A DNA stretch of 64,000 nt. Source: Paludibacter sp. GTDB lineage: Bacteria > Bacteroidota > Bacteroidia > Bacteroidales > Paludibacteraceae. The notes beneath the pieces were generated by a model. It was not told where the DNA came from. It made no database searches and was given only the letters and a program-made list of their open reading frames with translations. Positions within the stretch are counted from its first letter, which is position 1. The number at the start of each line of letters is the position of its first letter. The stretch spans positions 1-64,000 of the forward strand of contig JAAFGX010000010.1 in NCBI GenBank assembly GCA_010365115.1, written 5' to 3'. Shown piece after piece: positions 1-64,000 of this stretch. Position numbers and translations under genes: made by a program.

Positions 1-482
1 TGCACAGATGACTCCTCTGGAGTCTAATTTGAACAAAATAAATCAAATCAGTGAATAAGGAAAAATTGATTACCCACCTTATTCGTTATAGAGTAAAAAA
101 AACTGTTTAATTGAAATTCTTCGTTTATATTATTTTAAAAGAATCAAACAAGTTTTAATAATCAAAAATACTTAATGGAATTATTACCGGTCACAGCTTA
201 AAGGAGTAAGATTTGAAGATAAAATATGTGTTTCGACTAAGTCAAAAGATGGTTGGGTAGGAGTAGAAAATTCAGATTTTCATAGTCATTTTGGATATAT
301 ATGAAACACTTAAATATATTTATCTATTTAATAATCAGGCAGATCATACAGCAAAATAAATCATTGTAATTTTTTCATTTTTTAAACAAATACAAGAAAC
401 TTATTAAGAAAACATCAGCAATTTAGGGCATAAAAAAAGACCCAATTTCTTGTGTCTTTTTTTAAATTTGAAATGATATTAA

Positions 483-1115
483 TTATTTTCTTCCAAAATC
501 AGCTGGGATTTCTCCCCAAACAGTAGTTTCCCATTTTAAAATCAAGGTTGAAACTTCATTGTTTTGCAGCCATGTTTCAGCTCGTTCCACCAGATCAAAA
601 AGCAAGGCGTTATTGGCATTTTTCTCTAACCTGGTGCGGGTCTTTTTTAATTTCACCCATGCTAAAGCTGTTTTGCTGTCGGTATAAAGTGGCAGGGAGC
701 TATTTTTTTGTTTTAAAAATGCCAGTCCGTGAACCAACGCCAAAAATTCACCAACATTATTGGTGCCCTGTTTAAAAGGTCCCTGATGGAATATTTCCTC
801 ACCTGTTTTGGTATATACACCTCTATATTCCATTACTCCCGGATTTCCACTACAAGCAGCATCTACCGAAATACTATCGATGATGGGCATGCCATATTTA
901 TTAATTTCATCGGTAGTAGGTTGCTTTGGTTTTGCATTTTTTCCAATATAATCCCAACAAGGAGAAACCATTGCTTCGCGTGCTTCAGCTTCGGTGGCAA
1001 AACCTTTGAAAAGTGCACCTTCAAACCCGTGTATCTGGCGTTTGCATTCTTCCCACGAGCGATAAATCCCAGGTTCTTTGCCTTCCCAAACTACAAAAAA
1101 TTTATTTTTGCTCAT
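483..1115 (-). CDS. rnhA: Ribonuclease HI with N-terminal viroplasmin-like domain
   Basis: N-term FFVVWEGKEPGIYRSWEECKRQIHGFEGALFKGFATEAEA (viroplasmin/RNase H1 N-terminal hybrid-binding domain) followed by RNase H fold SVDAACSGNPGVMEYRGVY and YTDSKTALAWV. Confidence 0.9.
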   Translation of the reverse strand: MSKNKFFVVWEGKEPGIYRSWEECKRQIHGFEGALFKGFATEAEAREAMVSPCWDYIGKNAKPKQPTTDEINKYGMPIIDSISVDAACSGNPGVMEYRGVYTKTGEEIFHQGPFKQGTNNVGEFLALVHGLAFLKQKNSSLPLYTDSKTALAWVKLKKTRTRLEKNANNALLFDLVERAETWLQNNEVSTLILKWETTVWGEIPADFGRK

Positions 1116-1201
1116 TTCCCAATATTTTCAATTTATGGATTTAGTAGTAACATTTGGTTGTATATGTCCTTTAAAAAATGTAATTTTGCAGCGCTTTAAA
1201 A

Positions 1202-1273
1202 GGCCGCGTAGTTCAACGGATAGAACAAATGTTTCCTAAACATTAGATCCGGGTTCGATTCCCGGCGAGGCTA
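1202..1273 (+). tRNA. tRNA-Arg (anticodon CCT)
   Basis: Cloverleaf by eye: D-stem GTTC/GAAC, anticodon stem AATGT-TTCCTAA-ACATT, T-arm CCGGG-TTCGATT-CCCGG; acceptor GGCCGCG/CGAGGCT with one G-U and one G-A mismatch. Confidence 0.9.
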
Positions 1274-1277
1274 CTTT

Positions 1278-1934
1278 TTAATTTAAAATTATCTTTCCGT
1301 CTTTCATTTCAATTACTCTATCTGAAAGTGACGCCAATTCTTTGTCGTGTGTTACAATTACAATCGTAAGTCCAAATTTATCCCGCAGGTCAAACAAAAG
1401 TTTGTGCAATTCGTCTCTGTTTTTTGAATCCAAACTACCCGAAGGCTCGTCAGCAAGAATTATCTTAGGATCATTTATCAATGCACGTGCTACTGCAATT
1501 CGCTGTTTTTCTCCACCTGAAAGCTCATTAGGTTTATGATCCATACGGTCGGCAAGTTGCAAATAATTCAGAATTTCAATGGCTTTTTCACTTGCCTTTT
1601 TTGAATCTTTTCGGGCAATTAAAGCAGGAATAATAACATTTTCGAGTGCAGTAAATTCTGGTAATAATTGATGAAACTGAAAAATAAAACCAATATTTTT
1701 ATTTCTAAATGCCGCCAAATCTTTTTCATTCAACGAGTTAAAATCAATTCCATTGAGCAATACTTCGCCAGCATTCGACTTATCGAGTGTACCAATAATT
1801 TGCAATAAAGTTGTTTTTCCGGCACCACTTGGCCCCACTATGGAAACAATTTCGCCTTTTTTTACATATAAATCCACGCCTTTCAGAACTTCAAGTTCAC
1901 CAAAGCTTTTGTGTATATTTTTTGCTTTAATCAT
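1278..1934 (-). CDS. lolD: ABC transporter ATP-binding protein, LolD-like
   Basis: Walker [11 protein letters not shown], signature [15 protein letters not shown], Walker [13 protein letters not shown]; LolD/MacB-type length and sequence. Confidence 0.85.
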
Positions 1935-2114
1935 AAATTTGCTACTTGTTTCAGGTCATAAGTAACGAGCTTTATATGGTTTCTCGTATTACAATCTTGA
2001 TTTTTTTGAATTTTCTACAAAGTTATTCGTTTGTAGCAATAAACTCACATTTCCTGAAAAAAAAATGTACCTTTGTATTGTATTCAAGTAAATTTAATCC
2101 ATTTATCGTTAATA

Positions 2115-2822
2115 ATGCTGACAGATGCCGAGTTAGGAGCTATTGAATTCGTCCATAGTGAAAGGGCGAAACATATTCGTGTTCGCATTTTGCATACTGG
2201 ATTAAGGGTTACTTTGCCAAAAAAATCCAGCCAGGATGAAGCCCTTAAATTTATTGAATCCATCCGCAGAAAATTAATACTTAAGCAAACTAAACTAGAA
2301 AAAGGATTGCAGAAGAATAATATTCTAATTGATGAAAATTCCAAATTGCAAACTCTTACTTTTTCAGTTGAAGCAAAACCAAGCGACCGTAAGAATATTT
2401 ATTTTGCATTAAAGAACAGCGTTTTAAATATTGAATTCCCTTTGGATACTGACTGCTCAGTTATTCAAACTCAACAGCATTTTTGGAATGGCATTAGTTA
2501 TTTTCTCAGAAAAGAAGCAAAACGACTCCTCCCCAATCGAACAGCACAATTGGCTAATAAATATGGATTCACAGTTGAAAGTGTCAAAATTCAATCCAGC
2601 AAAAGTCGTTGGGGAAGTTGCTCGCAAGCAGGAAGTATCAATTTATCGCTTTATTTAATGATATTGCCGGCACATTTAATTGATTATGTGATACTTCACG
2701 AACTTTGTCACACAAAGGAAATGAATCATGGTGTGAATTTCTGGCGCTGGATGGACAGGGTTACGGATAATAATAGCAAAGAATTACGTGCACAACTAAA
2801 AAAACATCATATGCCTAATTAG
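2115..2822 (+). CDS. YgjP-like M48-family metal-dependent hydrolase (DUF45)
   Basis: SKSRWGSCSQAGSINLSLYLMILPAHLIDYVILHELCHTKEMNHGVNFW: HELCH zinc motif and RWGSC of YgjP-like proteins. Met at 2115 is more plausible than 2073. Confidence 0.8.
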   Translation: MLTDAELGAIEFVHSERAKHIRVRILHTGLRVTLPKKSSQDEALKFIESIRRKLILKQTKLEKGLQKNNILIDENSKLQTLTFSVEAKPSDRKNIYFALKNSVLNIEFPLDTDCSVIQTQQHFWNGISYFLRKEAKRLLPNRTAQLANKYGFTVESVKIQSSKSRWGSCSQAGSINLSLYLMILPAHLIDYVILHELCHTKEMNHGVNFWRWMDRVTDNNSKELRAQLKKHHMPN

Positions 2823-2910
2823 TTGAAGGTTCGTAATGTTCATAAAGATAAAAGTCATCAGAACCTAACTTTACGAACATTATAAACTTTATAAACTTTG
2901 AACATAAAAA

Positions 2911-4236
2911 ATGAATTGGAACCAACTTTTATCTACCAAACGCTTTGGACAAGAAGCTTATCACGCCGAGCGTGCTGACGACCGGAGCGAATTTCAGCGT
3001 GATTATGATCGACTGATTTTTTCAGCTCCATTTCGCAGGTTACAAAATAAAACGCAGGTTTTTCCACTTCCCGGAAGCGTTTTTGTTCACAACAGATTAA
3101 CTCACAGCCTGGAAGTGGCTTGCGTTGGTCGATCACTGGGCGTGAATGTAGCCAACCGTTTGAAAATAAAATCCGTATCAAATTTGCCTTTTTTAGATGA
3201 GATTGGTTCCATAGTCTCAGCAGCTTGTCTGGCTCACGATTTGGGAAATCCACCTTTTGGACATTCGGGCGAAAAAGCCATTGCTACGTATTTCTCCGAA
3301 AGTAACGGTCAACATCTCGAAAAAGAAATGTTTGCAGAAGAATGGAAAGACATTATCTGCTACGAAGGGAATGCGAATGCTTTTCGATTGTTGATTCATC
3401 AGTTCAACGGTCGCAGGCCCGGAGGATTTGTGCTGACATACAGCACATTGGCTTCTATTGTAAAATACCCATACGCATCCGTTTATTCTGATGATAAAAA
3501 ACAAAAGTTTGGTTTTTTTGATTCTGAAAAAAATGATTTCCATAAGATAGCAACCGAACTAGGCATTCCGCGTTCTCCAGAAAATCCTAATCGTTATGCC
3601 CGATATCCATTGGTTTATTTAGTGGAAGCAGCCGACGATATTTGTTACCAAATTATGGATATTGAAGATGCTCACAAACTGAAAATTCTTACTTCGGATG
3701 AAACAAAAGGCTTGTTTCTGAATTTTTTTGATGAAAACAGAAAAATTCGCAGACAACAAACAATGAACATGGTAAGTGATGTAAATGAGCAAATCGCTTA
3801 TCTCCGTTCCTCGGTAATCGGACAATTAATCGATGAATGTTCAACTGTTTTTGCTGAAAATGAAAAAGCGATTCTAGACGGAACATTTAATTATTCATTA
3901 ATAAAGCATTTACCTAAGCAATCGGCTGATGCTTATCAGTTTTGCTCGGAAACTGCTGTAGCAAAAATCTATCGTTCATCAGAAGTATTGGATGTGGAAC
4001 TGGCAGGTTATAAAATAATTCTTACCCTATTGGAACATTTGGTGGCTGCTGTTCTGAGTCCTGAAAAAGCCTACTCAAAACAATTATTAATGCGCATTCC
4101 GGAACAATACGAAACAAATAGTCCTTCGGCTTATGGCAAAATCATGTCGGTTCTCGATTATATTTCAGGAATGACGGATATTTACGCATTAGATTTATAT
4201 CGAAAAATCACAGGAATGAGTATTCCATCTTTGTGA
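2911..4236 (+). CDS. dgt: Deoxyguanosinetriphosphate triphosphohydrolase (dGTPase)
   Basis: HD-domain dGTPase signatures: DRSEFQRDYDRLIFSAPFRRLQNKTQVFPL, RLTHSLEVACVGRSLG, ACLAHDLGNPPFGHSGE. Confidence 0.93.
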   Translation: MNWNQLLSTKRFGQEAYHAERADDRSEFQRDYDRLIFSAPFRRLQNKTQVFPLPGSVFVHNRLTHSLEVACVGRSLGVNVANRLKIKSVSNLPFLDEIGSIVSAACLAHDLGNPPFGHSGEKAIATYFSESNGQHLEKEMFAEEWKDIICYEGNANAFRLLIHQFNGRRPGGFVLTYSTLASIVKYPYASVYSDDKKQKFGFFDSEKNDFHKIATELGIPRSPENPNRYARYPLVYLVEAADDICYQIMDIEDAHKLKILTSDETKGLFLNFFDENRKIRRQQTMNMVSDVNEQIAYLRSSVIGQLIDECSTVFAENEKAILDGTFNYSLIKHLPKQSADAYQFCSETAVAKIYRSSEVLDVELAGYKIILTLLEHLVAAVLSPEKAYSKQLLMRIPEQYETNSPSAYGKIMSVLDYISGMTDIYALDLYRKITGMSIPSL

Positions 4237-4403
4237 TATCAAAATTCCACTTAAATTCTGAAACAAACCAACATTAATTTCTTTATAAATCCACTTCAAA
4301 ACTTAAAATTAAGCCACTTTTACGTTTCGTATTACAAAAACGTTTCAAAAACACTAAATACATGTTATAAAACATACATTTAGTGTAATTAATTCATTAT
4401 TTC

Positions 4404-4434
4404 TTGTAAATGTACAAAATACGCTTTATCTTTG
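4404..4434 (+). promoter_or_regulatory. Bacteroidetes-type promoter (TTG-N20-TATCTTTG)
   Basis: TTG at 4404-4406 and TATCTTTG at 4427-4434 match the Bacteroidetes -33/-7 consensus (TTG / TAnnTTTG) with suitable spacing. Confidence 0.6.
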
Positions 4435-4439
4435 CAGTG

Positions 4440-4541
4440 TGATTTTTTCATAGTATTAGATTTAAGGTTAACAAAGATTGGTAGTCAGGCGTGACTACCT
4501 TTCGCGTTTTTAAGAGGAGCTTTGATAGCTTCTTTTTTTTT
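4440..4541 (+). ncRNA. Candidate structured small RNA
   Basis: Promoter immediately upstream; perfect hairpin GGTAGTCA-GGCG-TGACTACC (4480-4499); terminal hairpin AGGAGCT-TTGAT-AGCTTCT followed by an uninterrupted T-run; no ORF. Confidence 0.45.
4512..4541 (+). terminator. Intrinsic terminator
   Basis: AAGAGGAGCT TTGAT AGCTTCTTTTTTTTT: stem-loop plus T-tract. Confidence 0.65.
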
Positions 4542-4568
4542 GCTCATAATAGAATATCAAAGCAACCT

Positions 4569-5504
4569 TCAACTATCCATAATCGCTTTAAAAATAACCG
4601 TCTGGTATTGGGCCAATGTTTTACTCTTCTTCACCTGTTTTAAAATCTTGTGTCCATCTTCAAAACCTTGTGCATGATACGTCCACAATTCTTCTAATCT
4701 TTTAAGCATATGCAAGTCACCTGAGTATTTTTGCTTGCAATGTTCAATTATGGAAAGGTGGAAGTTGAGTAACATCTTTTCTTTATCTTTCTTTGTCAAA
4801 TTCTGGTTTCTAATTTCTGCTAACAGAAAAGGATTTTGCAACATTCCTCGTCCAATCATTATTCTATCTACTTGAGGAACTAAAGTTCGAATACTTTCTA
4901 CGTCGGCCAAAGTCAAAATATCACCATTATAACATACCGGATGTGTTAATAATGGAGCATAATGTGCAAAAGCTTTCAAATCTACTTCACCTTTGTATTG
5001 CTGCTTTCCAACTCTTGGATGAAGAATAATTTCTTCGAGTGGAAAACTATTGAAAATTGAGATAAGCTGTTCAAATTCAGTTATTTTTTCAAGTCCCAAA
5101 CGACACTTTATTGAAATTTTCAACTGTGTTGTTGAAAATATATTTTCAAACAGATCCTTTACTATTTCAGGATACATCAACAACCCGGCACCCATTTTCT
5201 TACCTGTAACCATTGGAAAAGGACAACCCAAATTGATATTTACTTCCTGATAATTATGGCTCAGGCACAATTCTTCAAATCGCTTAAAAGAATCGGCATC
5301 ATTGCCCAAAAACTGCGGAACAGGTTTCTGAAAAGTATTATTTTGAGGTAAAATGTCATTGCACTGACTCGGACGATAAAAGTCTCCACTCTGCACACGA
5401 ATAAACGGGGAAAAAGTCTTGTTGAATTTCCCAATATGTTGTGCGAAAGATTCTCGGAAAATCCAATCAGATAATCCTTGAAGAGGTGCTAAATATATTT
5501 CCAT
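4569..5504 (-). CDS. dus: tRNA-dihydrouridine synthase
   Basis: MEIYLAPLQGLSDWIFRESF, EVNINLGCPFPMVTGKKMGAGLLMYPE, ISIKCRLG, GRGMLQNPFL typical of the Dus family. Confidence 0.88.
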   Translation of the reverse strand: MEIYLAPLQGLSDWIFRESFAQHIGKFNKTFSPFIRVQSGDFYRPSQCNDILPQNNTFQKPVPQFLGNDADSFKRFEELCLSHNYQEVNINLGCPFPMVTGKKMGAGLLMYPEIVKDLFENIFSTTQLKISIKCRLGLEKITEFEQLISIFNSFPLEEIILHPRVGKQQYKGEVDLKAFAHYAPLLTHPVCYNGDILTLADVESIRTLVPQVDRIMIGRGMLQNPFLLAEIRNQNLTKKDKEKMLLNFHLSIIEHCKQKYSGDLHMLKRLEELWTYHAQGFEDGHKILKQVKKSKTLAQYQTVIFKAIMDS

Positions 5505-5578
5505 TGTTAATATTTATAACTAAAGTGGTTGAAAATTGCATTTGAAAGTAAGAGTGAGAGCAAATGTAAATACTCAAT

Positions 5579-6334
5579 CTAAAACTGCAATCCGATTTTT
5601 ACGCCAAAAGTATTCATGTTAGTATTGCCATAATATCTAAATATGCCCAAATCATTCGATTCTATGAGATTTCCTGAAATAGAATTCACCCCGGCATAAA
5701 TTCCTAAGGTAAGATATGATTTGTAACTTATTTTATGAGAGATGCCTGCAGTTACTTTCACTAGAAAACCACCATCATAACTTTGAGTGAGAGCAAAAGC
5801 ATAACCAGCATCCATACCAAAAAAGGGAGATGTTCTTGCTTTATTTACTGTGCTTTGCAAACGGATAAAAACAGGTAAGAATGCCATAGATGATGAATTT
5901 GGAGAGACAATTGTATTGTTTATTCCAACACCCAGTCCTAAAAATAGATTTTTATTAAATAGATTTTTATTTCCAAAGATTAATGACAATTGAGCATTTG
6001 GTGAGGTGTTGAAACAATTTTTAGCAGTTGAAACTCCACCCAAAAATTCAAAAACTCCACTGAAATTTACTGTAGAAGGAATTGACTCCTTTGTATTGAT
6101 ATTCGATTTTACCGGAATTAGTTCCTTTTCAACAATTTTTATTTCAGATAATTGAAATTGATATCTGCCTCCATCTATCGTTTTAAGCATGATCAGTTCA
6201 TTATTTCTCACCAGTATTTCGCCTATGAAAACTTCGCCTGTATTCAGTGTAATTTTATCTTTTTGAATCAGCTCTTGTGAACTCATTACAAATGAGTTGA
6301 GTAATAGAATTACAAGAATGCCAAAATATTTCAT
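5579..6334 (-). CDS. Hypothetical exported protein, outer-membrane beta-barrel-like
   Basis: Signal peptide-like N-terminus; repeated amphipathic Gly/aromatic strands ending in VKIGLQF. Confidence 0.5.
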   Translation of the reverse strand: MKYFGILVILLLNSFVMSSQELIQKDKITLNTGEVFIGEILVRNNELIMLKTIDGGRYQFQLSEIKIVEKELIPVKSNINTKESIPSTVNFSGVFEFLGGVSTAKNCFNTSPNAQLSLIFGNKNLFNKNLFLGLGVGINNTIVSPNSSSMAFLPVFIRLQSTVNKARTSPFFGMDAGYAFALTQSYDGGFLVKVTAGISHKISYKSYLTLGIYAGVNSISGNLIESNDLGIFRYYGNTNMNTFGVKIGLQF

Positions 6335-6352
6335 GGTTGAAAAAAATTGAAT

Positions 6353-7492
6353 TTAATCAAAAATTGTTGTTTGCAGAACCTCTCTGAATCTCACCAAAAA
6401 TATATCTGCATCATTCTTGGACATGCAAAGCGGTGGAAGAAGACGAATAGTGTTGGTTTCACTTGCACCTGTAAATACTTTCTTTTCAAATAATAATCTG
6501 CTTCGAATTTCCTTAACCGGTTGTTCAAATTCCATTCCTATCATCAAACCCAATCCTCTAACTTCTTTAATTTGAGGCATTTTTATCAATTCTTCCATCA
6601 AATACTTGCCAATTTTCTCGGCATTTTCCATCAAGTGTTCCACTTTAATAATATCGAGCACAGCTATGGCTGCTGTGCATGCCAAATGGCTTCCGCCAAA
6701 GGTTGTCCCCAGCAAACCATGCGAAGCTGCGAACATAGGGCTAATAAGCACCCCACCGATAGGAAATCCATTCCCCATGCCTTTGGCAACCGTGATAATA
6801 TCTGGACGGATTCCGGCATGTTGGTGAGCAAAAAACTTACCACTGCGTCCGTAACCCGATTGTACTTCGTCCAATATCAAAATAGTTCCAGTTGCTTTAC
6901 ATTCGTCACTTAAAGCTTGTAAAAATTCTACATCAGGGACACGGATTCCACCAACTCCCTGAATTCCTTCAATAATAACAGCACACACATCATTGTTTTG
7001 TAATGATTTACGTACTGCGTCGACATCTCCAAGAGCAAAAAAGTCTACTTCAAAACCTTCATTTATTGGCGCAACTATGCTGGAATTATTTGTTACACGA
7101 ACAGCAGCCGAAGTACGTCCGTGAAAGCTTTTATTAAAGGCAATAACCTTGCTCCTGCCGTTTTTAAAAGAGGCTAATTTGAGGGCATTTTCGTTTGCTT
7201 CTGCACCAGAGTTCACCAAAAACAATGAATAATCTTCGTATCCTGAAGCTTTTCCCAGCTTTTCGGCTAATTCAACCTGTAATTTATTTATTACAGAATT
7301 TGAATAAAAAACCAATGTTTCAAGTTGATGCGTAAGTTTTTGAACATAATAGGGATGTGAATGTCCAATTGAAATAACGGCATGTCCGCCATACAAATCG
7401 AGATATTCGATACCTTGTTTGTCGTAAGTTCGACACCCAATGCCTTTTGCAATTTCTATATCGAATAAAGGATAAACGTCAAATAAATTCAT
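6353..7492 (-). CDS. argD: Acetylornithine/ornithine aminotransferase-type class III PLP aminotransferase
   Basis: YLDLYGGHAVISIGHSHP, NSGAEANENALKLA, LILDEVQSGYGRSGKFFAHQHAGIRPDIITVAKGMGNGFPIGGVL. Confidence 0.85.
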   Translation of the reverse strand: MNLFDVYPLFDIEIAKGIGCRTYDKQGIEYLDLYGGHAVISIGHSHPYYVQKLTHQLETLVFYSNSVINKLQVELAEKLGKASGYEDYSLFLVNSGAEANENALKLASFKNGRSKVIAFNKSFHGRTSAAVRVTNNSSIVAPINEGFEVDFFALGDVDAVRKSLQNNDVCAVIIEGIQGVGGIRVPDVEFLQALSDECKATGTILILDEVQSGYGRSGKFFAHQHAGIRPDIITVAKGMGNGFPIGGVLISPMFAASHGLLGTTFGGSHLACTAAIAVLDIIKVEHLMENAEKIGKYLMEELIKMPQIKEVRGLGLMIGMEFEQPVKEIRSRLLFEKKVFTGASETNTIRLLPPLCMSKNDADIFLVRFREVLQTTIFD

Positions 7493-7513
7493 AAAGCAAA
7501 TAAGTTAAAAGTA

Positions 7514-8461
7514 TTATATTGATTTGGTAATTAACTGAAATATATAAATAAAATATAAACTTAAAAGTAAGCCACCCTGCCAACGTTTAATAGAAAATTG
7601 TTTATTCGTAAGCACAAAGACCATCACCAACAGACTTCCTAAGGCTGCCATCGACAGGTCAATTATCATACCATCGTATGCAGGTAGTGGACGTATCATT
7701 GCACTTACACTCAGAACAAAAAACACATTGAAAATATTAGAACCTATAACATTTCCTAGTGCAATGTCTGAATTTTTTTTGAAAGCGGCAACAACCGAAG
7801 TGGCTAATTCAGGCAAGGAAGTGCCTAATGCAACAATAGTTAATCCAATAACTGATTGGCTAATGCCAAGTGATTGAGCTATGCATACTGCAGAAGGAAC
7901 AATAAGCCCTGCACCTCCTATTAATGCTCCCAAACCTCCTAGAATCATAATCCCTGCAATCCATATTTTCATAGGTTTGAAATGGATCTCTGCAGTAATA
8001 ATTTCAGAATTTTTTATTGATCTGGTAACCATAACTAACATAAACCAGGCAAAGAATAAAAGTAAAATTAAACCATCGATGCGTGAGATGAAATTGTCAA
8101 AGACGATAGCAAAAAATAAAATAAGTAATGTACCGAGAAGACTTAAGGGAATGTCGAATCTTCGTGAGCTTTTTTGTGATTTTATTGGTAAAATTAGTGC
8201 TGCAAGCCCAAGTACTATAAAGGTGTTTATTGTATTACTGCCAATAATATTGGTTAACGCAAGGTCGGTTGTTTCGGGACTTGCAGCAGCCACTAAATTC
8301 ACCACCAGTTCTGGTGCTGAAGTTCCAAGTGCTACTACTGTAAGCCCAATAACTAAATCGGGGACATTAAACCGTTTAGCCAATCCGGATGCACCTTCTA
8401 CAAGATAATTTGCGCCTATAATTAGGATTCCAAAACCGAATAATATAAATAAATAATCCAT
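7514..8461 (-). CDS. Calcium/sodium antiporter (CaCA family, YrbG-like)
   Basis: Two inverted alpha-repeats, GLTVVALGTSAPELVVNL and GLTIVALGTSLPELATSVVAAFKKNSDIALGNVIGSNIFN. Confidence 0.9.
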   Translation of the reverse strand: MDYLFILFGFGILIIGANYLVEGASGLAKRFNVPDLVIGLTVVALGTSAPELVVNLVAAASPETTDLALTNIIGSNTINTFIVLGLAALILPIKSQKSSRRFDIPLSLLGTLLILFFAIVFDNFISRIDGLILLLFFAWFMLVMVTRSIKNSEIITAEIHFKPMKIWIAGIMILGGLGALIGGAGLIVPSAVCIAQSLGISQSVIGLTIVALGTSLPELATSVVAAFKKNSDIALGNVIGSNIFNVFFVLSVSAMIRPLPAYDGMIIDLSMAALGSLLVMVFVLTNKQFSIKRWQGGLLLSLYFIYIFQLITKSI

Positions 8462-8566
8462 TAGTAGAATTATGAGTAAGAAGTTCTTATCAATTATTGT
8501 TGATCAATTTCAGATAAAACAATTCATTGTAGGGTTGAAATTTAGATGACAAAAAATGAATTAATA

Positions 8567-10369
8567 TTACTTATTAGTTGCTTCATTAAGTGCTTCCATA
8601 ACATTAATAATGTAATCACCCGTTTTCTCGCATTCAACTATTATGTCCATATAGGTTACACTGGCTTGATAATCGTATTTTCTTTCTTCTACATCTCTAA
8701 TATTTTGCAGTTTCAGCTGATTTCGGAAATTATTTATTTCGTATTCAATATTTACCGAAATATTAAATTCATCTGTGCTGATATGATTATTTTCCATGGA
8801 TTCAGTCATTTGATGAATAGCTCCCTCAATCAGATTCATCATCAAATCAATATTAGAATCCATATCTTTTGTATAAACAGATTTATCATCCCTTTTTCGT
8901 AAAATAGTACGTGCTAAGTTATAACAACCGTCACTTACACTTTCAATCTCCGAAACAACACGCAACATGGTTTGAAGTTGGTGTTTGCTTTCTTCACTTA
9001 ATTTTCCGTCGGCGACTTTCGATAGGTAACGAGCTATTTCCAGTTCCATTCGATCGCTTATATTTTCATATTTTTGAATTCGGCTGAATTTCTTAACAAA
9101 TTCACTTTCGTTTGTTTCATAATATATCTTGCGTACCTGTTTGAACATTTTTCCAGTCCTTTTAGAATATACTTTTAGTTCTTTCCATGCTTGTAAAATA
9201 CTTAGTTCGGAAGTAGATAAAAGTCCGGTAGATATAAATTGAAGCTGAAATTCTTCATCTGTATCTTTTTTCTTAATTACGAATGATACTACTTTTGAAA
9301 TACTTTTTACAAACCAAATCATAACGAAAGTATTGATAAGGTTAAACATAGTATGAAACAATGACAACCCATATAATGTTGAAATCTGATAAGCTCCCAA
9401 TTGACTGCTAAGAGCACTCTGTTCAGTTGTCAGCGTTTTATTTCCCGAAGTAATGAGTTCGAGAGTCTTTGGATCAATGCTATTTGAGAAGGCTGTTAAT
9501 TTAGTAGGATCACCTGGTCCGAATTGAGAAACAATTGAAGTTATCATATTCATAAAAGGATAGAAAAGAATCAACATCCATATAACTCCAAATACATTAA
9601 ACGTTAAGTGAGCCAATGCAGCTCTTTTAGCCGAAACATTAGCAGGTATTGCTGCTATGTTAGCTGTAATAGTTGTACCAATATTTTCACCTAATACCAT
9701 TGCCGCACCGAGCTCATAGGAAATCCAGCCTTTACTGCACATTACAAGCGTTATTGCCATTGTAGCGCTCGAAGACTGAACTACAATGGTAAGTATTGTG
9801 CCGATCATTAAGAAAATAAGGACCGAACCGAATCCCGACTGAGTATATTGAGATAAAAAACTCAGCATTTCGGGATTACTTTTTAAATCAGGTACTGAAT
9901 TTTTAAGCATTTCCAGCCCCATAAACAGAAAAGCAAACCCTACCAGAAATTCTCCGAAGGATTTGCGTTTGCTTTTTGTTGAGAATATAAACGGGATGGC
10001 TATTGCAATTAATGGAACTGAAAAGGCAGCAATGCTAACTTTAAAGCCGAATATTGATATTAACCAGGCTGTAACTGTTGTCCCGATATTCGCACCCATA
10101 ATAACTGTTATGGATTGCAATAAAGTCAACAAACCAGCGTTTACAAAGCTAACCACCATAACAGTAGTTGCCGAAGAGGATTGAATCAGTGTTGTTATGA
10201 ACAGACCGGTGAGAACGCCCGAAAAGCGATTTTTCGTCATAGCCGCCAAACCCGATCGAAGTTTGTTTCCGGCAACTTTTTGAAGACCCTCGCTCATTAT
10301 CTTCATTCCATACAGGAATAAGCCTAACGAGCCTATTAGCGTAAATGCATCGTAAAATGAAAAATTCAT
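8567..10369 (-). CDS. Na+/Pi cotransporter family protein with C-terminal PhoU-like domain
   Basis: GLFLYGMKIMSEGLQKVAGNKLR, TTLIQSSSATTVMVVSFVNAGLL, VVQSSSATMAITL repeats of the NptA/PNaS family; helical PhoU-like tail. Confidence 0.9.
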   Translation of the reverse strand: MNFSFYDAFTLIGSLGLFLYGMKIMSEGLQKVAGNKLRSGLAAMTKNRFSGVLTGLFITTLIQSSSATTVMVVSFVNAGLLTLLQSITVIMGANIGTTVTAWLISIFGFKVSIAAFSVPLIAIAIPFIFSTKSKRKSFGEFLVGFAFLFMGLEMLKNSVPDLKSNPEMLSFLSQYTQSGFGSVLIFLMIGTILTIVVQSSSATMAITLVMCSKGWISYELGAAMVLGENIGTTITANIAAIPANVSAKRAALAHLTFNVFGVIWMLILFYPFMNMITSIVSQFGPGDPTKLTAFSNSIDPKTLELITSGNKTLTTEQSALSSQLGAYQISTLYGLSLFHTMFNLINTFVMIWFVKSISKVVSFVIKKKDTDEEFQLQFISTGLLSTSELSILQAWKELKVYSKRTGKMFKQVRKIYYETNESEFVKKFSRIQKYENISDRMELEIARYLSKVADGKLSEESKHQLQTMLRVVSEIESVSDGCYNLARTILRKRDDKSVYTKDMDSNIDLMMNLIEGAIHQMTESMENNHISTDEFNISVNIEYEINNFRNQLKLQNIRDVEERKYDYQASVTYMDIIVECEKTGDYIINVMEALNEATNK

Positions 10370-10496
10370 TAACTTTTAAATTAAAATGAATGCAAATGTA
10401 ATCCAAAAAATAGAAACTCTCAAACAAATACATTTAAAAAAAATAATGTATTTTTACACCCACTTACATTTCCTAAAAAATAACTGATCAAAACGT

Positions 10497-12167
10497 ATGG
10501 AGAAGCTTGTTACCATTTATTGTAAAAACACAAAATCTTATCACTCTTACCCATTGGGGATTTCCGTAATTGAAATTTATCATAACCTTAACATTCAATT
10601 AAAATTTCAGGTAGTTGCAGCCCGAGTAAATTATAAAGTAGAGGATTTAAATTTTTTAATTTACAATCCAAAAGACATCGAGTTTATAGATATGAGCTCA
10701 CCCTCTGGCATGCGCGTGTATGTTAGGAGTCTGAGTATGGTGATGTCAAAAGCAATTTCAGAGCTATTTCCTGAAGTTATTCTTCGGATAGAACACCCAA
10801 TTTCAAAAGGGTATTATTGTAAACTTGACAATCTGAAGCAACCGCTTACAAATGAAATTATAAATCAAATTAAAGAAAGAGTAAAAATAATTATCTCGCA
10901 AAGAAAAAAAATAATCTGTGAAGAGAAACAAACTTCCGTTGTAAAAGATTTATTTTTAAGTCAAACACACCAACGAGAAAATATTGCTCTTTTCGAGACT
11001 CTTGGAAATCCATACAGTCGTTTCTTTCGAATTGACGATTTTATTGATTATTATAACGGAGTCTTATTGCCATCAACTGATTTTCTAAATTTATTTGATT
11101 TAATACCCTATTATGATGGGATTCTATTGCGCATTCCCAATCGGGATAATCCTGTTGAACTCGAAGAAGTTGTATTATTACCAAAAATGTTTGATATTTT
11201 CAAGGAATATCTGGGCTGGAATAAGATTATGAATCTAAATAATGTAGGTGAATTTAATATTGCTTGCCGAAATAATCAATCATTTAATCTTATTAAAGTT
11301 TCAGAGGCACTTCACGAAAAGAAAGTGGCATCCATTGCAGATATGATTTCACAAAGGGCTGAAAAAGTGCGGTTTGTATTAGTTTCAGGACCATCTTCTT
11401 CGGGCAAAACAACTTTCAGTAAAAGGCTTTCAGTTCAACTGATGGTAAGCGGATTGAAACCCGTAGTTTTATCGCTCGACAATTATTTTGTAAATCGTGA
11501 AGATACACCACTGGACATAAACGGAGAATGGGATTTTGAACATCTTCATGCACTGGACCTCGCATTATTTAATCAACATCTAAAACAATTATTAAATGGC
11601 GAAGAAATTGAAATCCCATTTTTTAACTTTGAAGATGGAAAGCGCAATTACAAAGGTGAACGTCTGAGGCTAGACAATGACAGTGTTTTAATAATGGAGG
11701 GTATTCATGCATTAAATCCGGATTTAATTTCTGACATCCCTGCAGAAACAACATTCAAAATTTATGTTTCAGCATTAACTACAATCTCCATTGACAATCA
11801 CAACTGGATTCCAACTACAGATACGCGTTTATTACGCCGCATTATTCGAGATTACCGTTTTAGGAATTATTCGGCCCGTGAAACAATTGCGCGTTGGTCG
11901 AGCGTGCGAAGAGGTGAGGAAAAGTGGATTTTCCCGTATCAGGAAAATGCGGATGTAATGTTCAACTCGGCACTATTATTCGAATTGGCAGTACTGAAAA
12001 AACATGCTACACCTATATTGGCTGAAGTACCAAAATATTGTGATGAATATACTGAAACCCATCGCTTGTTGAAATTTTTAAATTATTTTGTTCCAATTCA
12101 CGAACGTGAAATTCCGCCAACGTCCCTCTTACGGGAGTTTGTAGGTGGGAGTAGTTTTAGATATTAA
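10497..12167 (+). CDS. Nucleoside (uridine) kinase with TGS-like N-terminal region
   Basis: P-loop VSGPSSSGKTTFSKRLSVQL, SLDNYFVNREDTPLDINGEWDFEHLHALDL, uridine kinase-like core. Confidence 0.85.
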   Translation: MEKLVTIYCKNTKSYHSYPLGISVIEIYHNLNIQLKFQVVAARVNYKVEDLNFLIYNPKDIEFIDMSSPSGMRVYVRSLSMVMSKAISELFPEVILRIEHPISKGYYCKLDNLKQPLTNEIINQIKERVKIIISQRKKIICEEKQTSVVKDLFLSQTHQRENIALFETLGNPYSRFFRIDDFIDYYNGVLLPSTDFLNLFDLIPYYDGILLRIPNRDNPVELEEVVLLPKMFDIFKEYLGWNKIMNLNNVGEFNIACRNNQSFNLIKVSEALHEKKVASIADMISQRAEKVRFVLVSGPSSSGKTTFSKRLSVQLMVSGLKPVVLSLDNYFVNREDTPLDINGEWDFEHLHALDLALFNQHLKQLLNGEEIEIPFFNFEDGKRNYKGERLRLDNDSVLIMEGIHALNPDLISDIPAETTFKIYVSALTTISIDNHNWIPTTDTRLLRRIIRDYRFRNYSARETIARWSSVRRGEEKWIFPYQENADVMFNSALLFELAVLKKHATPILAEVPKYCDEYTETHRLLKFLNYFVPIHEREIPPTSLLREFVGGSSFRY

Positions 12168-12263
12168 TTTAAATAAAACAACGAAAATTCAATAATTTAT
12201 ACAACCTTAACTAATAATTTTTGTACTTTTGTCCCCATTATTTCAGTAATATACTTAGCTTAA

Positions 12264-12938
12264 ATGAAGAAAATAATATTATCTTTTTTGCTTGTTTTGC
12301 TCATTCCAATTGGATTGGAAGCACAACGTCGAAACGGAATAATAAGTCGACGTAATACCAGTAATGGATCTATTACTTTCTCTACAGGCCCTGCATATTG
12401 CTTTGGCGATCCATTTGGTTCACCTTTTGAGAAATCCATATTAGATGGAACAAATTGGGAAGCAGCTCTGGGATTCCGTCATATGTTCGAAAATAACTTT
12501 GGATATAAGGCAACACTTCATTACAAAAATTATTCGGGTTCTGATGGCAATGTTCCAAAACCACACACCGGCTATTATTCATACAATTCAACTGTTTTTG
12601 AATTTACCGCCAGTGGACAATATGCCTACTACTTCGGACGTAAATATTCACGGTCAAAACCAAATTCAGTACGTGGATTCCTAGGACTGGGCATTTTAAA
12701 TAGTATGGTTACTTTTCCTAGGAAAATAGGAAAAACAACTCCAACTTATGCATTAGTTGCTCCATTTGGTGTAGCCTATCAATATGATATCAGAAACAGT
12801 AATTTTTCTTTTGGAGCAGAATTCGGATGGCAATATGTTTTTTCCGATTGGGTGGATGGATATAGTCCTAATCCAAGTTCCAGAAGCAACGATGTGTTGA
12901 CAAGTTTTAAAGCAACCGTAGCATACAGGATATTTTAG
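12264..12938 (+). CDS. Hypothetical outer-membrane beta-barrel protein
   Basis: Signal peptide, Gly/aromatic alternating strands, terminal ATVAYRIF. Confidence 0.5.
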   Translation: MKKIILSFLLVLLIPIGLEAQRRNGIISRRNTSNGSITFSTGPAYCFGDPFGSPFEKSILDGTNWEAALGFRHMFENNFGYKATLHYKNYSGSDGNVPKPHTGYYSYNSTVFEFTASGQYAYYFGRKYSRSKPNSVRGFLGLGILNSMVTFPRKIGKTTPTYALVAPFGVAYQYDIRNSNFSFGAEFGWQYVFSDWVDGYSPNPSSRSNDVLTSFKATVAYRIF

Positions 12939-12972
12939 TATTTGATTTTGAGAGGATAATATTTTATAACCT

Positions 12973-14880
12973 TTATTTCCCTTCCCCGTTAAGAATAATT
13001 ACTTTTGCAGGATTAAGGCCGCCTCCCGAGATTGTTAGTACTGCTGAATGGCTCCCCAAAGTTGTAGGTTTATAATTTACGCCAATGCTGATTCCGTTTG
13101 TATTATTTGCTATATTCTTTGGAATACCACTTACCGAAACTGTAAAAAACTGAGCATACATCCCTGAAACTAAAACAGTTAAATCACCAACCAGATCAGA
13201 GGTTTTAATATTTACTAATTTCGAGTTTATTTCATTCAATTTCGTCGATGGGAATAGAAGTAAATTTTCAATTACACCAACTTTAACTTGAGGTTGTGGA
13301 AATAAGACGGTTAATTTAAATGTTATATCATTTGCTGATTTTGTGATTTCAGAGAGCGTCCTATTTATATTTGTTCCCGTCCAGGTTACAGGCGAAAACC
13401 TACCGGTCGAGAAAGCAGTTGAAGGAGGAGTTGTTCCAACTCCCGTTGGGGGTACTAAATAAACGCGCATGTGACTTTTAAATGTTTGTGTTAAACCTGA
13501 ATAATTATTTGGTACATTATTCGACCAATCCGTCTTGTCATAATCAATATGCCATATACACATTCCTTCAGCAGGTAAATAGGTATCCCATCCCGTTTTT
13601 TTCCTATATTCAACCATAAAAAATTCATTAGGACTTGGGTTTGAAACGTTCATATTATGATTGGTTTCTGAAAATAAGAACGTTTGATTTGTGGTGTTTG
13701 CAGGTTGTATTTTACTCTGAGAAATCGGCAATAAAGTCAAATCTGAAGTGGAGTTGATTTGCTCGGGAGTTAAATATCCCAAATAAAAGCGATCATAAAC
13801 TGAGTATAAAGGTGGAGTTCTTCCTGAATTACTATACGCTCCGGCATCCATAATACTCCAATCATTAAGTGCGTTTGTTTGAGTTAATGAAGTATCATAA
13901 TAATCGGGCAATCCTAATACATGTCCAAATTCATGACAAAAAGTTCCAATGCCACACATGTTACTTCCGGTATTTCCTCGAAGCTCTGATGTACAGGCAT
14001 AATCCAACAGTACCTTATTGTCAAAATTAACACTTGTAACACTCCAGCGATGGGGCCAAATGCTATTAGCCGATCCATGTTCAGCTTCATTATATCCAGC
14101 ATAATAAATAAAGACATTATCTATAATACCATCATTATCTGTGTCATACTGAGCAAAATCGACACTCGAATCAGCCGCAGTACAAGCATCAACCACCATC
14201 TGTTGAGGATTCACATCATTGCCATTCACATCATTTGCTCCATAAAAGGCCATTTTGTGGGGCAATGTGAAAGGACCTACCACGTCAAAAGTAGGTGCAA
14301 ATTTACCATAAGAACTTGCCATAAAATAGTCGCGCGCTGAACCTGTTCCACCATTAGTACTATAACCATCTTGATTTAATAGGTTTGTAAAAGCAACTTG
14401 TGGAGTCGAAGTAACGTAAGTAGTATCAGTAAAATTAATCAGAATAATCAATGATTTTGGGGATCCATTAAGAGGAAATGCCTTTTGAGGAAGGCGATTA
14501 GATTGAAATAATTTAGTTTTTAGTGGCGATTTTTGAACCCTTTGAAGAACACTTTCTTTTTTAATAGTATTTAAAAATCTAAGATCTGCCGCTGAACGCT
14601 TGTTTATGTTTTGAGCTTTATAATTACTCACCACCATATTACCTCCAGCATCCAAAGTTGCGTAGTTAAAGACACCCTTTGCATTCCGTTTTATCAAATA
14701 ATTATCTTCAGTAGTTTGAAAATGATGAAATTCGTCTCCATGCAATTGAATTGTCAATTTAGTACCATCGCTTTGAGTAATCGTAACCGGATTTGGATCT
14801 GCCTTTACAGCAAAAACAGGTACAATTGCACACTGAATAAAAAAGGCACAAATCAGCAGAATCAAACCTCCTTTAATCAT
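12973..14880 (-). CDS. M6-family secreted metalloprotease
   Basis: MCGIGTFCHEFGHVLGLPDYYDT: HEXXHXXGXXD zinc motif; ARDYFMASSYGKFAPTFDVVGPFTLP typical of M6 domain proteins; signal peptide. ORF extends to 14916. Confidence 0.85.
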   Translation of the reverse strand: MIKGGLILLICAFFIQCAIVPVFAVKADPNPVTITQSDGTKLTIQLHGDEFHHFQTTEDNYLIKRNAKGVFNYATLDAGGNMVVSNYKAQNINKRSAADLRFLNTIKKESVLQRVQKSPLKTKLFQSNRLPQKAFPLNGSPKSLIILINFTDTTYVTSTPQVAFTNLLNQDGYSTNGGTGSARDYFMASSYGKFAPTFDVVGPFTLPHKMAFYGANDVNGNDVNPQQMVVDACTAADSSVDFAQYDTDNDGIIDNVFIYYAGYNEAEHGSANSIWPHRWSVTSVNFDNKVLLDYACTSELRGNTGSNMCGIGTFCHEFGHVLGLPDYYDTSLTQTNALNDWSIMDAGAYSNSGRTPPLYSVYDRFYLGYLTPEQINSTSDLTLLPISQSKIQPANTTNQTFLFSETNHNMNVSNPSPNEFFMVEYRKKTGWDTYLPAEGMCIWHIDYDKTDWSNNVPNNYSGLTQTFKSHMRVYLVPPTGVGTTPPSTAFSTGRFSPVTWTGTNINRTLSEITKSANDITFKLTVLFPQPQVKVGVIENLLLFPSTKLNEINSKLVNIKTSDLVGDLTVLVSGMYAQFFTVSVSGIPKNIANNTNGISIGVNYKPTTLGSHSAVLTISGGGLNPAKVIILNGEGK

Positions 14881-15364
14881 GTTGTAGCTATTTAGTTTGT
14901 ATTTAAAATTGAGCAAAAGTAATAATTAATTTTGGATTTGACTCATCTTGAATTCCAATTTAAACAGTAGATTATCCTTGTAATTATTGACAATATTTCA
15001 GTATCTTGAAAATTTCTACTTAATCTTCAAAACAATTATATAACACTCAATGTTAGCTATATAGTTCATTATATCATAAAAATAAGTTTAAACCCATTCA
15101 TACACATTTACACAATACGTCTAGTAATGTGAGAGATAATGACATGAAGCTCCAATTGGCATTCAGTTTCCCGGATACGGCGGTTGTAGAACGAATTGGA
15201 GATATACGAAAATTGAATTTTGTGCATTAGCATTTCAATAAAAGAAGCGTCCAAACCAAAACCTTTGCTTTCTATTGAAATTCAATAAACTTTTCACATT
15301 AAAACTAAGTTATAATGGAAACAGTCTTCCGCTTCTTTATTCTATAAAATAATTGCAAACAAAT

Positions 15365-15661
15365 ATGGAAACTTTTCAGGAAATAATTCAGGGCGACAAA
15401 CCTGTATTAATTGATTTTTATGCAACATGGTGCGCCCCTTGCAAAACCATGAGTCCTATCTTAGAGTCAGTTGGAAAAGAATTGCAAGGACAGGCACGGG
15501 TTTTAAAAATTGATGTAGACAAAAACCAGGCTCTCTCGCAACAATTTAAAATTCAGGCAGTTCCAACTTTTATGATTTTTAAAAATGGAAAAATGGTTTG
15601 GCGAAAAGCTGGAGGAGCAGACAAAATGACCATTTTGAAAGAAATTCGAAATTACTTATAA
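15365..15661 (+). CDS. trxA: Thioredoxin
   Basis: DFYATWCAPCKTMSPILE active site, cis-Pro AVPTFMIFKNG. Confidence 0.92.
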   Translation: METFQEIIQGDKPVLIDFYATWCAPCKTMSPILESVGKELQGQARVLKIDVDKNQALSQQFKIQAVPTFMIFKNGKMVWRKAGGADKMTILKEIRNYL

Positions 15662-15805
15662 CAACAAATTTCATATTTTCTTTCTTTGAAAAAAATGCGA
15701 TTGTACAATTATCGAAAAACAATAAATATATTTTGATATTCAAAAATAATTGTCTTTCTTTGCATCCATAAATATTCTACTATAAACCAATTAATATCAT
15801 TGTAT

Positions 15806-17569
15806 ATGAAACAATTTTTAAAGTTTACCCTTGCCACCATTGTAGGCATTTTCATTGCTTCGTTACTTTGCACTCTTATCTTCTTTGGGATAATTGGAGC
15901 AATTGCCGGTGGAAGCGATGCTGCCACAGTACTGAAAACCAATTCTGTATACGAGATAAATTTAGAAGGAACTTTGATTGACCGATCAAAAGATGACCCA
16001 TTCTCAGGTGTGTTTGCCGAAGCAATGGGTAATAATGCAGAAAAAATGATTGGCCTCGACGATATATTATCAAACATTGAAAAAGCAAAGAATGATGACA
16101 ATATAGTAGGAATCTACCTCAAGGGAGGCTCCCTTTCTGGCGGAATTGCATCTATTAAAGAAATTAGAAATGCGCTGATTGATTTCAAAAAATCGGGTAA
16201 ATTTATAGTGTCTTATGCCGATAATTATTCTCAGCGCATGTATTATTTAGTATCTGTTGCAGATAGAATTTTACTAAACCCGCAAGGAATGCTCGAATTG
16301 AAAGGCCTTTCCGCTCAAATAATGTTTCTAAAAAATACGCTGGATAAATTGGGTATTGATATGCAAATTGTTAAAGTTGGCACATTCAAATCGGCAGTTG
16401 AACCTTTTATAAATACAAAAATGAGTGACGCTAACAAATTACAGGTTAGCGTATTTATGAATTCAATTTGGAACACCATTCTAAAAGAAGTTTCTGTTTC
16501 ACGCAAAATCCCTGTTGATTCATTGAATAAATTCGCTGATGAAATGATGATGTTTCAACCTACTGAAAAGACGAAACAATATGCATTAGTGGATTCGTTG
16601 GTTTATATTGATCAGGTTGATAGCATTTTGAAGTCGTGCGTAAAGAATATTGGGAAAGATGAAAAGCTAGCTTTTGTTAAACATACTGCTATGACGAAAG
16701 TTGCTGACAATTCAAAATTCGACAAAAATAAAGTAGCCGTAATCTATGCTATTGGCGATATTACAGATGTCGAAGGTGAAGGTATTGTAGCACGGGATTT
16801 AGTTGAAACTATAAATAAAGTAGCAAATGATTCAGCTGTAAAATCAGTTGTATTACGTGTTAGCTCACCAGGTGGAAGTGCCTATGCATCGGAGCAAATT
16901 TGGCATGCATTGGCTATGCTAAAGGCCAAAAAACCGCTGATTGTTTCAATGGGCGATTATGCTGCCTCAGGTGGATATTACATTTCTTGTATGGCTGATA
17001 AAATTGTAGCTCAGCCAAATACGATTACCGGTTCTATAGGGATTTTTGGTGTTATTCCAAATATTAAAGGTCTGAACGAAAAACTAGGTTTAACATACGA
17101 TGGTATCAAAACAAACAAGATGAGCGATGCTATTTCGGTAAATAGAGCATTTACGCCCGACGAACGCAATTTGATGCAAAACTACGTGAATCGTGGTTAC
17201 GAATTATTTGTGAAACGATGTGCTGATGGACGCAAAATGACAACAGATCAAATCAAAAATATTGCTGAAGGTCGTGTATGGACAGGTGAAGATGCAATTA
17301 AGATTGGTTTGGTAGATAAAATTGGTGGATTAAACGATGCTATTAAACTAGCAGTCGAAAAAGCAAAATTAAAAACCTATAACGTGAACGAATATCCGGT
17401 TAAAGAAGATTTTGCTACAAAATTCATGAAGAGTTTCAGCGAGGGAATCGAAACCCGTTTCGTGAAAGCTCAATTGGGAGAACAATACAAAATGTTTAAA
17501 CAAATACAAAATATCAACAAAGTTAATGGCATTCAGACCCGTATGTCCTATGACCTGATTATTCAATAG
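15806..17569 (+). CDS. sppA: Signal peptide peptidase SppA, 67K type
   Basis: Tandem S49 domains: VLRVSSPGGSAYASEQIW, GDYAASGGYYISCMADKIVAQPNTITGSIGIFG; N-terminal TM segment. Confidence 0.92.
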   Translation: MKQFLKFTLATIVGIFIASLLCTLIFFGIIGAIAGGSDAATVLKTNSVYEINLEGTLIDRSKDDPFSGVFAEAMGNNAEKMIGLDDILSNIEKAKNDDNIVGIYLKGGSLSGGIASIKEIRNALIDFKKSGKFIVSYADNYSQRMYYLVSVADRILLNPQGMLELKGLSAQIMFLKNTLDKLGIDMQIVKVGTFKSAVEPFINTKMSDANKLQVSVFMNSIWNTILKEVSVSRKIPVDSLNKFADEMMMFQPTEKTKQYALVDSLVYIDQVDSILKSCVKNIGKDEKLAFVKHTAMTKVADNSKFDKNKVAVIYAIGDITDVEGEGIVARDLVETINKVANDSAVKSVVLRVSSPGGSAYASEQIWHALAMLKAKKPLIVSMGDYAASGGYYISCMADKIVAQPNTITGSIGIFGVIPNIKGLNEKLGLTYDGIKTNKMSDAISVNRAFTPDERNLMQNYVNRGYELFVKRCADGRKMTTDQIKNIAEGRVWTGEDAIKIGLVDKIGGLNDAIKLAVEKAKLKTYNVNEYPVKEDFATKFMKSFSEGIETRFVKAQLGEQYKMFKQIQNINKVNGIQTRMSYDLIIQ

Positions 17570-17770
17570 AAACTTTTTTTGCGTTTTTCAATTGATTTCT
17601 TTTAAGAGAGACAAGGTGTGTGATATGCCTTAAAATGTTGGAAGGATTGATAATTAAATTTTATATGGACTGAGTTCGGAAGTTAACTGGACATAGTCCT
17701 TAAGTTTAACATTGGTTCTAAAATTATTATAGTATTGATTAAAGATTGGTTGAATATAAAACACTCAATA

Positions 17771-17810
17771 AAAAAAACCTATGCAATCAATTGATTACAT
17801 AGGTTTTTTT
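17771..17810. terminator. Bidirectional intrinsic terminator next to the tRNA pair
   Basis: AAAAAAACCTATG ... CATAGGTTTTTTT, 13-bp stem with an inner AATC-AATT-GATT hairpin. Confidence 0.75.
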
Positions 17811-17819
17811 TATTGAACG

Positions 17820-17902
17820 TACCCGAAGCGGGACTTGAACCCGCACAGCCGTGAAGCCAAAGGATTTTAAGTCCTTCGTGTCTACCATTCCACCATCCGG
17901 GC
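17820..17902 (-). tRNA. tRNA-Leu (anticodon TAA)
   Basis: Minus strand GCCCGGATGGTGGAATGGTAGACACGAAGGACTTAAAATCCTTTGGCTTCACGGCTGTGCGGGTTCAAGTCCCGCTTCGGGTA: class II tRNA with long variable arm. Confidence 0.95.
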
Positions 17903-17917
17903 ATGATACGTTTTGTG

Positions 17918-17990
<73 letters not shown>

Positions 17991-18056
17991 ATTTTATGTT
18001 TTTATAAAAATGAAATCATTATTTCATTTTTTGATAATCTTTAAGTGTTAATTGTG

Positions 18057-18076
18057 ATCCCGATAACTATCGGGAT
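18057..18076. repeat. Palindrome ATCCCGATA-AC-TATCGGGAT
   Basis: Perfect 9-bp arms around a 2-nt spacer; a related core, ATCCCGATTTATCGGGGTT, occurs near 48520. Confidence 0.7.
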
Positions 18077-18289
18077 AATTATCAATTATCTGAAAGCGGC
18101 TGCAAAGATAGGTTATTTATTTTAATTTCCGAAATTTTCTACTTAGAAAAAGTGTAATTCATCTGAAAAAATTTAAACTTATATACAGAGTTAAATGATA
18201 AAACCTGATTTTCAGTCTATTTATTCTAAATCAAAATAAAAGCAATAACTGAATTAATCGTTCTTGCTTTTATTTTGTTACTGTTTCAA

Positions 18290-18487
18290 TTAAGCTAAAC
18301 CAATATATTGTTCACCTTCTACTTCATTGAATCTTACTTTTCCTTCGCGAGCCAACCATCCTAACGCTAAGTTCAAATCTTTCTCAGATAATTTTGTTGT
18401 TTTTTTTACAACTTTAATATTTAATTCGCCATCTTCCAAGGCTGCCCAGATTAATCCGGCATTAATTCCAATTTTTTCTAATAACAT
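18290..18487 (-). CDS. Winged-helix DNA-binding domain protein (DUF2582-like)
   Basis: MLLEKIGINAGLIWAALEDGELNIKVVKKTTKLSEKDLNLALGWLAREGKVRF; ORF extension to 18574 is probably not used. Confidence 0.7.
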   Translation of the reverse strand: MLLEKIGINAGLIWAALEDGELNIKVVKKTTKLSEKDLNLALGWLAREGKVRFNEVEGEQYIGLA

Positions 18488-18634
18488 AATAGTTTGGTTT
18501 ATAATTTGTGTCCGATAATAATTTCGGTACAAAAATACTACAAATATGTTATATAACATAAAATAAACATGCATTTAACACAATATTCGTAATTTAGGCT
18601 TAAAATAAATTATCTGTATTTTTAAAAAGCTTAT

Positions 18635-20437
18635 TTAGTTGGCATACATTTCATCAATCTGTAGCTTGTATTTTTGCATAATTACAGTTCTTCGAACTTT
18701 CAGTGTATTGGTCAATTCACCCGTTTCTATAGCAAAACTTTTTGATATTAATGTGAATCGTTTTATCATTTCATAATCAGCCATTCCTTTTTGATGTTCT
18801 TTTATTCTACCTTGCATAAATTCATTTACAGTTGGCGATTTCAACAATTCTTCTATACTGGAATATTGAATATTATTTTTCTTTGCATACTCTTCTAAGA
18901 TAGGAATTACAGGTGCAATAATTGCGGTCACATAATTCCGTTCATCTCCGATAACTGCTACTTGATCAATATATTTATCTAATCCAAGGCGAGTTTCAAT
19001 CTCTTGAGGGGCAATATATTTTCCATTCGATGTTTTGAATAGATCTTTTAATCTATCGGTTAACACAATTTGATTTCCTTTTAAAAATCCCGCATCACCC
19101 GTTTTGAACCAACCATCTTCAGTAAATGCTGCTTTGTTAGCTTCAGGATTATTGTAATAGCCTGGGAAAATAGTTTTTCCTCTAAGTTGAATCTCACTTT
19201 CTTCTCCAATTCTAACTTCAACACCTGGCATAATTGTTCCTACTGTTCCAATTTCATAACCTTCGTTTTCGAAACAGGTTACTGTGGCAGTACTTTCGGT
19301 TAAACCATAACCGTAAACAATCGGCACTCCAATACTGCGAAAGAATAATGTTATCTCATCTGAAAGCTTTGCTCCAGCAACCGGAAGAATATTTGCATTT
19401 TCGAGACCCAATGTTTGTTTAACTTTCGACAATATCAATTTATTGGCAATTGCATACGTCATTTTCAGATAAATTCCCGGTTTTTTACCAATTCTTAAAT
19501 GATCGATATTGTGCTTTCTACCTGTAGCAACAGCCCATGTTACAATACCTTGCATGAAAGGGGAAAACTTCGAGATATTCTCCTGAACTCCGGCATATAC
19601 TTTTTCCCAAAACCGTGGAACTGCACACATTAATGTAGGGCGAACATCTTTTATTGTTTTTTGAATTTCGGTAGGAAATTGATTAATGTAGATAGTCACC
19701 CCTTTTAAGAGACAGAAATAGCACCAGGTACGTTCAAACACGTGAGAAAGTGGAAGAAATGCAATTGAAGTATCCTCTTGAGTTATACTTGTGAGCCTGA
19801 GAGGATGAATACGCATTGCTTCGGTATAACAGGAATGTGGCAACATAACACCTTTTGGATTTCCTGTTGTGCCGGAAGTATAAAGAATACATGATAAATC
19901 TTTTCCCTTAGCTTCATCCTGACGTTGCTGTACTTCAAAGAGTTTTGTAGATTTTGCTCCAATTTTAAGCAAATCGTCGTAATACATGCAGTTTTCAGTA
20001 TTTGTAAAAACAACATTCTTATCAAATACAACTATTTTTTTTAGGTACTGGGAATTCTCCAATACTTCCAACGCAATATTATATTGCTTCTGATCACCTA
20101 CGAATATAATTTCAATCTTTGCGTCAGTCACTATGTATTCCACCTGCGAAACTGTGGAAGTAGCGTACATTGGCACCATTACCAAGCGATTGGCGTACAA
20201 GGCAAAATCAACTACCAAATTTTCAGCTTTGTTCTGCGAGAACTGAGCCACTCTTTGTTGCACAGTTAATCCCATTTCAACAAAAGCCCTTGAAAGAGCG
20301 GACACTTGATTAGAAAGTAACAACCATGAGATCTTAGTCCAATCATCATTAACACTGTCACGATAACATAAAGCAGTTTTATCGCCAAATTTTTTCGCTT
20401 GTACAGAAATTAATTGTGAGAAATGAAGATTTTCCAT
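18635..20437 (-). CDS. Long-chain acyl-CoA synthetase (AMP-dependent ligase)
   Basis: ILYTSGTTGNPKGVMLPH, GYGLTESTATVTCF, FKTGDAGFLKGNQIVLTDRLKDLFKTSNGKYIAPQEIE. Confidence 0.9.
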   Translation of the reverse strand: MENLHFSQLISVQAKKFGDKTALCYRDSVNDDWTKISWLLLSNQVSALSRAFVEMGLTVQQRVAQFSQNKAENLVVDFALYANRLVMVPMYATSTVSQVEYIVTDAKIEIIFVGDQKQYNIALEVLENSQYLKKIVVFDKNVVFTNTENCMYYDDLLKIGAKSTKLFEVQQRQDEAKGKDLSCILYTSGTTGNPKGVMLPHSCYTEAMRIHPLRLTSITQEDTSIAFLPLSHVFERTWCYFCLLKGVTIYINQFPTEIQKTIKDVRPTLMCAVPRFWEKVYAGVQENISKFSPFMQGIVTWAVATGRKHNIDHLRIGKKPGIYLKMTYAIANKLILSKVKQTLGLENANILPVAGAKLSDEITLFFRSIGVPIVYGYGLTESTATVTCFENEGYEIGTVGTIMPGVEVRIGEESEIQLRGKTIFPGYYNNPEANKAAFTEDGWFKTGDAGFLKGNQIVLTDRLKDLFKTSNGKYIAPQEIETRLGLDKYIDQVAVIGDERNYVTAIIAPVIPILEEYAKKNNIQYSSIEELLKSPTVNEFMQGRIKEHQKGMADYEMIKRFTLISKSFAIETGELTNTLKVRRTVIMQKYKLQIDEMYAN

Positions 20438-20596
20438 AATGTATCTTTTAAAATAAATATTATTTAAAATTAACTTTGATACAAAGATATAAATAAACCA
20501 TGAAAAGTTTACACAGTACGATTAAATATGTGCAAAAAAAGTGTTGGTTGCTTTATGAAGTTTTATTAGATTAACAGAAATCAAGTGGTGAATGTT

Positions 20597-21394
20597 CTAT
20601 GTTTCCACTATTGATTCTGGATTTTGGAGGATTGGAGGATTCATTTCATTCAGAATATCCGGATTTGAAATAATCAAGTGATAACCAATTCGGGATGCAT
20701 TCTGTTGTGAATCTTTTTTATTTGATCCTGTTCCTTCGCATATTGTTTTTCCCTGTATATTCAATTGAGTTTTGAATATATGTTTATTTGCTCCACTTAA
20801 TATTTCTTCAATTAAAACAAAGTCCATTTGCAGTCGATTCTTTTGGCACCATTCAATAATTTTCGATTTGAAATTCACCTCATCTTCGGCCAATTTATCA
20901 ATGTCGACAAAGGTTTTAATCAATCGTTGCTCCACAAATGCGGTGCATTTTTTGTAACCGAAATCCAGATAAATTGCACCCATAAGTGCCTCCAATGCAT
21001 TCCCGTAAATATTATTGTTGGTGTGTGCGTTGACATATTTAGTGACTTTCACCAGTTTATCGAGTCCAATTTCTACAGCCAATCGATTTAACGAATCGCG
21101 TTTAACAATTTTAGAACGAGTATTGGTCAGAAAACCCTCACGTTGATCTTCGTACTTGCGATACAGGAAGTCGGTAACAACAGAATTGAGCACAGCATCC
21201 CCCAGAAATTCAAGACGTTCGTTACTCAGCTGATTGCCGCTTTCGGTGAGAATAGATACAGATTTATGTCTGACGGCTAATTGGTAGTATTCAATTTTGT
21301 CGGGATAAAAACCCAACACTTTATAAAATGAAAAATAAGGCTCTTTTCGAGCATTCGAGAAGAGCCTTATTTGTCTGAGGATATTCTTAATCAC
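20597..21394 (-). CDS. rnc: Ribonuclease III
   Basis: NERLEFLGDAVLNSVVTDFLYRKY (RNase III signature), ALEALMGAIYLD, C-terminal dsRBD. Confidence 0.93.
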   Translation of the reverse strand: MIKNILRQIRLFSNARKEPYFSFYKVLGFYPDKIEYYQLAVRHKSVSILTESGNQLSNERLEFLGDAVLNSVVTDFLYRKYEDQREGFLTNTRSKIVKRDSLNRLAVEIGLDKLVKVTKYVNAHTNNNIYGNALEALMGAIYLDFGYKKCTAFVEQRLIKTFVDIDKLAEDEVNFKSKIIEWCQKNRLQMDFVLIEEILSGANKHIFKTQLNIQGKTICEGTGSNKKDSQQNASRIGYHLIISNPDILNEMNPPILQNPESIVET

Positions 21395-21398
21395 AAAC

Positions 21399-22661
21399 TT
21401 ATATTGAGTATTTTTTTACAATTACACTCGCGTTATGTCCGCCAAACCCGAAGGTATTTGACAAAGCCGCATTCACAGTTCGCTTTTGAGCCTTGTTAAA
21501 GGTAAAATTAAGATTGTAGTCAATATCCGGATCTTCATCACCTTCTGTAAAGTTGATGGTTGGAGGAACGATATCGTTCACTACCGAAAGAATCGTAAAT
21601 ATTGCTTCAACTGCACCGGCTGCTCCTAATAAGTGTCCGGTCATGGATTTTGTAGAGCTGATATTGAGTTTGTATGCTTGGTCACCAAACACTTCCTTTA
21701 TTGCTTTCGACTCTGAAATGTCTCCAACAGGGGTAGATGTTCCGTGAACATTAATATAATCGATATCTTCAGGATTTAATCCGGCATCTTTCAATGCACG
21801 TTTCATTACTAAAATGGCTCCGAGGCCTTCGGGGTGAGTTGCTGTCAAGTGATATGCATCAGCCGACATTCCTCCGCCTACTACTTCGCAAAGTATATTG
21901 GCACCACGCGCAATGGCATGTTCCAACTCTTCGAGAACAAGACAACCTGAACCTTCACCCATCACAAAACCATCACGGCTTTTGCTAAATGGACGAGAAG
22001 CTTTTGTTGGCTCATCGTTGCGGGTTGATAAAGCTGTAAGTGCATTAAAACCACCAACACCACCTTGTGTGATTGCAGCTTCGGCACCTCCTGCTAAAAT
22101 AATATTGGCTTTACCCAACCGAATATAGTTAAACGCATCGATAATGGCATTCGTTGAAGAAGCACAAGCCGAAGCGGTTGAATAGTTCGGTCCGCGGAAT
22201 CCATACATGATGGAAATTTGTCCGGCAGCAATATCCGATATCATTTTAGGGATAAAGAAAGGATTGAATTTAGGTCCTTGTTCTTTGTTGGTATAGTAAT
22301 AAGCAATTTCTTCCTCGAAAGTTTTGATACCGCCAATACCTGCCGCGAATATAACTCCTACTTCGTCTTTATCTATTTTCTCTAAATCCATTCCACTGTT
22401 TTCGATGGCTTCTTTTGCTGCAGCAATTGCGTACTGAGCATAAAGATCTAATTTGCGAGCTTCTTTACGATCAAAGTATTTCAAAGGATCGAAATCTTTT
22501 ACCTCACAGGCAAATTGAGTTTTAAATTTTGAAGCATCGAAATGAGTAATAGGTCCGGCTCCACTTGCTCCATTCAGGATATTTGCCCACGTTTCCGCAA
22601 GATTAGCTCCTAATGGTGTAATTGCTCCTAAACCTGTTACTACTACTCTTTTCAATTCCAT
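21399..22661 (-). CDS. fabF: Beta-ketoacyl-ACP synthase II
   Basis: VVVTGLGAITPLG, STASACASSTNAI active Cys, NVHGTSTPVGD, SMTGHLLGAAGAVEA, NTFGFGGHNAS. Confidence 0.96.
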   Translation of the reverse strand: MELKRVVVTGLGAITPLGANLAETWANILNGASGAGPITHFDASKFKTQFACEVKDFDPLKYFDRKEARKLDLYAQYAIAAAKEAIENSGMDLEKIDKDEVGVIFAAGIGGIKTFEEEIAYYYTNKEQGPKFNPFFIPKMISDIAAGQISIMYGFRGPNYSTASACASSTNAIIDAFNYIRLGKANIILAGGAEAAITQGGVGGFNALTALSTRNDEPTKASRPFSKSRDGFVMGEGSGCLVLEELEHAIARGANILCEVVGGGMSADAYHLTATHPEGLGAILVMKRALKDAGLNPEDIDYINVHGTSTPVGDISESKAIKEVFGDQAYKLNISSTKSMTGHLLGAAGAVEAIFTILSVVNDIVPPTINFTEGDEDPDIDYNLNFTFNKAQKRTVNAALSNTFGFGGHNASVIVKKYSI

Positions 22662-22683
22662 ACTAAATTATTCTGGAATTTGA

Positions 22684-22920
22684 TTATTTTTGTAAAGCTT
22701 CGATGTGAGTGATAGCATCGCCTACTGTTCCAATTTTTTCAGCTTGTTCGTCCGGAATAGAGATACCGAATTCTTTTTCGAATTCCATAATCAATTCTAC
22801 AGTATCCAATGAATCAGCACCAAGATCGTTAGTGAAACTTGCTGTTGCTACTACATCTGCTTCTTCTACGCCTAATTTGTCTACAATAATGGCTTTTACT
22901 TTAGCTTCAACTTCTGACAT
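22684..22920 (-). CDS. acpP: Acyl carrier protein
   Basis: [30 protein letters not shown] with phosphopantetheine Ser; start at MSEVEAKVK. Confidence 0.96.
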
Positions 22921-23071
22921 AATTTTTGTTTTTAAGTTTATTAATTGAAATTGTTTTATAATTTTGCGGTGCAAAGGAAACAAAATTTATCGACATAACC
23001 TCGTTTTTGATGAAAAAATATGCTTTTTTTGCACAAACACACTGCATTTGTGCAGCTCTAAACCCATTTGT

Positions 23072-23638
23072 ATGCCTTTAAAAATAGCTATTTTAGCCTC
23101 CGGCTCTGGTTCCAATGCAGAAAATATCGTTACGTATTTTTCAACTAGTGAAAAATTCGCATTTCCCATTATTATTTCAAACAAAAAAGATGCTTATGTT
23201 CATGAGCGGGCAAAAAAATTGCAAATTCCATCGGTCACTTTTTCACGTGAAGATTTTTTGAAGGGAGAACCGATTCTACATCTTTTGAAAGAACACGAAA
23301 TTGACGGCATCATTCTTGCCGGCTTTTTACTAAAAGTTCCCGAAGTGTTGATAAATGCTTATCCCGATAAAATTATCAATATTCATCCGGCTTTACTTCC
23401 CAAATATGGTGGCAAAGGAATGTACGGACATCATGTTCACGATGCTGTTGCAGCTTCCGGCGATACCGAATCGGGCATCACTATTCATTATGTAAATTCA
23501 CATTACGACGAAGGCAACATCATTTTTCAGGCAAAATGTTCTGTACTTCCTTCTTATACTGCTGATATGATTGCAGAAAAAGTGCATGCATTGGAATACG
23601 AACATTTTCCTAGAGTGATTGGGGAAATTTGGGGATGA
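23072..23638 (+). CDS. purN: Phosphoribosylglycinamide formyltransferase
   Basis: KIAILASGSGSNAENI, NIHPALLPKYGGKGMYGHHVHDAVAASGDTESGITIHYV; internal Met at 23072 fits the family start. Confidence 0.93.
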   Translation: MPLKIAILASGSGSNAENIVTYFSTSEKFAFPIIISNKKDAYVHERAKKLQIPSVTFSREDFLKGEPILHLLKEHEIDGIILAGFLLKVPEVLINAYPDKIINIHPALLPKYGGKGMYGHHVHDAVAASGDTESGITIHYVNSHYDEGNIIFQAKCSVLPSYTADMIAEKVHALEYEHFPRVIGEIWG

Positions 23639-23642
23639 TTCG

Positions 23643-23719
23643 TTTTGTGTTCAGTGTTCAGTGTTCAGTGTTCAGTGTTTTGCGTTTTGCGTTTTGTGTT
23701 CAGTGTTTTGCGTTTTGTG
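23643..23719 (+). repeat. Eleven in-phase 7-bp words drawn from three variants
   Basis: TTTTGTG, 4x TTCAGTG, 2x TTTTGCG, TTTTGTG, TTCAGTG, TTTTGCG, TTTTGTG with no gap (77 bp). Confidence 0.97.
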
Positions 23720-24457
23720 TTAGGGCAATCGAAAATTCAACCCAATTACCAAATCATCATTACTTAACATCAGTGCGCCGGATTTTTGGAGATAAATCAT
23801 GAATTTTGGTGTGGTGTAATTAAGAATTGCCGAATAGGTTAAATCCATGTACATGTGAGGAATCATGTACGAAAATCCGGCAGAAATATCCAATCCCAAA
23901 CTATTTTTCCGAAATTGATAATCAATTCCGGCGGTTTGGCTAATATTACACATGAACTTGTCGGATATTATCCCAATTGCCTGAAGATCATTGTATCTCA
24001 ATCGATAGTATTCGCCGTCTTCGTATAAAAGCGATCCTTTTATTCCGATTGGCTTCAATGTAAAATTCATAATAGGAATGGCAAGTTGAACATCTGCACT
24101 CACACCACCACCGTAATAACTTTTATAATTCGTGTTAAAGTTGTCTTCAACTCCAACTTTTCCCAAATAACCAAAAGCACCGAATGAAGTATTGAAGAAC
24201 CTATATGTTTGTGTTTGAAACAGATATAGTTGTCCAAAATAATTATCGGTCAACTGATCGTATGAGTTCAGGTATTCCGAACGATTGAATTTTCCACCTA
24301 CATAATTTGTAACCAATGTAGAATCATGATAAGCCGGTTTTGTAAATACAATCGGGTCGATGCCTGGATTTGCAATATACAAAGCGGAGCACGATGACAG
24401 AAATTGTAATGTAGCAATAAACAGAATGGAATTTACAAATGGTCGAAGTATTTTCAT
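23720..24457 (-). CDS. Hypothetical outer-membrane lipoprotein-like beta-barrel
   Basis: N-terminal hydrophobic region with LSSCSA lipobox-like motif; barrel-like strands; ends FRLP. Confidence 0.5.
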   Translation of the reverse strand: MKILRPFVNSILFIATLQFLSSCSALYIANPGIDPIVFTKPAYHDSTLVTNYVGGKFNRSEYLNSYDQLTDNYFGQLYLFQTQTYRFFNTSFGAFGYLGKVGVEDNFNTNYKSYYGGGVSADVQLAIPIMNFTLKPIGIKGSLLYEDGEYYRLRYNDLQAIGIISDKFMCNISQTAGIDYQFRKNSLGLDISAGFSYMIPHMYMDLTYSAILNYTTPKFMIYLQKSGALMLSNDDLVIGLNFRLP

Positions 24458-24553
24458 AAATAATAAAAGATTAATTTTTTTGACACAAAAATACATATTA
24501 AAGTTAATATATAACACAATAATTTTAAATTTTTAAAAATATATTTCCAGATT

Positions 24554-26935
24554 CTAAAACTTTACTGACCAATTAAATGATGGTAAAATGGGGAATACCG
24601 ATAAATAATTAAGTGTTGGCTTATAGCTGTTGTCAACATTTTTCTGAACATCAATATAATAAACATACGGATTTGACTGATTGTAAACATTATACAATCC
24701 CAACGAAATAGTTCCGTCGTATTTTTTAAATGCTTTGTATGTATGGGTAAACGAAACATCAAGCTTATGAAATGCTTTGGTACGGTAATTATTTCGTTCG
24801 GTGATAACACGCACATAATCTGAAGGATTAAAATAATAAAACCCATAGTTATAACTTTTAGCATTGGGATTCAGGTAAATACTCGTTGGAATAGTAATTG
24901 GTTTTCCCGACATATATTGCCAAGTTGCTGAAAACGTCCAAGAGTCAGAGATTTTAATTTCTGAAGTCAGAGATAGTGAATTTCGAATATCGGTAGCGGC
25001 TGCAAAGGATTTTCCATTATTCAGTTCATTAAACTGATTAACAGCTTTCATCAAAGTATAATCAGCCGTAAATTTAATATTTTTCAAAGTATAATCAGCC
25101 GAAAAATCAATTCCGTAGGCCGTTCCCTTTCCCTGTGTTATATAGTTTTTGGGATCGAGAGCCGTTTCCTGAGGCATTACAATGGTGGAATAGAGTGCGT
25201 CATAACCATCCCTGAATTCTATAATATTGTTCATAGCTTTAATCCAAGCATCGGCTTTGATAGAAAATTTGCTTTTGCTAAACGTGAAATCTTTTGCTCC
25301 ACCCAACGAAAAATTCCAAGACGTTTCTGGTTTTAAATACGAACTGCTCGGGAAAAACAATTGAAACGGAATCCCCAAACCTGGATTTGCCGCTCTGTGA
25401 ACCGGTTGCGTCATGCGACCAACGGAAGCACTAATGGAGTAATTATTTTTAAAAACACCATGGTAACCCAGCCGTGGCTCCACATTAAAATAGGTTTTAT
25501 CAGAATTCCCCACCGTGCTCAAACGGAATCCTGCCGTCAGATTTTGATTTTTCGAAGCTTGATAATCACCTCTTGCAAAAGCGACTCCTTCCAACAGCCT
25601 GGTTTGAATAGAAGGTTGAATAGCTGCTATGTTTGAATCATTTTGATTGATTTGAAAAGGCGAAAATCCATAGATTTTAAAAGAAGCTCCGCCGTTTATT
25701 TTCCACTTATCCGAAAAAGTATAATTGAATTTATCAACTAATCCTGCTGAATTAATACCCGTCATTATCTGTATAATTTCTTTCGAATTAGTGTTGGTAT
25801 AACTTGTTGCTGTACCAAAATCATAACCATACCTGTCGGCATAGGCTAACAAATGATTTTCTGATTTTTCCGAAATAGTTCTGTACCAGTTAAGTCCAAG
25901 GTTTTGTTGAAAATTTCCAAGCCATCCTTTCGTCTTTTCTGTATTGTAAGTACTGTTTACAGCTATTTTGTCTGTATTGCTAAAAAAAGTCAGTTTCAAT
26001 TTGTCTTTTTCGGAAATTTTCCACAGCAAATTGGAATTTATATCACCGAAATGAACCGAAAATCGCGTTCCTGCACTTTCGGACAAAAAGGGTGAAACCA
26101 GATTTGCCAAACTGTAATTGGAAATTCGTCCGGCAATGGAAAGTGCCAGTTTATCTTTTATCAATGGAAAACTAAGAGCCAGTTTGCTGGTAAGCATTCC
26201 AATTTCAGCTTCACCTTTAAATTTTTTCAAATTAGCATCATCTGTCAATACGTTCAGAACTGATGATATTTTTCCGCCATATTCTACTGGAAAATCAGAT
26301 TTATACAGTTTTGCACTCCGAATAATGGTGGGATTATAAACCGAAACTAACCCGAAAAAATGTTCGGTTGAAAACATGGGAATGCCATCCAACAAATACA
26401 AGTTCTGACCGTGAGTTCCGCCTCTTACCTGCATGTCGGCAGCTCCTTCGCCGCTTGAAGTTACTCCTGCAGTTAGTGCAAATGCTTTTATAATATCACG
26501 TTCCCCAATTATTGATGGTAAATTTCGGAACGTATGCGCATCCAAGCGTTCCATACTTGCGGGTTCTTCTACGGCTGGTTTTGAACTAATAACTTCAATT
26601 TCTTCGATATATTGAGATGTAAATGGCGATTGGAGTTTTATCAGCAACGTGGTGTCCGATTGCAACTTGATTTTCACTTCCTGTTTGTCAAAAGGATAAT
26701 AATCAATCACAAAAGAGTAGGTTCCAATGGGCATGTTGAATAAGAATTTCCCGTTATTGTTGGCTTCCAACACTTTATTGAAAGGCAAAACAGTTATCGG
26801 AATTTTCTTGATGGCTTTGTTGGTGCGCGCATCAATAATCTGCCCCGACACTTTGAAACGACTTTCATTTTCCTGTGCATGTAAAATCGTTATCGCAAAA
26901 CAAATTATCGCACTTAAAAGTATTTTTATTTTCAT
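24554..26935 (-). CDS. TonB-dependent receptor with N-terminal carboxypeptidase-regulatory-like domain
   Basis: KVSGQIIDARTNKAIKKIPITVL; plug domain ADMQVRGGTHGQNLYLLDGIPMFSTEHFFGLVSVYNP; long beta-barrel ending FNWSVKF. Confidence 0.9.
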   Translation of the reverse strand: MKIKILLSAIICFAITILHAQENESRFKVSGQIIDARTNKAIKKIPITVLPFNKVLEANNNGKFLFNMPIGTYSFVIDYYPFDKQEVKIKLQSDTTLLIKLQSPFTSQYIEEIEVISSKPAVEEPASMERLDAHTFRNLPSIIGERDIIKAFALTAGVTSSGEGAADMQVRGGTHGQNLYLLDGIPMFSTEHFFGLVSVYNPTIIRSAKLYKSDFPVEYGGKISSVLNVLTDDANLKKFKGEAEIGMLTSKLALSFPLIKDKLALSIAGRISNYSLANLVSPFLSESAGTRFSVHFGDINSNLLWKISEKDKLKLTFFSNTDKIAVNSTYNTEKTKGWLGNFQQNLGLNWYRTISEKSENHLLAYADRYGYDFGTATSYTNTNSKEIIQIMTGINSAGLVDKFNYTFSDKWKINGGASFKIYGFSPFQINQNDSNIAAIQPSIQTRLLEGVAFARGDYQASKNQNLTAGFRLSTVGNSDKTYFNVEPRLGYHGVFKNNYSISASVGRMTQPVHRAANPGLGIPFQLFFPSSSYLKPETSWNFSLGGAKDFTFSKSKFSIKADAWIKAMNNIIEFRDGYDALYSTIVMPQETALDPKNYITQGKGTAYGIDFSADYTLKNIKFTADYTLMKAVNQFNELNNGKSFAAATDIRNSLSLTSEIKISDSWTFSATWQYMSGKPITIPTSIYLNPNAKSYNYGFYYFNPSDYVRVITERNNYRTKAFHKLDVSFTHTYKAFKKYDGTISLGLYNVYNQSNPYVYYIDVQKNVDNSYKPTLNYLSVFPILPSFNWSVKF

Positions 26936-26941
26936 TGCTTT

Positions 26942-27793
26942 TTAATTCTGTTGTGGATAATTTATTATATTTACTCTTATACTATCCGTCACATAGCAAC
27001 TAAACAGCCCAACTCCATTTTCTATATTTGAGAATTGCGGCAAAACTCCACCAAATTTCTGAATGATTGCCAGAATGGGATTGCCTCCAAAATCTTCCAT
27101 TTCAATAATTTCACCTTCTAAAAGATACCGCTTATAATTTGGATCCAGGGTGTGTAATCTTAATGTAAATGCTGAGGAATCGAGAGGACAAGCAAAATCT
27201 AATGTTGAATATTTATTGTCAATAACTGGAATTAAACGTATATCAGAATTGGCAAATGCAGTTAAATCGTATCCGTAATATTTATCAGTTGGTAATTTGC
27301 ATTTTAGGTTTATTGGAAAACCGATGACTTTTACCCATTTATTGTTAATTGAGATACTATATGATGTATTTTCCACTTCGGGTTTATAGGTACATGTAAC
27401 TTCTACTATTTTACCCGGAACAGTCGGTAAAGTTGTTTGAGAATGAACAGTTTTATTTTTCAGTTCAATTTTCAATGAATAGGTTTTTCCTTTTTCAACC
27501 GTAAAAGTATGGGTAGCATCCACAAACACGCATGTATCTTCTTTTAGCCGAGTGAGTTCATTCCAGTTGCTATCTGGTCCGCAGATAAAAACGGTTGCTT
27601 CTGGATACGGATTTTTCTCAACAACCTCTGCACTATTATAGGTTTTGTTGAGGTAAACCTGTACAGGTGCGTTCGGTGAGATGATGGAAAATACCACCGG
27701 AATGGACGCTGTATCCCATGGAGCATCCACTGTATGGACATTTTCGCAAGATGCAATCAATATCAAAAATAGAAAATAAATTGTGTTTTTCAT
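26942..27793 (-). CDS. DUF4249-like lipoprotein
   Basis: Lipobox LIASC, VVFSIISPNAPVQVYLNKTYN ... PYPEATVFICGPD typical of DUF4249; directly upstream of and co-oriented with the TonB receptor. Confidence 0.7.
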   Translation of the reverse strand: MKNTIYFLFLILIASCENVHTVDAPWDTASIPVVFSIISPNAPVQVYLNKTYNSAEVVEKNPYPEATVFICGPDSNWNELTRLKEDTCVFVDATHTFTVEKGKTYSLKIELKNKTVHSQTTLPTVPGKIVEVTCTYKPEVENTSYSISINNKWVKVIGFPINLKCKLPTDKYYGYDLTAFANSDIRLIPVIDNKYSTLDFACPLDSSAFTLRLHTLDPNYKRYLLEGEIIEMEDFGGNPILAIIQKFGGVLPQFSNIENGVGLFSCYVTDSIRVNIINYPQQN

Positions 27794-28521
27794 TATTTAA
27801 AAGTGTAAGCAGCTTTAATTTTTAGTTCAGGAAATCCATTCGTTATACCACACCTAAATTTATCATTAAAACTATATATTGACAATCCGATTCCATAGCC
27901 AAAACTTCCTTCCAGGAATATGTTATTAGTGATGGCTTGTCGGTAACCAATGGTGGGTTTTAAAGATATATATCCTAAAGACCTATAATTACTGATTGAG
28001 TTTAAATATTGATCATATGAGCTATATAAAGAATATTCATACATTAATGGAGCAGAAACAAACCAACCAGAATTTAATTTAGCATGATTGTTTATTGCTC
28101 TTTTTTTATAATTCCAATACCAGCGTGGTTCAATACCAGCCTTTAAAGTTAATGAATATCCATTTTTATAAGCTTGATTTGGACCGTATTCTCCAGAATA
28201 TGAACTTGATATTGAATCATAAAAAACAGGATTGTATATCGACATTTTAAAACGAGAACCAGTTAGCCCAATCGAATAATCTAAAGTCCACGTCGGAGCA
28301 ATTCTTTGTTCACTAAAAAATCCAAGATAAAGCGGCAGTATATTGTTAAATCGATGGGAATTAAAAATCGCAAAAGGATTAAAGGCTGTTTGTATTTCAA
28401 CACCTTTAAAAGATTCTACTTTCAAATCTTCCGGTTTGGTGTTGTTGAAAAAGACTTCCTTTTGTGCAAAAGCTTGAGAAGTTACTGTGCAAAGTAATGT
28501 GAATAAAATAATTTTCTTCAT
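27793..28521 (-). CDS. Hypothetical outer-membrane beta-barrel protein (paralog A)
   Basis: Signal peptide then AQKEVFFNNTKPEDLKVESFKGVEIQ; ends LKIKAAYTFK; stop overlaps the downstream start (TAATG). Confidence 0.55.
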   Translation of the reverse strand: MKKIILFTLLCTVTSQAFAQKEVFFNNTKPEDLKVESFKGVEIQTAFNPFAIFNSHRFNNILPLYLGFFSEQRIAPTWTLDYSIGLTGSRFKMSIYNPVFYDSISSSYSGEYGPNQAYKNGYSLTLKAGIEPRWYWNYKKRAINNHAKLNSGWFVSAPLMYEYSLYSSYDQYLNSISNYRSLGYISLKPTIGYRQAITNNIFLEGSFGYGIGLSIYSFNDKFRCGITNGFPELKIKAAYTFK

Positions 28522-28528
28522 AAATGGT

Positions 28529-29167
28529 TTATTTAAAAGTGTAAGCTGCTTTGATCCTAAAATATGAATTTAACTGAATTTCAGGTAAATGAAATAATGA
28601 AATTCCTAATCCAGCAGAAGTTTCCATAAAAAAGTGGTTCGAAAATGCAAATCGATAACCGATAATAGGTGATAGGAATAAATTCAATTTTAATTTTGTG
28701 GAATCGGCAAAAAGCGTATTGGTGTTTAATTCCAATGGTAATCCTAAAAAGCAACCGGTATTCAGTTTCACATTTCTTCCTTTTTCGTAGCGGTTTTTAA
28801 ACGTAAAGTACCAGCGTGGTTCAGCAAAAGCCGTCAAACCCATACCAAATCCATATTCGTGGATGGGTCTTGAAAAACTGTTCGAATTTGAATATCCTGA
28901 ATATAGAATAGATTTGATATATTTTCCGAGATAAATGTTCCCACCCAAAATCAGACTGGTTGAGTTTGTCATTCGTTTCTCGTTGAAATATCCAACATCA
29001 AATGAAACGCCAAAGCCACTATGGAACGCAGCAGGTCCAATAAATATGCCTTGCATACTTGAAATAGAAACTGAATCTTTATCGATAGTGGTAAAAAACA
29101 CTTCTTTTTGAGCACTTAAGGAGAAGAAAGAGAGAAGCAATAGGGAACTAATCAGCATCTTTTTCAT
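28529..29167 (-). CDS. Hypothetical outer-membrane beta-barrel protein (paralog B)
   Basis: Signal peptide then AQKEVFFTTIDKDSVSISSMQGIFIG; ends FRIKAAYTFK. Confidence 0.55.
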   Translation of the reverse strand: MKKMLISSLLLLSFFSLSAQKEVFFTTIDKDSVSISSMQGIFIGPAAFHSGFGVSFDVGYFNEKRMTNSTSLILGGNIYLGKYIKSILYSGYSNSNSFSRPIHEYGFGMGLTAFAEPRWYFTFKNRYEKGRNVKLNTGCFLGLPLELNTNTLFADSTKLKLNLFLSPIIGYRFAFSNHFFMETSAGLGISLFHLPEIQLNSYFRIKAAYTFK

Positions 29168-29537
29168 AAACATATCGGGTTATATTTAATATTGTGAACA
29201 AAATTAGCGGTTATTTTTAAAACTACATTCATTGTTAATTAACTTTATATTTAATAATTAACTTTTTTGAAATTTATTTATTAATTAAAAATTAGCTAGC
29301 TGCTTAACACGTTTTTTAAGAAAATTAAAATTAAAACGGAGATTTTGTTAACTTATTGTCTGGACATTTTATTAAATTATAGTTTATAATTCTTTCCAAT
29401 TAGTTGAATCAAAAAAAAATTACTTATTAAAATTCGTATAATTAGCTCGGCTGACCGTTGGTTCGTCTTTTGTTTTATGAGAGATGGAATTTTAACGATC
29501 AATTTTTTTATCATTTTATTCTCCTGTATTTTTATCG

Positions 29538-29545
29538 TATCTTTG
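29538..29545 (+). promoter_or_regulatory. -7 box TATCTTTG upstream of ychF
   Basis: CGTATCTTTGCACC matches TAnnTTTG; -33 element is weak. Confidence 0.5.
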
Positions 29546-29622
29546 CACCCGCAAAAGTTGACTGTTTCCATAATCAACTTTTTGAACTTTCAAACTTTAC
29601 AAACTTTCAAACTAACTAAAAT

Positions 29623-30723
29623 ATGGCTCTTCAATGTGGTATCGTTGGTTTACCCAATGTTGGTAAATCTACTTTATTCAACTGTCTTTCAAATGCTAAA
29701 GCCCAGGCTGCTAACTTCCCTTTTTGTACAATAGAACCAAATGTTGGTGTTATTACCGTTCCCGACGAACGCCTCAATAAATTATCGGAACTAGTTCACC
29801 CACAACGTATTGTGCCTACAACTGTAGAAATTGTGGATATTGCCGGATTGGTAAAAGGGGCAAGCAAAGGCGAAGGTTTGGGAAATAAATTTTTGGCGAA
29901 CATACGTGAAACAGATGCTATTTTGCACGTGTTGCGTTGTTTTGATAACGAAAATATTGTTCACGTTGATGGCAGCATTAATCCGGTTCGCGATAAAGAA
30001 ATTATTGATACCGAATTGCAATTGAAAGATCTTGAAACGGTTGAAAGTCGCATTAGCAAAGTGCAAAAACAAGCGCAAACCGGTGGTGACAAGCAAGCCA
30101 AAGCCACCTACGATATTTACATGCAATACAAAGAGGCTTTGATGCAAGGAAAATCGGCACGTACTGTAAAACTGGATCCGTTGGACAAAAAGCTAGTAAA
30201 AGATTTATATTTACTAACCGACAAGCCGGTGATGTATGTTTGCAATGTGGATGAAGCCTCGGCTATAAACGGAAATGCCTACGTGGAAGCTTTGCGCGAA
30301 TCGGTAAAAGAAGAAAATGCGGAAATTCTGATTGTGGCAGCAGCTACTGAAGCCGATATTGCGGAATTGGAAACCTATGACGAACGCCAAATGTTTCTGG
30401 AAGAAGTGGGTCTTAAAGAATCAGGTGTGGCGCGTTTAATTCGTGCGGCTTATCACTTGTTAGATTTGCAAACTTATTTCACGGCAGGAGTTCAGGAAGT
30501 ACGTGCATGGACTTTTGAACGTGGTTGGAAAGCACCGCAATGTGCCGGTGTGATTCATACCGATTTCGAAAAAGGATTTATCCGTGCTGAGGTTATTAAA
30601 TATGCTGATTTTACTACACTGGGTTCGGAAGCAGCGTGTAAAGAAGCCGGAAAAATGAACGTTGAAGGCAAGGAATATGTGGTTACCGATGGTGATATTA
30701 TGCACTTTAGGTTTAACGTGTAA
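29623..30723 (+). CDS. ychF: Redox-regulated ATPase / OBG-family GTPase YchF
   Basis: [70 protein letters not shown]. Confidence 0.97.
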
Positions 30724-30872
30724 AAGTAATTCATAATTGTTAATGCATAATTAATAATTAAATAAAAGACTATAAACCAAGCATATACTGACTTGAAAAT
30801 AGGATTTTATCTTCATCCAACTACTTCTAAATAAAAATCTTAAGGAACTTAACTTGATATAAAAACTAATAC

Positions 30873-30915
30873 TTGACACAAATTTGATTTAATAATCAAT
30901 TTTGTGTCATTTTTG
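30873..30915. terminator. Intrinsic terminator between convergent genes
   Basis: TTGACACAAATTTGATTTAATAATCAATTTTGTGTCATTTTTG. Confidence 0.6.
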
Positions 30916-30978
30916 TTTCCATTTCATTGAAAACCTTTTGTTGCAATTGGATATCAATACGGTTGGAATGTTTTGAAA

Positions 30979-32883
30979 TTATGAAATTGCGTCGATATTT
31001 TCACTATTCAATATTCCCTTTGCTCCTGTTACATAAAGTCCTTCAATGCGAGCTGCATAGCGTTCTTCCACTTTAGAACGCATAATTTTCATGGTACTGT
31101 TTACCAATCCGTTTTGTTCGGTAAACGGTTCGCCAATAACTGCACTGGCGGCCGGCAACCAGCGTTCTGGGAACATTCCTTCGTATTTTCCACCTTTTTT
31201 ATATTCATTTATTTCACGCTGTAGCTTATTTAATGCCAACTCTTTAGCTTCTCTGGTGTTCCAATCAAGGTGCGGTTTTTTCCGACTGACATACCGTTTC
31301 AATGCCTCTTTATTTGGGACAATCAAAGCTGAAGTGTATGGATTTTGGTTGTTGTACAGAAGAACTTGGTCGATAAAATATGAACTATCAGAAAGCGCTT
31401 CCTCAATACCCTCCGGACTGTACTTTTCGCCGTCGCTGGAAATCAAAAGACTTTTAAAACGACCCACCACGTACAAATAACCATCGTTATCCATATAACC
31501 CATATCGCCAGTATGTAACCAATTTTCTTTAATGGTTTCAGAAGTAGCTTTTTCGTTTTTAAAATAACCAGCCATCACATTCTCACCTTTAATCACAATT
31601 TCTCCTTTTACGAAGTTTGGCAATGTATTACCTTGTGAATCACATATTTTTAATTCCATTGGTTTTACCAGATAGCCCGACGATCCCAATTTGTGATTTG
31701 CCATGCCGTTAGACGAAATAATCGGTGTAGCTTCCGACAATCCGTAACCTTGGAACATAGGAATGCCGATACCATAGAAAAAGCGTTGCAAATCAATATC
31801 CAGCAGTGCACCGCCACCAATAAAAAATTCAAGTTGACCGCCAAAACTTTCCCTTATTTTCGAAAATAGAATTTTGTCGAAAAAGTCAAGTTCCGGTTTC
31901 AGAATTTTTCTCCAACCTTTACCTTTGTTCCAGCCTTCGGCATTGTATAAATAAGCAACCTTTAAAGCATGATTAAACATCATTTTTGTCATTTTCCCTT
32001 TTGATCGAATGCCGTTTTCTATATTTTTCTTGAAACTTTTTGCAAGAGCAGGTACACTTAGCAACAAATTTGGTTTCAATTCATTTATATTGATTGGAAT
32101 ATTTTTCAAAGTTTCCATCCCCGATTTTCCACTTTGTACTGTTCCTACGCTTGCTCCAGAAGCCATAAAGCTGTAAAATCCAGCAACATGTGCAAAGCAA
32201 TGGTCTAATGGCAAAATAATGAGTGTGCGGTAAGTAGGTGGAATGGTCATTAATGTCAATGCTTGCTCCACATTAGCAGTATAATTGCGATGTGTAAGCA
32301 TTATTCCTTTCGGGTCGGCAGTAGTTCCGGAAGTATAACTTATGTTGGCCAAATTGTCGGGCAATATAGCTTTTGCTCTTTTTTCAACTGCATCCGGATT
32401 CATTTTTAAAAACTCTTCTCCTTTTTTTTGCAATTCAGCTAAACCTATTTCATTTTTCTCGTAGGAGGGTTGTTCGTCAAAAATCACAATCATTTTAATT
32501 TGAGGCAATGCATCAGCTATAGCTCTGATTTTCTTTAACTGAGCACCCGAAACCAAAATATATTCTGCCTCGGAATGTCTCAAACGAAAAATTAAATCGT
32601 TACTTTCTTCAAGCTTTATCGACAGTGGAACATTCACAGCTCCAGTATGCAAAACGCCCAATTCTCCAATAATCCATGCATTCCTGCCTTCGGAAAGCAA
32701 AGCCACTTTATCACCCACCTTTACTCCCATTTCAATTAGCCCTGCAGCCAGAATGTGTGCTTGTTGTTTTGTTTCCTGATAAGTAGTAGGCTTAAATTCA
32801 GTGGTGGTTTTTTCCCACAGAAAAGGATTGTTAGCATATTTAGCAACACTATCGTTTAATAAATCAATGATGGTAGGTTTCAT
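30979..32883 (-). CDS. AMP-dependent synthetase / long-chain acyl-CoA ligase
   Basis: ISYTSGTTADPKGIMLTHRNY, GYGLSEATPIISSNG, LHTGDMGYMDNDGYLYVVGRFKSLLISSDGEKYSPEGIEE. Confidence 0.88.
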   Translation of the reverse strand: MKPTIIDLLNDSVAKYANNPFLWEKTTTEFKPTTYQETKQQAHILAAGLIEMGVKVGDKVALLSEGRNAWIIGELGVLHTGAVNVPLSIKLEESNDLIFRLRHSEAEYILVSGAQLKKIRAIADALPQIKMIVIFDEQPSYEKNEIGLAELQKKGEEFLKMNPDAVEKRAKAILPDNLANISYTSGTTADPKGIMLTHRNYTANVEQALTLMTIPPTYRTLIILPLDHCFAHVAGFYSFMASGASVGTVQSGKSGMETLKNIPININELKPNLLLSVPALAKSFKKNIENGIRSKGKMTKMMFNHALKVAYLYNAEGWNKGKGWRKILKPELDFFDKILFSKIRESFGGQLEFFIGGGALLDIDLQRFFYGIGIPMFQGYGLSEATPIISSNGMANHKLGSSGYLVKPMELKICDSQGNTLPNFVKGEIVIKGENVMAGYFKNEKATSETIKENWLHTGDMGYMDNDGYLYVVGRFKSLLISSDGEKYSPEGIEEALSDSSYFIDQVLLYNNQNPYTSALIVPNKEALKRYVSRKKPHLDWNTREAKELALNKLQREINEYKKGGKYEGMFPERWLPAASAVIGEPFTEQNGLVNSTMKIMRSKVEERYAARIEGLYVTGAKGILNSENIDAIS

Positions 32884-32987
32884 AAATCAAATTATTTGAT
32901 AAAGATTTTTTTTCAACTTTCGTTCGCAAAGATAAACCGTTTTTATTAAAAAAATTCGTTTAGCAAATTGAATCGTTTCAAAAACGA

Positions 32988-33014
32988 ATAAAGCCTGCTT
33001 TTAGCAGGCTTTAT
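32988..33014 (-). terminator. Intrinsic terminator of the OmpA-family gene
   Basis: Minus strand ATAAAGCCTGCTAAAAGCAGGCTTTATTCGTTTTT. Confidence 0.7.
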
Positions 33015-33031
33015 ATTGGTTTGTAATTTTT

Positions 33032-34402
33032 TTAAAGTCTTCCAAAGAAAAAATCACATCTTCGGTTTGGACGATATTTCGACTGGGGTTCAATAATTTT
33101 TCCTTTGCCATTAGAAATAATATGATCAAAAGGAATCCCCCAAATTTTCACCAACTCGGCTTTCACTCTGTCGGAGCGGCGCTGGCTGAGTAAGTTATTG
33201 TAAGGATTGTTTCCCAAATAATCGCAATAACCTCTTACTTCGACATAGAGAGTAGAATCTGCTTTCATTTTAGCTGCAATTTTCTGAATTGTAATTAAAG
33301 CATCATTATCCAGATCAATCTGATCAAAATCAAAATATACAGCAGGAATATCATCCGGTAAATTGACAATCGACTTACTTGATAAATTTGGAGTTGCAAT
33401 CATTAGTGGTTTTCCCCAAAAATCAACCGCTGTATTAGGTGGTGTGTCCGCTGATTTATCTCTAACATCCGGCACTCCATCAGCATCTTCATCAGGACCA
33501 TCATTGGATAATATATTTTCAAGCTTAGCAATTCTGGGTAAAATACTGTCCACTTTATTGTTTAAAGTATCTACTCTGTTTTTGAGTTCATCCACCTTTT
33601 TGTCCAGTTTTTGAGCTAAAAGCAATGCTTCATCAGGTTCAAACTCGTCCCAAGTTATATTCCGGAGATGAAGTTTGTTTTTTGAATTAAATTTATAACG
33701 CAAAAACAATGTTCCGGCAGCAACATAATCGTTGGAGATTCCATCTGTGTTGAGTTCTGTAGCACCTTCCAGGTTATCTTTTGTATATGCCCTGTAATGA
33801 ACTTTTGCTCCTAAAGCAAATGGTTTTGAAAAATTATATTCCAATGAAAATGTTACAGGTATTGAAACCGCTAAACCATATTTCATTGGTTGCCCATTTT
33901 CATATAAATGGATGGAACGGGTCATTCCATTGTATTTTGAATCAATATATGTAGCCGTTCCGGGAATTGGAGTTCCATCAAGATTTCTAATATCAAAAGT
34001 ATAATATGCATAACCAATTCCTATTGAGCCATTAACATAAAATTTTGTTTTTGTTTGAGGGAAAATCCAACGGGTAAAATTAATAGTAGCATTAAAATCT
34101 GAAGTAATCAAATCCGTATTGATTTTCATTGCCGTGGGACTATTATTTTTAGCCCTTAACGGAAAATAATAGCCATCAAGTGCCAAACCCCATACTGGAG
34201 TCAAAGCATACTCAATGGTGCCTCCATAAGTAATATCAGTAAATGTAGTAGGGATGTAATTTATTATATTCTGATTGATATCGGCACCAAAATAATTGTA
34301 TCCATATTCAGCGGTGATTGACCATCTCGAAAAACCATTTGTTTCCGAAAATGTATTTAATATTACTGATATGAGAAAAAGCAGAAGTAAAAATCTTTTC
34401 AT
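33032..34402 (-). CDS. OmpA-family outer membrane protein (beta-barrel + C-terminal peptidoglycan-binding domain)
   Basis: PAVYFDFDQIDLDNDALITIQKIAAKMK ... VEVRGYCDYLGNNPYNNLLSQRRSDRVKAELVK; DEDADGVPDVRDKSADTP linker. Confidence 0.88.
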   Translation of the reverse strand: MKRFLLLLFLISVILNTFSETNGFSRWSITAEYGYNYFGADINQNIINYIPTTFTDITYGGTIEYALTPVWGLALDGYYFPLRAKNNSPTAMKINTDLITSDFNATINFTRWIFPQTKTKFYVNGSIGIGYAYYTFDIRNLDGTPIPGTATYIDSKYNGMTRSIHLYENGQPMKYGLAVSIPVTFSLEYNFSKPFALGAKVHYRAYTKDNLEGATELNTDGISNDYVAAGTLFLRYKFNSKNKLHLRNITWDEFEPDEALLLAQKLDKKVDELKNRVDTLNNKVDSILPRIAKLENILSNDGPDEDADGVPDVRDKSADTPPNTAVDFWGKPLMIATPNLSSKSIVNLPDDIPAVYFDFDQIDLDNDALITIQKIAAKMKADSTLYVEVRGYCDYLGNNPYNNLLSQRRSDRVKAELVKIWGIPFDHIISNGKGKIIEPQSKYRPNRRCDFFFGRL

Positions 34403-34726
34403 TAGGCCGGAAAGATTAAAACTCAGATAATATTAGTCAGTTAACACCACTGAATTTTTAATATATAGATCAAAATTAAGAGAAAAAATAAAAGAATTGA
34501 ACAAAATATTTTTTATATCATACAATTAAATCCATAATATTTTTTAATTAGTTGATAAATAAAAGATTAAAAAATATTTGATGTGTTTTTATTTTTAAAA
34601 ATTATGAGAATATTTTCAAAAAAAATATTCTATAACAATTAATCCATACAAAATTAAACAAAAAAAATCAAATGACATTGTTTTTTAAGCCATTTGATTG
34701 TTTTTTTTGGGAAAAGTTATCAACAA

Positions 34727-35833
34727 TTACTTTATCATTTCTACTTTTCGGGTTGGATCTTTTGTTTTATTTCTTATTTCAACCTGTTCAACAACGTTTT
34801 GGGCTAATTCCTGAAAAGCCAGGGTTAATATGCTGTCCTGATTTGCTGCAATTGGACGACCTGCATCGCCGCCTTCGCGAATACTTTGAACCAATGGAAT
34901 TTGTCCCAATAGTGGTACATTCAGTTCTTCGGCCAACTGTTTTCCGCCGTCTTTTCCAAATATATAATACTTGTTTTCAGGTAATTCAGCAGGGGTAAAC
35001 CACGACATATTTTCTACTAATCCTAAAACAGGAACATTTACTTTTTCGCCGGTAAACATATTTACTCCTTTTCGGGCATCGGCCAAAGCCACATCTTGCG
35101 GAGTAGTCACCACAACAACACCGGTAATGCCCAAAGTTTGTACCAATGTGAGGTGAATATCTCCTGTGCCGGGTGGTAAATCCATGATAAAAAAGTCGAG
35201 TTCTCCCCATTCTGCATCGGTAATGAGTTGTTTTAATGCATTGCTCGAAACTGCTCCACGCCAAACTAATGCTTGATTGGGATCAACAAAAAAACCAATG
35301 GAAAGTAATTTTACCCCGTATTTTTCGATGGGAATAATGGTATGCCGACCATCCTTATCAATTACTTCGGGATGAGCATCTTCCACTCCAAACATTTTAG
35401 GGATGGATGGTCCATGAATATCGGCATCGAGTAATCCGACTTTGTAACCCAACGAAGCCAATGATATAGCCAAATTGGATGAAATGGTAGATTTGCCAAC
35501 ACCACCTTTTCCGGAAGATACTGCAATGATATTTTTTACACTTTCTAAAATGGGTGGAGCTTTGGGCTTAGGTGCTTCTTGCGACAGGATTTCAATATTT
35601 CCCTTAATTTCAATATGTTCGCCAACGTAAGTGATAATGGCTTGTTCGGCAGCTTTTACCACCGATTTTGAAAATGGATCGTTCAGTTTATCAAATAAAA
35701 TAGAGAACGTAATTTTATTGCCATTAATTTTAATATTGTCTTGAACCATGCCAGTTGAAACAATATCTTTTCCGGTGCCTGGATAACGGACATGCACCAA
35801 AGCATCTAGAATATTTTGTGATGTTATTTTCAT
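34727..35833 (-). CDS. mrp: Mrp/NBP35-family Fe-S carrier ATPase
   Basis: AVSSGKGGVGKSTISSNLAISLA, LLDADIHGPSIPKMFG, DFFIMDLPPGTGDIHLTL. Confidence 0.92.
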   Translation of the reverse strand: MKITSQNILDALVHVRYPGTGKDIVSTGMVQDNIKINGNKITFSILFDKLNDPFSKSVVKAAEQAIITYVGEHIEIKGNIEILSQEAPKPKAPPILESVKNIIAVSSGKGGVGKSTISSNLAISLASLGYKVGLLDADIHGPSIPKMFGVEDAHPEVIDKDGRHTIIPIEKYGVKLLSIGFFVDPNQALVWRGAVSSNALKQLITDAEWGELDFFIMDLPPGTGDIHLTLVQTLGITGVVVVTTPQDVALADARKGVNMFTGEKVNVPVLGLVENMSWFTPAELPENKYYIFGKDGGKQLAEELNVPLLGQIPLVQSIREGGDAGRPIAANQDSILTLAFQELAQNVVEQVEIRNKTKDPTRKVEMIK

Positions 35834-35862
35834 TTGAGTTGAAAAATTTTTTAGTGTGTAGA

Positions 35863-35913
35863 GTTTATACAGTTTTAAAGTTTATACAGTTTTAAAGTTT
35901 ATAAAGTTTTAAA
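35863..35913 (+). repeat. Tandem repeat, 3 x 17 bp
   Basis: GTTTATACAGTTTTAAA x2 then GTTTATAAAGTTTTAAA. Confidence 0.97.
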
Positions 35914-35924
35914 TTTAGGACGTT

Positions 35925-36677
35925 TTACTGCTTGACAGTAATAGTATTACGCCCGAAACTTCGGTACGAATCATGTTCAATTTCAATATCTGGTTCAATA
36001 AATTGCTCTTTGTTTTTCAATAAAAACTGAATGTATTTAATACTCAAACCTCGACCGAGCCACTGTTGTTCGTAATAGGTTTTAATATTCAGAATGGAAT
36101 CCTGCAAATCGGATTCGTACAAGTTATCGGTTGAGAAAACAACAGGAAGTTGATTAATGTTCACCATGGCACAGGTATATGTAAACATAAAATTGCTGTC
36201 GGTTTTCAAATGTATTTTGCCGTTGGATTTCAAAAACTGTTGGTATGATTTCATGAAATTAGTAGCAGTCAGTCGCTTGGTCACTTTCTTCATTTGCGGA
36301 TCGGGGAACGTCAACCATATTTCACTCACCTCGTTTTCTGCAAAAAAATGATGAATCATTTCAATGTCGGTACGCAGAAAAGCCACATTGGTCATGCCTT
36401 TTTCAAACGAGTCTTTTGCTCCTGTCCACAAACGAGCCCCTTTAATATCGACACCAATAAAGTTTTTTTCGGGATAAAGATGTCCTAATCCAACGGTATA
36501 TTCGCCTTTTCCGCAACCTAATTCCAACACAATGGGATGATCATTTTTAAAAAACAATTCATTCCATTTTCCTTTCATTTCGAACGATTTTCCTTCACGT
36601 AATGAATGTGATGAAACCTGAAACACATGCGAAAACTCCTCCATATCGGCAAATTTTGCCAATTTATTTTTACCCAC
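35925..36677 (-). CDS. trmB: tRNA (guanine-N7-)-methyltransferase
   Basis: [53 protein letters not shown]. Confidence 0.92.
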
Positions 36678-36704
36678 CTTCTTTTCGATTTACAATTTAT
36701 TTTA

Positions 36705-36760
36705 GACTAGAGAATCAAAAATCAAGAACTAAGAATCAAGAGATTAGATTTCAGACTAAT
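36705..36760 (-). repeat. Eight degenerate 7-bp words
   Basis: Plus strand: GACTAGA GAATCAA AAATCAA GAACTAA GAATCAA GAGATTA GATTTCA GACTAAT. Confidence 0.8.
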
Positions 36761-36876
36761 TAATTTAACTCACATCAAACTTCTAAGAAACAAACTACGA
36801 ATTTCACGAATTTGCGATTATAAAAATTATTTGTTTCTTTAATTTTCAGACTAGTTTGCCGGTCTTACATGATTTA

Positions 36877-36918
36877 AACTATCTACTATAAACTACCTAC
36901 TAAATACTACCTACTACT
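36877..36918 (-). repeat. Six 7-bp words overlapping the gldH 3' end
   Basis: Plus strand: AACTATC TACTATA AACTACC TACTAAA TACTACC TACTACT. Confidence 0.9.
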
Positions 36919-37392
36919 ACCCACTTTCTCCACCCGCATTCCAATATCATTAATCCCCATCAACACTGTATCGCGCATGCCGTGTCCAATTTTATATTGA
37001 TATTTTCCCTTTGTTGGAAACTTTACATTTTGTTGGTATAAAACAGGCATTTCGAGTACAGAACCAATTCCGGAACCAAGCCATTTTCCACGTTGATCAG
37101 CCAGATAAAGTTCAATCGAATCATTTAAAATAACGCTGTCGGGTGACATTTTTTGTAGAAATAACCACAAATTCTGATAAGGGTATTCTCCTCTGTTCCT
37201 AACATTTACGTATACATTATACGTAGAATTTTCATCCGATATTGGAATGTCGAAAACGCACAAACTGTCCTTATTCCAACCTTCTGGAGCAATGGTATTG
37301 TATTGAAAAAAAGCATCATTACTGGTACAGGCAATCAACAATAATGAACTCAGGATTACTCCGTTTTTAAATTTATTCTTTAGGTTCTTCAC
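36907..37392 (-). CDS. gldH: Gliding motility lipoprotein GldH-like
   Basis: Lipobox LLIACTSND; VYVNVRNRGEYPYQNLWLFLQKMSPD ... GIGSVLEMPVLYQQNVKFPTKGKYQYKIGHGMRDTVLMGINDIGMRVEK; next to the PSP1 gene. Confidence 0.8.
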   Translation of the reverse strand: MKNLKNKFKNGVILSSLLLIACTSNDAFFQYNTIAPEGWNKDSLCVFDIPISDENSTYNVYVNVRNRGEYPYQNLWLFLQKMSPDSVILNDSIELYLADQRGKWLGSGIGSVLEMPVLYQQNVKFPTKGKYQYKIGHGMRDTVLMGINDIGMRVEKVGSSR

Positions 37393-38614
37393 CAGTGTTA
37401 TTTTTCTTTATTGGTTTTTGAAATCTCAATTTATTTCCTTTATTTTCGTTCTGTTCGGGTCGGGCAAGTTGAGGACGATTGTTTGTATTATTAGAATTGT
37501 TAGAATTATTCGGACGTTTATTCTTGTTATTCGAACGTTTTTTTGTCGTATCGAAACGTGTCAAACTATCTTGTCCTACTCCGTTTTCGTAGTCAATTAC
37601 TACCGGTTTCACTTCATCTTCCGAATGATCATCAAGCAAATCAGGTTTTTGTCCTTTTCGGTTCAAAGCAATTACTTCTTTAGCTCGTTTTGCTGACACA
37701 GTTACTACATTTGCTCCAAAATTTTGAGAGGTAGAATAGGATATCAACCCTTTGAATACATCTGTTTTAAAATGATAATAGGTGTTGTCAAGCGTTTCCA
37801 ATTGAATTTCTTTCGACGGAAAATCCTTAATAGCATCCATGTATGAATCCAGTTCGTAATTCATGCAACATTTCAATTTTGCACACTGTCCCGCCAATTT
37901 CTGCGGATTGAGCGAAATATCCTGATAACGAGCTGCGCTGGTCGATACAGAGTTGAAATTTGTCATCCAACCCGAGCAACACAATTCACGCCCGCAAGGA
38001 CCAATGCCACCAATACGACCAGCTTCCTGACGAGCTCCAATTTGCTTCATCTCTATGCGAACACGGAATGTTTCGGCAAATACTTTTATCAACTGACGGA
38101 AGTCAACACGCTCATCAGCAATGTAGTAGAAAATGGCTTTATTTCCATCACCCTGAAATTCCACATCGCCAATCTTCATGTTCAATTTCAGATTCTCAGC
38201 AATCTGGCGTGATTTTATCATCGTTTCCTGCTCTTTGGCTTTGGCTTCCTGGTATTTTTCCAAATCGGTTTCTTTTGCTTTTCTGTAAACCCTGCGAACT
38301 TCAATTTTATCGGGATGCACATTGTTTTTACGCATTTGCAATAAAACCAGTTTCCCCACCAGCGTTACTTCACCAATATCATGTCCGGGAGAAGATTCCA
38401 CGGCCACCATATCGCCCTTTTCGAGGGGAATCTTGGTGTTGTTCAAAAAATATCCTTTTCGGGTATTTTTAAATTGTATTTCCACAAAGTCAGTTTCTTT
38501 CTGAGTTTCGGGCAGGTCGCACAACCAGTCGAAAGTAGCGAGCTTTTGGTTTGAATTGCGATTGCAACCTTTTTTATTCATGCGGCAACCGCCTGTATTG
38601 AGTGTATAATCCAT
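37373..38614 (-). CDS. PSP1-domain (RicT/YaaT-like) protein
   Basis: VDFRQLIKVFAETFRVRIEMKQIGARQEAGRIGGIGPCGRELCCSGWMTNF ... KLAGQCAKLKCCMNYELD; Asn-rich C-terminal tail. Confidence 0.9.
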   Translation of the reverse strand: MDYTLNTGGCRMNKKGCNRNSNQKLATFDWLCDLPETQKETDFVEIQFKNTRKGYFLNNTKIPLEKGDMVAVESSPGHDIGEVTLVGKLVLLQMRKNNVHPDKIEVRRVYRKAKETDLEKYQEAKAKEQETMIKSRQIAENLKLNMKIGDVEFQGDGNKAIFYYIADERVDFRQLIKVFAETFRVRIEMKQIGARQEAGRIGGIGPCGRELCCSGWMTNFNSVSTSAARYQDISLNPQKLAGQCAKLKCCMNYELDSYMDAIKDFPSKEIQLETLDNTYYHFKTDVFKGLISYSTSQNFGANVVTVSAKRAKEVIALNRKGQKPDLLDDHSEDEVKPVVIDYENGVGQDSLTRFDTTKKRSNNKNKRPNNSNNSNNTNNRPQLARPEQNENKGNKLRFQKPIKKNNTGEEPKE

Positions 38615-38620
38615 TCTTTT

Positions 38621-38774
38621 AGTTTGTAAAGTTTATAAAGTTGAAAGTTTGTAAAGTTGTAGGTCTGTAAAGTTGTAGGTCTGTAAAGTTGTAGGTTTGT
38701 AAAGTTGAATTGACTTTATAAACCTTATGAACTTTATGAACTTTATGAACTTTATGAACTTTATAAACTTTTTA
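38621..38774. repeat. Inverted-polarity word array (GT-words then AAC-words on + strand)
   Basis: GTTTGTAAA GTTTATAAA GTTGAAA GTTTGTAAA (GTTGTAG GTCTGTAAA)x2 GTTGTAG GTTTGTAAA, then 7 x 9 bp GACTTTATA AACCTTATG 3xAACTTTATG AACTTTATA AACTTTTTA. Confidence 0.93.
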
Positions 38775-39932
38775 CTATCTCTTAAGTAGCATAATAACTT
38801 TCAATGTTAAATCAAAGAAAATCATTTTTGCATTTACGTTTTGTTCTATTTGTCGTTCAGCCAGTGCAAATTCGGTCATCAAATCCTCCACATTTCGTTC
38901 ATTGATAAAAGGCGAAAAGCGTTGCGAAAAGTCGGCTTCGTATGTTGTCAAATAATTAAGATTTTTTTCCTGTAAATTTCGTATAAAATTTTCGCGGGTC
39001 ATGTGCTGGGCGTAACTTAAAAAGTTTTTCTGACGCTCCCGTCCAATGGCACTTGCCGCCATATCGTCGGCCCATTTACGTAACGTTTTGAGCGAGGCAT
39101 GATCTTTTTTGTTACCAACCTGCCATGCTAAACGCATCACCATTACAAATCGTTCAAAGTTAACTTTGTTTTCGTCGCCTTCGTTTAAAATGGCCAATGC
39201 TTCCAGATAACTTCCATTGGCAATACGGGCTATATTTAACGCATCGTGCTCGTTCACATCCAGCTCATCATCTTTCAATAGCATTTCAATAATTTCATTG
39301 TCAGCCAATTTTGGGACATGAATGTGTTGTGTACGAGATAGAATGGTGGTGATGATTTGATCGGGTTCGTTTGAAACCATCAGAAATAATGTTTTCTCTG
39401 GCGGCTCTTCCAGTATTTTTAATAATTTGTTGGCGCATGTGCTGTGCATCTTTTCGGGCAGCCAAATTATCATGATTTTATATTCTGATTCGTAAGTTTT
39501 GAGACTTAACTTACGTAGAATTTCTTCACTTTCGTTGGAATAGATCAAACCTTGTTTAGCATCGTCCGAAATGGTTGCATACCAATTATTCACACTAAAA
39601 TAAGGGTTTTTTAAAATCTGCGCTCTGAATTCAGTAATAAAATCGTCGCAAACCACCGAAGTTCTATTACCCGGTTTTATCACAGGAAAGACAAAATGCA
39701 AATCGGGGTGAGCCAGTTTTTTATACTTCACACACGAGGGACACGCACCACATGAATCTTTCTCCGAGCGATTTTCGCAACAAATATATTGAGCATACGC
39801 TATGGCAAGTCCGAGTTTTCCAACACCTGACGGTCCGCGCAAAAGCTGTGCATGCGGTATCCGCTGTTCGGCAACCGTGCGTTTCAGGCGTTTTTTTATA
39901 TCGTATTGACCAATGAGTTCTGAGAATAACAT
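38775..39932 (-). CDS. holB: DNA polymerase III delta' subunit
   Basis: HAQLLRGPSGVGKLGLAIAYAQYICCENRSEKDSCGACPSCVKYKKLAHPDLHFVFP, LLKILEEPPEKTLFLMVSNEPDQIITTILSRTQ. Confidence 0.93.
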   Translation of the reverse strand: MLFSELIGQYDIKKRLKRTVAEQRIPHAQLLRGPSGVGKLGLAIAYAQYICCENRSEKDSCGACPSCVKYKKLAHPDLHFVFPVIKPGNRTSVVCDDFITEFRAQILKNPYFSVNNWYATISDDAKQGLIYSNESEEILRKLSLKTYESEYKIMIIWLPEKMHSTCANKLLKILEEPPEKTLFLMVSNEPDQIITTILSRTQHIHVPKLADNEIIEMLLKDDELDVNEHDALNIARIANGSYLEALAILNEGDENKVNFERFVMVMRLAWQVGNKKDHASLKTLRKWADDMAASAIGRERQKNFLSYAQHMTRENFIRNLQEKNLNYLTTYEADFSQRFSPFINERNVEDLMTEFALAERQIEQNVNAKMIFFDLTLKVIMLLKR

Positions 39933-39987
39933 GCTGAAAATTTACACTTTTTGTCCATTTTTGGATAAAGTGCAAATATACAAAAAA

Positions 39988-40037
39988 GTTCGTTGAGTTT
40001 GTAAAGTTTGAAAGTTATAAAGTTTGAAAGCTTGTCG
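39988..40037 (+). repeat. GT-word array (8-9 bp words) upstream of holB
   Basis: GTTCGTTGA GTTTGTAAA GTTTGAAA GTTATAAA GTTTGAAA GCTTGTCG. Confidence 0.75.
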
Positions 40038-40114
40038 GTTGACTTTTTGATTAATTTATGTAAAATATCCCTAAAAATAGAACCAGTAGATTATGGCATT
40101 CTTTTCTAACCAAA

Positions 40115-41500
40115 TTACACCATTTTGGTTGGGTCTACCCATTCAGAAAATTGTTCGTTGGTTAAGAGACCCAGCTCAATGCCAGCTTCCCTGAGCGTTT
40201 TATTTTCTTTTAGTGCTTTTTTTGCAATTTTAGCAGCATTGTCATATCCTAAATGTGAGTTCAGTGCCGTCACAAGCATCAACGAATTGTTGAGATGCAT
40301 TTTTATAATTTCATAGTTTGGTTCTATTCCCAAAATGCATTTATCGTTAAAAGAAACACAGGAATCTCCTAACAAACGGGCTGATTGTAATACATTGGAT
40401 GCAATCAAGGGTTTAAATACATTGAGTTCGAAATGACCGGTGGCACCGCCGATTGTTACCGCTACATCGTTGCCCATTACCTGTGCACAAACCATAGTCA
40501 TTGCTTCTGTTTGAGTGGGGTTTACTTTTCCCGGCATAATGGAAGAACCCGGCTCGTTGTCGGGAATAATAAGTTCACCAATGCCACAACGTGGACCGGA
40601 ACTCAGCATACGAATATCATTGGCAATTTTCATAAGTGATACAGCTGCTCGTTTTAAAGCTCCGCTTAATTCTATCATTGCATCGTGTGCAGCCAGTGCT
40701 TCAAATTTGTTAGGAGCTGTAATAAATGGATAACCGGTAAATTCTGCAATTTTAGCGGCAACCAGTTCAGCATAACCTTTGGGTGCATTTAGCCCTGTAC
40801 CAACAGCTGTACCGCCAATAGCTAGTTCACGTACCATTTCCAGAGCGTTACGAATAGCACGCATTGAATTATCAATTTGCTGCACATAACCCGAAAATTC
40901 CTGACCAAGGGTCAGTGGAGTAGCATCCATAAAATGAGTACGACCAGTTTTTACAATATCCTTAAATTTTTCTGATTTTTCAGAAAACGTTTGACGTAGT
41001 TTTTGCATTCCGGGAAGAGTAATTTCTGCAACCATTTTGTAAGCTGCTATGTGCATCGCTGTGGGAAACGTGTCGTTTGACGATTGGGATTTGTTTACAT
41101 CGTCATTCGGGTGAAGTACTTTAATTTCATCGGTCAGTTTGCCTCCATTCAGGACATGTGCGCGTGAAGCTATCACTTCGTTTACATTCATGTTACTTTG
41201 AGTTCCTGAGCCTGTCTGCCAAATTACTAATGGAAACTGATCATCGAGCTTTCCATTCAGAATTTCCTGACACACTTTTGAAATTAATTCGCATTTTTTT
41301 GATGATAAAAAACCCAATTCAAAATTGGTATGTGCTGCTGCTTTTTTGAGGTAAGCAAATGCGTAAATAATTTCTTTCGGCATACTTGCTTCAGTGCCAA
41401 TTCTGAAATTATTTCTCGATCGCTCTGTTTGAGCTCCCCAGTATTTGTCCGCAGGAACTTTTACTTCGCCCATCGTATCGTGTTCAATTCTGATTTTCAT
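40115..41500 (-). CDS. fumC: Class II fumarate hydratase
   Basis: [67 protein letters not shown]. Confidence 0.95.
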
Positions 41501-41637
41501 TGTTTATAAAATTAAAGTTTAAATACATAATGACCTCTCAGTTAAACAAATGAAAAAGACAATAGTTTCTATAAATACTAATTCATTAAAACATATAAGG
41601 AGCTAATAGTGTTTAATAATATGTTTTGATTTTTTGA

Positions 41638-41699
41638 GGGACAAGCAACTTCCCAGTCGCTTGAATAGCTACCACGCAACCAGAAAGTTGCTTATCCCC
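41638..41699. repeat. Dispersed palindromic repeat, copy 1
   Basis: GGGACAAGCAACTT ... AAGTTGCTTATCCCC termini; ACAAGCAACTTCCCAGTCGCTTGAA shared 23/25 with the copy at 43424. Confidence 0.85.
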
Positions 41700-42022
41700 T
41701 AAAAACAACATCAATAAAACATATCAATTGTTGATTACTTATGTTTTAGAAAAACTTAGTAACTCACAATAAAATGCAATAATAGCAACATACATTTTTC
41801 AAGTATAAAATTTCAATAAAAAAAACATTAATAATAAAATCAAGTAGTGCTCAAAAAGTTTTTCAGAACAATGTTCACTTTAAGCGTGTTTAATAGTAAC
41901 AATTATGTTTTGTGATTGCATTGGCCAAGAGAAAAATTTAATTTTAAATACTCAATCAAGCCGCTTTCTAAAATTATATAGGATTTTATTTTTCAGAATT
42001 ACAAATAAATCATTCAGCGTCT

Positions 42023-43372
42023 ATGAAATACGATATTGCTATTATTGGTGGCGGACCAGCCGGCTATAACGCAGCTGAGAAAGCAGCTGTGAACGGTTTC
42101 AAAACGATACTTTTTGAGAAAGAATTTATAGGTGGTGTGTGCTTAAATATTGGTTGCATTCCTTCCAAAACCCTGCTCTACTCAGCAAAAATACTTGATA
42201 GTGCAAAAACGGCTGACAAATATGGCATCATAGTGGAGGGAAACACCACTTTTGATCTGGAAAAAATAATCAGTCGAAAAAACAAGACAGTTAAAAAGCT
42301 GACTGCCGGTGTAAAAATGAAACTGAAGGCAAATGGAGTTACGATTATTGAAGGAGAAGCCATTCTTAAAGGTGAAGAAGACGAGAATATCAGTATTTCC
42401 TGCGGTGATGAAATTTATTTATCCAGTAATATACTTCTCTGTACAGGGTCAGAAACAATCATTCCACCAATAAAAGGGTTATCCGAAATAAGTTACTGGA
42501 CATCCAGAGAAGCATTGGACGTAAAAGAACTCCCGAAAACGCTTGCCATAATTGGTGGCGGAGTCATTGGTATGGAGTTCGCCTCTTTCTTCAATAGTAT
42601 GGGTGTAAAAGTTTCTGTTATAGAAATGTTGCCGGAAATTTTGGGAACTATGGACAAAGAAATGTCAGCAATGCTCAGAACCGGATACAGCAAAAAAGGT
42701 GTTGAATTTCATTTGGATTCAAAAGTAACAGAAGTCAACAGTCATCAGGTTATTGTAGAAAAAGGGGACAAAGTTACTACTATAGATGCCGAAAGAATAT
42801 TGGTAAGTGTTGGCAGAAAAGCGAATATTAAGAATATCGGGCTTGAAAATTTCAATGTAGAACTTCTGAAAAACGGCGTTAAAGTGAATGAATTTATGCA
42901 AACAAGTCACCCACGTATTTTTGCCAGCGGTGATATTACCGGATATTCCATGCTGGCACATACTGCCATGCGCGAGGGTGAAGTGGCTATCAATCATTTA
43001 TCCGGTCTCGACGATAAAATGACCTACGATTCGATTCCGGCAGTTGTTTATACCAATCCTGAATTTGCAGGTGTAGGAGCGACAGAAGAGGAACTGAAGA
43101 CGAATGGAACATATTATCGATTATTGAAATTGCCTATGACCTACTCAGGCAGGTTTATGGCAGAAAATGAGGCGGGTAATGGATTGTGTAAAATAATTGT
43201 TGATGCCGGAGATCATATCATTGGTTGTCATATGCTTGGCAATCCAGCCTCCGAACTGATTGTAATTGCCGGTATGGCAATTGAGCGTAAATTTACGGTG
43301 GAAGAATTCAAAAAAATAGTTTTCCCACATCCAACAGTTTCGGAAATAATACATGAAATTTTGAATATCTAA
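42023..43372 (+). CDS. lpdA: Dihydrolipoyl dehydrogenase (E3)
   Basis: YDIAIIGGGPAGYNAAEKAA, GGVCLNIGCIPSKTLL redox disulfide, FASGDITG, C-terminal HPTVSE. Confidence 0.95.
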   Translation: MKYDIAIIGGGPAGYNAAEKAAVNGFKTILFEKEFIGGVCLNIGCIPSKTLLYSAKILDSAKTADKYGIIVEGNTTFDLEKIISRKNKTVKKLTAGVKMKLKANGVTIIEGEAILKGEEDENISISCGDEIYLSSNILLCTGSETIIPPIKGLSEISYWTSREALDVKELPKTLAIIGGGVIGMEFASFFNSMGVKVSVIEMLPEILGTMDKEMSAMLRTGYSKKGVEFHLDSKVTEVNSHQVIVEKGDKVTTIDAERILVSVGRKANIKNIGLENFNVELLKNGVKVNEFMQTSHPRIFASGDITGYSMLAHTAMREGEVAINHLSGLDDKMTYDSIPAVVYTNPEFAGVGATEEELKTNGTYYRLLKLPMTYSGRFMAENEAGNGLCKIIVDAGDHIIGCHMLGNPASELIVIAGMAIERKFTVEEFKKIVFPHPTVSEIIHEILNI

Positions 43373-43420
43373 GTAATCAACAATAATTATTGATAAGTTA
43401 TATTGATGTTTTTTTTAAGG

Positions 43421-43470
43421 GGAACAAGCGACTTCCTAGTCGCTTGAAAAGCCATCAAGCGACTGGGAAA
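43421..43470. repeat. Dispersed palindromic repeat, copy 2
   Basis: TTCCTAGTCGCTTGA (43433-43447) / TCAAGCGACTGGGAA (43455-43469), near-perfect 15-bp hairpin. Confidence 0.9.
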
Positions 43471-43529
43471 AAATCTGAACATGATATTAAATATTTCAAT
43501 AACTTAAATTAATTTTAAAAACATATTGA

Positions 43530-44276
43530 ATGTTATTTATTGATAACACCTTTACCGATGCCTATTTCAATATAGCTGCTGAAGAATATCTTTTCAGAAA
43601 TTTTTCTGATCCGGTTTTCATGTTATGGCAAAATGAGCCTTGCGTGATCATTGGCAGAAATCAAAATCTAATGCTGGAAGCAAATGCAGAAGTAATAAAA
43701 GAAAGAAATATAAAGGTAGTCAGAAGATTTTCGGGAGGTGGTACCGTTTATCAGGATCTGGGGAATGTAAATCTTACTTTTATCGCACAGGGAAACAAGC
43801 CGGATTTTGACAATTACGCCCGACAAATGCTGCAATTTCTAACAACCATTGGCATTAAAGCACAATCGGACAACCGACGAGGATTGTATATTGAAGGATT
43901 AAAAATATCGGGAAGTGCTCAATATATCAGGGGAAATAAAACGTTGTATCATGCAACGTTGCTTTTTTCATCAAATCTGACTGATTTAATATTAAGTCTG
44001 GATAACCAAAACGCAAATTTAAACGAATATGAAGTGTTGCATCCATGGCATAATGTTAGATCCGTAAGAAGTCCGGTAACCAATATCGAAAACCATTTGA
44101 CAACTCAATTATCTATAAGTGAATTCAAAAAAATGATTATGAAACAATTTATAGGCCTTGAGTCAACCAACAAAATATATCAGTTTAGCGAAGATGATAT
44201 AGCTTCAATAAACAGTTTAAAGCAGAAAAAATATGAAACCAGGGATTGGAACTACAGAGCCAAAATTCTAAATTAG
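43530..44276 (+). CDS. lplA: Lipoate-protein ligase A-type protein
   Basis: AAEEYLFRNFSDPVFMLWQNEPCVIIGRNQNLMLEAN, KVVRRFSGGGTVYQDLGNVNLTFI, KISGSAQYI. Confidence 0.9.
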   Translation: MLFIDNTFTDAYFNIAAEEYLFRNFSDPVFMLWQNEPCVIIGRNQNLMLEANAEVIKERNIKVVRRFSGGGTVYQDLGNVNLTFIAQGNKPDFDNYARQMLQFLTTIGIKAQSDNRRGLYIEGLKISGSAQYIRGNKTLYHATLLFSSNLTDLILSLDNQNANLNEYEVLHPWHNVRSVRSPVTNIENHLTTQLSISEFKKMIMKQFIGLESTNKIYQFSEDDIASINSLKQKKYETRDWNYRAKILN

Positions 44277-44331
44277 AAAAAATTCAAAACATTCAGATAG
44301 TTAAGTTGTTTTAATTATAAATCTTAATAAT

Positions 44332-45750
44332 ATGTCAGCTTTCGAAATTAAAATGCCAAAATTAGGTGAAAGTATCACTGAAGGAACAATAGTAAGTTGG
44401 TCGGTAAAACAAGGAGATAAAGTCAGTGAAGATGATGTCCTGTTTGAAGTTACAACAGAAAAGATAAATGCTGAAATTCCTTCACCTGTAAATGGTACTG
44501 TGCTAAAAATCATTTCCAAAGAAGGAGATGTTGTACCCATCGGACAAGTTGTAGCACTTATACAACTTGAAGGTTCAGAAGATTCAGAAGAAAATGAAGA
44601 TTCAGAAGAAAATGAAGTGTCCAGCGATGAACTAGAAAAAAAGGAGTCGACAACTACAGAAACTGAAAAAAAGGCATCAGTACCATTAAAGACTGAGTCT
44701 CATGAAATTTCTGAAAAAGAAAAACCCGTTGAAACTTCGGAAAATAAACAGACACAGGAAAACAAGGGGAAAAGCGAAGAGAAAGACGAAGATAGCCCTT
44801 GGTACTCACCGGTAGTACTACGTCTGGCCAAAGAAGCAAACATCTCTACCAACGAGTTGGATAACATAACCGGAACTGGTTATCTCGGACGATTGAGTAA
44901 AAAAGACCTTAACAATCACATCTCACAAAAGGAGAGTAAGGCAACTGCTCCGGTTGATGAAAAGAAAGCTGAACCCGAATCTCAGCCACAAAAACCTGTT
45001 GATCAGAAAAAGGCTGTATCTGATGCTAAACCGGAAACTAAACTCGCAGATGAAGATACAGAAATAAAAGACATGGATAATATCGGTCGTATAATTGCCG
45101 ACAGAATGGTAATGTCCAAAAAAGTGTCAGCACACGTCACAACTGTTGTTGAAGTTGATGTTACAAAATTAGTGAACTGGCGGAATAAAAATAAAGAAGC
45201 ATTTTTAAAACAAGAAGGCATTTCACTCTCCTATATGCCTGCCATTGTTGAAGCTACCACCAAAGCATTAATAGAATTTCCAAAAGTAAACTCTTCGGTT
45301 GACGGGTATAAATACATTTTGAAGAAACGAATAAATATGGGTATAGCCGTGTCGCTCGCTGATGGAAACCTGATTGTACCTGTTGTTCATGATGCTGACA
45401 AGTTAAATATTAGAGGACTAGCTCAGGCAATTAATAAGCTAGCACTCAGAGCACGTGGCAATAAACTGACAATCGAAGATATTCAGGGTGGAACATTCAC
45501 CATAACTAATTTCGGAACATTCAGGAATATTATCGGAACACCCATTATTAATCAACCCGAAGTGGCAATATTAGGGGTGGGATACATTGAAAAGAAACCT
45601 GCTGTGATCGAGACTCCGGAAGGTGACGTGATTGCCATAAGACATAAAATGTATCTTTCACTTTCTTACGACCACAGGATTATTAACGGAGCAGTTGCAG
45701 GTGCATTTCTAAAACAAATTGCCGACAATCTTGAAAACTGGGAAGCTTAA
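44332..45750 (+). CDS. Dihydrolipoamide acyltransferase (E2) of a 2-oxo acid dehydrogenase complex
   Basis: Lipoyl domain MPKLGESITEGTIVSW ... EVTTEKINAEIPSP; E3-binding region SPVVLRLAKEANIS; catalytic LSLSYDHRIINGAVAGAFLK. Confidence 0.93.
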   Translation: MSAFEIKMPKLGESITEGTIVSWSVKQGDKVSEDDVLFEVTTEKINAEIPSPVNGTVLKIISKEGDVVPIGQVVALIQLEGSEDSEENEDSEENEVSSDELEKKESTTTETEKKASVPLKTESHEISEKEKPVETSENKQTQENKGKSEEKDEDSPWYSPVVLRLAKEANISTNELDNITGTGYLGRLSKKDLNNHISQKESKATAPVDEKKAEPESQPQKPVDQKKAVSDAKPETKLADEDTEIKDMDNIGRIIADRMVMSKKVSAHVTTVVEVDVTKLVNWRNKNKEAFLKQEGISLSYMPAIVEATTKALIEFPKVNSSVDGYKYILKKRINMGIAVSLADGNLIVPVVHDADKLNIRGLAQAINKLALRARGNKLTIEDIQGGTFTITNFGTFRNIIGTPIINQPEVAILGVGYIEKKPAVIETPEGDVIAIRHKMYLSLSYDHRIINGAVAGAFLKQIADNLENWEA

Positions 45751-45784
45751 AAATAAACAACCGGTAAAAAAAATATAACTTATT

Positions 45785-47818
45785 ATGGAAAAGTTTGATA
45801 TAAAGACAACAGACAAAAAGGTACTCAAAAAATGGTATCATTTGATGACACTGGGACGTGCAATTGATGATAAAGCACCCAACTATCTTCTTCAATCTTT
45901 GGGATGGTCATTTCATGCACCTTATGCAGGGCACGATGGCATCCAACTGGCAATTGGACAGGTTTTCAAAAGAGAGGAGGATTTTCTTTTCCCTTATTAT
46001 CGTGATTTACTCACTGCTCTTTCTGCTGGCATTACTGCCGAGGAAATTATTTTGAACGGCTTGTCGAAAGCAACTGACTTAACTAGTGCAGGACGACATG
46101 CTTCCAGCCATTTTGCCAAAAGGGAATGGCATATCGAAAATACTTCCTCTGCCGTTGCCACACAAGATTTACATGCAGTAGGAGTGGCACGAGCCATGGT
46201 ATATTACAAACAAAAAGGTGTGGCTATTACGTCACACGGAGAAGCAAGTATGTCTGAAGGATTTGTTTATGAAGCAATTAATGGCGCAAGTACCGAAAAG
46301 CTACCCGTCATTTTTATCATTCAGGATAACGGATACGGTATTTCCCTTGCCAAAAAAGATCAAACGGCTAATCGTAAATTCGCTGATAATTTTTCGGGTT
46401 TTAAAAACCTTAAAATTATTCATTGTGACGGAAAAGATGTTTTCAGTTCCATGAATGCAATGACTGAAGCGCGTGAATATGCCATTTCCACAAGTAATCC
46501 TGTAATTGTTCAGGCTAACTGTGTTCGTATAGGTTCTCATTCCAATTCGGATAAACATTCATTGTACCGCGACGAAAACGAATTGGCATATGTTAAGGCG
46601 GCTGATCCACTCCAAAAATTCCGTCGAATGTTGTTACGCTATAAAAGGCTTACGGAAGAAGAGTTGAAAGAGATTGAGGAGACAGCCAAAAAGGATTTAA
46701 GTGCAGCCAGTCGGAAAGCAATAGCAGCGCCCGACCCTGATCCTGCAACTGTAGAGGATTTTGTACTTCCCGAACCCTATATGCCAGAAAAATATGTGGA
46801 CGGAACACATACGGAGGAAGGTGAAAAAAAAACCATGATAAACGCTATTAATGAAGTTCTGAAAGTTGAGTTTCGCCGAAACCCGGACACTTTTCTTTGG
46901 GGGCAGGATGTTGCAAACAAAGATAAAGGTGGCGTGTTTAATGTGACAAAAGGCATGCAGCAGGAATTTGGGATACAACGTGTTTTCAACGCACCTATTG
47001 CTGAAGATTACATTGTTGGTACTGCAAATGGAATGAGTCGTTTTGACCCTAAAATACACATTGTTATAGAAGGGGCAGAATTTGCCGATTATTTTTGGCC
47101 TGCCGTAGAGCAATATGTTGAATGTACGCACGAATACTGGCGTAACTACGGAAAATTTGCACCAAACATCACCTGTCGTCTTGCCTCAGGAGGATATATC
47201 GGAGGTGGATTGTATCATTCACAAACTATTGAAGGTGCATTGAGTACACTTCCCGGCGCACGAATTGTCTATCCCTCATTTGCTGATGATGCCGCAGGAT
47301 TGCTGCGCACAAGTATGCGTTCAGAAGGATTTACGCTTTTTCTGGAACCAAAGGCTTTGTATAATGCCGTAAGTGCTGCAACTTATGTTCCTGACGATTT
47401 TGAGGTACCCTTTGGAAAAGCCCGTATTCGAAGAGAAGGAAACGATCTCAGCATTATCACTTATGGTAATACAACTCATTTTTGTCTGAATGTGGCAGAA
47501 AAACTTTATAAAGAAGAGAATATGAGTGTTGAAGTAGTTGATATACGATCACTGATACCGCTTGATAAAGAAACAATTTTCAAATCGGTAAAAAAAACCA
47601 GCAAAGTGCTTATTGTGCATGAAGACAAAGTTTTTTCCGGATTTGGAGCTGAGATTGCAGCCATGATAGGAACAGAAATGTTTCAATACCTGGATGCTCC
47701 AGTTCAGCGTGTCGGTTCATTGTTTACTCCTGTCGGATTTCATCCAATATTGGAGAAAGCAATTCTTATTGATGAAGAACGGATTTATAAAGCTGCCAAA
47801 GATTTGTTGTTATATTAA
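45785..47818 (+). CDS. 2-oxo acid dehydrogenase E1, fused alpha and beta subunits
   Basis: Alpha half: GRHASSHFAKREW, HGEASMSEGFVYEAINGASTEKLPVIFIIQDNGYGIS; beta half: INAINEVLKVEFRRNPDTFLWGQDVA ... EVVDIRSLIPLDKETIFKSVKKTSKVLIVHED. Confidence 0.92.
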   Translation: MEKFDIKTTDKKVLKKWYHLMTLGRAIDDKAPNYLLQSLGWSFHAPYAGHDGIQLAIGQVFKREEDFLFPYYRDLLTALSAGITAEEIILNGLSKATDLTSAGRHASSHFAKREWHIENTSSAVATQDLHAVGVARAMVYYKQKGVAITSHGEASMSEGFVYEAINGASTEKLPVIFIIQDNGYGISLAKKDQTANRKFADNFSGFKNLKIIHCDGKDVFSSMNAMTEAREYAISTSNPVIVQANCVRIGSHSNSDKHSLYRDENELAYVKAADPLQKFRRMLLRYKRLTEEELKEIEETAKKDLSAASRKAIAAPDPDPATVEDFVLPEPYMPEKYVDGTHTEEGEKKTMINAINEVLKVEFRRNPDTFLWGQDVANKDKGGVFNVTKGMQQEFGIQRVFNAPIAEDYIVGTANGMSRFDPKIHIVIEGAEFADYFWPAVEQYVECTHEYWRNYGKFAPNITCRLASGGYIGGGLYHSQTIEGALSTLPGARIVYPSFADDAAGLLRTSMRSEGFTLFLEPKALYNAVSAATYVPDDFEVPFGKARIRREGNDLSIITYGNTTHFCLNVAEKLYKEENMSVEVVDIRSLIPLDKETIFKSVKKTSKVLIVHEDKVFSGFGAEIAAMIGTEMFQYLDAPVQRVGSLFTPVGFHPILEKAILIDEERIYKAAKDLLLY

Positions 47819-47875
47819 TGAAAAAAGTCAAGTGAACTTTTTTGTTTACAAATTTAAATAAACAATTATTATTGT

Positions 47876-48382
47876 ATGAAGAAGATAGGATTATTTTATG
47901 GCAAAAACACTGTAAAAACAGCTAATGTAGCAAAGAAGATACAGGAAGCATTTGGTGACAACGAAATTGATCTTGTAACCGTTGAAGATGCATGGAAAAA
48001 GGAATTCGAGAGCTACAAGTATCTGATTGCAGGCACTTCCACCTGGTTTGACGGTGAACTTCCCAATTCATGGGACGAACTTATGCCTTTGCTGAATACC
48101 TTGGATTTGAAAAATAAGAAAGTGGCAATTTTCGGACTTGGCAATCAGAAGGATTATCCCGATAATTTTGTGGATGGTATTGGTATACTGGCTGAAGTAT
48201 TCGAAAAGGTCGGAGCTAAAATTGTGGGATTTACTTCTGCAGAAGAGTATGATTTTAATCACTCATTAGCATTTAAGGATGAAAAATTTGTCGGTTTAGT
48301 CATCGATGTAGAAAACCAGGCGAAAAAAACGGATAAAAGGGTGAAGGATTGGGTGGAATCACTCAAAAAAGAATTTCAGTAA
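47876..48382 (+). CDS. fldA: Flavodoxin
   Basis: KIGLFYGKNTVKTANVAKKI, STWFDGELPNSWDELMPLL, FGLGNQKDYPDNFVDGIGIL (long-chain flavodoxin). Confidence 0.92.
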   Translation: MKKIGLFYGKNTVKTANVAKKIQEAFGDNEIDLVTVEDAWKKEFESYKYLIAGTSTWFDGELPNSWDELMPLLNTLDLKNKKVAIFGLGNQKDYPDNFVDGIGILAEVFEKVGAKIVGFTSAEEYDFNHSLAFKDEKFVGLVIDVENQAKKTDKRVKDWVESLKKEFQ

Positions 48383-48456
48383 AAACAGGAATGAATGCCT
48401 GTAAAAGTGATTTTTAGAAAAAAGTTATTTGGCATAGGCGTTTAGAACAAATTTAC

Positions 48457-48597
48457 GCTGGTTAAGCGGATTTAAAACGTTAAGAATTCCAACAAGTCGG
48501 AATGATTTTCGCTATATCAATCCCGATTTATCGGGGTTCTAAATCCGTAATAAATATTTTAAATCCTTCATAATCAGCGAATGCCATCAAGTCGGCA
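48457..48597. repeat. Composite inverted-repeat element with nested hairpins
   Basis: Imperfect arms CGCTGGTTAAGCGGATTTAAAA / TTTTAAATCCTTCATAATCAGCG; internal ATTCCAACAAGTCGGAAT and ATCCCGATTTATCGGGG; flanking TGCCATCAAGTCGGCA. Confidence 0.7.
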
Positions 48598-48863
48598 CAT
48601 CAGAATACTCCGTCAGTGTTCTATTATTGTTTTTTATATTGAATATTGATTTCATCAGACACAATACTTTTGAACGTATTTATTCTCAATTAATTGTAGA
48701 TTTTTTACACCCCACCTGTTAGGACTCAATTTAAATATTACTGTCTACGTTTGATTCTCAAACATAATGCAACGTTTTTACTCAACATTTCATCTATATT
48801 TAAAATGGATAAAATTTACATCCAAAATTTATTTATTACAAACCAATTTAATTATTTTGAGTT

Positions 48864-49598
48864 ATGAAAAAGTTGATATTCGTAATTATGGCTTCAGCAT
48901 TGTTACTGTCTTGTAACCGCGAAAATGAAAATATGTATGAAAATGATTTGTCAGATATAGCTACTGTGGACAATTCGGCACAAAGCACCAAATTCTTTCT
49001 GAATCTGGATAATAAAGAACGGCTATACACTATGGTATCGGACTTGAGATATTATCGTCCGAAAGATGGACAGCGGGTTATTGCCAACTATGTAATTCTT
49101 TCGAACAAGAGTGACACCAGCACTTACAATCACGATGTGAAATTAATTGATGTATATGAAATACTAACAAAAGGCATTTTCAGAATTAAACCGGTCCAAC
49201 AAGACAGTATTGGAAATGACCAGATTGAAATCAGACAAATGTGGATAGGAAGTGATTATCTAAATGTAGAATTTAGTTATCCGGGATATAATAAAATCCA
49301 TTTTATAAGTCTTATTTCGGATAGTACAAAAACATATACCGACAATAAAATCCATCTGGAATTCCGACACAATGCAAACGGCGATTATCCTTCCATTTCG
49401 AAGTGGGGAATGGCATCCTTCGATTTAAGGTCATTGCAATCGAATGCCACAAACGACTCGTTGCAACTGGTAATTCATACCAAAGAATACCGCTCAACAG
49501 GAGACAACACCTATTCAATGACCTATAAATTTAATACTCCAAGTCTGGTTTCTGCCAGAAAAATCAGCATTCCAAAAAATGCAGAAAAAGCTTATTAA
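48864..49598 (+). CDS. Exported lipoprotein, possibly NigD-like
   Basis: Lipobox LLLSCNRE; RVIANYVILSNKSDTSTYNHDVKLIDVYEILTKGIF resembles NigD-like Bacteroidetes lipoproteins. Confidence 0.5.
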   Translation: MKKLIFVIMASALLLSCNRENENMYENDLSDIATVDNSAQSTKFFLNLDNKERLYTMVSDLRYYRPKDGQRVIANYVILSNKSDTSTYNHDVKLIDVYEILTKGIFRIKPVQQDSIGNDQIEIRQMWIGSDYLNVEFSYPGYNKIHFISLISDSTKTYTDNKIHLEFRHNANGDYPSISKWGMASFDLRSLQSNATNDSLQLVIHTKEYRSTGDNTYSMTYKFNTPSLVSARKISIPKNAEKAY

Positions 49599-49617
49599 TT
49601 CGATCTTTAAATTTTGC

Positions 49618-49655
49618 AAAAAGTCCAATCTGTTTTAAACAGATTGGACTTTTTA
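49618..49655 (+). terminator. Intrinsic terminator
   Basis: AAAAAGTCCAATCTGTTTTAAACAGATTGGACTTTTT just after the lipoprotein gene. Confidence 0.8.
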
Positions 49656-49755
49656 CATGTTTTGTTATTAGCTACTTTAAAAATGAAGTCTTGACTTTTT
49701 GTTTTATGAATTCTGAAGGAATTTAATCTTTATAGCACTCATTTTTGAAACATCT

Positions 49756-49778
49756 ATTCGACCTCGATGAGGTCGAAT
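49756..49778. repeat. Palindrome ATTCGACCTC-GAT-GAGGTCGAAT
   Basis: Perfect 10-bp arms, 3-nt loop; second small hairpin TGACTT-CTTCT-AAGTCA at 49811-49827. Confidence 0.75.
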
Positions 49779-49917
49779 GGTACAATAAAAATGATTCATC
49801 TATAAACATGTGACTTCTTCTAAGTCAAAAAATATAGAATTATTGACTTTCTAAAAAAATTAAGACTACTTCAATTTATTTTAAAAAATAAAATAGCTTT
49901 TCACATTTACTTTTTTC

Positions 49918-49925
49918 TATCTTTG
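49918..49925 (+). promoter_or_regulatory. -7 box TATCTTTG upstream of pepD
   Basis: TTCTATCTTTGTAG matches TAnnTTTG, 48 bp before the ATG. Confidence 0.5.
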
Positions 49926-49972
49926 TAGTTCGAATTTCTGAAATATAATCATTATTTATAAAAAATACACCT

Positions 49973-51418
49973 ATGAAAACACTGAAACCCGAATTGGTAT
50001 GGAATTTTTTTCATGATATTACTCAAATTCCACGTCCGTCGAAAAAAGAAGAAAAAGTAATTGCCTATCTAAAAGCATTTAGCGAAAATTATAAATTAGA
50101 ATCCAAAGTGGATGCCACTGGCAATGTGTTGATTTGCAAGCCGCCCACTGCTGGATACGAAAACCATAAAATGGTGATACTGCAAGCACATATGGATATG
50201 GTTTGTGAAAAAAACAGTGACATCTCCTTTAATTTCGATACCGATCCTATTCAAACTTATATAGATGGTGACTGGGTAAAAGCTAAAGGAACAACCTTAG
50301 GTGCAGATAATGGCATAGGTATGTCGTTGATGCTAGCCATTTTGGCTTCTGATAATTTAAAACATCCGGCATTGGAATGTTTATTTACTGCAGATGAAGA
50401 AACCGGACTGACTGGTGCGTTTGCTCTTGATAAAAAATTATTAAAAGGAGAAGTGTTGATAAATCTTGATTCGGAAGATGATGGTGAAATTTTCGTGGGT
50501 TGTGCGGGAGGAATTGACACTACAGCTATTCTGCCCTTTAAAGCGGAGAAATCTCCCAACGGGTATTTTACATTTAGTGTTTCGGTGAAAGGTCTGACAG
50601 GTGGACATTCGGGTGACGATATTGATAAGGGCAGAGGTAATGCCAATAAAATTCTGAACCGATACCTTTGGGATGTGAATAAAAAAATGGATGTGCGCAT
50701 TCATAATTTTGATGGCGGCAATCTGCGAAATGCCATTCCACGAGAAGCAACGGCTACCGTTTCGGTTCCGTTTTCCGAAAAAGAAAATATCCGTGTCATG
50801 CTCAATACGTATATTGTTGATTTAGAACAAGAACTGGGCGAAATTGAACCGAACATGCAGATCAATCTTGAATCGGAAACACAACCCGAAATGGCTATTG
50901 ATAAAACAACTTCAAATGCCTTATTGAATGTATTATACGCTTGTCCGCATGGAGTGAAAGCCATGAGTAAGGATATGCCCGGACTGGTGGAAACGTCTAC
51001 CAATCTGGCTTCAATAAAAATGAAACCCAACAATACGATTTTAATTACCACAAGTCAGCGGAGTTCAGTCGATTCGGCAAAATACGATATTGCACATCAG
51101 GTGGAAGCTGTAATGACTTTGGCAGGAGCAACTGCCACGCACGGTGATGGTTATCCGGGCTGGAAACCCAACCTAAAATCGGACATACTGAAAACCGCAC
51201 AGGAAAGCTACAAAAAACTGTTTGACGAAGAACCAAAAATTCGGGCCATACATGCGGGACTAGAATGCGGACTTTTCCTTGAAAAATATCCGCACTTGGA
51301 TATGATTTCCATTGGACCGCAAATGTACGGCGTTCATTCACCGGACGAACGGTTGAGTATTAGTTCAACCCAAAAGTGTTGGAAATGGCTGGTGGAGATA
51401 TTGGAAAATAGTTTGTAA
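49973..51418 (+). CDS. pepD: Aminoacyl-histidine dipeptidase (M20 family)
   Basis: VILQAHMDMVCEKNSD, GTTLGADNGIGMSLMLAIL, CLFTADEETGLTGAFAL, KGLTGGHSGDDIDKGRGNANKIL. Confidence 0.95.
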   Translation: MKTLKPELVWNFFHDITQIPRPSKKEEKVIAYLKAFSENYKLESKVDATGNVLICKPPTAGYENHKMVILQAHMDMVCEKNSDISFNFDTDPIQTYIDGDWVKAKGTTLGADNGIGMSLMLAILASDNLKHPALECLFTADEETGLTGAFALDKKLLKGEVLINLDSEDDGEIFVGCAGGIDTTAILPFKAEKSPNGYFTFSVSVKGLTGGHSGDDIDKGRGNANKILNRYLWDVNKKMDVRIHNFDGGNLRNAIPREATATVSVPFSEKENIRVMLNTYIVDLEQELGEIEPNMQINLESETQPEMAIDKTTSNALLNVLYACPHGVKAMSKDMPGLVETSTNLASIKMKPNNTILITTSQRSSVDSAKYDIAHQVEAVMTLAGATATHGDGYPGWKPNLKSDILKTAQESYKKLFDEEPKIRAIHAGLECGLFLEKYPHLDMISIGPQMYGVHSPDERLSISSTQKCWKWLVEILENSL

Positions 51419-51459
51419 CTATAATTTTCCCAAAGTTAAGAACTTTGGGAAAATTATAG
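51419..51459. repeat. Perfect 19-bp inverted repeat, 3-nt loop
   Basis: CTATAATTTTCCCAAAGTT-AAG-AACTTTGGGAAAATTATAG. Confidence 0.95.
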
Positions 51460-51526
51460 ATTGAATATTTCCATCAATGGCAAAGGTTTTAAACGATTCG
51501 TTCAATTATAAAATTTGCAGGAAAAA

Positions 51527-51556
51527 TTGTTTTGGTTTCTAAAAATGCTATATTTG
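51527..51556 (+). promoter_or_regulatory. Bacteroidetes-type promoter (TTG-N19-TATATTTG)
   Basis: TTG at 51527-51529 and TATATTTG at 51549-51556, 46 bp before the ATPase start. Confidence 0.6.
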
Positions 51557-51601
51557 CAGCAATTAATGTAATTTTATCATGATATAATAACAAAATGAAT
51601 C

Positions 51602-52744
51602 ATGTATATACGAAAACTACTGCTCGAAAGTGATAATAATGATAGTATTTTTTTATGGGGTGCTCGTCAGGTTGGGAAAACAACATTATTAGAATATCAG
51701 TATCCAAATGCAAGATATTATGATTTATTGCAATCCACTGAATTTGAACGGCTATTCCGACGTCCTTCGTTACTGAGTGAAGAACTTGAGACTGCCTTAG
51801 AAGGTGAATTGGTGATTATTGATGAAATTCAGAAAGTTCCTCAGTTATTAGACGAAGTTCAACGGCTGATTCACAAGAAAAAGCTTCGATTTATACTCAG
51901 CGGTTCCAGTCCTAGAAAATTGAAACGAATAGGAGCTAATTTACTGGGAGGAAGAGCGTTAAAAAAAACACTGTTCCCATTGGTAAGTGCCGAAATTCCT
52001 GACTTTGACATTCTAAAGGCTGTGAATAATGGCATGATTCCCAGACATTATGCTGTGAACAATCCATGGGAACGATTTCGGGCTTATATAGGCGTTTACC
52101 TGAACGAGGAAATCAGAGAAGAAGCTATTTCTAGAAAGTTAAACTCTTTTTCGCGGTTTTTAGAGGTTGCTGCATATAGCAATACCGAAATGGTGGTTTA
52201 TAAAAACATAGCGCAAGATTGTGGTATTGACCACCGTACAGTAAAAGAATATTTTGAAATACTTCAAGATACATTAATCGGCTATCTAATACCTGGTTTT
52301 AGTGCTACGCAAAAAAGAAGAGCTATTTTAGCGCCAAAATTCTATTACTTTGATGTAGGTGTTGCCAATTATTTGTGTAATAGAAAAAATATTCAACAGG
52401 GTACCGATGCTTTTGGTCATGCTTTTGAACATCTTATTATTCAAGAACTTATTGCATACCTAAATTACCAAAACTCAGATGAAGCCTTAACTTATTGGCG
52501 CACCAGCAGTGGATACGAAGTGGATGCTATCATTGGGCATGGACGCATTGCCATAGAAATAAAATCGAGCAATGAAGTAAATGCAAGACATTTAAAAGGA
52601 TTAAAGGCATTTCTCGAAGATTTTCCGCAGGCACGAACAATAGTTGTTTCCATGGATAAAAACAAGCGAGTTTTAAATGGTGTTGAGATATTTCCGGCTA
52701 GCGAATTCTTAAAGGCTTTGTGGAACGGTGATATAAGTAAGTGA
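51602..52744 (+). CDS. AAA-type ATPase with C-terminal DUF4143 domain
   Basis: Walker A WGARQVGKTTLLEYQYPNARYYDLL, VIIDEIQKVPQLLDEVQRLI, FILSGSSPRKLKRIGANLLGGRA, ALTYWRTSSGYEVDAIIGHGRIAIEIKSS. Confidence 0.9.
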   Translation: MYIRKLLLESDNNDSIFLWGARQVGKTTLLEYQYPNARYYDLLQSTEFERLFRRPSLLSEELETALEGELVIIDEIQKVPQLLDEVQRLIHKKKLRFILSGSSPRKLKRIGANLLGGRALKKTLFPLVSAEIPDFDILKAVNNGMIPRHYAVNNPWERFRAYIGVYLNEEIREEAISRKLNSFSRFLEVAAYSNTEMVVYKNIAQDCGIDHRTVKEYFEILQDTLIGYLIPGFSATQKRRAILAPKFYYFDVGVANYLCNRKNIQQGTDAFGHAFEHLIIQELIAYLNYQNSDEALTYWRTSSGYEVDAIIGHGRIAIEIKSSNEVNARHLKGLKAFLEDFPQARTIVVSMDKNKRVLNGVEIFPASEFLKALWNGDISK

Positions 52745-52781
52745 TAGTAAATAATGTCGTATTTAATTTATAAAAAAAATA

Positions 52782-52827
52782 GAACGCAGATTTTCGCAGA
52801 TTAGGCGGATTAAAAAAAACGGATTTC
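52782..52827. repeat. Bacteroidetes-type dispersed repeat fragment
   Basis: GAACGCAGATTTTCGCAGATTAGGCGGATTAAAAAAAACGGATTT, similar to the left arm of the 48457 element. Confidence 0.55.
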
Positions 52828-52988
52828 AATATTGCTTTCAGCAATTTGATTATCAAATACATGAAGCAATATTCTCTCACCAAATCCACAATCTATTTAT
52901 AACTAATAAAATGTGCAATATATTGTCCCATCTACTTAGTATTCGGATAAGTCAAATTTATCTAACCTGATGTAATCAACCAAACAAT

Positions 52989-54218
52989 ATGAAAAAACCA
53001 AATAAGCGCAAAATTATCAACGATCCGGTTTTCGGATTTATCAATATTCCAAACGATTTTTTGTACGATATCATTCAGCATCCGTACTTTCAGCGACTAA
53101 CGCGAATTAAGCAATTGGGGCTTTCGTCGTTTGTATATCCGGGAGCGCAACACACCCGCATGCAACATTCGTTGGGTGCAATGCATCTAATGGGGGAAGC
53201 CATCGCACAACTGCAACAGGAAGGACACGAAATAACACCGCCAGAAGCTGAAGCGGTGCGGGCTTGCATCTTGCTACACGATATTGGTCATGGACCTTTT
53301 TCGCATACGTTGGAGCATAGTTTAGTGTATGGAATCAACCACGAAGAAATTTCGTTGTGGATGATGCAAAAGATAAATGCCGAGATGGATGGTAAACTGG
53401 ATATGACGTTGGAAATTTTCACCAATGTGTATCCTAAAAAATTCTTACATCAATTGGTTTCCAGTCAGTTGGATATGGACCGGTTGGATTATTTAAGTCG
53501 CGACAGTTTCTATTCGGGCGTAAGTGAAGGAATTATCGGAGCTGCTCGCATTATAAAAATGTTGAATATTCATGATGATCAACTGGTCATTGAGGCAAAA
53601 GGAATTTATTCTATCGAAAAATTTCTGGTGGCGCGACGGTTGATGTATTGGCAGGTTTATTTGCACAAAACATCGGTGGCTGCCGAGCAAATGTTATTGA
53701 ATATTTTGAAACGAGCCAAAGAGTTGGCAAGTAAAGGGGTTGTACTTTTCGCAACACCGGCGTTGCATTATTTTCTTTATAATGAGATTCATAAACAAAA
53801 TTTCAGACTTACCGGCGACGCATTGGAACATTTTGCCATGCTCGATGATTCGGATCTGATAAGTGCTATCAAGGTGTGGTCGTCTCATTCCGATATCGTT
53901 CTGTCAACTTTATGCAAGGCATTTACAAACAGGCGACTTTTTAAAGTGTTGATAAGTGCCGAGTCGGTTAAAAATGAAATTAAAAATCAGTATTTAGAAC
54001 AATACACCCGACATTTTGGAATAAATATTAACGATGCAACATACTTTTTAGGTGAAGAAATCGTTAGTACCGATACGTACAGTCCTGACGATGATAATAT
54101 CAATATCTTATTCAAAGATGGAACAATAAAAGACATTGCTGACGCTTCGGATATGTTAAACATCAGTGTTTTGACAAAGAAAGTGGAAAAGCATTATTTT
54201 TGTTTCATGCGATTGTAA
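52989..54218 (+). CDS. HD-domain phosphohydrolase
   Basis: LTRIKQLGLSSFVYPGAQHTRMQHSLGAMHLM, ACILLHDIGHGPFSHTLEH, SSQLDMDRLDYLSRDSFYSGVSEG. Confidence 0.88.
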   Translation: MKKPNKRKIINDPVFGFINIPNDFLYDIIQHPYFQRLTRIKQLGLSSFVYPGAQHTRMQHSLGAMHLMGEAIAQLQQEGHEITPPEAEAVRACILLHDIGHGPFSHTLEHSLVYGINHEEISLWMMQKINAEMDGKLDMTLEIFTNVYPKKFLHQLVSSQLDMDRLDYLSRDSFYSGVSEGIIGAARIIKMLNIHDDQLVIEAKGIYSIEKFLVARRLMYWQVYLHKTSVAAEQMLLNILKRAKELASKGVVLFATPALHYFLYNEIHKQNFRLTGDALEHFAMLDDSDLISAIKVWSSHSDIVLSTLCKAFTNRRLFKVLISAESVKNEIKNQYLEQYTRHFGININDATYFLGEEIVSTDTYSPDDDNINILFKDGTIKDIADASDMLNISVLTKKVEKHYFCFMRL

Positions 54219-54351
54219 AATTTCACTACTGATATTTTACTTTTTGAATGTGAAAAATATGGGAAATTGAACATTGATTTCTTAAATTCTTTACACATGT
54301 TTATGGATTATTGGAAATAGTTTAGTACTTTTGCAATCAAATTTTTTTTAT

Positions 54352-55395
54352 ATGGAGTTTACTGCTCAACAAATTGCTGATTTTTTACAAGGAGAAATAC
54401 AAGGTGATCCCTCGGTAAAAGTAGGTGACTTTTCGAAAATAGAAGAAGGGAAACCGGGTACGTTGAGTTTTTTATCAAATCCAAAGTACAGCCAATATAT
54501 TTATGAAAGTCAGGCAAGTATAGTGCTTGTAAACAAAAGCTTTCAACCCGAAAAAGAAATTCAGGCAACGTTGATTCTTGTGGATGATGCCTATCAATCA
54601 TTGGCATTATTAATGTCGTTGGTGGATCAAGCCAAACCTAAAAAAACAGGAATTTCACCGCTTTCATTCGTTTCACCTTCTGCCAAAATTGGTCATAATT
54701 CTTACATTGCTCCTTTTGTATACATTGGCGAAAATGTTAAAATTGGTGATGATTGTTCATTGAACTCACATTGCAGCATTGCAGAAGGTGTTCAAATAGG
54801 TAAAAATGTAACTTTATTTCCCGGAGTTACCATATATAATGCTTGTGTGATTGGCAATAATTGCACATTGCATTCTGGTTCGGTAATTGGGTCGGATGGT
54901 TTTGGTTTTGCACCCACTGAAGATGGTTCGTTCAAAAAAATTCCTCAAATGGGGAATGTGATTTTGGAAGAAAATGTGGAAATTGGTGCAAATTCAATTG
55001 TTGACAGAGCCACTTTGGGGAGTACGATTATACGCAAAGGAGTAAAAATAGACAATCTGGTACAAATAGCACACAATGTAGAAGTGGGCGAAAACACTGT
55101 AATTGCTGCCCAAACAGGGGTTTCAGGATCAACAAAACTTGGCAGACAATGTATTTTGGCTGGTCAGGTTGGTATTGCTGGACACCTTCAAATTGCAGAT
55201 GGCACAATATTTGGCGCACAATCTGGCGTTCCGAATTCTGTAAAAATTCCTAACCAAACGTTACAGGGTTATCCTGCTGTTCCGATAATGACTTTTCACA
55301 AAGCAGCCATAGTCCATAAAAATCTTCCTGATCTTCAGAAACTTATTTATGCTATGCAGAAAAGAATTGAAGAATTAGAAAAGAAGATGAAATAA
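54352..55395 (+). CDS. lpxD: UDP-3-O-(3-hydroxyacyl)glucosamine N-acyltransferase
   Basis: Hexapeptide repeats; [73 protein letters not shown]. Confidence 0.95.
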
Positions 55396-55476
55396 ATATC
55401 AATTCCTATTTATCAATAATTAATTCAAAAACAAATTACAAGTATTTATCTACTTGCAACTTGCAACTGAAAAAGC

Positions 55477-56859
55477 ATGTCAAATCAAAACACAATTAAA
55501 CAAGCCTTTACACTTTCAGGAAAAGGTTTGCACTCCGGTTTAGAAATTAATCTTACGTTCCTACCGGCTCCCGAGAATCATGGCATCAAAATCAAACGTG
55601 TTGATTTAGCCGAACAACCTGAAATGGATGCTGTAGCCGAATACGTTGCAGAAACTACCCGTGGTACCGTTCTGAAAAAAGGTGAAATGCAAGTAAGCAC
55701 AGTAGAACACGCCCTGTCGGCGTTGTATGCATTAGGCATTGACAATTGTATGCTCGAGGTGGATGCACCGGAGTTTCCAATATTGGATGGCAGTGCAAAA
55801 TACTATGTTGAGCAGATTCAACTGGCTGGCATTGAAGAGCAAAAAGCTGAAAAAGACTATTATATTGTACGAAAGAAAATAGAATACTGCATTCCTGAAA
55901 CTGGTGCGAAAATTACTATTTTACCCGATGATATTTTCAGCGTGGATGTACATATCGGGTTTGATTCACCAATTTTAAATAATCAATTTGCAAGCTTATC
56001 GTCGTTGGATAATTACACAACTGAAATTGCTTCCGCACGTACTTTCGTTTTTGTACACGAAATTGAATACTTGGCAAAATTGAATCTGATAAAAGGAGGT
56101 GATTTAAAAAATGCCATCGTTATTTATGATAAACCAATATCACAAACGGACTATGATAAATTAGCTGACTTGATGGATCAGCCGCATCAGGATGCTACAA
56201 GATTGGGTTATCTGAATGGCGGCGTAAAATTTCCAAACGAACCTGCACGACACAAATTGCTCGATGTTATTGGCGATCTTTCTTTGATTGGAAAACCGAT
56301 AAAAGGGAAAGTGATTGCAACCTTTCCAGGACATAAAATAAACACTGATATCGCCAAACAAATTCGCAAGGAATTGAAGAAACAGGAAGTTCAAGCTCCT
56401 GTTTACGACGATACCATTCCGCCAGTTTTGGATGTAGCTGCTATTCGTAAGTTATTACCGCATCGCTGGCCATTTCTAATGGTTGACAAAATCATTCAGA
56501 TGCGTGAAAAAGTAATTGTCGGAGTAAAAAACGTAACGGTAAACGAAACATTTTTCATGGGACATTTTCCCGACGAGCCTGTAATGCCAGGCGTTCTACT
56601 TGTTGAAGCTATGGCGCAAACAGGTGGATTATTGGTGTTAAACTCAGTAGATGAACCCGAGCGTTATTCAACCTATTTTTTAAAAATAGACAATGTAAAA
56701 TTCCGTCAGAAAGTGGTTCCCGGCGATACGGTGATATTCCATTTGGAAATGACTGAACCCATGCGTCGTGGATGTGCCATAATGAAAGGAACTGCATTTG
56801 TAGGTGGAAAAATAGTAACAGAAGCCGAATTTATGGCTCAAATAGTAAAGAATAAATAG
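55477..56859 (+). CDS. lpxC/fabZ: Bifunctional UDP-3-O-acyl-GlcNAc deacetylase / 3-hydroxyacyl-ACP dehydratase
   Basis: LpxC half: FTLSGKGLHSG, VSTVEHALSALYALGIDNC; FabZ half: LPHRWPFLMVDKI, NETFFMGHFPDEPVMPGVLLVEAMAQTGG; fusion typical of Bacteroidetes. Confidence 0.96.
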   Translation: MSNQNTIKQAFTLSGKGLHSGLEINLTFLPAPENHGIKIKRVDLAEQPEMDAVAEYVAETTRGTVLKKGEMQVSTVEHALSALYALGIDNCMLEVDAPEFPILDGSAKYYVEQIQLAGIEEQKAEKDYYIVRKKIEYCIPETGAKITILPDDIFSVDVHIGFDSPILNNQFASLSSLDNYTTEIASARTFVFVHEIEYLAKLNLIKGGDLKNAIVIYDKPISQTDYDKLADLMDQPHQDATRLGYLNGGVKFPNEPARHKLLDVIGDLSLIGKPIKGKVIATFPGHKINTDIAKQIRKELKKQEVQAPVYDDTIPPVLDVAAIRKLLPHRWPFLMVDKIIQMREKVIVGVKNVTVNETFFMGHFPDEPVMPGVLLVEAMAQTGGLLVLNSVDEPERYSTYFLKIDNVKFRQKVVPGDTVIFHLEMTEPMRRGCAIMKGTAFVGGKIVTEAEFMAQIVKNK

Positions 56860-57008
56860 TTGGTAGTTTATAGTTGGTAGTAGGTAGTATGTAGTTGGTA
56901 ATGCTAATAGTTAATGCGCATAACGCATAACACAGAATGCATAACACTAAACACCAAACACTAAACACTAAACGCGAAACGCGAAAAACAGAAAACAGAA
57001 CACAGAAC
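56857..57008. repeat. Inverted-polarity 7-bp word array
   Basis: 6 words 56858-56899 (AGTTGGT AGTTTAT AGTTGGT AGTAGGT AGTATGT AGTTGGT); hinge GTTAATGC|GCATAAC; 13 words 56918-57008 (GCATAAC x2 ACAGAAT GCATAAC ACTAAAC ACCAAAC ACTAAAC x2 GCGAAAC GCGAAAA ACAGAAA ACAGAAC x2). Confidence 0.97.
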
Positions 57009-57022
57009 ATTTAATAATTATT

Positions 57023-57802
57023 ATGAAACAACCTTTAGCTTATATCCATCCCGATGCGAAGATTGCACCTACAGTTGTAATCGAGCCTTTTGTAACCATT
57101 GATAAAAATGTGGTTATTGGCGATGGATCTCAAATAGGATCGAACGTTACCATTTTAGAAGGTGTGCGAATTGGAAAAAATTGCAAAATATTCCCCGGCG
57201 CTGTCATTGGAGCTATTCCACAGGATTTGAAATTTCAAGGCGAAGATTCGTTAGTGATTATTGGAGATAACACCACCATCCGTGAATATGTTACTATAAA
57301 CAGAGGTACTTCAGCAAAAGGAAAAACAGTTGTGGGCAACAATTGTTTACTAATGGCGTATTGCCATGTTGCACATGATTGTGTTGTTGGAAACAATGTA
57401 ATCATGTCAAATGCTACACAACTAGCAGGCGAAGTGGTTATTGATGATTTTGCCATTTTGAGTGCAGGAATTTTGGTGCATCAATTTACACATATTGGTT
57501 CGCATGTGATGATTCAGGGTGGATCAAAAATCAACAAAGATGTTCCACCGTTTATTACTGCAGGTCGCGATCCAATTTCATATGCCGGAATCAACTCTAT
57601 CGGATTGCGTCGCAGAGGTTATACTAACGAACAAATACGTGACATACAAGACGTGTATCGTTATCTTTACCAATCGGGAATGAATACGACTCATGCCATC
57701 GAAAGAATTCAAGCTGAATTGCCAGCCACCAAAGAGCGTGACGAGATTTTACTTTTTATTAAAAACTCACCACGCGGAATTATTAAAGGATATTTTGAGT
57801 AG
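57023..57802 (+). CDS. lpxA: UDP-N-acetylglucosamine O-acyltransferase
   Basis: Left-handed beta-helix hexapeptides; GAIPQDLKFQGEDSLVIIGDNTTIREYVTINRGT; LMAYCHVAHDCVVGNNVIMSN; GINSIGLRRRGYT. Confidence 0.96.
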   Translation: MKQPLAYIHPDAKIAPTVVIEPFVTIDKNVVIGDGSQIGSNVTILEGVRIGKNCKIFPGAVIGAIPQDLKFQGEDSLVIIGDNTTIREYVTINRGTSAKGKTVVGNNCLLMAYCHVAHDCVVGNNVIMSNATQLAGEVVIDDFAILSAGILVHQFTHIGSHVMIQGGSKINKDVPPFITAGRDPISYAGINSIGLRRRGYTNEQIRDIQDVYRYLYQSGMNTTHAIERIQAELPATKERDEILLFIKNSPRGIIKGYFE

Positions 57803-57807
57803 GAAAC

Positions 57808-57934
57808 AAAAGCCCCCTAAATCCCCCGTTGGGGGGACTTTTAAATTGAAGTGTATTTTTATTCTAAAATATTTCACAAAACAATGGAAACTATCTTTAA
57901 GTCCCCTATCGGGGGATTTAGGGGCTTTTAAAAT
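57808..57934. repeat. REPIN-like inverted doublet of a CCCCCTAAATCCCCC palindromic repeat
   Basis: AAAAGCCCCCTAAATCCCCCGTTGGGGGGACTTTTAAA (57808-57845) and its inverted relative TTTAAGTCCCCTATCGGGGGATTTAGGGGCTTTTAAAA (57897-57934). Confidence 0.92.
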
Positions 57935-57942
57935 AGATTTTT

Positions 57943-59634
57943 ATGGAAAATATAATTGATGAAACACCAAAGAAAAGCTTGAATTTTATAGAAGCTTTTG
58001 TAGAGCAAGACCTAAAAGAAGGTAAAAATGATGGTCGAATTCAAACCCGTTTTCCACCGGAACCGAATGGATATTTGCACATTGGTCACGCCAAAGCAAT
58101 ATGTCTTGATTTTGGCATTGCTAAAAATTACAATGGAATTTGTAACCTTCGTTTCGATGATACCAATCCGGTAAAGGAAGATGTAGAATATGTAGATTCA
58201 ATTCAGGAGGATATTCAATGGCTCGGTTACCAATGGTCAAATGTATATTATGCTTCAGATTATTTTCAACAACTTTGGGATTTAACCATTGAACTGATTA
58301 AAAAAGGCAAAGCTTATATTGATGAGCAATCTGCCGAAACCATTGCCAAACAAAAAGGCACACCCACCGTTCCGGGAACCGAAAGTCCATATCGCAACCG
58401 TCCGATTGAAGAAAATTTGGAATTGTTCGAAAAAATGAATACTGGTGAAGTTCCCGAAGGAGCTATGGTACTTCGTGCAAAAATTGATATGGCATCGTCT
58501 AACATGCATTTCCGCGATCCGTTAATGTACCGTATTATCAATTCACATCCGCATCACCGCACCGGTTCGAAGTGGAAAGCTTATCCAATGTACGATTATG
58601 CACACGGTCAATCAGATTATTTCGAAGGCGTGACGCATTCACTTTGTACCTTAGAATTTGAAGTGCATCGTCCACTTTACGATTGGTTTATCGATCAGTT
58701 TAAAAATTCCGATTATCGTCCGCGACAAATAGAGTTCAACCGTTTGAACCTTACAAACACTGTGATGAGCAAACGTAAAATGCTCCAATTGGTACAAGAA
58801 GGTTTGGTTAGCGGTTGGGATGATCCTCGCATGCCTACAATTTGTGGCTTGCGCCGCAGAGGTTATTCGCCCGATGCCATTCATAATTTTATTGATAAAA
58901 TTGGCTATACGAAATTCGAAGCACAAAACGATATAGGCTTATTGGAACATTCAGTACGTGAGAGCTTAAACAAAACAGCAATTCGTGTAAATGCTGTTAT
59001 TCATCCAATAAAACTCATTATAACCAATTATCCAGAGGGGAAAGTGGAGATGATGGAAACAATCAATAATCCTGAAGATGAATCGGCAGGAACTCGCGAA
59101 ATAGCATTTTCACGGGAATTGTATGTGGAACGTGATGATTTTATGGAAGAAGCACCTAAAAAGTATTTCCGCATGACACCAGGTCAGGAAGTTCGTTTGA
59201 AAAGTGCATATATTGTAAAATGTACCGGTTGCAAAAAAGACGCTGATGATAATATTGAAGAGATTTACGCTGAATACGATTCTGAAACCAAAAGCGGAAT
59301 GCCAGAATCGAACCGAAAAGTAAAAGGGACACTTCACTGGGTTTCTGCATCAAGTTGCCTGGATGCCGAGGTTCGTATTTACGACCGATTATTTAGTGTT
59401 GAAAATCCTTCGGCAGATGAGCGTGATTTCCGTGATTTACTGAACCCTGAATCGTTAAAAGTGCTAACCAATTGTAAAGTAGAAGCTTCTTTGAAAAGTG
59501 CTCAACCGTTGGATCATTTCCAATTCCAACGCATTGGATATTTTAATGTTGATCCTAATTCTACGCCTGAGAAATTGGTATTTAACCGTACCGTTTCGTT
59601 GAAAGACAGTTGGGCAAAAGAACAGGGAAGATAA
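57943..59634 (+). CDS. glnS: Glutaminyl-tRNA synthetase
   Basis: RFPPEPNGYLHIGHAKAICLDFGIA, RFDDTNPVKE, TNTVMSKRKMLQLV, GWDDPRMPTICGLRRRG. Confidence 0.97.
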   Translation: MENIIDETPKKSLNFIEAFVEQDLKEGKNDGRIQTRFPPEPNGYLHIGHAKAICLDFGIAKNYNGICNLRFDDTNPVKEDVEYVDSIQEDIQWLGYQWSNVYYASDYFQQLWDLTIELIKKGKAYIDEQSAETIAKQKGTPTVPGTESPYRNRPIEENLELFEKMNTGEVPEGAMVLRAKIDMASSNMHFRDPLMYRIINSHPHHRTGSKWKAYPMYDYAHGQSDYFEGVTHSLCTLEFEVHRPLYDWFIDQFKNSDYRPRQIEFNRLNLTNTVMSKRKMLQLVQEGLVSGWDDPRMPTICGLRRRGYSPDAIHNFIDKIGYTKFEAQNDIGLLEHSVRESLNKTAIRVNAVIHPIKLIITNYPEGKVEMMETINNPEDESAGTREIAFSRELYVERDDFMEEAPKKYFRMTPGQEVRLKSAYIVKCTGCKKDADDNIEEIYAEYDSETKSGMPESNRKVKGTLHWVSASSCLDAEVRIYDRLFSVENPSADERDFRDLLNPESLKVLTNCKVEASLKSAQPLDHFQFQRIGYFNVDPNSTPEKLVFNRTVSLKDSWAKEQGR

Positions 59635-59660
59635 CTTTTACATAAACTAACATTGAATAT

Positions 59661-59694
59661 AAAAACCGCTGCATAATCATGCAGCGGTTTTTTT
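59661..59694 (+). terminator. Intrinsic terminator of glnS
   Basis: AAAACCGCTGCAT-AATC-ATGCAGCGGTTTTTTT. Confidence 0.85.
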
Positions 59695-59828
59695 GTTGTC
59701 ACATATTCTTAATACTAATTACACAAAAGCATAATTATTTCGGAACAGGATTGTAATAGCCACCCTCTACTTTTGCATTATAATTTTTTGAAAAGAAAAA
59801 ACAAATTATAAACAAAAGAAAAAAAACA

Positions 59829-61223
59829 ATGAAAAAGATTTTTATTAATTATGCAGTAGCTTTAGTAAGTGCAACGATTGTATTGACATCGTGTGATCCA
59901 AAGGAGGTAGTAACTCCAGATCCTATTCCAACTTCAAAAAAAGTGATTATCAAAACAGACATTACCGGAACACGTAACTTGGTAAAAGATTCAACTTATG
60001 TTCTTCAGGGACAAATAAATGTTTCGGGCGTTATCAATATTGCTGCGGGAACAGTAATAAAAGGCGACAAATTGACAAAAGGTTGTTTGATTGTTGTTCC
60101 GGGCGGAAAAATAAATGCAGTAGGAACTGCAGCAGAACCAATCGTATTTACTTCGAATATGGAACCGGGATTGCGTGCAGCTGGTGACTGGGGTGGTTTG
60201 GTGTTAGTTGGTAAAGCTCCTGTGAATCAATCGACCGCAGTGGTTGAAGGATTATCGAGAGAAGTGGCTTATGGTACAACTGCAATACCAACCCGCGATG
60301 CAGCCGACAATTCAGGGAAATTACAATATGTTCGTATCGAATTCGCAGGTATTCCATTGCAACCAGATAAAGAAATCAATGGTTTAACTATGTGTGCTGT
60401 TGGTTCAAGTACAATGATCGACCACATTCAGGTTTCATATTGCGGAGATGATTCTTTCGAATGGTTTGGTGGTACGGTAAATGCAAAATATCTGATTGCT
60501 TACCTTGGATTGGACGATGAGTTTGATACTGATTATGGTTTTACAGGAAAAGTGCAATTTGCATTAGGTGTACGTAACCCAAGAGTTGCCGATGTATCCA
60601 CTTCAAACGGATTTGAATCGGACAATGATGGATCGGGCTCAACAGCTACACCACAGACTGCACCGGTTTTCTCAAATGTAACTTTAATCGGACCTTTCAA
60701 AACAACTACTACAAGCAATGTTAATGCAATGTTTGGTGCAGGAATGCATATCCGCCGCAACAGTTCGCTTTCAGTTTTCAACTCAGTATTTGCAGGATGG
60801 AATACCGGTTTATTGCTTGACGCAACCTCAACTTATGCCAATGCCACTTCGGGAAGTTTAGCTATTCAAAACTGCGCATTAGTTGGAAACAAATTGAAAT
60901 CGGTTAATGGTGCAGGATCTGTTACTGAACAACAAGCATTGGATTTCTTCAATACAACAAGTTTCAGCAACCAGATTATTGCTGATAATGTAACTGCAAA
61001 AATTGCGAATTCGTTTTTTGACGCATCCAAAGTAGGAATCCTAGCTAATCCGACTTCATTTATACCAGAAGCCGGATCAGCATTATTGTCGGGTGCAGCA
61101 TTTGCACACACAAAATTGACAAATTCATTCTTTACACCTACAACCTATATCGGAGCAGTTGGATCAACCGACTGGACAAAAGAAAGCTGGACAAATTTTG
61201 ATCCACAAAATACTGTTTATTAA
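59829..61223 (+). CDS. Exported lipoprotein, likely beta-helix-type
   Basis: Lipobox VLTSCDPKE; GVINIAAGTVIKGDKLTKGCLIVVPGGKINAVGTAAEPIVFTSNMEPGLRAAGDWGGLVLVG. Confidence 0.6.
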   Translation: MKKIFINYAVALVSATIVLTSCDPKEVVTPDPIPTSKKVIIKTDITGTRNLVKDSTYVLQGQINVSGVINIAAGTVIKGDKLTKGCLIVVPGGKINAVGTAAEPIVFTSNMEPGLRAAGDWGGLVLVGKAPVNQSTAVVEGLSREVAYGTTAIPTRDAADNSGKLQYVRIEFAGIPLQPDKEINGLTMCAVGSSTMIDHIQVSYCGDDSFEWFGGTVNAKYLIAYLGLDDEFDTDYGFTGKVQFALGVRNPRVADVSTSNGFESDNDGSGSTATPQTAPVFSNVTLIGPFKTTTTSNVNAMFGAGMHIRRNSSLSVFNSVFAGWNTGLLLDATSTYANATSGSLAIQNCALVGNKLKSVNGAGSVTEQQALDFFNTTSFSNQIIADNVTAKIANSFFDASKVGILANPTSFIPEAGSALLSGAAFAHTKLTNSFFTPTTYIGAVGSTDWTKESWTNFDPQNTVY

Positions 61224-61254
61224 TCTTTCAAGTTTCATGTAAAATCAGGAGCGG

Positions 61255-61285
61255 GAGAAGTTACGGTGACGTAACTTCTCTTTTT
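61255..61285 (+). terminator. Intrinsic terminator
   Basis: GAGAAGTTACG-GTGA-CGTAACTTCTCTTTTT. Confidence 0.85.
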
Positions 61286-61387
61286 CTAATTAAGACTTGT
61301 AACACATATTAAATTTATCGTTACCGATACCAAAATCATAGGTTTTATGGTATTTTTGTAATGTCAACACACCTTAAAAAAAAGATT

Positions 61388-61861
61388 ATGCGCAAAATAA
61401 TTGTTTCCATTCTGCTTTTGCTGACTGTTCATATTTCCTTATCAGCACAGACAAGTTCTATTGTACAAAGCGACGGATTATTTTTTACCGATGCCACTCA
61501 AACTAAACTGTACACTGGCGAATATAAAGAGTATTTCGATAATGCATCTTTAAAATTAGAAATGAACATAAAAGATGGAAAGCCCGAAGGTGCTTACATT
61601 GTTTATTTCGCTAATGGTAAACCCAACGAAGTTCGCGCTTACCGCAACGGTGAATTTCACGGTGTGTGGCGTACTTATAACGAAGCCGGAATGTTGATTG
61701 CCGAAGCAATATATCGTCAGAATAAAAAAAATGGCTCATGGCATGTATGGGACGATTCGGGCATTATGCGCTATGAAATGCAATACAATGAGGGTAAAAA
61801 ATCTGGAACCTGGTACATGTGGGATGAAAAAGGAAAATTGATTTCGGAGAAAAAGTATTAG
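61388..61861 (+). CDS. Exported MORN/YwqK-like repeat protein
   Basis: Signal peptide; repeats YFANGKPNEVRAYRNGEFHGVWRTYNEAGMLIAEAIYRQNKKNGSWHVWDDSGIMRYEMQYNEGKKSGTWYMWDEKGKLISEKKY. Confidence 0.75.
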   Translation: MRKIIVSILLLLTVHISLSAQTSSIVQSDGLFFTDATQTKLYTGEYKEYFDNASLKLEMNIKDGKPEGAYIVYFANGKPNEVRAYRNGEFHGVWRTYNEAGMLIAEAIYRQNKKNGSWHVWDDSGIMRYEMQYNEGKKSGTWYMWDEKGKLISEKKY

Positions 61862-62027
61862 AAACAACGACGTGTAAATACTTAAAAATTGACTTTTAGC
61901 TCAAATATCACAGCTTTGAATTATTTCATATCAATGTATATTGTTTGTAACTTGCTTGTAACAACTTAATAGTTACTTTGCAGTATAATAAAAAAACAAG
62001 ATTACAAACTCAAAAAAACATATAGTT

Positions 62028-62378
62028 ATGAAAAAGCTAATATTATTATCCATTGTTTCTTTACTTTTCGTATCCTTACAACTTTCGGCGGAACCAAATC
62101 CAAATCCAACTCCTGCTCCAGCAGCTATAGTACAAGAACAGAATTTTATAGTAAAAGGAATGGTACTTGACAAACTAACACAAGAAACCCTTGCAGGCGC
62201 AGTGATTACCGCAAACGGACAAAAAGTGTATACCGATTTAGATGGCAATTTTGAAATATCAAATCTATGTGGTGATAAATGTCAATTGAAAATCAGCATG
62301 ATTTCCTACAATGATCAAACGTTGGAAGTTGACACTAACAAAGCTAATAATTTACATATCAGACTACAACAACGATAA
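62028..62378 (+). CDS. Exported carboxypeptidase-regulatory-like (CarboxypepD_reg) domain protein
   Basis: FIVKGMVLDKLTQETLAGAVITANGQKVYTDLDGNFEISNLCGDKCQLKISMISYNDQTLEV. Confidence 0.75.
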   Translation: MKKLILLSIVSLLFVSLQLSAEPNPNPTPAPAAIVQEQNFIVKGMVLDKLTQETLAGAVITANGQKVYTDLDGNFEISNLCGDKCQLKISMISYNDQTLEVDTNKANNLHIRLQQR

Positions 62379-62399
62379 TAAAAATTACATACATATTAC

Positions 62400-62433
62400 A
62401 GAGACAAATCTTTAAATAGGTTTGTCTCTTTTT
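62400..62433 (+). terminator. Intrinsic terminator
   Basis: AGAGACAAATCTTTAAATAGGTTTGTCTCTTTTTT. Confidence 0.8.
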
Positions 62434-62605
62434 TATTTTAGGAAAACCTGCTGGAATATAACATATTTGTAATACCAATAACATGTGAGCGTAACCTCGA
62501 TTTCGTTACTTTGTAAAGGATTTATTTCGATGAAATATAATTTTGAATGAAATCTCAAATTTGAAAATCAATTTTTATTCACAATTTGTTACCGTAAATT
62601 TGCTT

Positions 62606-63292
62606 ATGAGCCCCTATCGAATATTAGTAGTTGATGATGAAGAAGATTTGTGTGAGATACTACAATTTAACCTCGAGAATGAAGGGTATAATGTAGATGT
62701 TGCCTATTCGGCTGAAGAAGCATTAAAGAAAGATCTTACTCAATATAGTTTATTATTATTGGATGTAATGATGGGAGCTATGTCCGGTTTTAAAATGGCC
62801 CGAATCATTCGCGACAATCCCAAAACAGCTTTTACTCCAATTGTTTTTCTAACGGCAAAAACCAGCGAAAATGATCGGTTAACAGGATTTGCCATTGGAG
62901 CCGATGATTATATTTCCAAACCGTTTTCCATCCGTGAAGTTATAGCTCGAATTCATGCGGTTATTCGAAGAGTAGAAGCATTGAAGGTGAAAAGCATTAT
63001 TGAGAATATTTCATATGAAAATCTGGAAATGAATATAGTAAATAAAAAAGTTTTGCTTGAAAACAATGAAGTTTCGTTGACAAAAAAGGAATTTGAATTA
63101 TTGAAACTTTTTCTTGAGAACAGAAATCGGGTATTTTCGCGAGAAGAAATTCTAGCTCGTGTTTGGTCGGATGAAGATGGTGTGCTCAACAGAACCATTG
63201 ATGTTAACATTACCCGATTGCGCAAGAAAATAGGACATTATGAGCAAAATATCGTAACTCGGCTTGGATACGGTTATTGTTTTGAGGAATAA
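62606..63292 (+). CDS. OmpR/PhoB-family response regulator
   Basis: RILVVDDEEDLCEILQ, LLLLDVMMGAMSGFKMARII, VFLTAKTSENDRLTGFAIGADDYISKPFS, winged-helix C-terminus RTIDVNITRLRKKIG. Confidence 0.93.
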   Translation: MSPYRILVVDDEEDLCEILQFNLENEGYNVDVAYSAEEALKKDLTQYSLLLLDVMMGAMSGFKMARIIRDNPKTAFTPIVFLTAKTSENDRLTGFAIGADDYISKPFSIREVIARIHAVIRRVEALKVKSIIENISYENLEMNIVNKKVLLENNEVSLTKKEFELLKLFLENRNRVFSREEILARVWSDEDGVLNRTIDVNITRLRKKIGHYEQNIVTRLGYGYCFEE

Positions 63293-63295
63293 CTG

Positions 63296-63328
63296 AAACC
63301 CCCAAATCCCCCCGAATGGGGACTTTAA
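63296..63328. repeat. Single copy related to the lpxA-glnS CCCCCTAAATCCCCC repeat
   Basis: AAACCCCCAAATCCCCCCGAATGGGGACTTTAA. Confidence 0.85.
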
Positions 63329-63329
63329 T

Positions 63330-64000
63330 ATGACAAAGTTTTCGCTTCATATTACATTGTATATTAAGTTCATATATAATAAAAGTATTAAAAGCACGAC
63401 CTCATCCTTATCAATACCGCTTCTGTTTTTTCTTTCCTTTTTTTTCAGCATTCATCATTTATCATCCCAAAAAGTGGGACTGGTTTTAAGTGGTGGCGGC
63501 GCTCCCGGAATTGCACATATAGGTGTGATAAAGGCACTGGAAGAAAATAAAATTCCTATTGATTACATTACAGGAACTTCCATTGGAGCCGTAGTAGGCG
63601 GCTTGTATGCCATGGCATATTCTCCCAACGAAATCATTCAGTTCTTTAAATCGAAAGATTTCAACCAATGGTCCAACGGTGAAACAACTCCTTCCGAAAT
63701 CTATTATTTTAAAATTTCAGACGCTAAACCATGTCTTTTTGAAATAAATTACCCCATCAAGAAAGATAAACTTCTGAATTGGAAAACCGATTGGATTCCT
63801 TCCAGCCTGTTATCGCCACACGACATGAATTATGCTTTTGTACCACTTAGCGCACAAGCCAATGCCATTGTAGCAGGCGATTTTGATACGCTTTTTGTCC
63901 CCTTTAGGTGTGTTGCTTCGGATGTTTACAACAAACGAGCTTACGTTTTCAGGAATGGCCAATTAAGCAATGCCATCCGTGCTTCCATGACTTTCCCATT
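63330..64000 (+). CDS. Patatin-like phospholipase (3' truncated by window edge)
   Basis: My translation from ATG 63330 (not in the ORF track): [53 protein letters not shown]; open to the window end; GGGAPG and GTSIG patatin motifs. Confidence 0.85.

Follow-up and report, generated by a model that had tools for sequence, protein, structure and literature searches.

Heptanucleotide repeats are known as STRR in cyanobacteria. Dispersed heptanucleotide SSRs of prokaryotes were surveyed by Mrazek and colleagues (cited in PMC4679880 and PMC4692102); heptanucleotides are reported to form the commonest longer-unit SSR category in most genomes rich in long SSRs, with slippage by a 7-nt step as the proposed cause. 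TAACTGA heptamer repeats occur in Beggiatoaceae, Cyanobacteria and some Bacteroidetes and are missing from the matching gaps of relatives (MacGregor 2015, PMC4679880); that paper also notes further heptamer repeats, and larger assemblages of heptamers, in Bacteroidetes, and Paludibacter propionicigenes is among the organisms it covers. The GGGNATC and GGGGA(C/T)T heptads of Xanthomonas and Nostoc are heterogeneous and comprise 2 to 26 units, and in cyanobacteria of the genus Calothrix three different tandem heptanucleotides are found in one genome (PMC4692102). Here, we describe a heptad array relevant to the question of why so many bacterial repeats favour a unit of seven bases. It lies in a stretch of 64,000 nucleotides (the window) from the MAG of an uncultured Paludibacter-type bacterium (4.79 Mb, 7.2% contamination), within the following arrangement:

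23072..23638, plus strand: purN, phosphoribosylglycinamide formyltransferase (Pfam Formyl_trans_N, E=3e-41; named from the first-pass annotation and the family match)
23643..23719, plus strand: array of eleven heptamers, family F1, with the grammar GTT[TC]NG[TC] in GTT phase; order CAAAABBCABC
23720..24457, minus strand: convergent gene, an ORF call with no Pfam match, whose stop codon touches the array

The 81-bp gap between the two stop codons is made up of 4 nt (TTCG) and the 77-bp array. The purN stop codon TGA occupies 23636-23638, 4 nt before the array, and the 3' edge of the array touches the TTA at 23720-23722, with which the minus-strand gene ends. Positions 23643-23719 tile without remainder as TTTTGTG, TTCAGTG four times, TTTTGCG twice, TTTTGTG, TTCAGTG, TTTTGCG and TTTTGTG; with C = TTTTGTG, A = TTCAGTG and B = TTTTGCG, the order is C A A A A B B C A B C. 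The first-pass annotation had given eleven 7-mers from three words in this order and at these coordinates, with a precise end at the TTA, all of which is exact, and the name purN is supported by the Formyl_trans_N match. Its view that this is not a simple tandem repeat holds in that the words form a mosaic, but the array is also partly hierarchical, TRF reporting a 28-bp unit (x1.9, 96%) for a portion of it. The lag-7 identity is 58/70, and the word order taken alone does not differ significantly from random (p=0.56). The array folds no more stably than shuffled sequence, with no stable hairpin, and no terminator or promoter match falls within it. The closest named matches of the purN product are from Paludibacter and Paludibacteraceae MAGs. 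The convergent gene, with a predicted start at 24457, probably encodes a lipoprotein, judging by its N-terminus; of 35 relatives sampled, 5 have a homolog. The region 23720-29600, between purN and ychF, carries mostly minus-strand genes, including those for a TonB-dependent receptor and a DUF4249 protein; ychF is at 29623-30720 here and comes next after purN in many congeners.

The array fits the heptanucleotide SSR class by its 7-bp tandem units, by the many loci at which period 7 is in excess and by their mostly intergenic position; this class is likewise over-represented relative to other unit lengths and uneven between genomes. Nevertheless, there are distinguishable differences. The first is that a known heptanucleotide SSR has one uniform unit, whereas two to five words are mixed per array here. 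The second concerns the TAACTGA repeats, which are also intergenic heptads with a word that is common to distant loci and species and that relatives lack in their orthologous gap; the words here are TTTTGTG, TTCAGTG and TTTTGCG, and related heptamers, rarely repeated in that paper's main genome, are mixed several to an array here. The GGGNATC and GGGGA(C/T)T heptads resemble the present arrays in having fixed and variable positions, in being intergenic and in that their prominent loci are not common to related species. However, no unit of the purN-gap array contains GGG, and owing to this lack of G-tracts a G-quadruplex rationale does not apply to it. The Calothrix STRR, with three tandem heptanucleotides per genome, differ in sequence and phylum. 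For a named family with the F1 type of grammar, the literature search gave heptamer-repeat papers only (PMC4679880, PMC4692102). The grammar is nevertheless not unique, as this genome and genus contain many such arrays and dispersed heptamer repeats, heterogeneous ones and multi-heptamer assemblages of Bacteroidetes among them, are published. We assign the purN-gap array to the dispersed heptanucleotide repeats, an already described class; its less ordinary features are the mosaic vocabulary and the polarity of that vocabulary.

The first-pass annotation had proposed to scan this genome and its relatives for intergenic runs of 7-bp periodicity, and many period-7 runs were found. In an 867-kb sample of the genome, consisting mostly of contigs picked regardless of arrays and including the window, a position-agnostic scan that required 42 bp with a lag-7 identity of 65% or more found 29 period-7 runs, compared with 0-1 in each of twelve Markov-shuffled samples (order 1, 3 and 5), so the shuffled null that might have produced as many runs does not equal the genome. 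Period 9 gave 18 runs and period 8 gave six, while each of the other short periods up to 13 gave 0-3. The period-7 class, the array at purN included, is real and far past chance. Most runs lie outside predicted genes, and just 2 of 21 F1 runs fall inside a predicted ORF. Two further period-7 regions occur in the window (36876-36926 and 56837-57030). Some features of the data point towards an assembly or binning artefact: the MAG carries 7.2% contamination and a second PurN on contig C58, and contigs C11 and C40 end inside arrays. Yet the array, at 77 bp and between unique flanks, would fit within a typical read, and a significant period-7 signal is present in the single-contig genome G016, both past purN and in 6.9% of 3' gaps, which makes an artefact highly improbable. 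The second PurN (G000:C58:11593-12141; 62% identity) agrees with another organism contaminating the assembly, as reported; given this and the 7.2% figure, sequence of two organisms may be mixed in the genome-wide sample. The sequences from contigs C66, C93 and C196 each bear both F1 and F3 arrays.

The mosaic word order records the copying steps by which such arrays arise. Within arrays, words follow one another almost at random once composition is taken into account; neighbouring F1 words are identical with a frequency of 0.335, compared with 0.386 after shuffling, a ratio of 0.87. Simulated duplication and deletion of one unit at a time gave a lag-1 word-identity ratio of 1.5-2.5, far from this value, and one-unit slippage was rejected on this ground; simulated blocks with a mean of some four units or more gave 0.55-1.1, which spans the observed ratio. 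This match in neighbour identity speaks for slipped mispairing or unequal exchange of several units at once, among units that differ by point mutations. Long repeated word strings, looked for as a trace of block duplication, were not significant overall (Fisher p=0.13). The statement that unit length is constant while words are shuffled is borne out, with one-unit slippage insufficient by simulation, and of the explanations the first-pass annotation listed, slippage plus conversion or exchange fits best. We consider it roughly 60% probable that the array is a fast-turnover intergenic heptad minisatellite, a local member of the genome-wide period-7 class, whose units differ by point mutations and are rearranged through slipped or unequal exchange of several units at once. 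It would begin with the expansion of a short tandem seed of 7 bp, and occasional point mutations would yield variant heptads, here TTTTGTG, TTTTGCG and TTCAGTG. Slippage or unequal exchange, with the copies in register, would then duplicate and delete blocks of several units; such events would hold the 7-bp phase, mix the words and overwrite most of a short gap. Spread would be halted by the flanking reading frames, since a 7-bp step destroys the frame. Loops of at least 7 nt are poorly seen by MutS-dependent repair, so the process is possible in mismatch-repair-proficient cells; MutS is present in 8 of 8 genomes tested, array-rich and array-poor alike. In this account the initial seed, the enzymes at work and the neutrality of the array are inferences; the array is probably without function at purN.

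Templated synthesis, another of the explanations listed, would have a telomerase-like or other reverse transcriptase add 7-nt repeats with stereotyped misincorporation. Variant telomere repeats have a fixed length, stereotyped variable positions and a near-random order, and the arrays share these traits. However, across eight genomes the presence of RVT_1 genes does not follow array load, in that no reverse-transcriptase gene was found in array-bearing G009 and G020 and one is present in array-poor G001; different vocabularies would moreover need different templates. Positive evidence for templated synthesis did not emerge, and we regard it as barely credible. Nor is a preference for helical phase supported, as F1 identities at lags 7, 14, 21 and 28 are flat (0.86-0.885), lag 21 is not above 14 or 28, and period 9 is the second commonest period.

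The arrays draw on a few vocabularies, namely F1 (GTT[TC]NG[TC]), F2 (TAGTNNN), F3 (NYTCTTG) and AT-rich words, with the label F5 given to arrays of 8-9-bp units of the GTTTGAAAG and AGTTTGTAA types. Besides the purN-gap array, the window holds:

36875..36919, minus strand: F2 array with TAGTAGG, TAGTATT, TAGTTTA and TAGTAGA
56857..56900, plus strand: F2 array with TAGTTGG, TAGTTTA, TAGTAGG and TAGTATG
56917..57015, minus strand: second F1 array of the window, with words such as GTTTAGT, GTTTCGC and GTTCTGT

The second F1 array lies directly upstream of a plus-strand gene start at about 57024. Arrays of 8-9-bp units, in which words are mixed much as in the heptads, were also observed in the window at 35862-35927, 38621-38771 and 39985-40035 (AGTTTATAA, AGTTTGTAA and ACTTTATGA). 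F1 occurs at 12 or more separate sites in the genome of the window, and it is over-represented in the array lists because loci L051-L065 were fetched for F1-like sequence. Among 29 arrays of this genome not chosen for being arrays, 11 are F3, compared with 0.6% expected for random heptamers, and one is F1; in an unselected sample of the congener G005, 5 of 21 arrays are F1 (1.2% expected for random heptamers). Alternative bases at F1 positions 1-7 number 11, 2, 1, 16, 25, 13 and 25, counts that may be somewhat biased as fixed positions were used once per array in family assignment; positions 5 and 7 vary most and positions 2-3 are almost fixed. In F3, positions 1-2 are variable and TCT is nearly invariant.

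Adjoining families follow a preferred order. In the genome of the window and G005, F5 precedes F1 in 7 of 8 cases and F1 precedes F3 in 3 of 3, always on the same strand; the single adjoining pair in G040 has the opposite orientation. The succession of GTTTGAAAG type, F1 and F3 on one strand was seen at L061:13045-13449, L053:6547-6855 and L224:8107-8251. F3 arrays of this genome often hold a dispersed hairpin-bearing segment, CTCCCGCTTGGGCGGGATGTCGAGTACTCCATTG, sometimes twice and with heptads flanking it (L079:4890-5035, L066:18930-19030, L054:5700-5760, L083, L087 and L096). Integron attC cassettes were considered as the origin of F3 and rejected, as no integrase match exceeded the curated cut-off and long genes surround the F3 arrays.

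Pure neutral slippage fails to predict the same vocabularies at unrelated loci and in other species, variation that avoids certain positions, and the preferred order and strand of adjoining families. Because vocabularies are shared, positions restricted and order polar, copying between arrays or a sequence-preferring factor is suggested in addition. One such account is a dispersed composite element, an ordered F5-F1-F3 unit that recombination or a mobile process would copy from existing arrays to new positions between genes, with local shuffling afterwards. It would explain vocabularies common to many loci and species, the order and orientation preferred in two species and the common segment CTCCCGCTTGGGCGGGATGTCGAGTACTCCATTG often found within F3 arrays. 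We nevertheless consider it unlikely: F1 flanks share little, the few matches inspected falling in neighbouring short-period repeats, no terminal inverted repeats or target duplications were recognised, and no larger element surrounds the purN-gap array. Still more doubtful is a repeat system, dispersed in Bacteroidales of this group, in which the grammar (the 7-bp step, a fixed anchor such as GTT or TCT, the free positions and the order F5, F1, F3) is conserved rather than sequence or locus, and which a factor acting in trans produces or maintains by copying or selecting heptads; if the shared vocabulary does need such a factor, genomes would here be shaped by a process of a new kind.

Under the minisatellite reading, an array is expected to turn over between lineages, and the purN gap does so. 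The nearest relative, G018, keeps purN and the same convergent gene with a gap of 69 bp and no array, compared with 81 bp, 77 of them array, here, which indicates lineage-specific turnover. Among 33 purN loci, four of which have a nearly identical gap, nine (that of the window included) show a lag-7 signal within 107 nt past purN at p<=0.01 by mononucleotide shuffles. The words past purN are different ones elsewhere, namely GATTTTC in G015, GTTTCGG and GTTTTGA in G014, GTNRCAA in G016 and GTTTGAAAG plus GTTCCGT in G005; thus, the period recurs at this gap and the word changes. The first-pass annotation had named random sequence in the gap of related strains as counter-evidence, and the gap of G018 is indeed non-repetitive, while about a quarter to a third of the other congeners have period-7 runs there. 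By the same test, a lag-7 signal is present in 7.7% of 3' gaps in the genome of the window, 13.7% in G005, 6.9% in G016 and 1.7% in G001, and a period-6 signal in 0-1.9%. The rate past purN is in modest excess over the 7-14% of general 3' gaps in array-bearing genomes.

This turnover also bears on a functional role, in which the array would supply repeated binding sites or an unstructured RNA leader or trailer (related to a protein, Rho or the ribosome) under selection for heptad spacing and fixed positions. The restriction of variation by position and the almost unstructured minus-strand RNA of the purN-gap array (-0.7 kcal/mol) agree with such a role, and many F1 arrays end near a start codon and are oriented so that the A/C-rich strand is the sense strand (11 vs 4, tandem contexts). 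However, that orientation bias is weak (about p=0.12, two-sided binomial) and cannot apply in a convergent 3'-3' gap such as that at purN; furthermore, the array is not conserved in G018, and congeners have different words in the same gap. A functional role here is therefore improbable.

The vocabularies of this genome reappear in relatives at other loci: F3 in 30 of 48 congeners and F1 triplets in 15 of 60 relatives. Across the phylum, just 14 of 399 genomes contain F1 triplets, so F1 is not a general Bacteroidota feature. Period-7 load also varies, with 21 runs in 328 kb of G005, four in 400 kb of G016 and none in 194 kb of G001, and the genus thus offers array-rich and array-poor species for comparison. 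Period-11 runs are a further difference between species, with 13 in the 328 kb of G005 (L213-L232) and one in the 867 kb from the genome of the window.

Follow-up and report, generated by a model that had tools for sequence, protein, structure and literature searches.

The STRR repeats of heterocystous cyanobacteria are tandem heptamers that lie in spacers and change in copy number; like the array considered here they are tandem spacer repeats, but they are built of other words and are not known to have an opposed two-arm layout. Heptamer direct repeats have been reported from Beggiatoaceae, cyanobacteria and some Bacteroidetes (MacGregor 2015, PMC4679880), and for the TAACTGA repeats a protein-binding role was previously proposed (PMC4679880). 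Heptamers of the Guaymas Beggiatoaceae genome and of Flexibacter mostly run forward to the start codon; Flexibacter also has one reverse set, immediately 3' of a stop codon, and Paludibacter propionicigenes has two sets of heptamers (PMC4679880). The units of REP and BIME sequences are 20-40 bp long and bear GTAG or CGTC tags, and certain families occur beside transposase genes (PMC3733652).

The spacer between holB and ricT in a Paludibacter-group MAG (hereafter G000) carries a variant of the known heptamer-type intergenic repeats. As in the TAACTGA class, the spacer words are short, tandem, of mixed vocabularies and oriented with respect to the start codon (PMC4679880); unlike in that class, the main word is a 9-mer accompanied by 7-mers, the arms are opposed and the polarity extends, for several words, to both start and stop edges. 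Of the traits of the heptamer class, the confinement of tandem words to spacers is found here (33 of 538 spacers, 0 of 595 coding segments), as is orientation to the start codon (20 of 20 clear start edges for the 9-mer within the genus), but in place of a 7-bp unit, TAACTGA or close kin, there is the 9-bp AGTTTRTAA, with the 7-mers inside a 16-bp compound unit. Neither the opposed layout nor the polarity rule was met in the literature that we searched, where MacGregor 2015 (PMC4679880) comes closest. Likewise, the array resembles REP/BIME sequences in being intercistronic, palindromic and present in many copies per genome, but differs in having neither a tag nor a fixed unit, its arms being runs of 9-mers and 7-mers of variable length. 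A REP/RAYT element was rejected, there being no GTAG or CGTC tag in the spacer and no Y1 neighbour; four Y1_Tnp (RAYT-type) matches were found in G000, none of them adjoining an array.

Two opposed arrays between holB and ricT

The window, by which we mean the whole stretch of 64,000 nucleotides that was analysed, belongs to contig C30 of G000, and the spacer occupies positions 38615-38774 between holB and a ricT/yaaT-type PSP1-domain gene. It is filled by two opposed tandem arrays:

36907 to 37392, minus strand: gldH (PF14109, 1.2e-40), overlapping the end of ricT
37373 to 38614, minus strand: ricT/yaaT-type gene with a PSP1 domain (PF04468, 5.9e-30; NF041131 RicT, 3.6e-78)
38621 to 38705, no strand assigned: start-side arm of 9-mers and 7-mers (word split; TRF period 16, 4.9 copies, 90%, over 38631-38709)
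38706 to 38712, no strand assigned: centre TGAATTG, where the polarity flips (read from the sequence)
38713 to 38771, no strand assigned: stop-side arm, a period-9 array (TRF 6.6 copies, 92% match; lag score 40.5)
38775 to 39932, minus strand: holB, DNA polymerase III delta' subunit (ORF; Pfam DNA_pol3_delta2, 4.7e-42), its stop adjoining the array

The match of holB to TIGR00678 (1.1e-51) falls slightly under the cut-off of that model. Transcription runs on the minus strand from holB through ricT to gldH, and the three genes most likely form an operon in which the array is co-transcribed, since the holB-ricT gap is only 7-8 nt in six relatives and the pair remains adjacent. In the messenger sense the holB stop is followed by a few A-rich bases, six GTTYATAAA-type 9-mers, CAATTCA, the start-side arm, AAAAGA and the ricT ATG, which lies 6 nt beyond the array end; on the other side the spacer continues past the stop-side arm (ending at 38771) to 38774. 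The start-side arm reads, in this sense, as ACTTTACAA-type 9-mers alternating with the 7-mers ACCTACA or ACTTTCA, and on the + strand as AGTTTGTAA-type 9-mers mixed with 7-mers, the 16-bp (9+7) compound unit being repeated whole. The words of the stop-side arm are ACTTTATAA/ACTTTATGA on the + strand (AGTTTATAA/AGTTCATAA in the messenger sense), its 9-mers next to the holB stop being of the + strand form ACTTTATRA.

The first-pass annotation had placed an array at 38621-38774, and its coordinates and words are correct, including the + strand order of the left half (GTTTGTAAA, GTTTATAAA, GTTGAAA, GTTTGTAAA, then GTTGTAG alternating with GTCTGTAAA or GTTTGTAAA) and the centre, where AGGTTTGTAAAGT (38693-38705), TGAATTG and ACTTTATAAACCT (38713-38725) follow one another. 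It had counted seven 9-mers in the right half; the period of 9 is confirmed, but only six copies are good and the seventh is degenerate. The mixture of 7- and 9-bp words that it noticed is real and is explained by duplication of the 9+7 compound unit, the 16-bp unit that TRF finds 4.9 times.

A chance origin of the array is excluded. The lag-9 score of 40.5 compares with maxima of 14.5 among 2000 dinucleotide shuffles and 16.0 among 2000 sequences from an order-4 Markov model trained on the spacers of G000; the inverted repeat scores 27.4, whereas none of 15 shuffles exceeds 13.0, and the fold z is -7.05 on the + strand and -4.53 on the minus strand. The spacer is AT-rich and its words are simple, as would be expected of generic low-complexity sequence with neither phase nor polarity, a reading raised by the first-pass annotation; but none of these 4000 composition-matched nulls exceeded 16.0, arrays appear in 0 of 538 shuffled spacers and the polarity described below holds at 31 of 31 edges, both signals thus lying far above their nulls, so that this reading was rejected and retains next to no probability.

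The inverted repeat lies directly 3' of a stop codon, as in intrinsic terminators, but without a GC-rich stem followed by a T tract and inside a likely operon; a terminator scan found none at the spacer, and this candidate was rejected. One sigma-70-like promoter match (38630-38601, minus strand) was obtained, fewer than in shuffles, and by eye TAnnTTTG is absent from the messenger strand of the spacer. A known Rfam RNA family was likewise rejected, the covariance search having returned a single match, outside the array and far under the gathering score.

Polarity of short-word arrays across genomes

The holB-ricT spacer is one case of a genome-wide class of opposed short-word arrays. Arrays of 6-10-bp words occur in 33 of 538 spacers (about one gap in sixteen) of a 1.09-Mb sample of G000 not selected by word content, but in no shuffled copy (n=538) and in no 170-bp coding segment (n=595); a portion of the genome picked for its 9-mer matches was excluded from this count and pooled in the all-vocabulary edge counts given below, and G000 itself is a draft genome whose contamination is estimated at about 7%. 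The genome-wide word search that the first-pass annotation had suggested thus finds the arrays to be a general feature of the genome and not particular to holB-ricT. Within the window, further arrays of the same or different words lie in gaps near 2.8, 23.6, 40.0 and 56.9 kb. The vocabularies that recur read, in the outward direction from genes, AGTTTRTAA (9), TAGTTGG/TAGTTTA (7), GTGTTTT/GCGTTTA (7), AAGAATC/AAGAGCC (7), TAATTGA (7) and GATGATGT (8); most of the other arrays are 7-mers, the main unit at holB-ricT being the 9-bp AGTTTRTAA. Arrays of the same kind with other words are found in G016, a relative represented by a single contig.

Some individual arrays deserve mention in their own right. 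The convergent gap at 23639-23719 of the window is filled with the 7-mers GTGTTCA/GTTTTGC in one polarity. Contig C50 of G000 terminates within a 250-bp AGTTAGTAA/AGTTTATAA array (L165, 1-330) with an opposed second arm present, and such arrays may break assemblies. In G016, opposed 7-mer arms stand, as read by eye, on either side of a Bacteroidetes-type promoter motif (TATCTTTG; L144, 11060-11200), and since the motif sits between them the arms would belong to different transcripts.

The orientation of the words follows a rule. Read outward from the nearest gene edge, the 9-mer is GTTTRTAAA at every clear edge within the genus (16 of 16 in G000, 15 of 15 in ten others), a total of 31 (20 start edges and 11 stop edges) in which the edges are partly non-independent and the gene calls ORF-based; two genus edges with an unclear nearest gene run opposite to the rule. 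A 259-kb sample of G040 contains two arrays only, both in agreement. The polarity of the 9-mer also holds at 9 of 10 clear edges in additional genomes of the class, almost all of which belong to family f73. When all vocabularies are taken together, the outward strand has G>C at stop edges in a ratio of 19:3, against 257:283 at non-array edges (P 3e-4), and at start edges in a ratio of 21:3, against 372:210 (P 0.018). Where a GT array has AC words of the 9-mer family no more than 200 bp away, these stand on its right (26 cases) and never on its left, an element with two full arms entering this count twice. Similarly, significant inverted repeats with arms of array words, whether 7-, 8- or 9-mers, are all G-first (n=11, by reading of the list), the C-first ones being mostly short hairpins of unrelated sequence. 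The reverse heptamer set found after a stop in Flexibacter agrees with this polarity.

Complementary arms are not needed for the polarity. The first-pass annotation regarded the lpxC-lpxA gap as having the same architecture as the holB-ricT spacer, and in the lpxC/fabZ-lpxA gap (56860-57022, genes confirmed) there is indeed a polarity flip, from TAGTTGG to ACACTAA; but the halves are of two unrelated vocabularies and are complementary no further than expected by chance (9.6, against a shuffle mean of 10.8 and maximum of 15.6), and therefore the polarity can exist without pairing arms.

Elsewhere, an IMG/VR phage-like contig pair (L336, L337) has a GT-word array just 5' of a start codon, contrary to the rule. 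The same 9-mer and opposed layout recur in L309-L326, mostly from family f73 of another order of the class, by convergence or by transfer.

Turnover of the spacer and folding of the messenger

The holB-ricT spacers were read in 36 genomes of the genus, one genome per species. The opposed 9-mer form, 73-160 nt long, is present in G000, G030 (whose spacer is identical to that of the SZUA-536 MAG), G040, G017, G015 and G047, whereas three genomes (G005, G007 and G009) have an array of the 8-mer GGTTAATTAGTTGATT 3' of the holB stop, others have different sequence and six have a gap of only 7-8 nt. Orthologous spacers accordingly differ in the number of word copies, in the words themselves or in the presence of an array, copy number varying between species. 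Because six genomes share the form and their relatives carry other words or no array, the array turns over fast. In the RicT tree these six do not form one clade, G047 being far from G000 and G017 and G015 belonging to an incompletely supported group, and for this reason the opposed form has probably been gained or lost more than once, with identical polarity each time. A distinct repeat, whose words resemble mini-hairpins, occurs in the spacers of G005, G035 and G045 (L033, L272, L274) as arrays of ACGAAGT/GCGAAGC-type words (TATCACGAAGTTAATATCGCGAAGC).

The 13-bp hairpin that the first-pass annotation drew at the centre pairs on the + strand, with one G-U, but the minus (messenger) strand has an A-C mismatch at that place. 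A hairpin is thus possible, yet chiefly on the non-messenger strand, the predicted fold energies of the spacer being -54.3 kcal/mol on the + strand and -33.4 on the minus strand; the difference arises because the variable positions give G-U on the former and A-C on the latter. The + strand is also predicted to fold better in G030 and G040, the reverse holds in G017 and G015, and G047 is about even. When codirectional array spacers are compared strand by strand, the sense strand folds less stably in 34 of 48 and more stably in 14 (controls: 80 weaker, 66 stronger, n=146), which argues against a messenger-selected hairpin because such selection predicts the opposite trend. A significant fold says little on its own, since control spacers also outfold their shuffles (64 of 150 with z < -2). 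Word identity is 0.91 and 0.90 within the arms and 0.76 between them, so that each arm has been homogenised separately, as fits slippage within arms and not maintenance of a stem. Such spacers fold well, yet here best on the non-messenger strand, and should not be read as conserved RNA structures.

Origin of the arrays

We tentatively favour, over a selected RNA hairpin, opposed arrays that grew by slippage, are probably not maintained as a switch, and are tolerated because the AC arm provides an A-rich, G-free leader in a phylum that lacks Shine-Dalgarno sites. As causes we infer slippage together with template switching, and selection on the leader as the reason for the polarity. The starting point would be a small inverted repeat formed within a spacer, as might happen through a template switch at a quasi-palindrome, and each arm would then lengthen and become homogenised through replication slippage, compound (9+7) units being duplicated whole. 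The arrays would persist only where harmless, and on the start-codon side the words would be held to an A/C/T-rich, G-poor orientation, since translation in Bacteroidia starts on A-rich leaders of weak structure and does without Shine-Dalgarno pairing; on the stop side, pairing at the birth of the inverted repeat would set the words in the opposite orientation. In F. johnsoniae initiation proceeds without SD pairing on such weakly paired, A-rich leaders, A being favoured at -3, -6, -12 and -13 (PMC6847099). The start-side arm fits a leader of this kind, because there is A at -3, -6 and -13 and the 13 nt 5' of the ricT ATG are unpaired in the predicted messenger fold. The array would act, if at all, as a permissive ricT leader, the messenger hairpin being a by-product and not a selected trait.

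Not all of the data sit comfortably with this origin. Six stop-edge 9-mer arrays with no evident same-word partner still follow the polarity rule, which counts against birth as a pair, as they are explained only if the partner has decayed; mixed-word spacers (lpxC-lpxA; L255) follow the rule as well, and an independent cause at stop edges is therefore possible. Moreover, slippage alone leaves unexplained why one and the same word recurs in spacers unrelated to each other and in a second family of the class.

The last point is what a dispersed family of palindromic elements would explain, transposition or gene conversion carrying the words and opposed layout from spacer to spacer and across lineages: the same 9-mer and GT-to-AC layout are indeed met in unrelated spacers of G000 and in another family, and the reversed pattern gives 0 control matches. 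Such a family is nevertheless quite unlikely, as no fixed ends, size or flanking duplication are seen, words and lengths vary freely, and the Y1 transposase genes of G000 stand apart from the arrays. Nor does carriage offer a vehicle, plasmid matches being weak (E-values 2-5, none meaningful) and the phage contigs few: the exact double word is found in 8, some within coding sequence and others in AT-rich spacers, several of these matches being coincidental, and both routes were rejected. A selected, REP-like intercistronic RNA hairpin, which would draw the stop of holB close to the start of ricT or block exonucleases and so set the ratio of holB to ricT-gldH protein, could account for the messenger fold z of -4.5, for the z of orthologues (-3.8, -3.1 and -3.8), for a stem that in G000 closes a few nt past the stop and 13 nt short of the ATG, and for an arm complementarity above that of other spacers (rank 0.021 here; Wilcoxon P 0.014, 58 spacers); arrays are also found in 60 of 783 codirectional spacers against 3 of 116 divergent and 3 of 110 convergent ones, with borderline P of 0.05 and 0.07. 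This hairpin is weakened by the strand comparison, both in the energies at this locus and in the 34 of 48 spacers, and we consider it unlikely, given that the arms diverge from one another, many relatives lack the stem or the spacer, and lone-arm and mixed-word arrays are common.

By analogy with the Beggiatoaceae repeats, likewise reiterated and oriented toward start codons (PMC4679880), the words might be recognised by a protein of S1, Csp or nucleoid type that binds RNA or DNA, their orientation and copy number tuning the downstream gene; but the many unrelated vocabularies in one genome would require many binders or one of loose taste, turnover at the orthologous spacer is fast, and we hold this to be very unlikely. 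It is also decidedly improbable that the arrays constitute an unrecognised class of the Bacteroidia, with an orientation fixed across vocabularies and families, that results from a dedicated process, template-directed or protein-guided, and not from chance slippage. If the polarity rule holds widely, the spacer repeats of Bacteroidia are not neutral filler, and either selection on leaders, the mechanism of their birth or a binder would respect gene edges; the rule would then make the function of bacterial heptamer-type repeats testable in one cultured strain.
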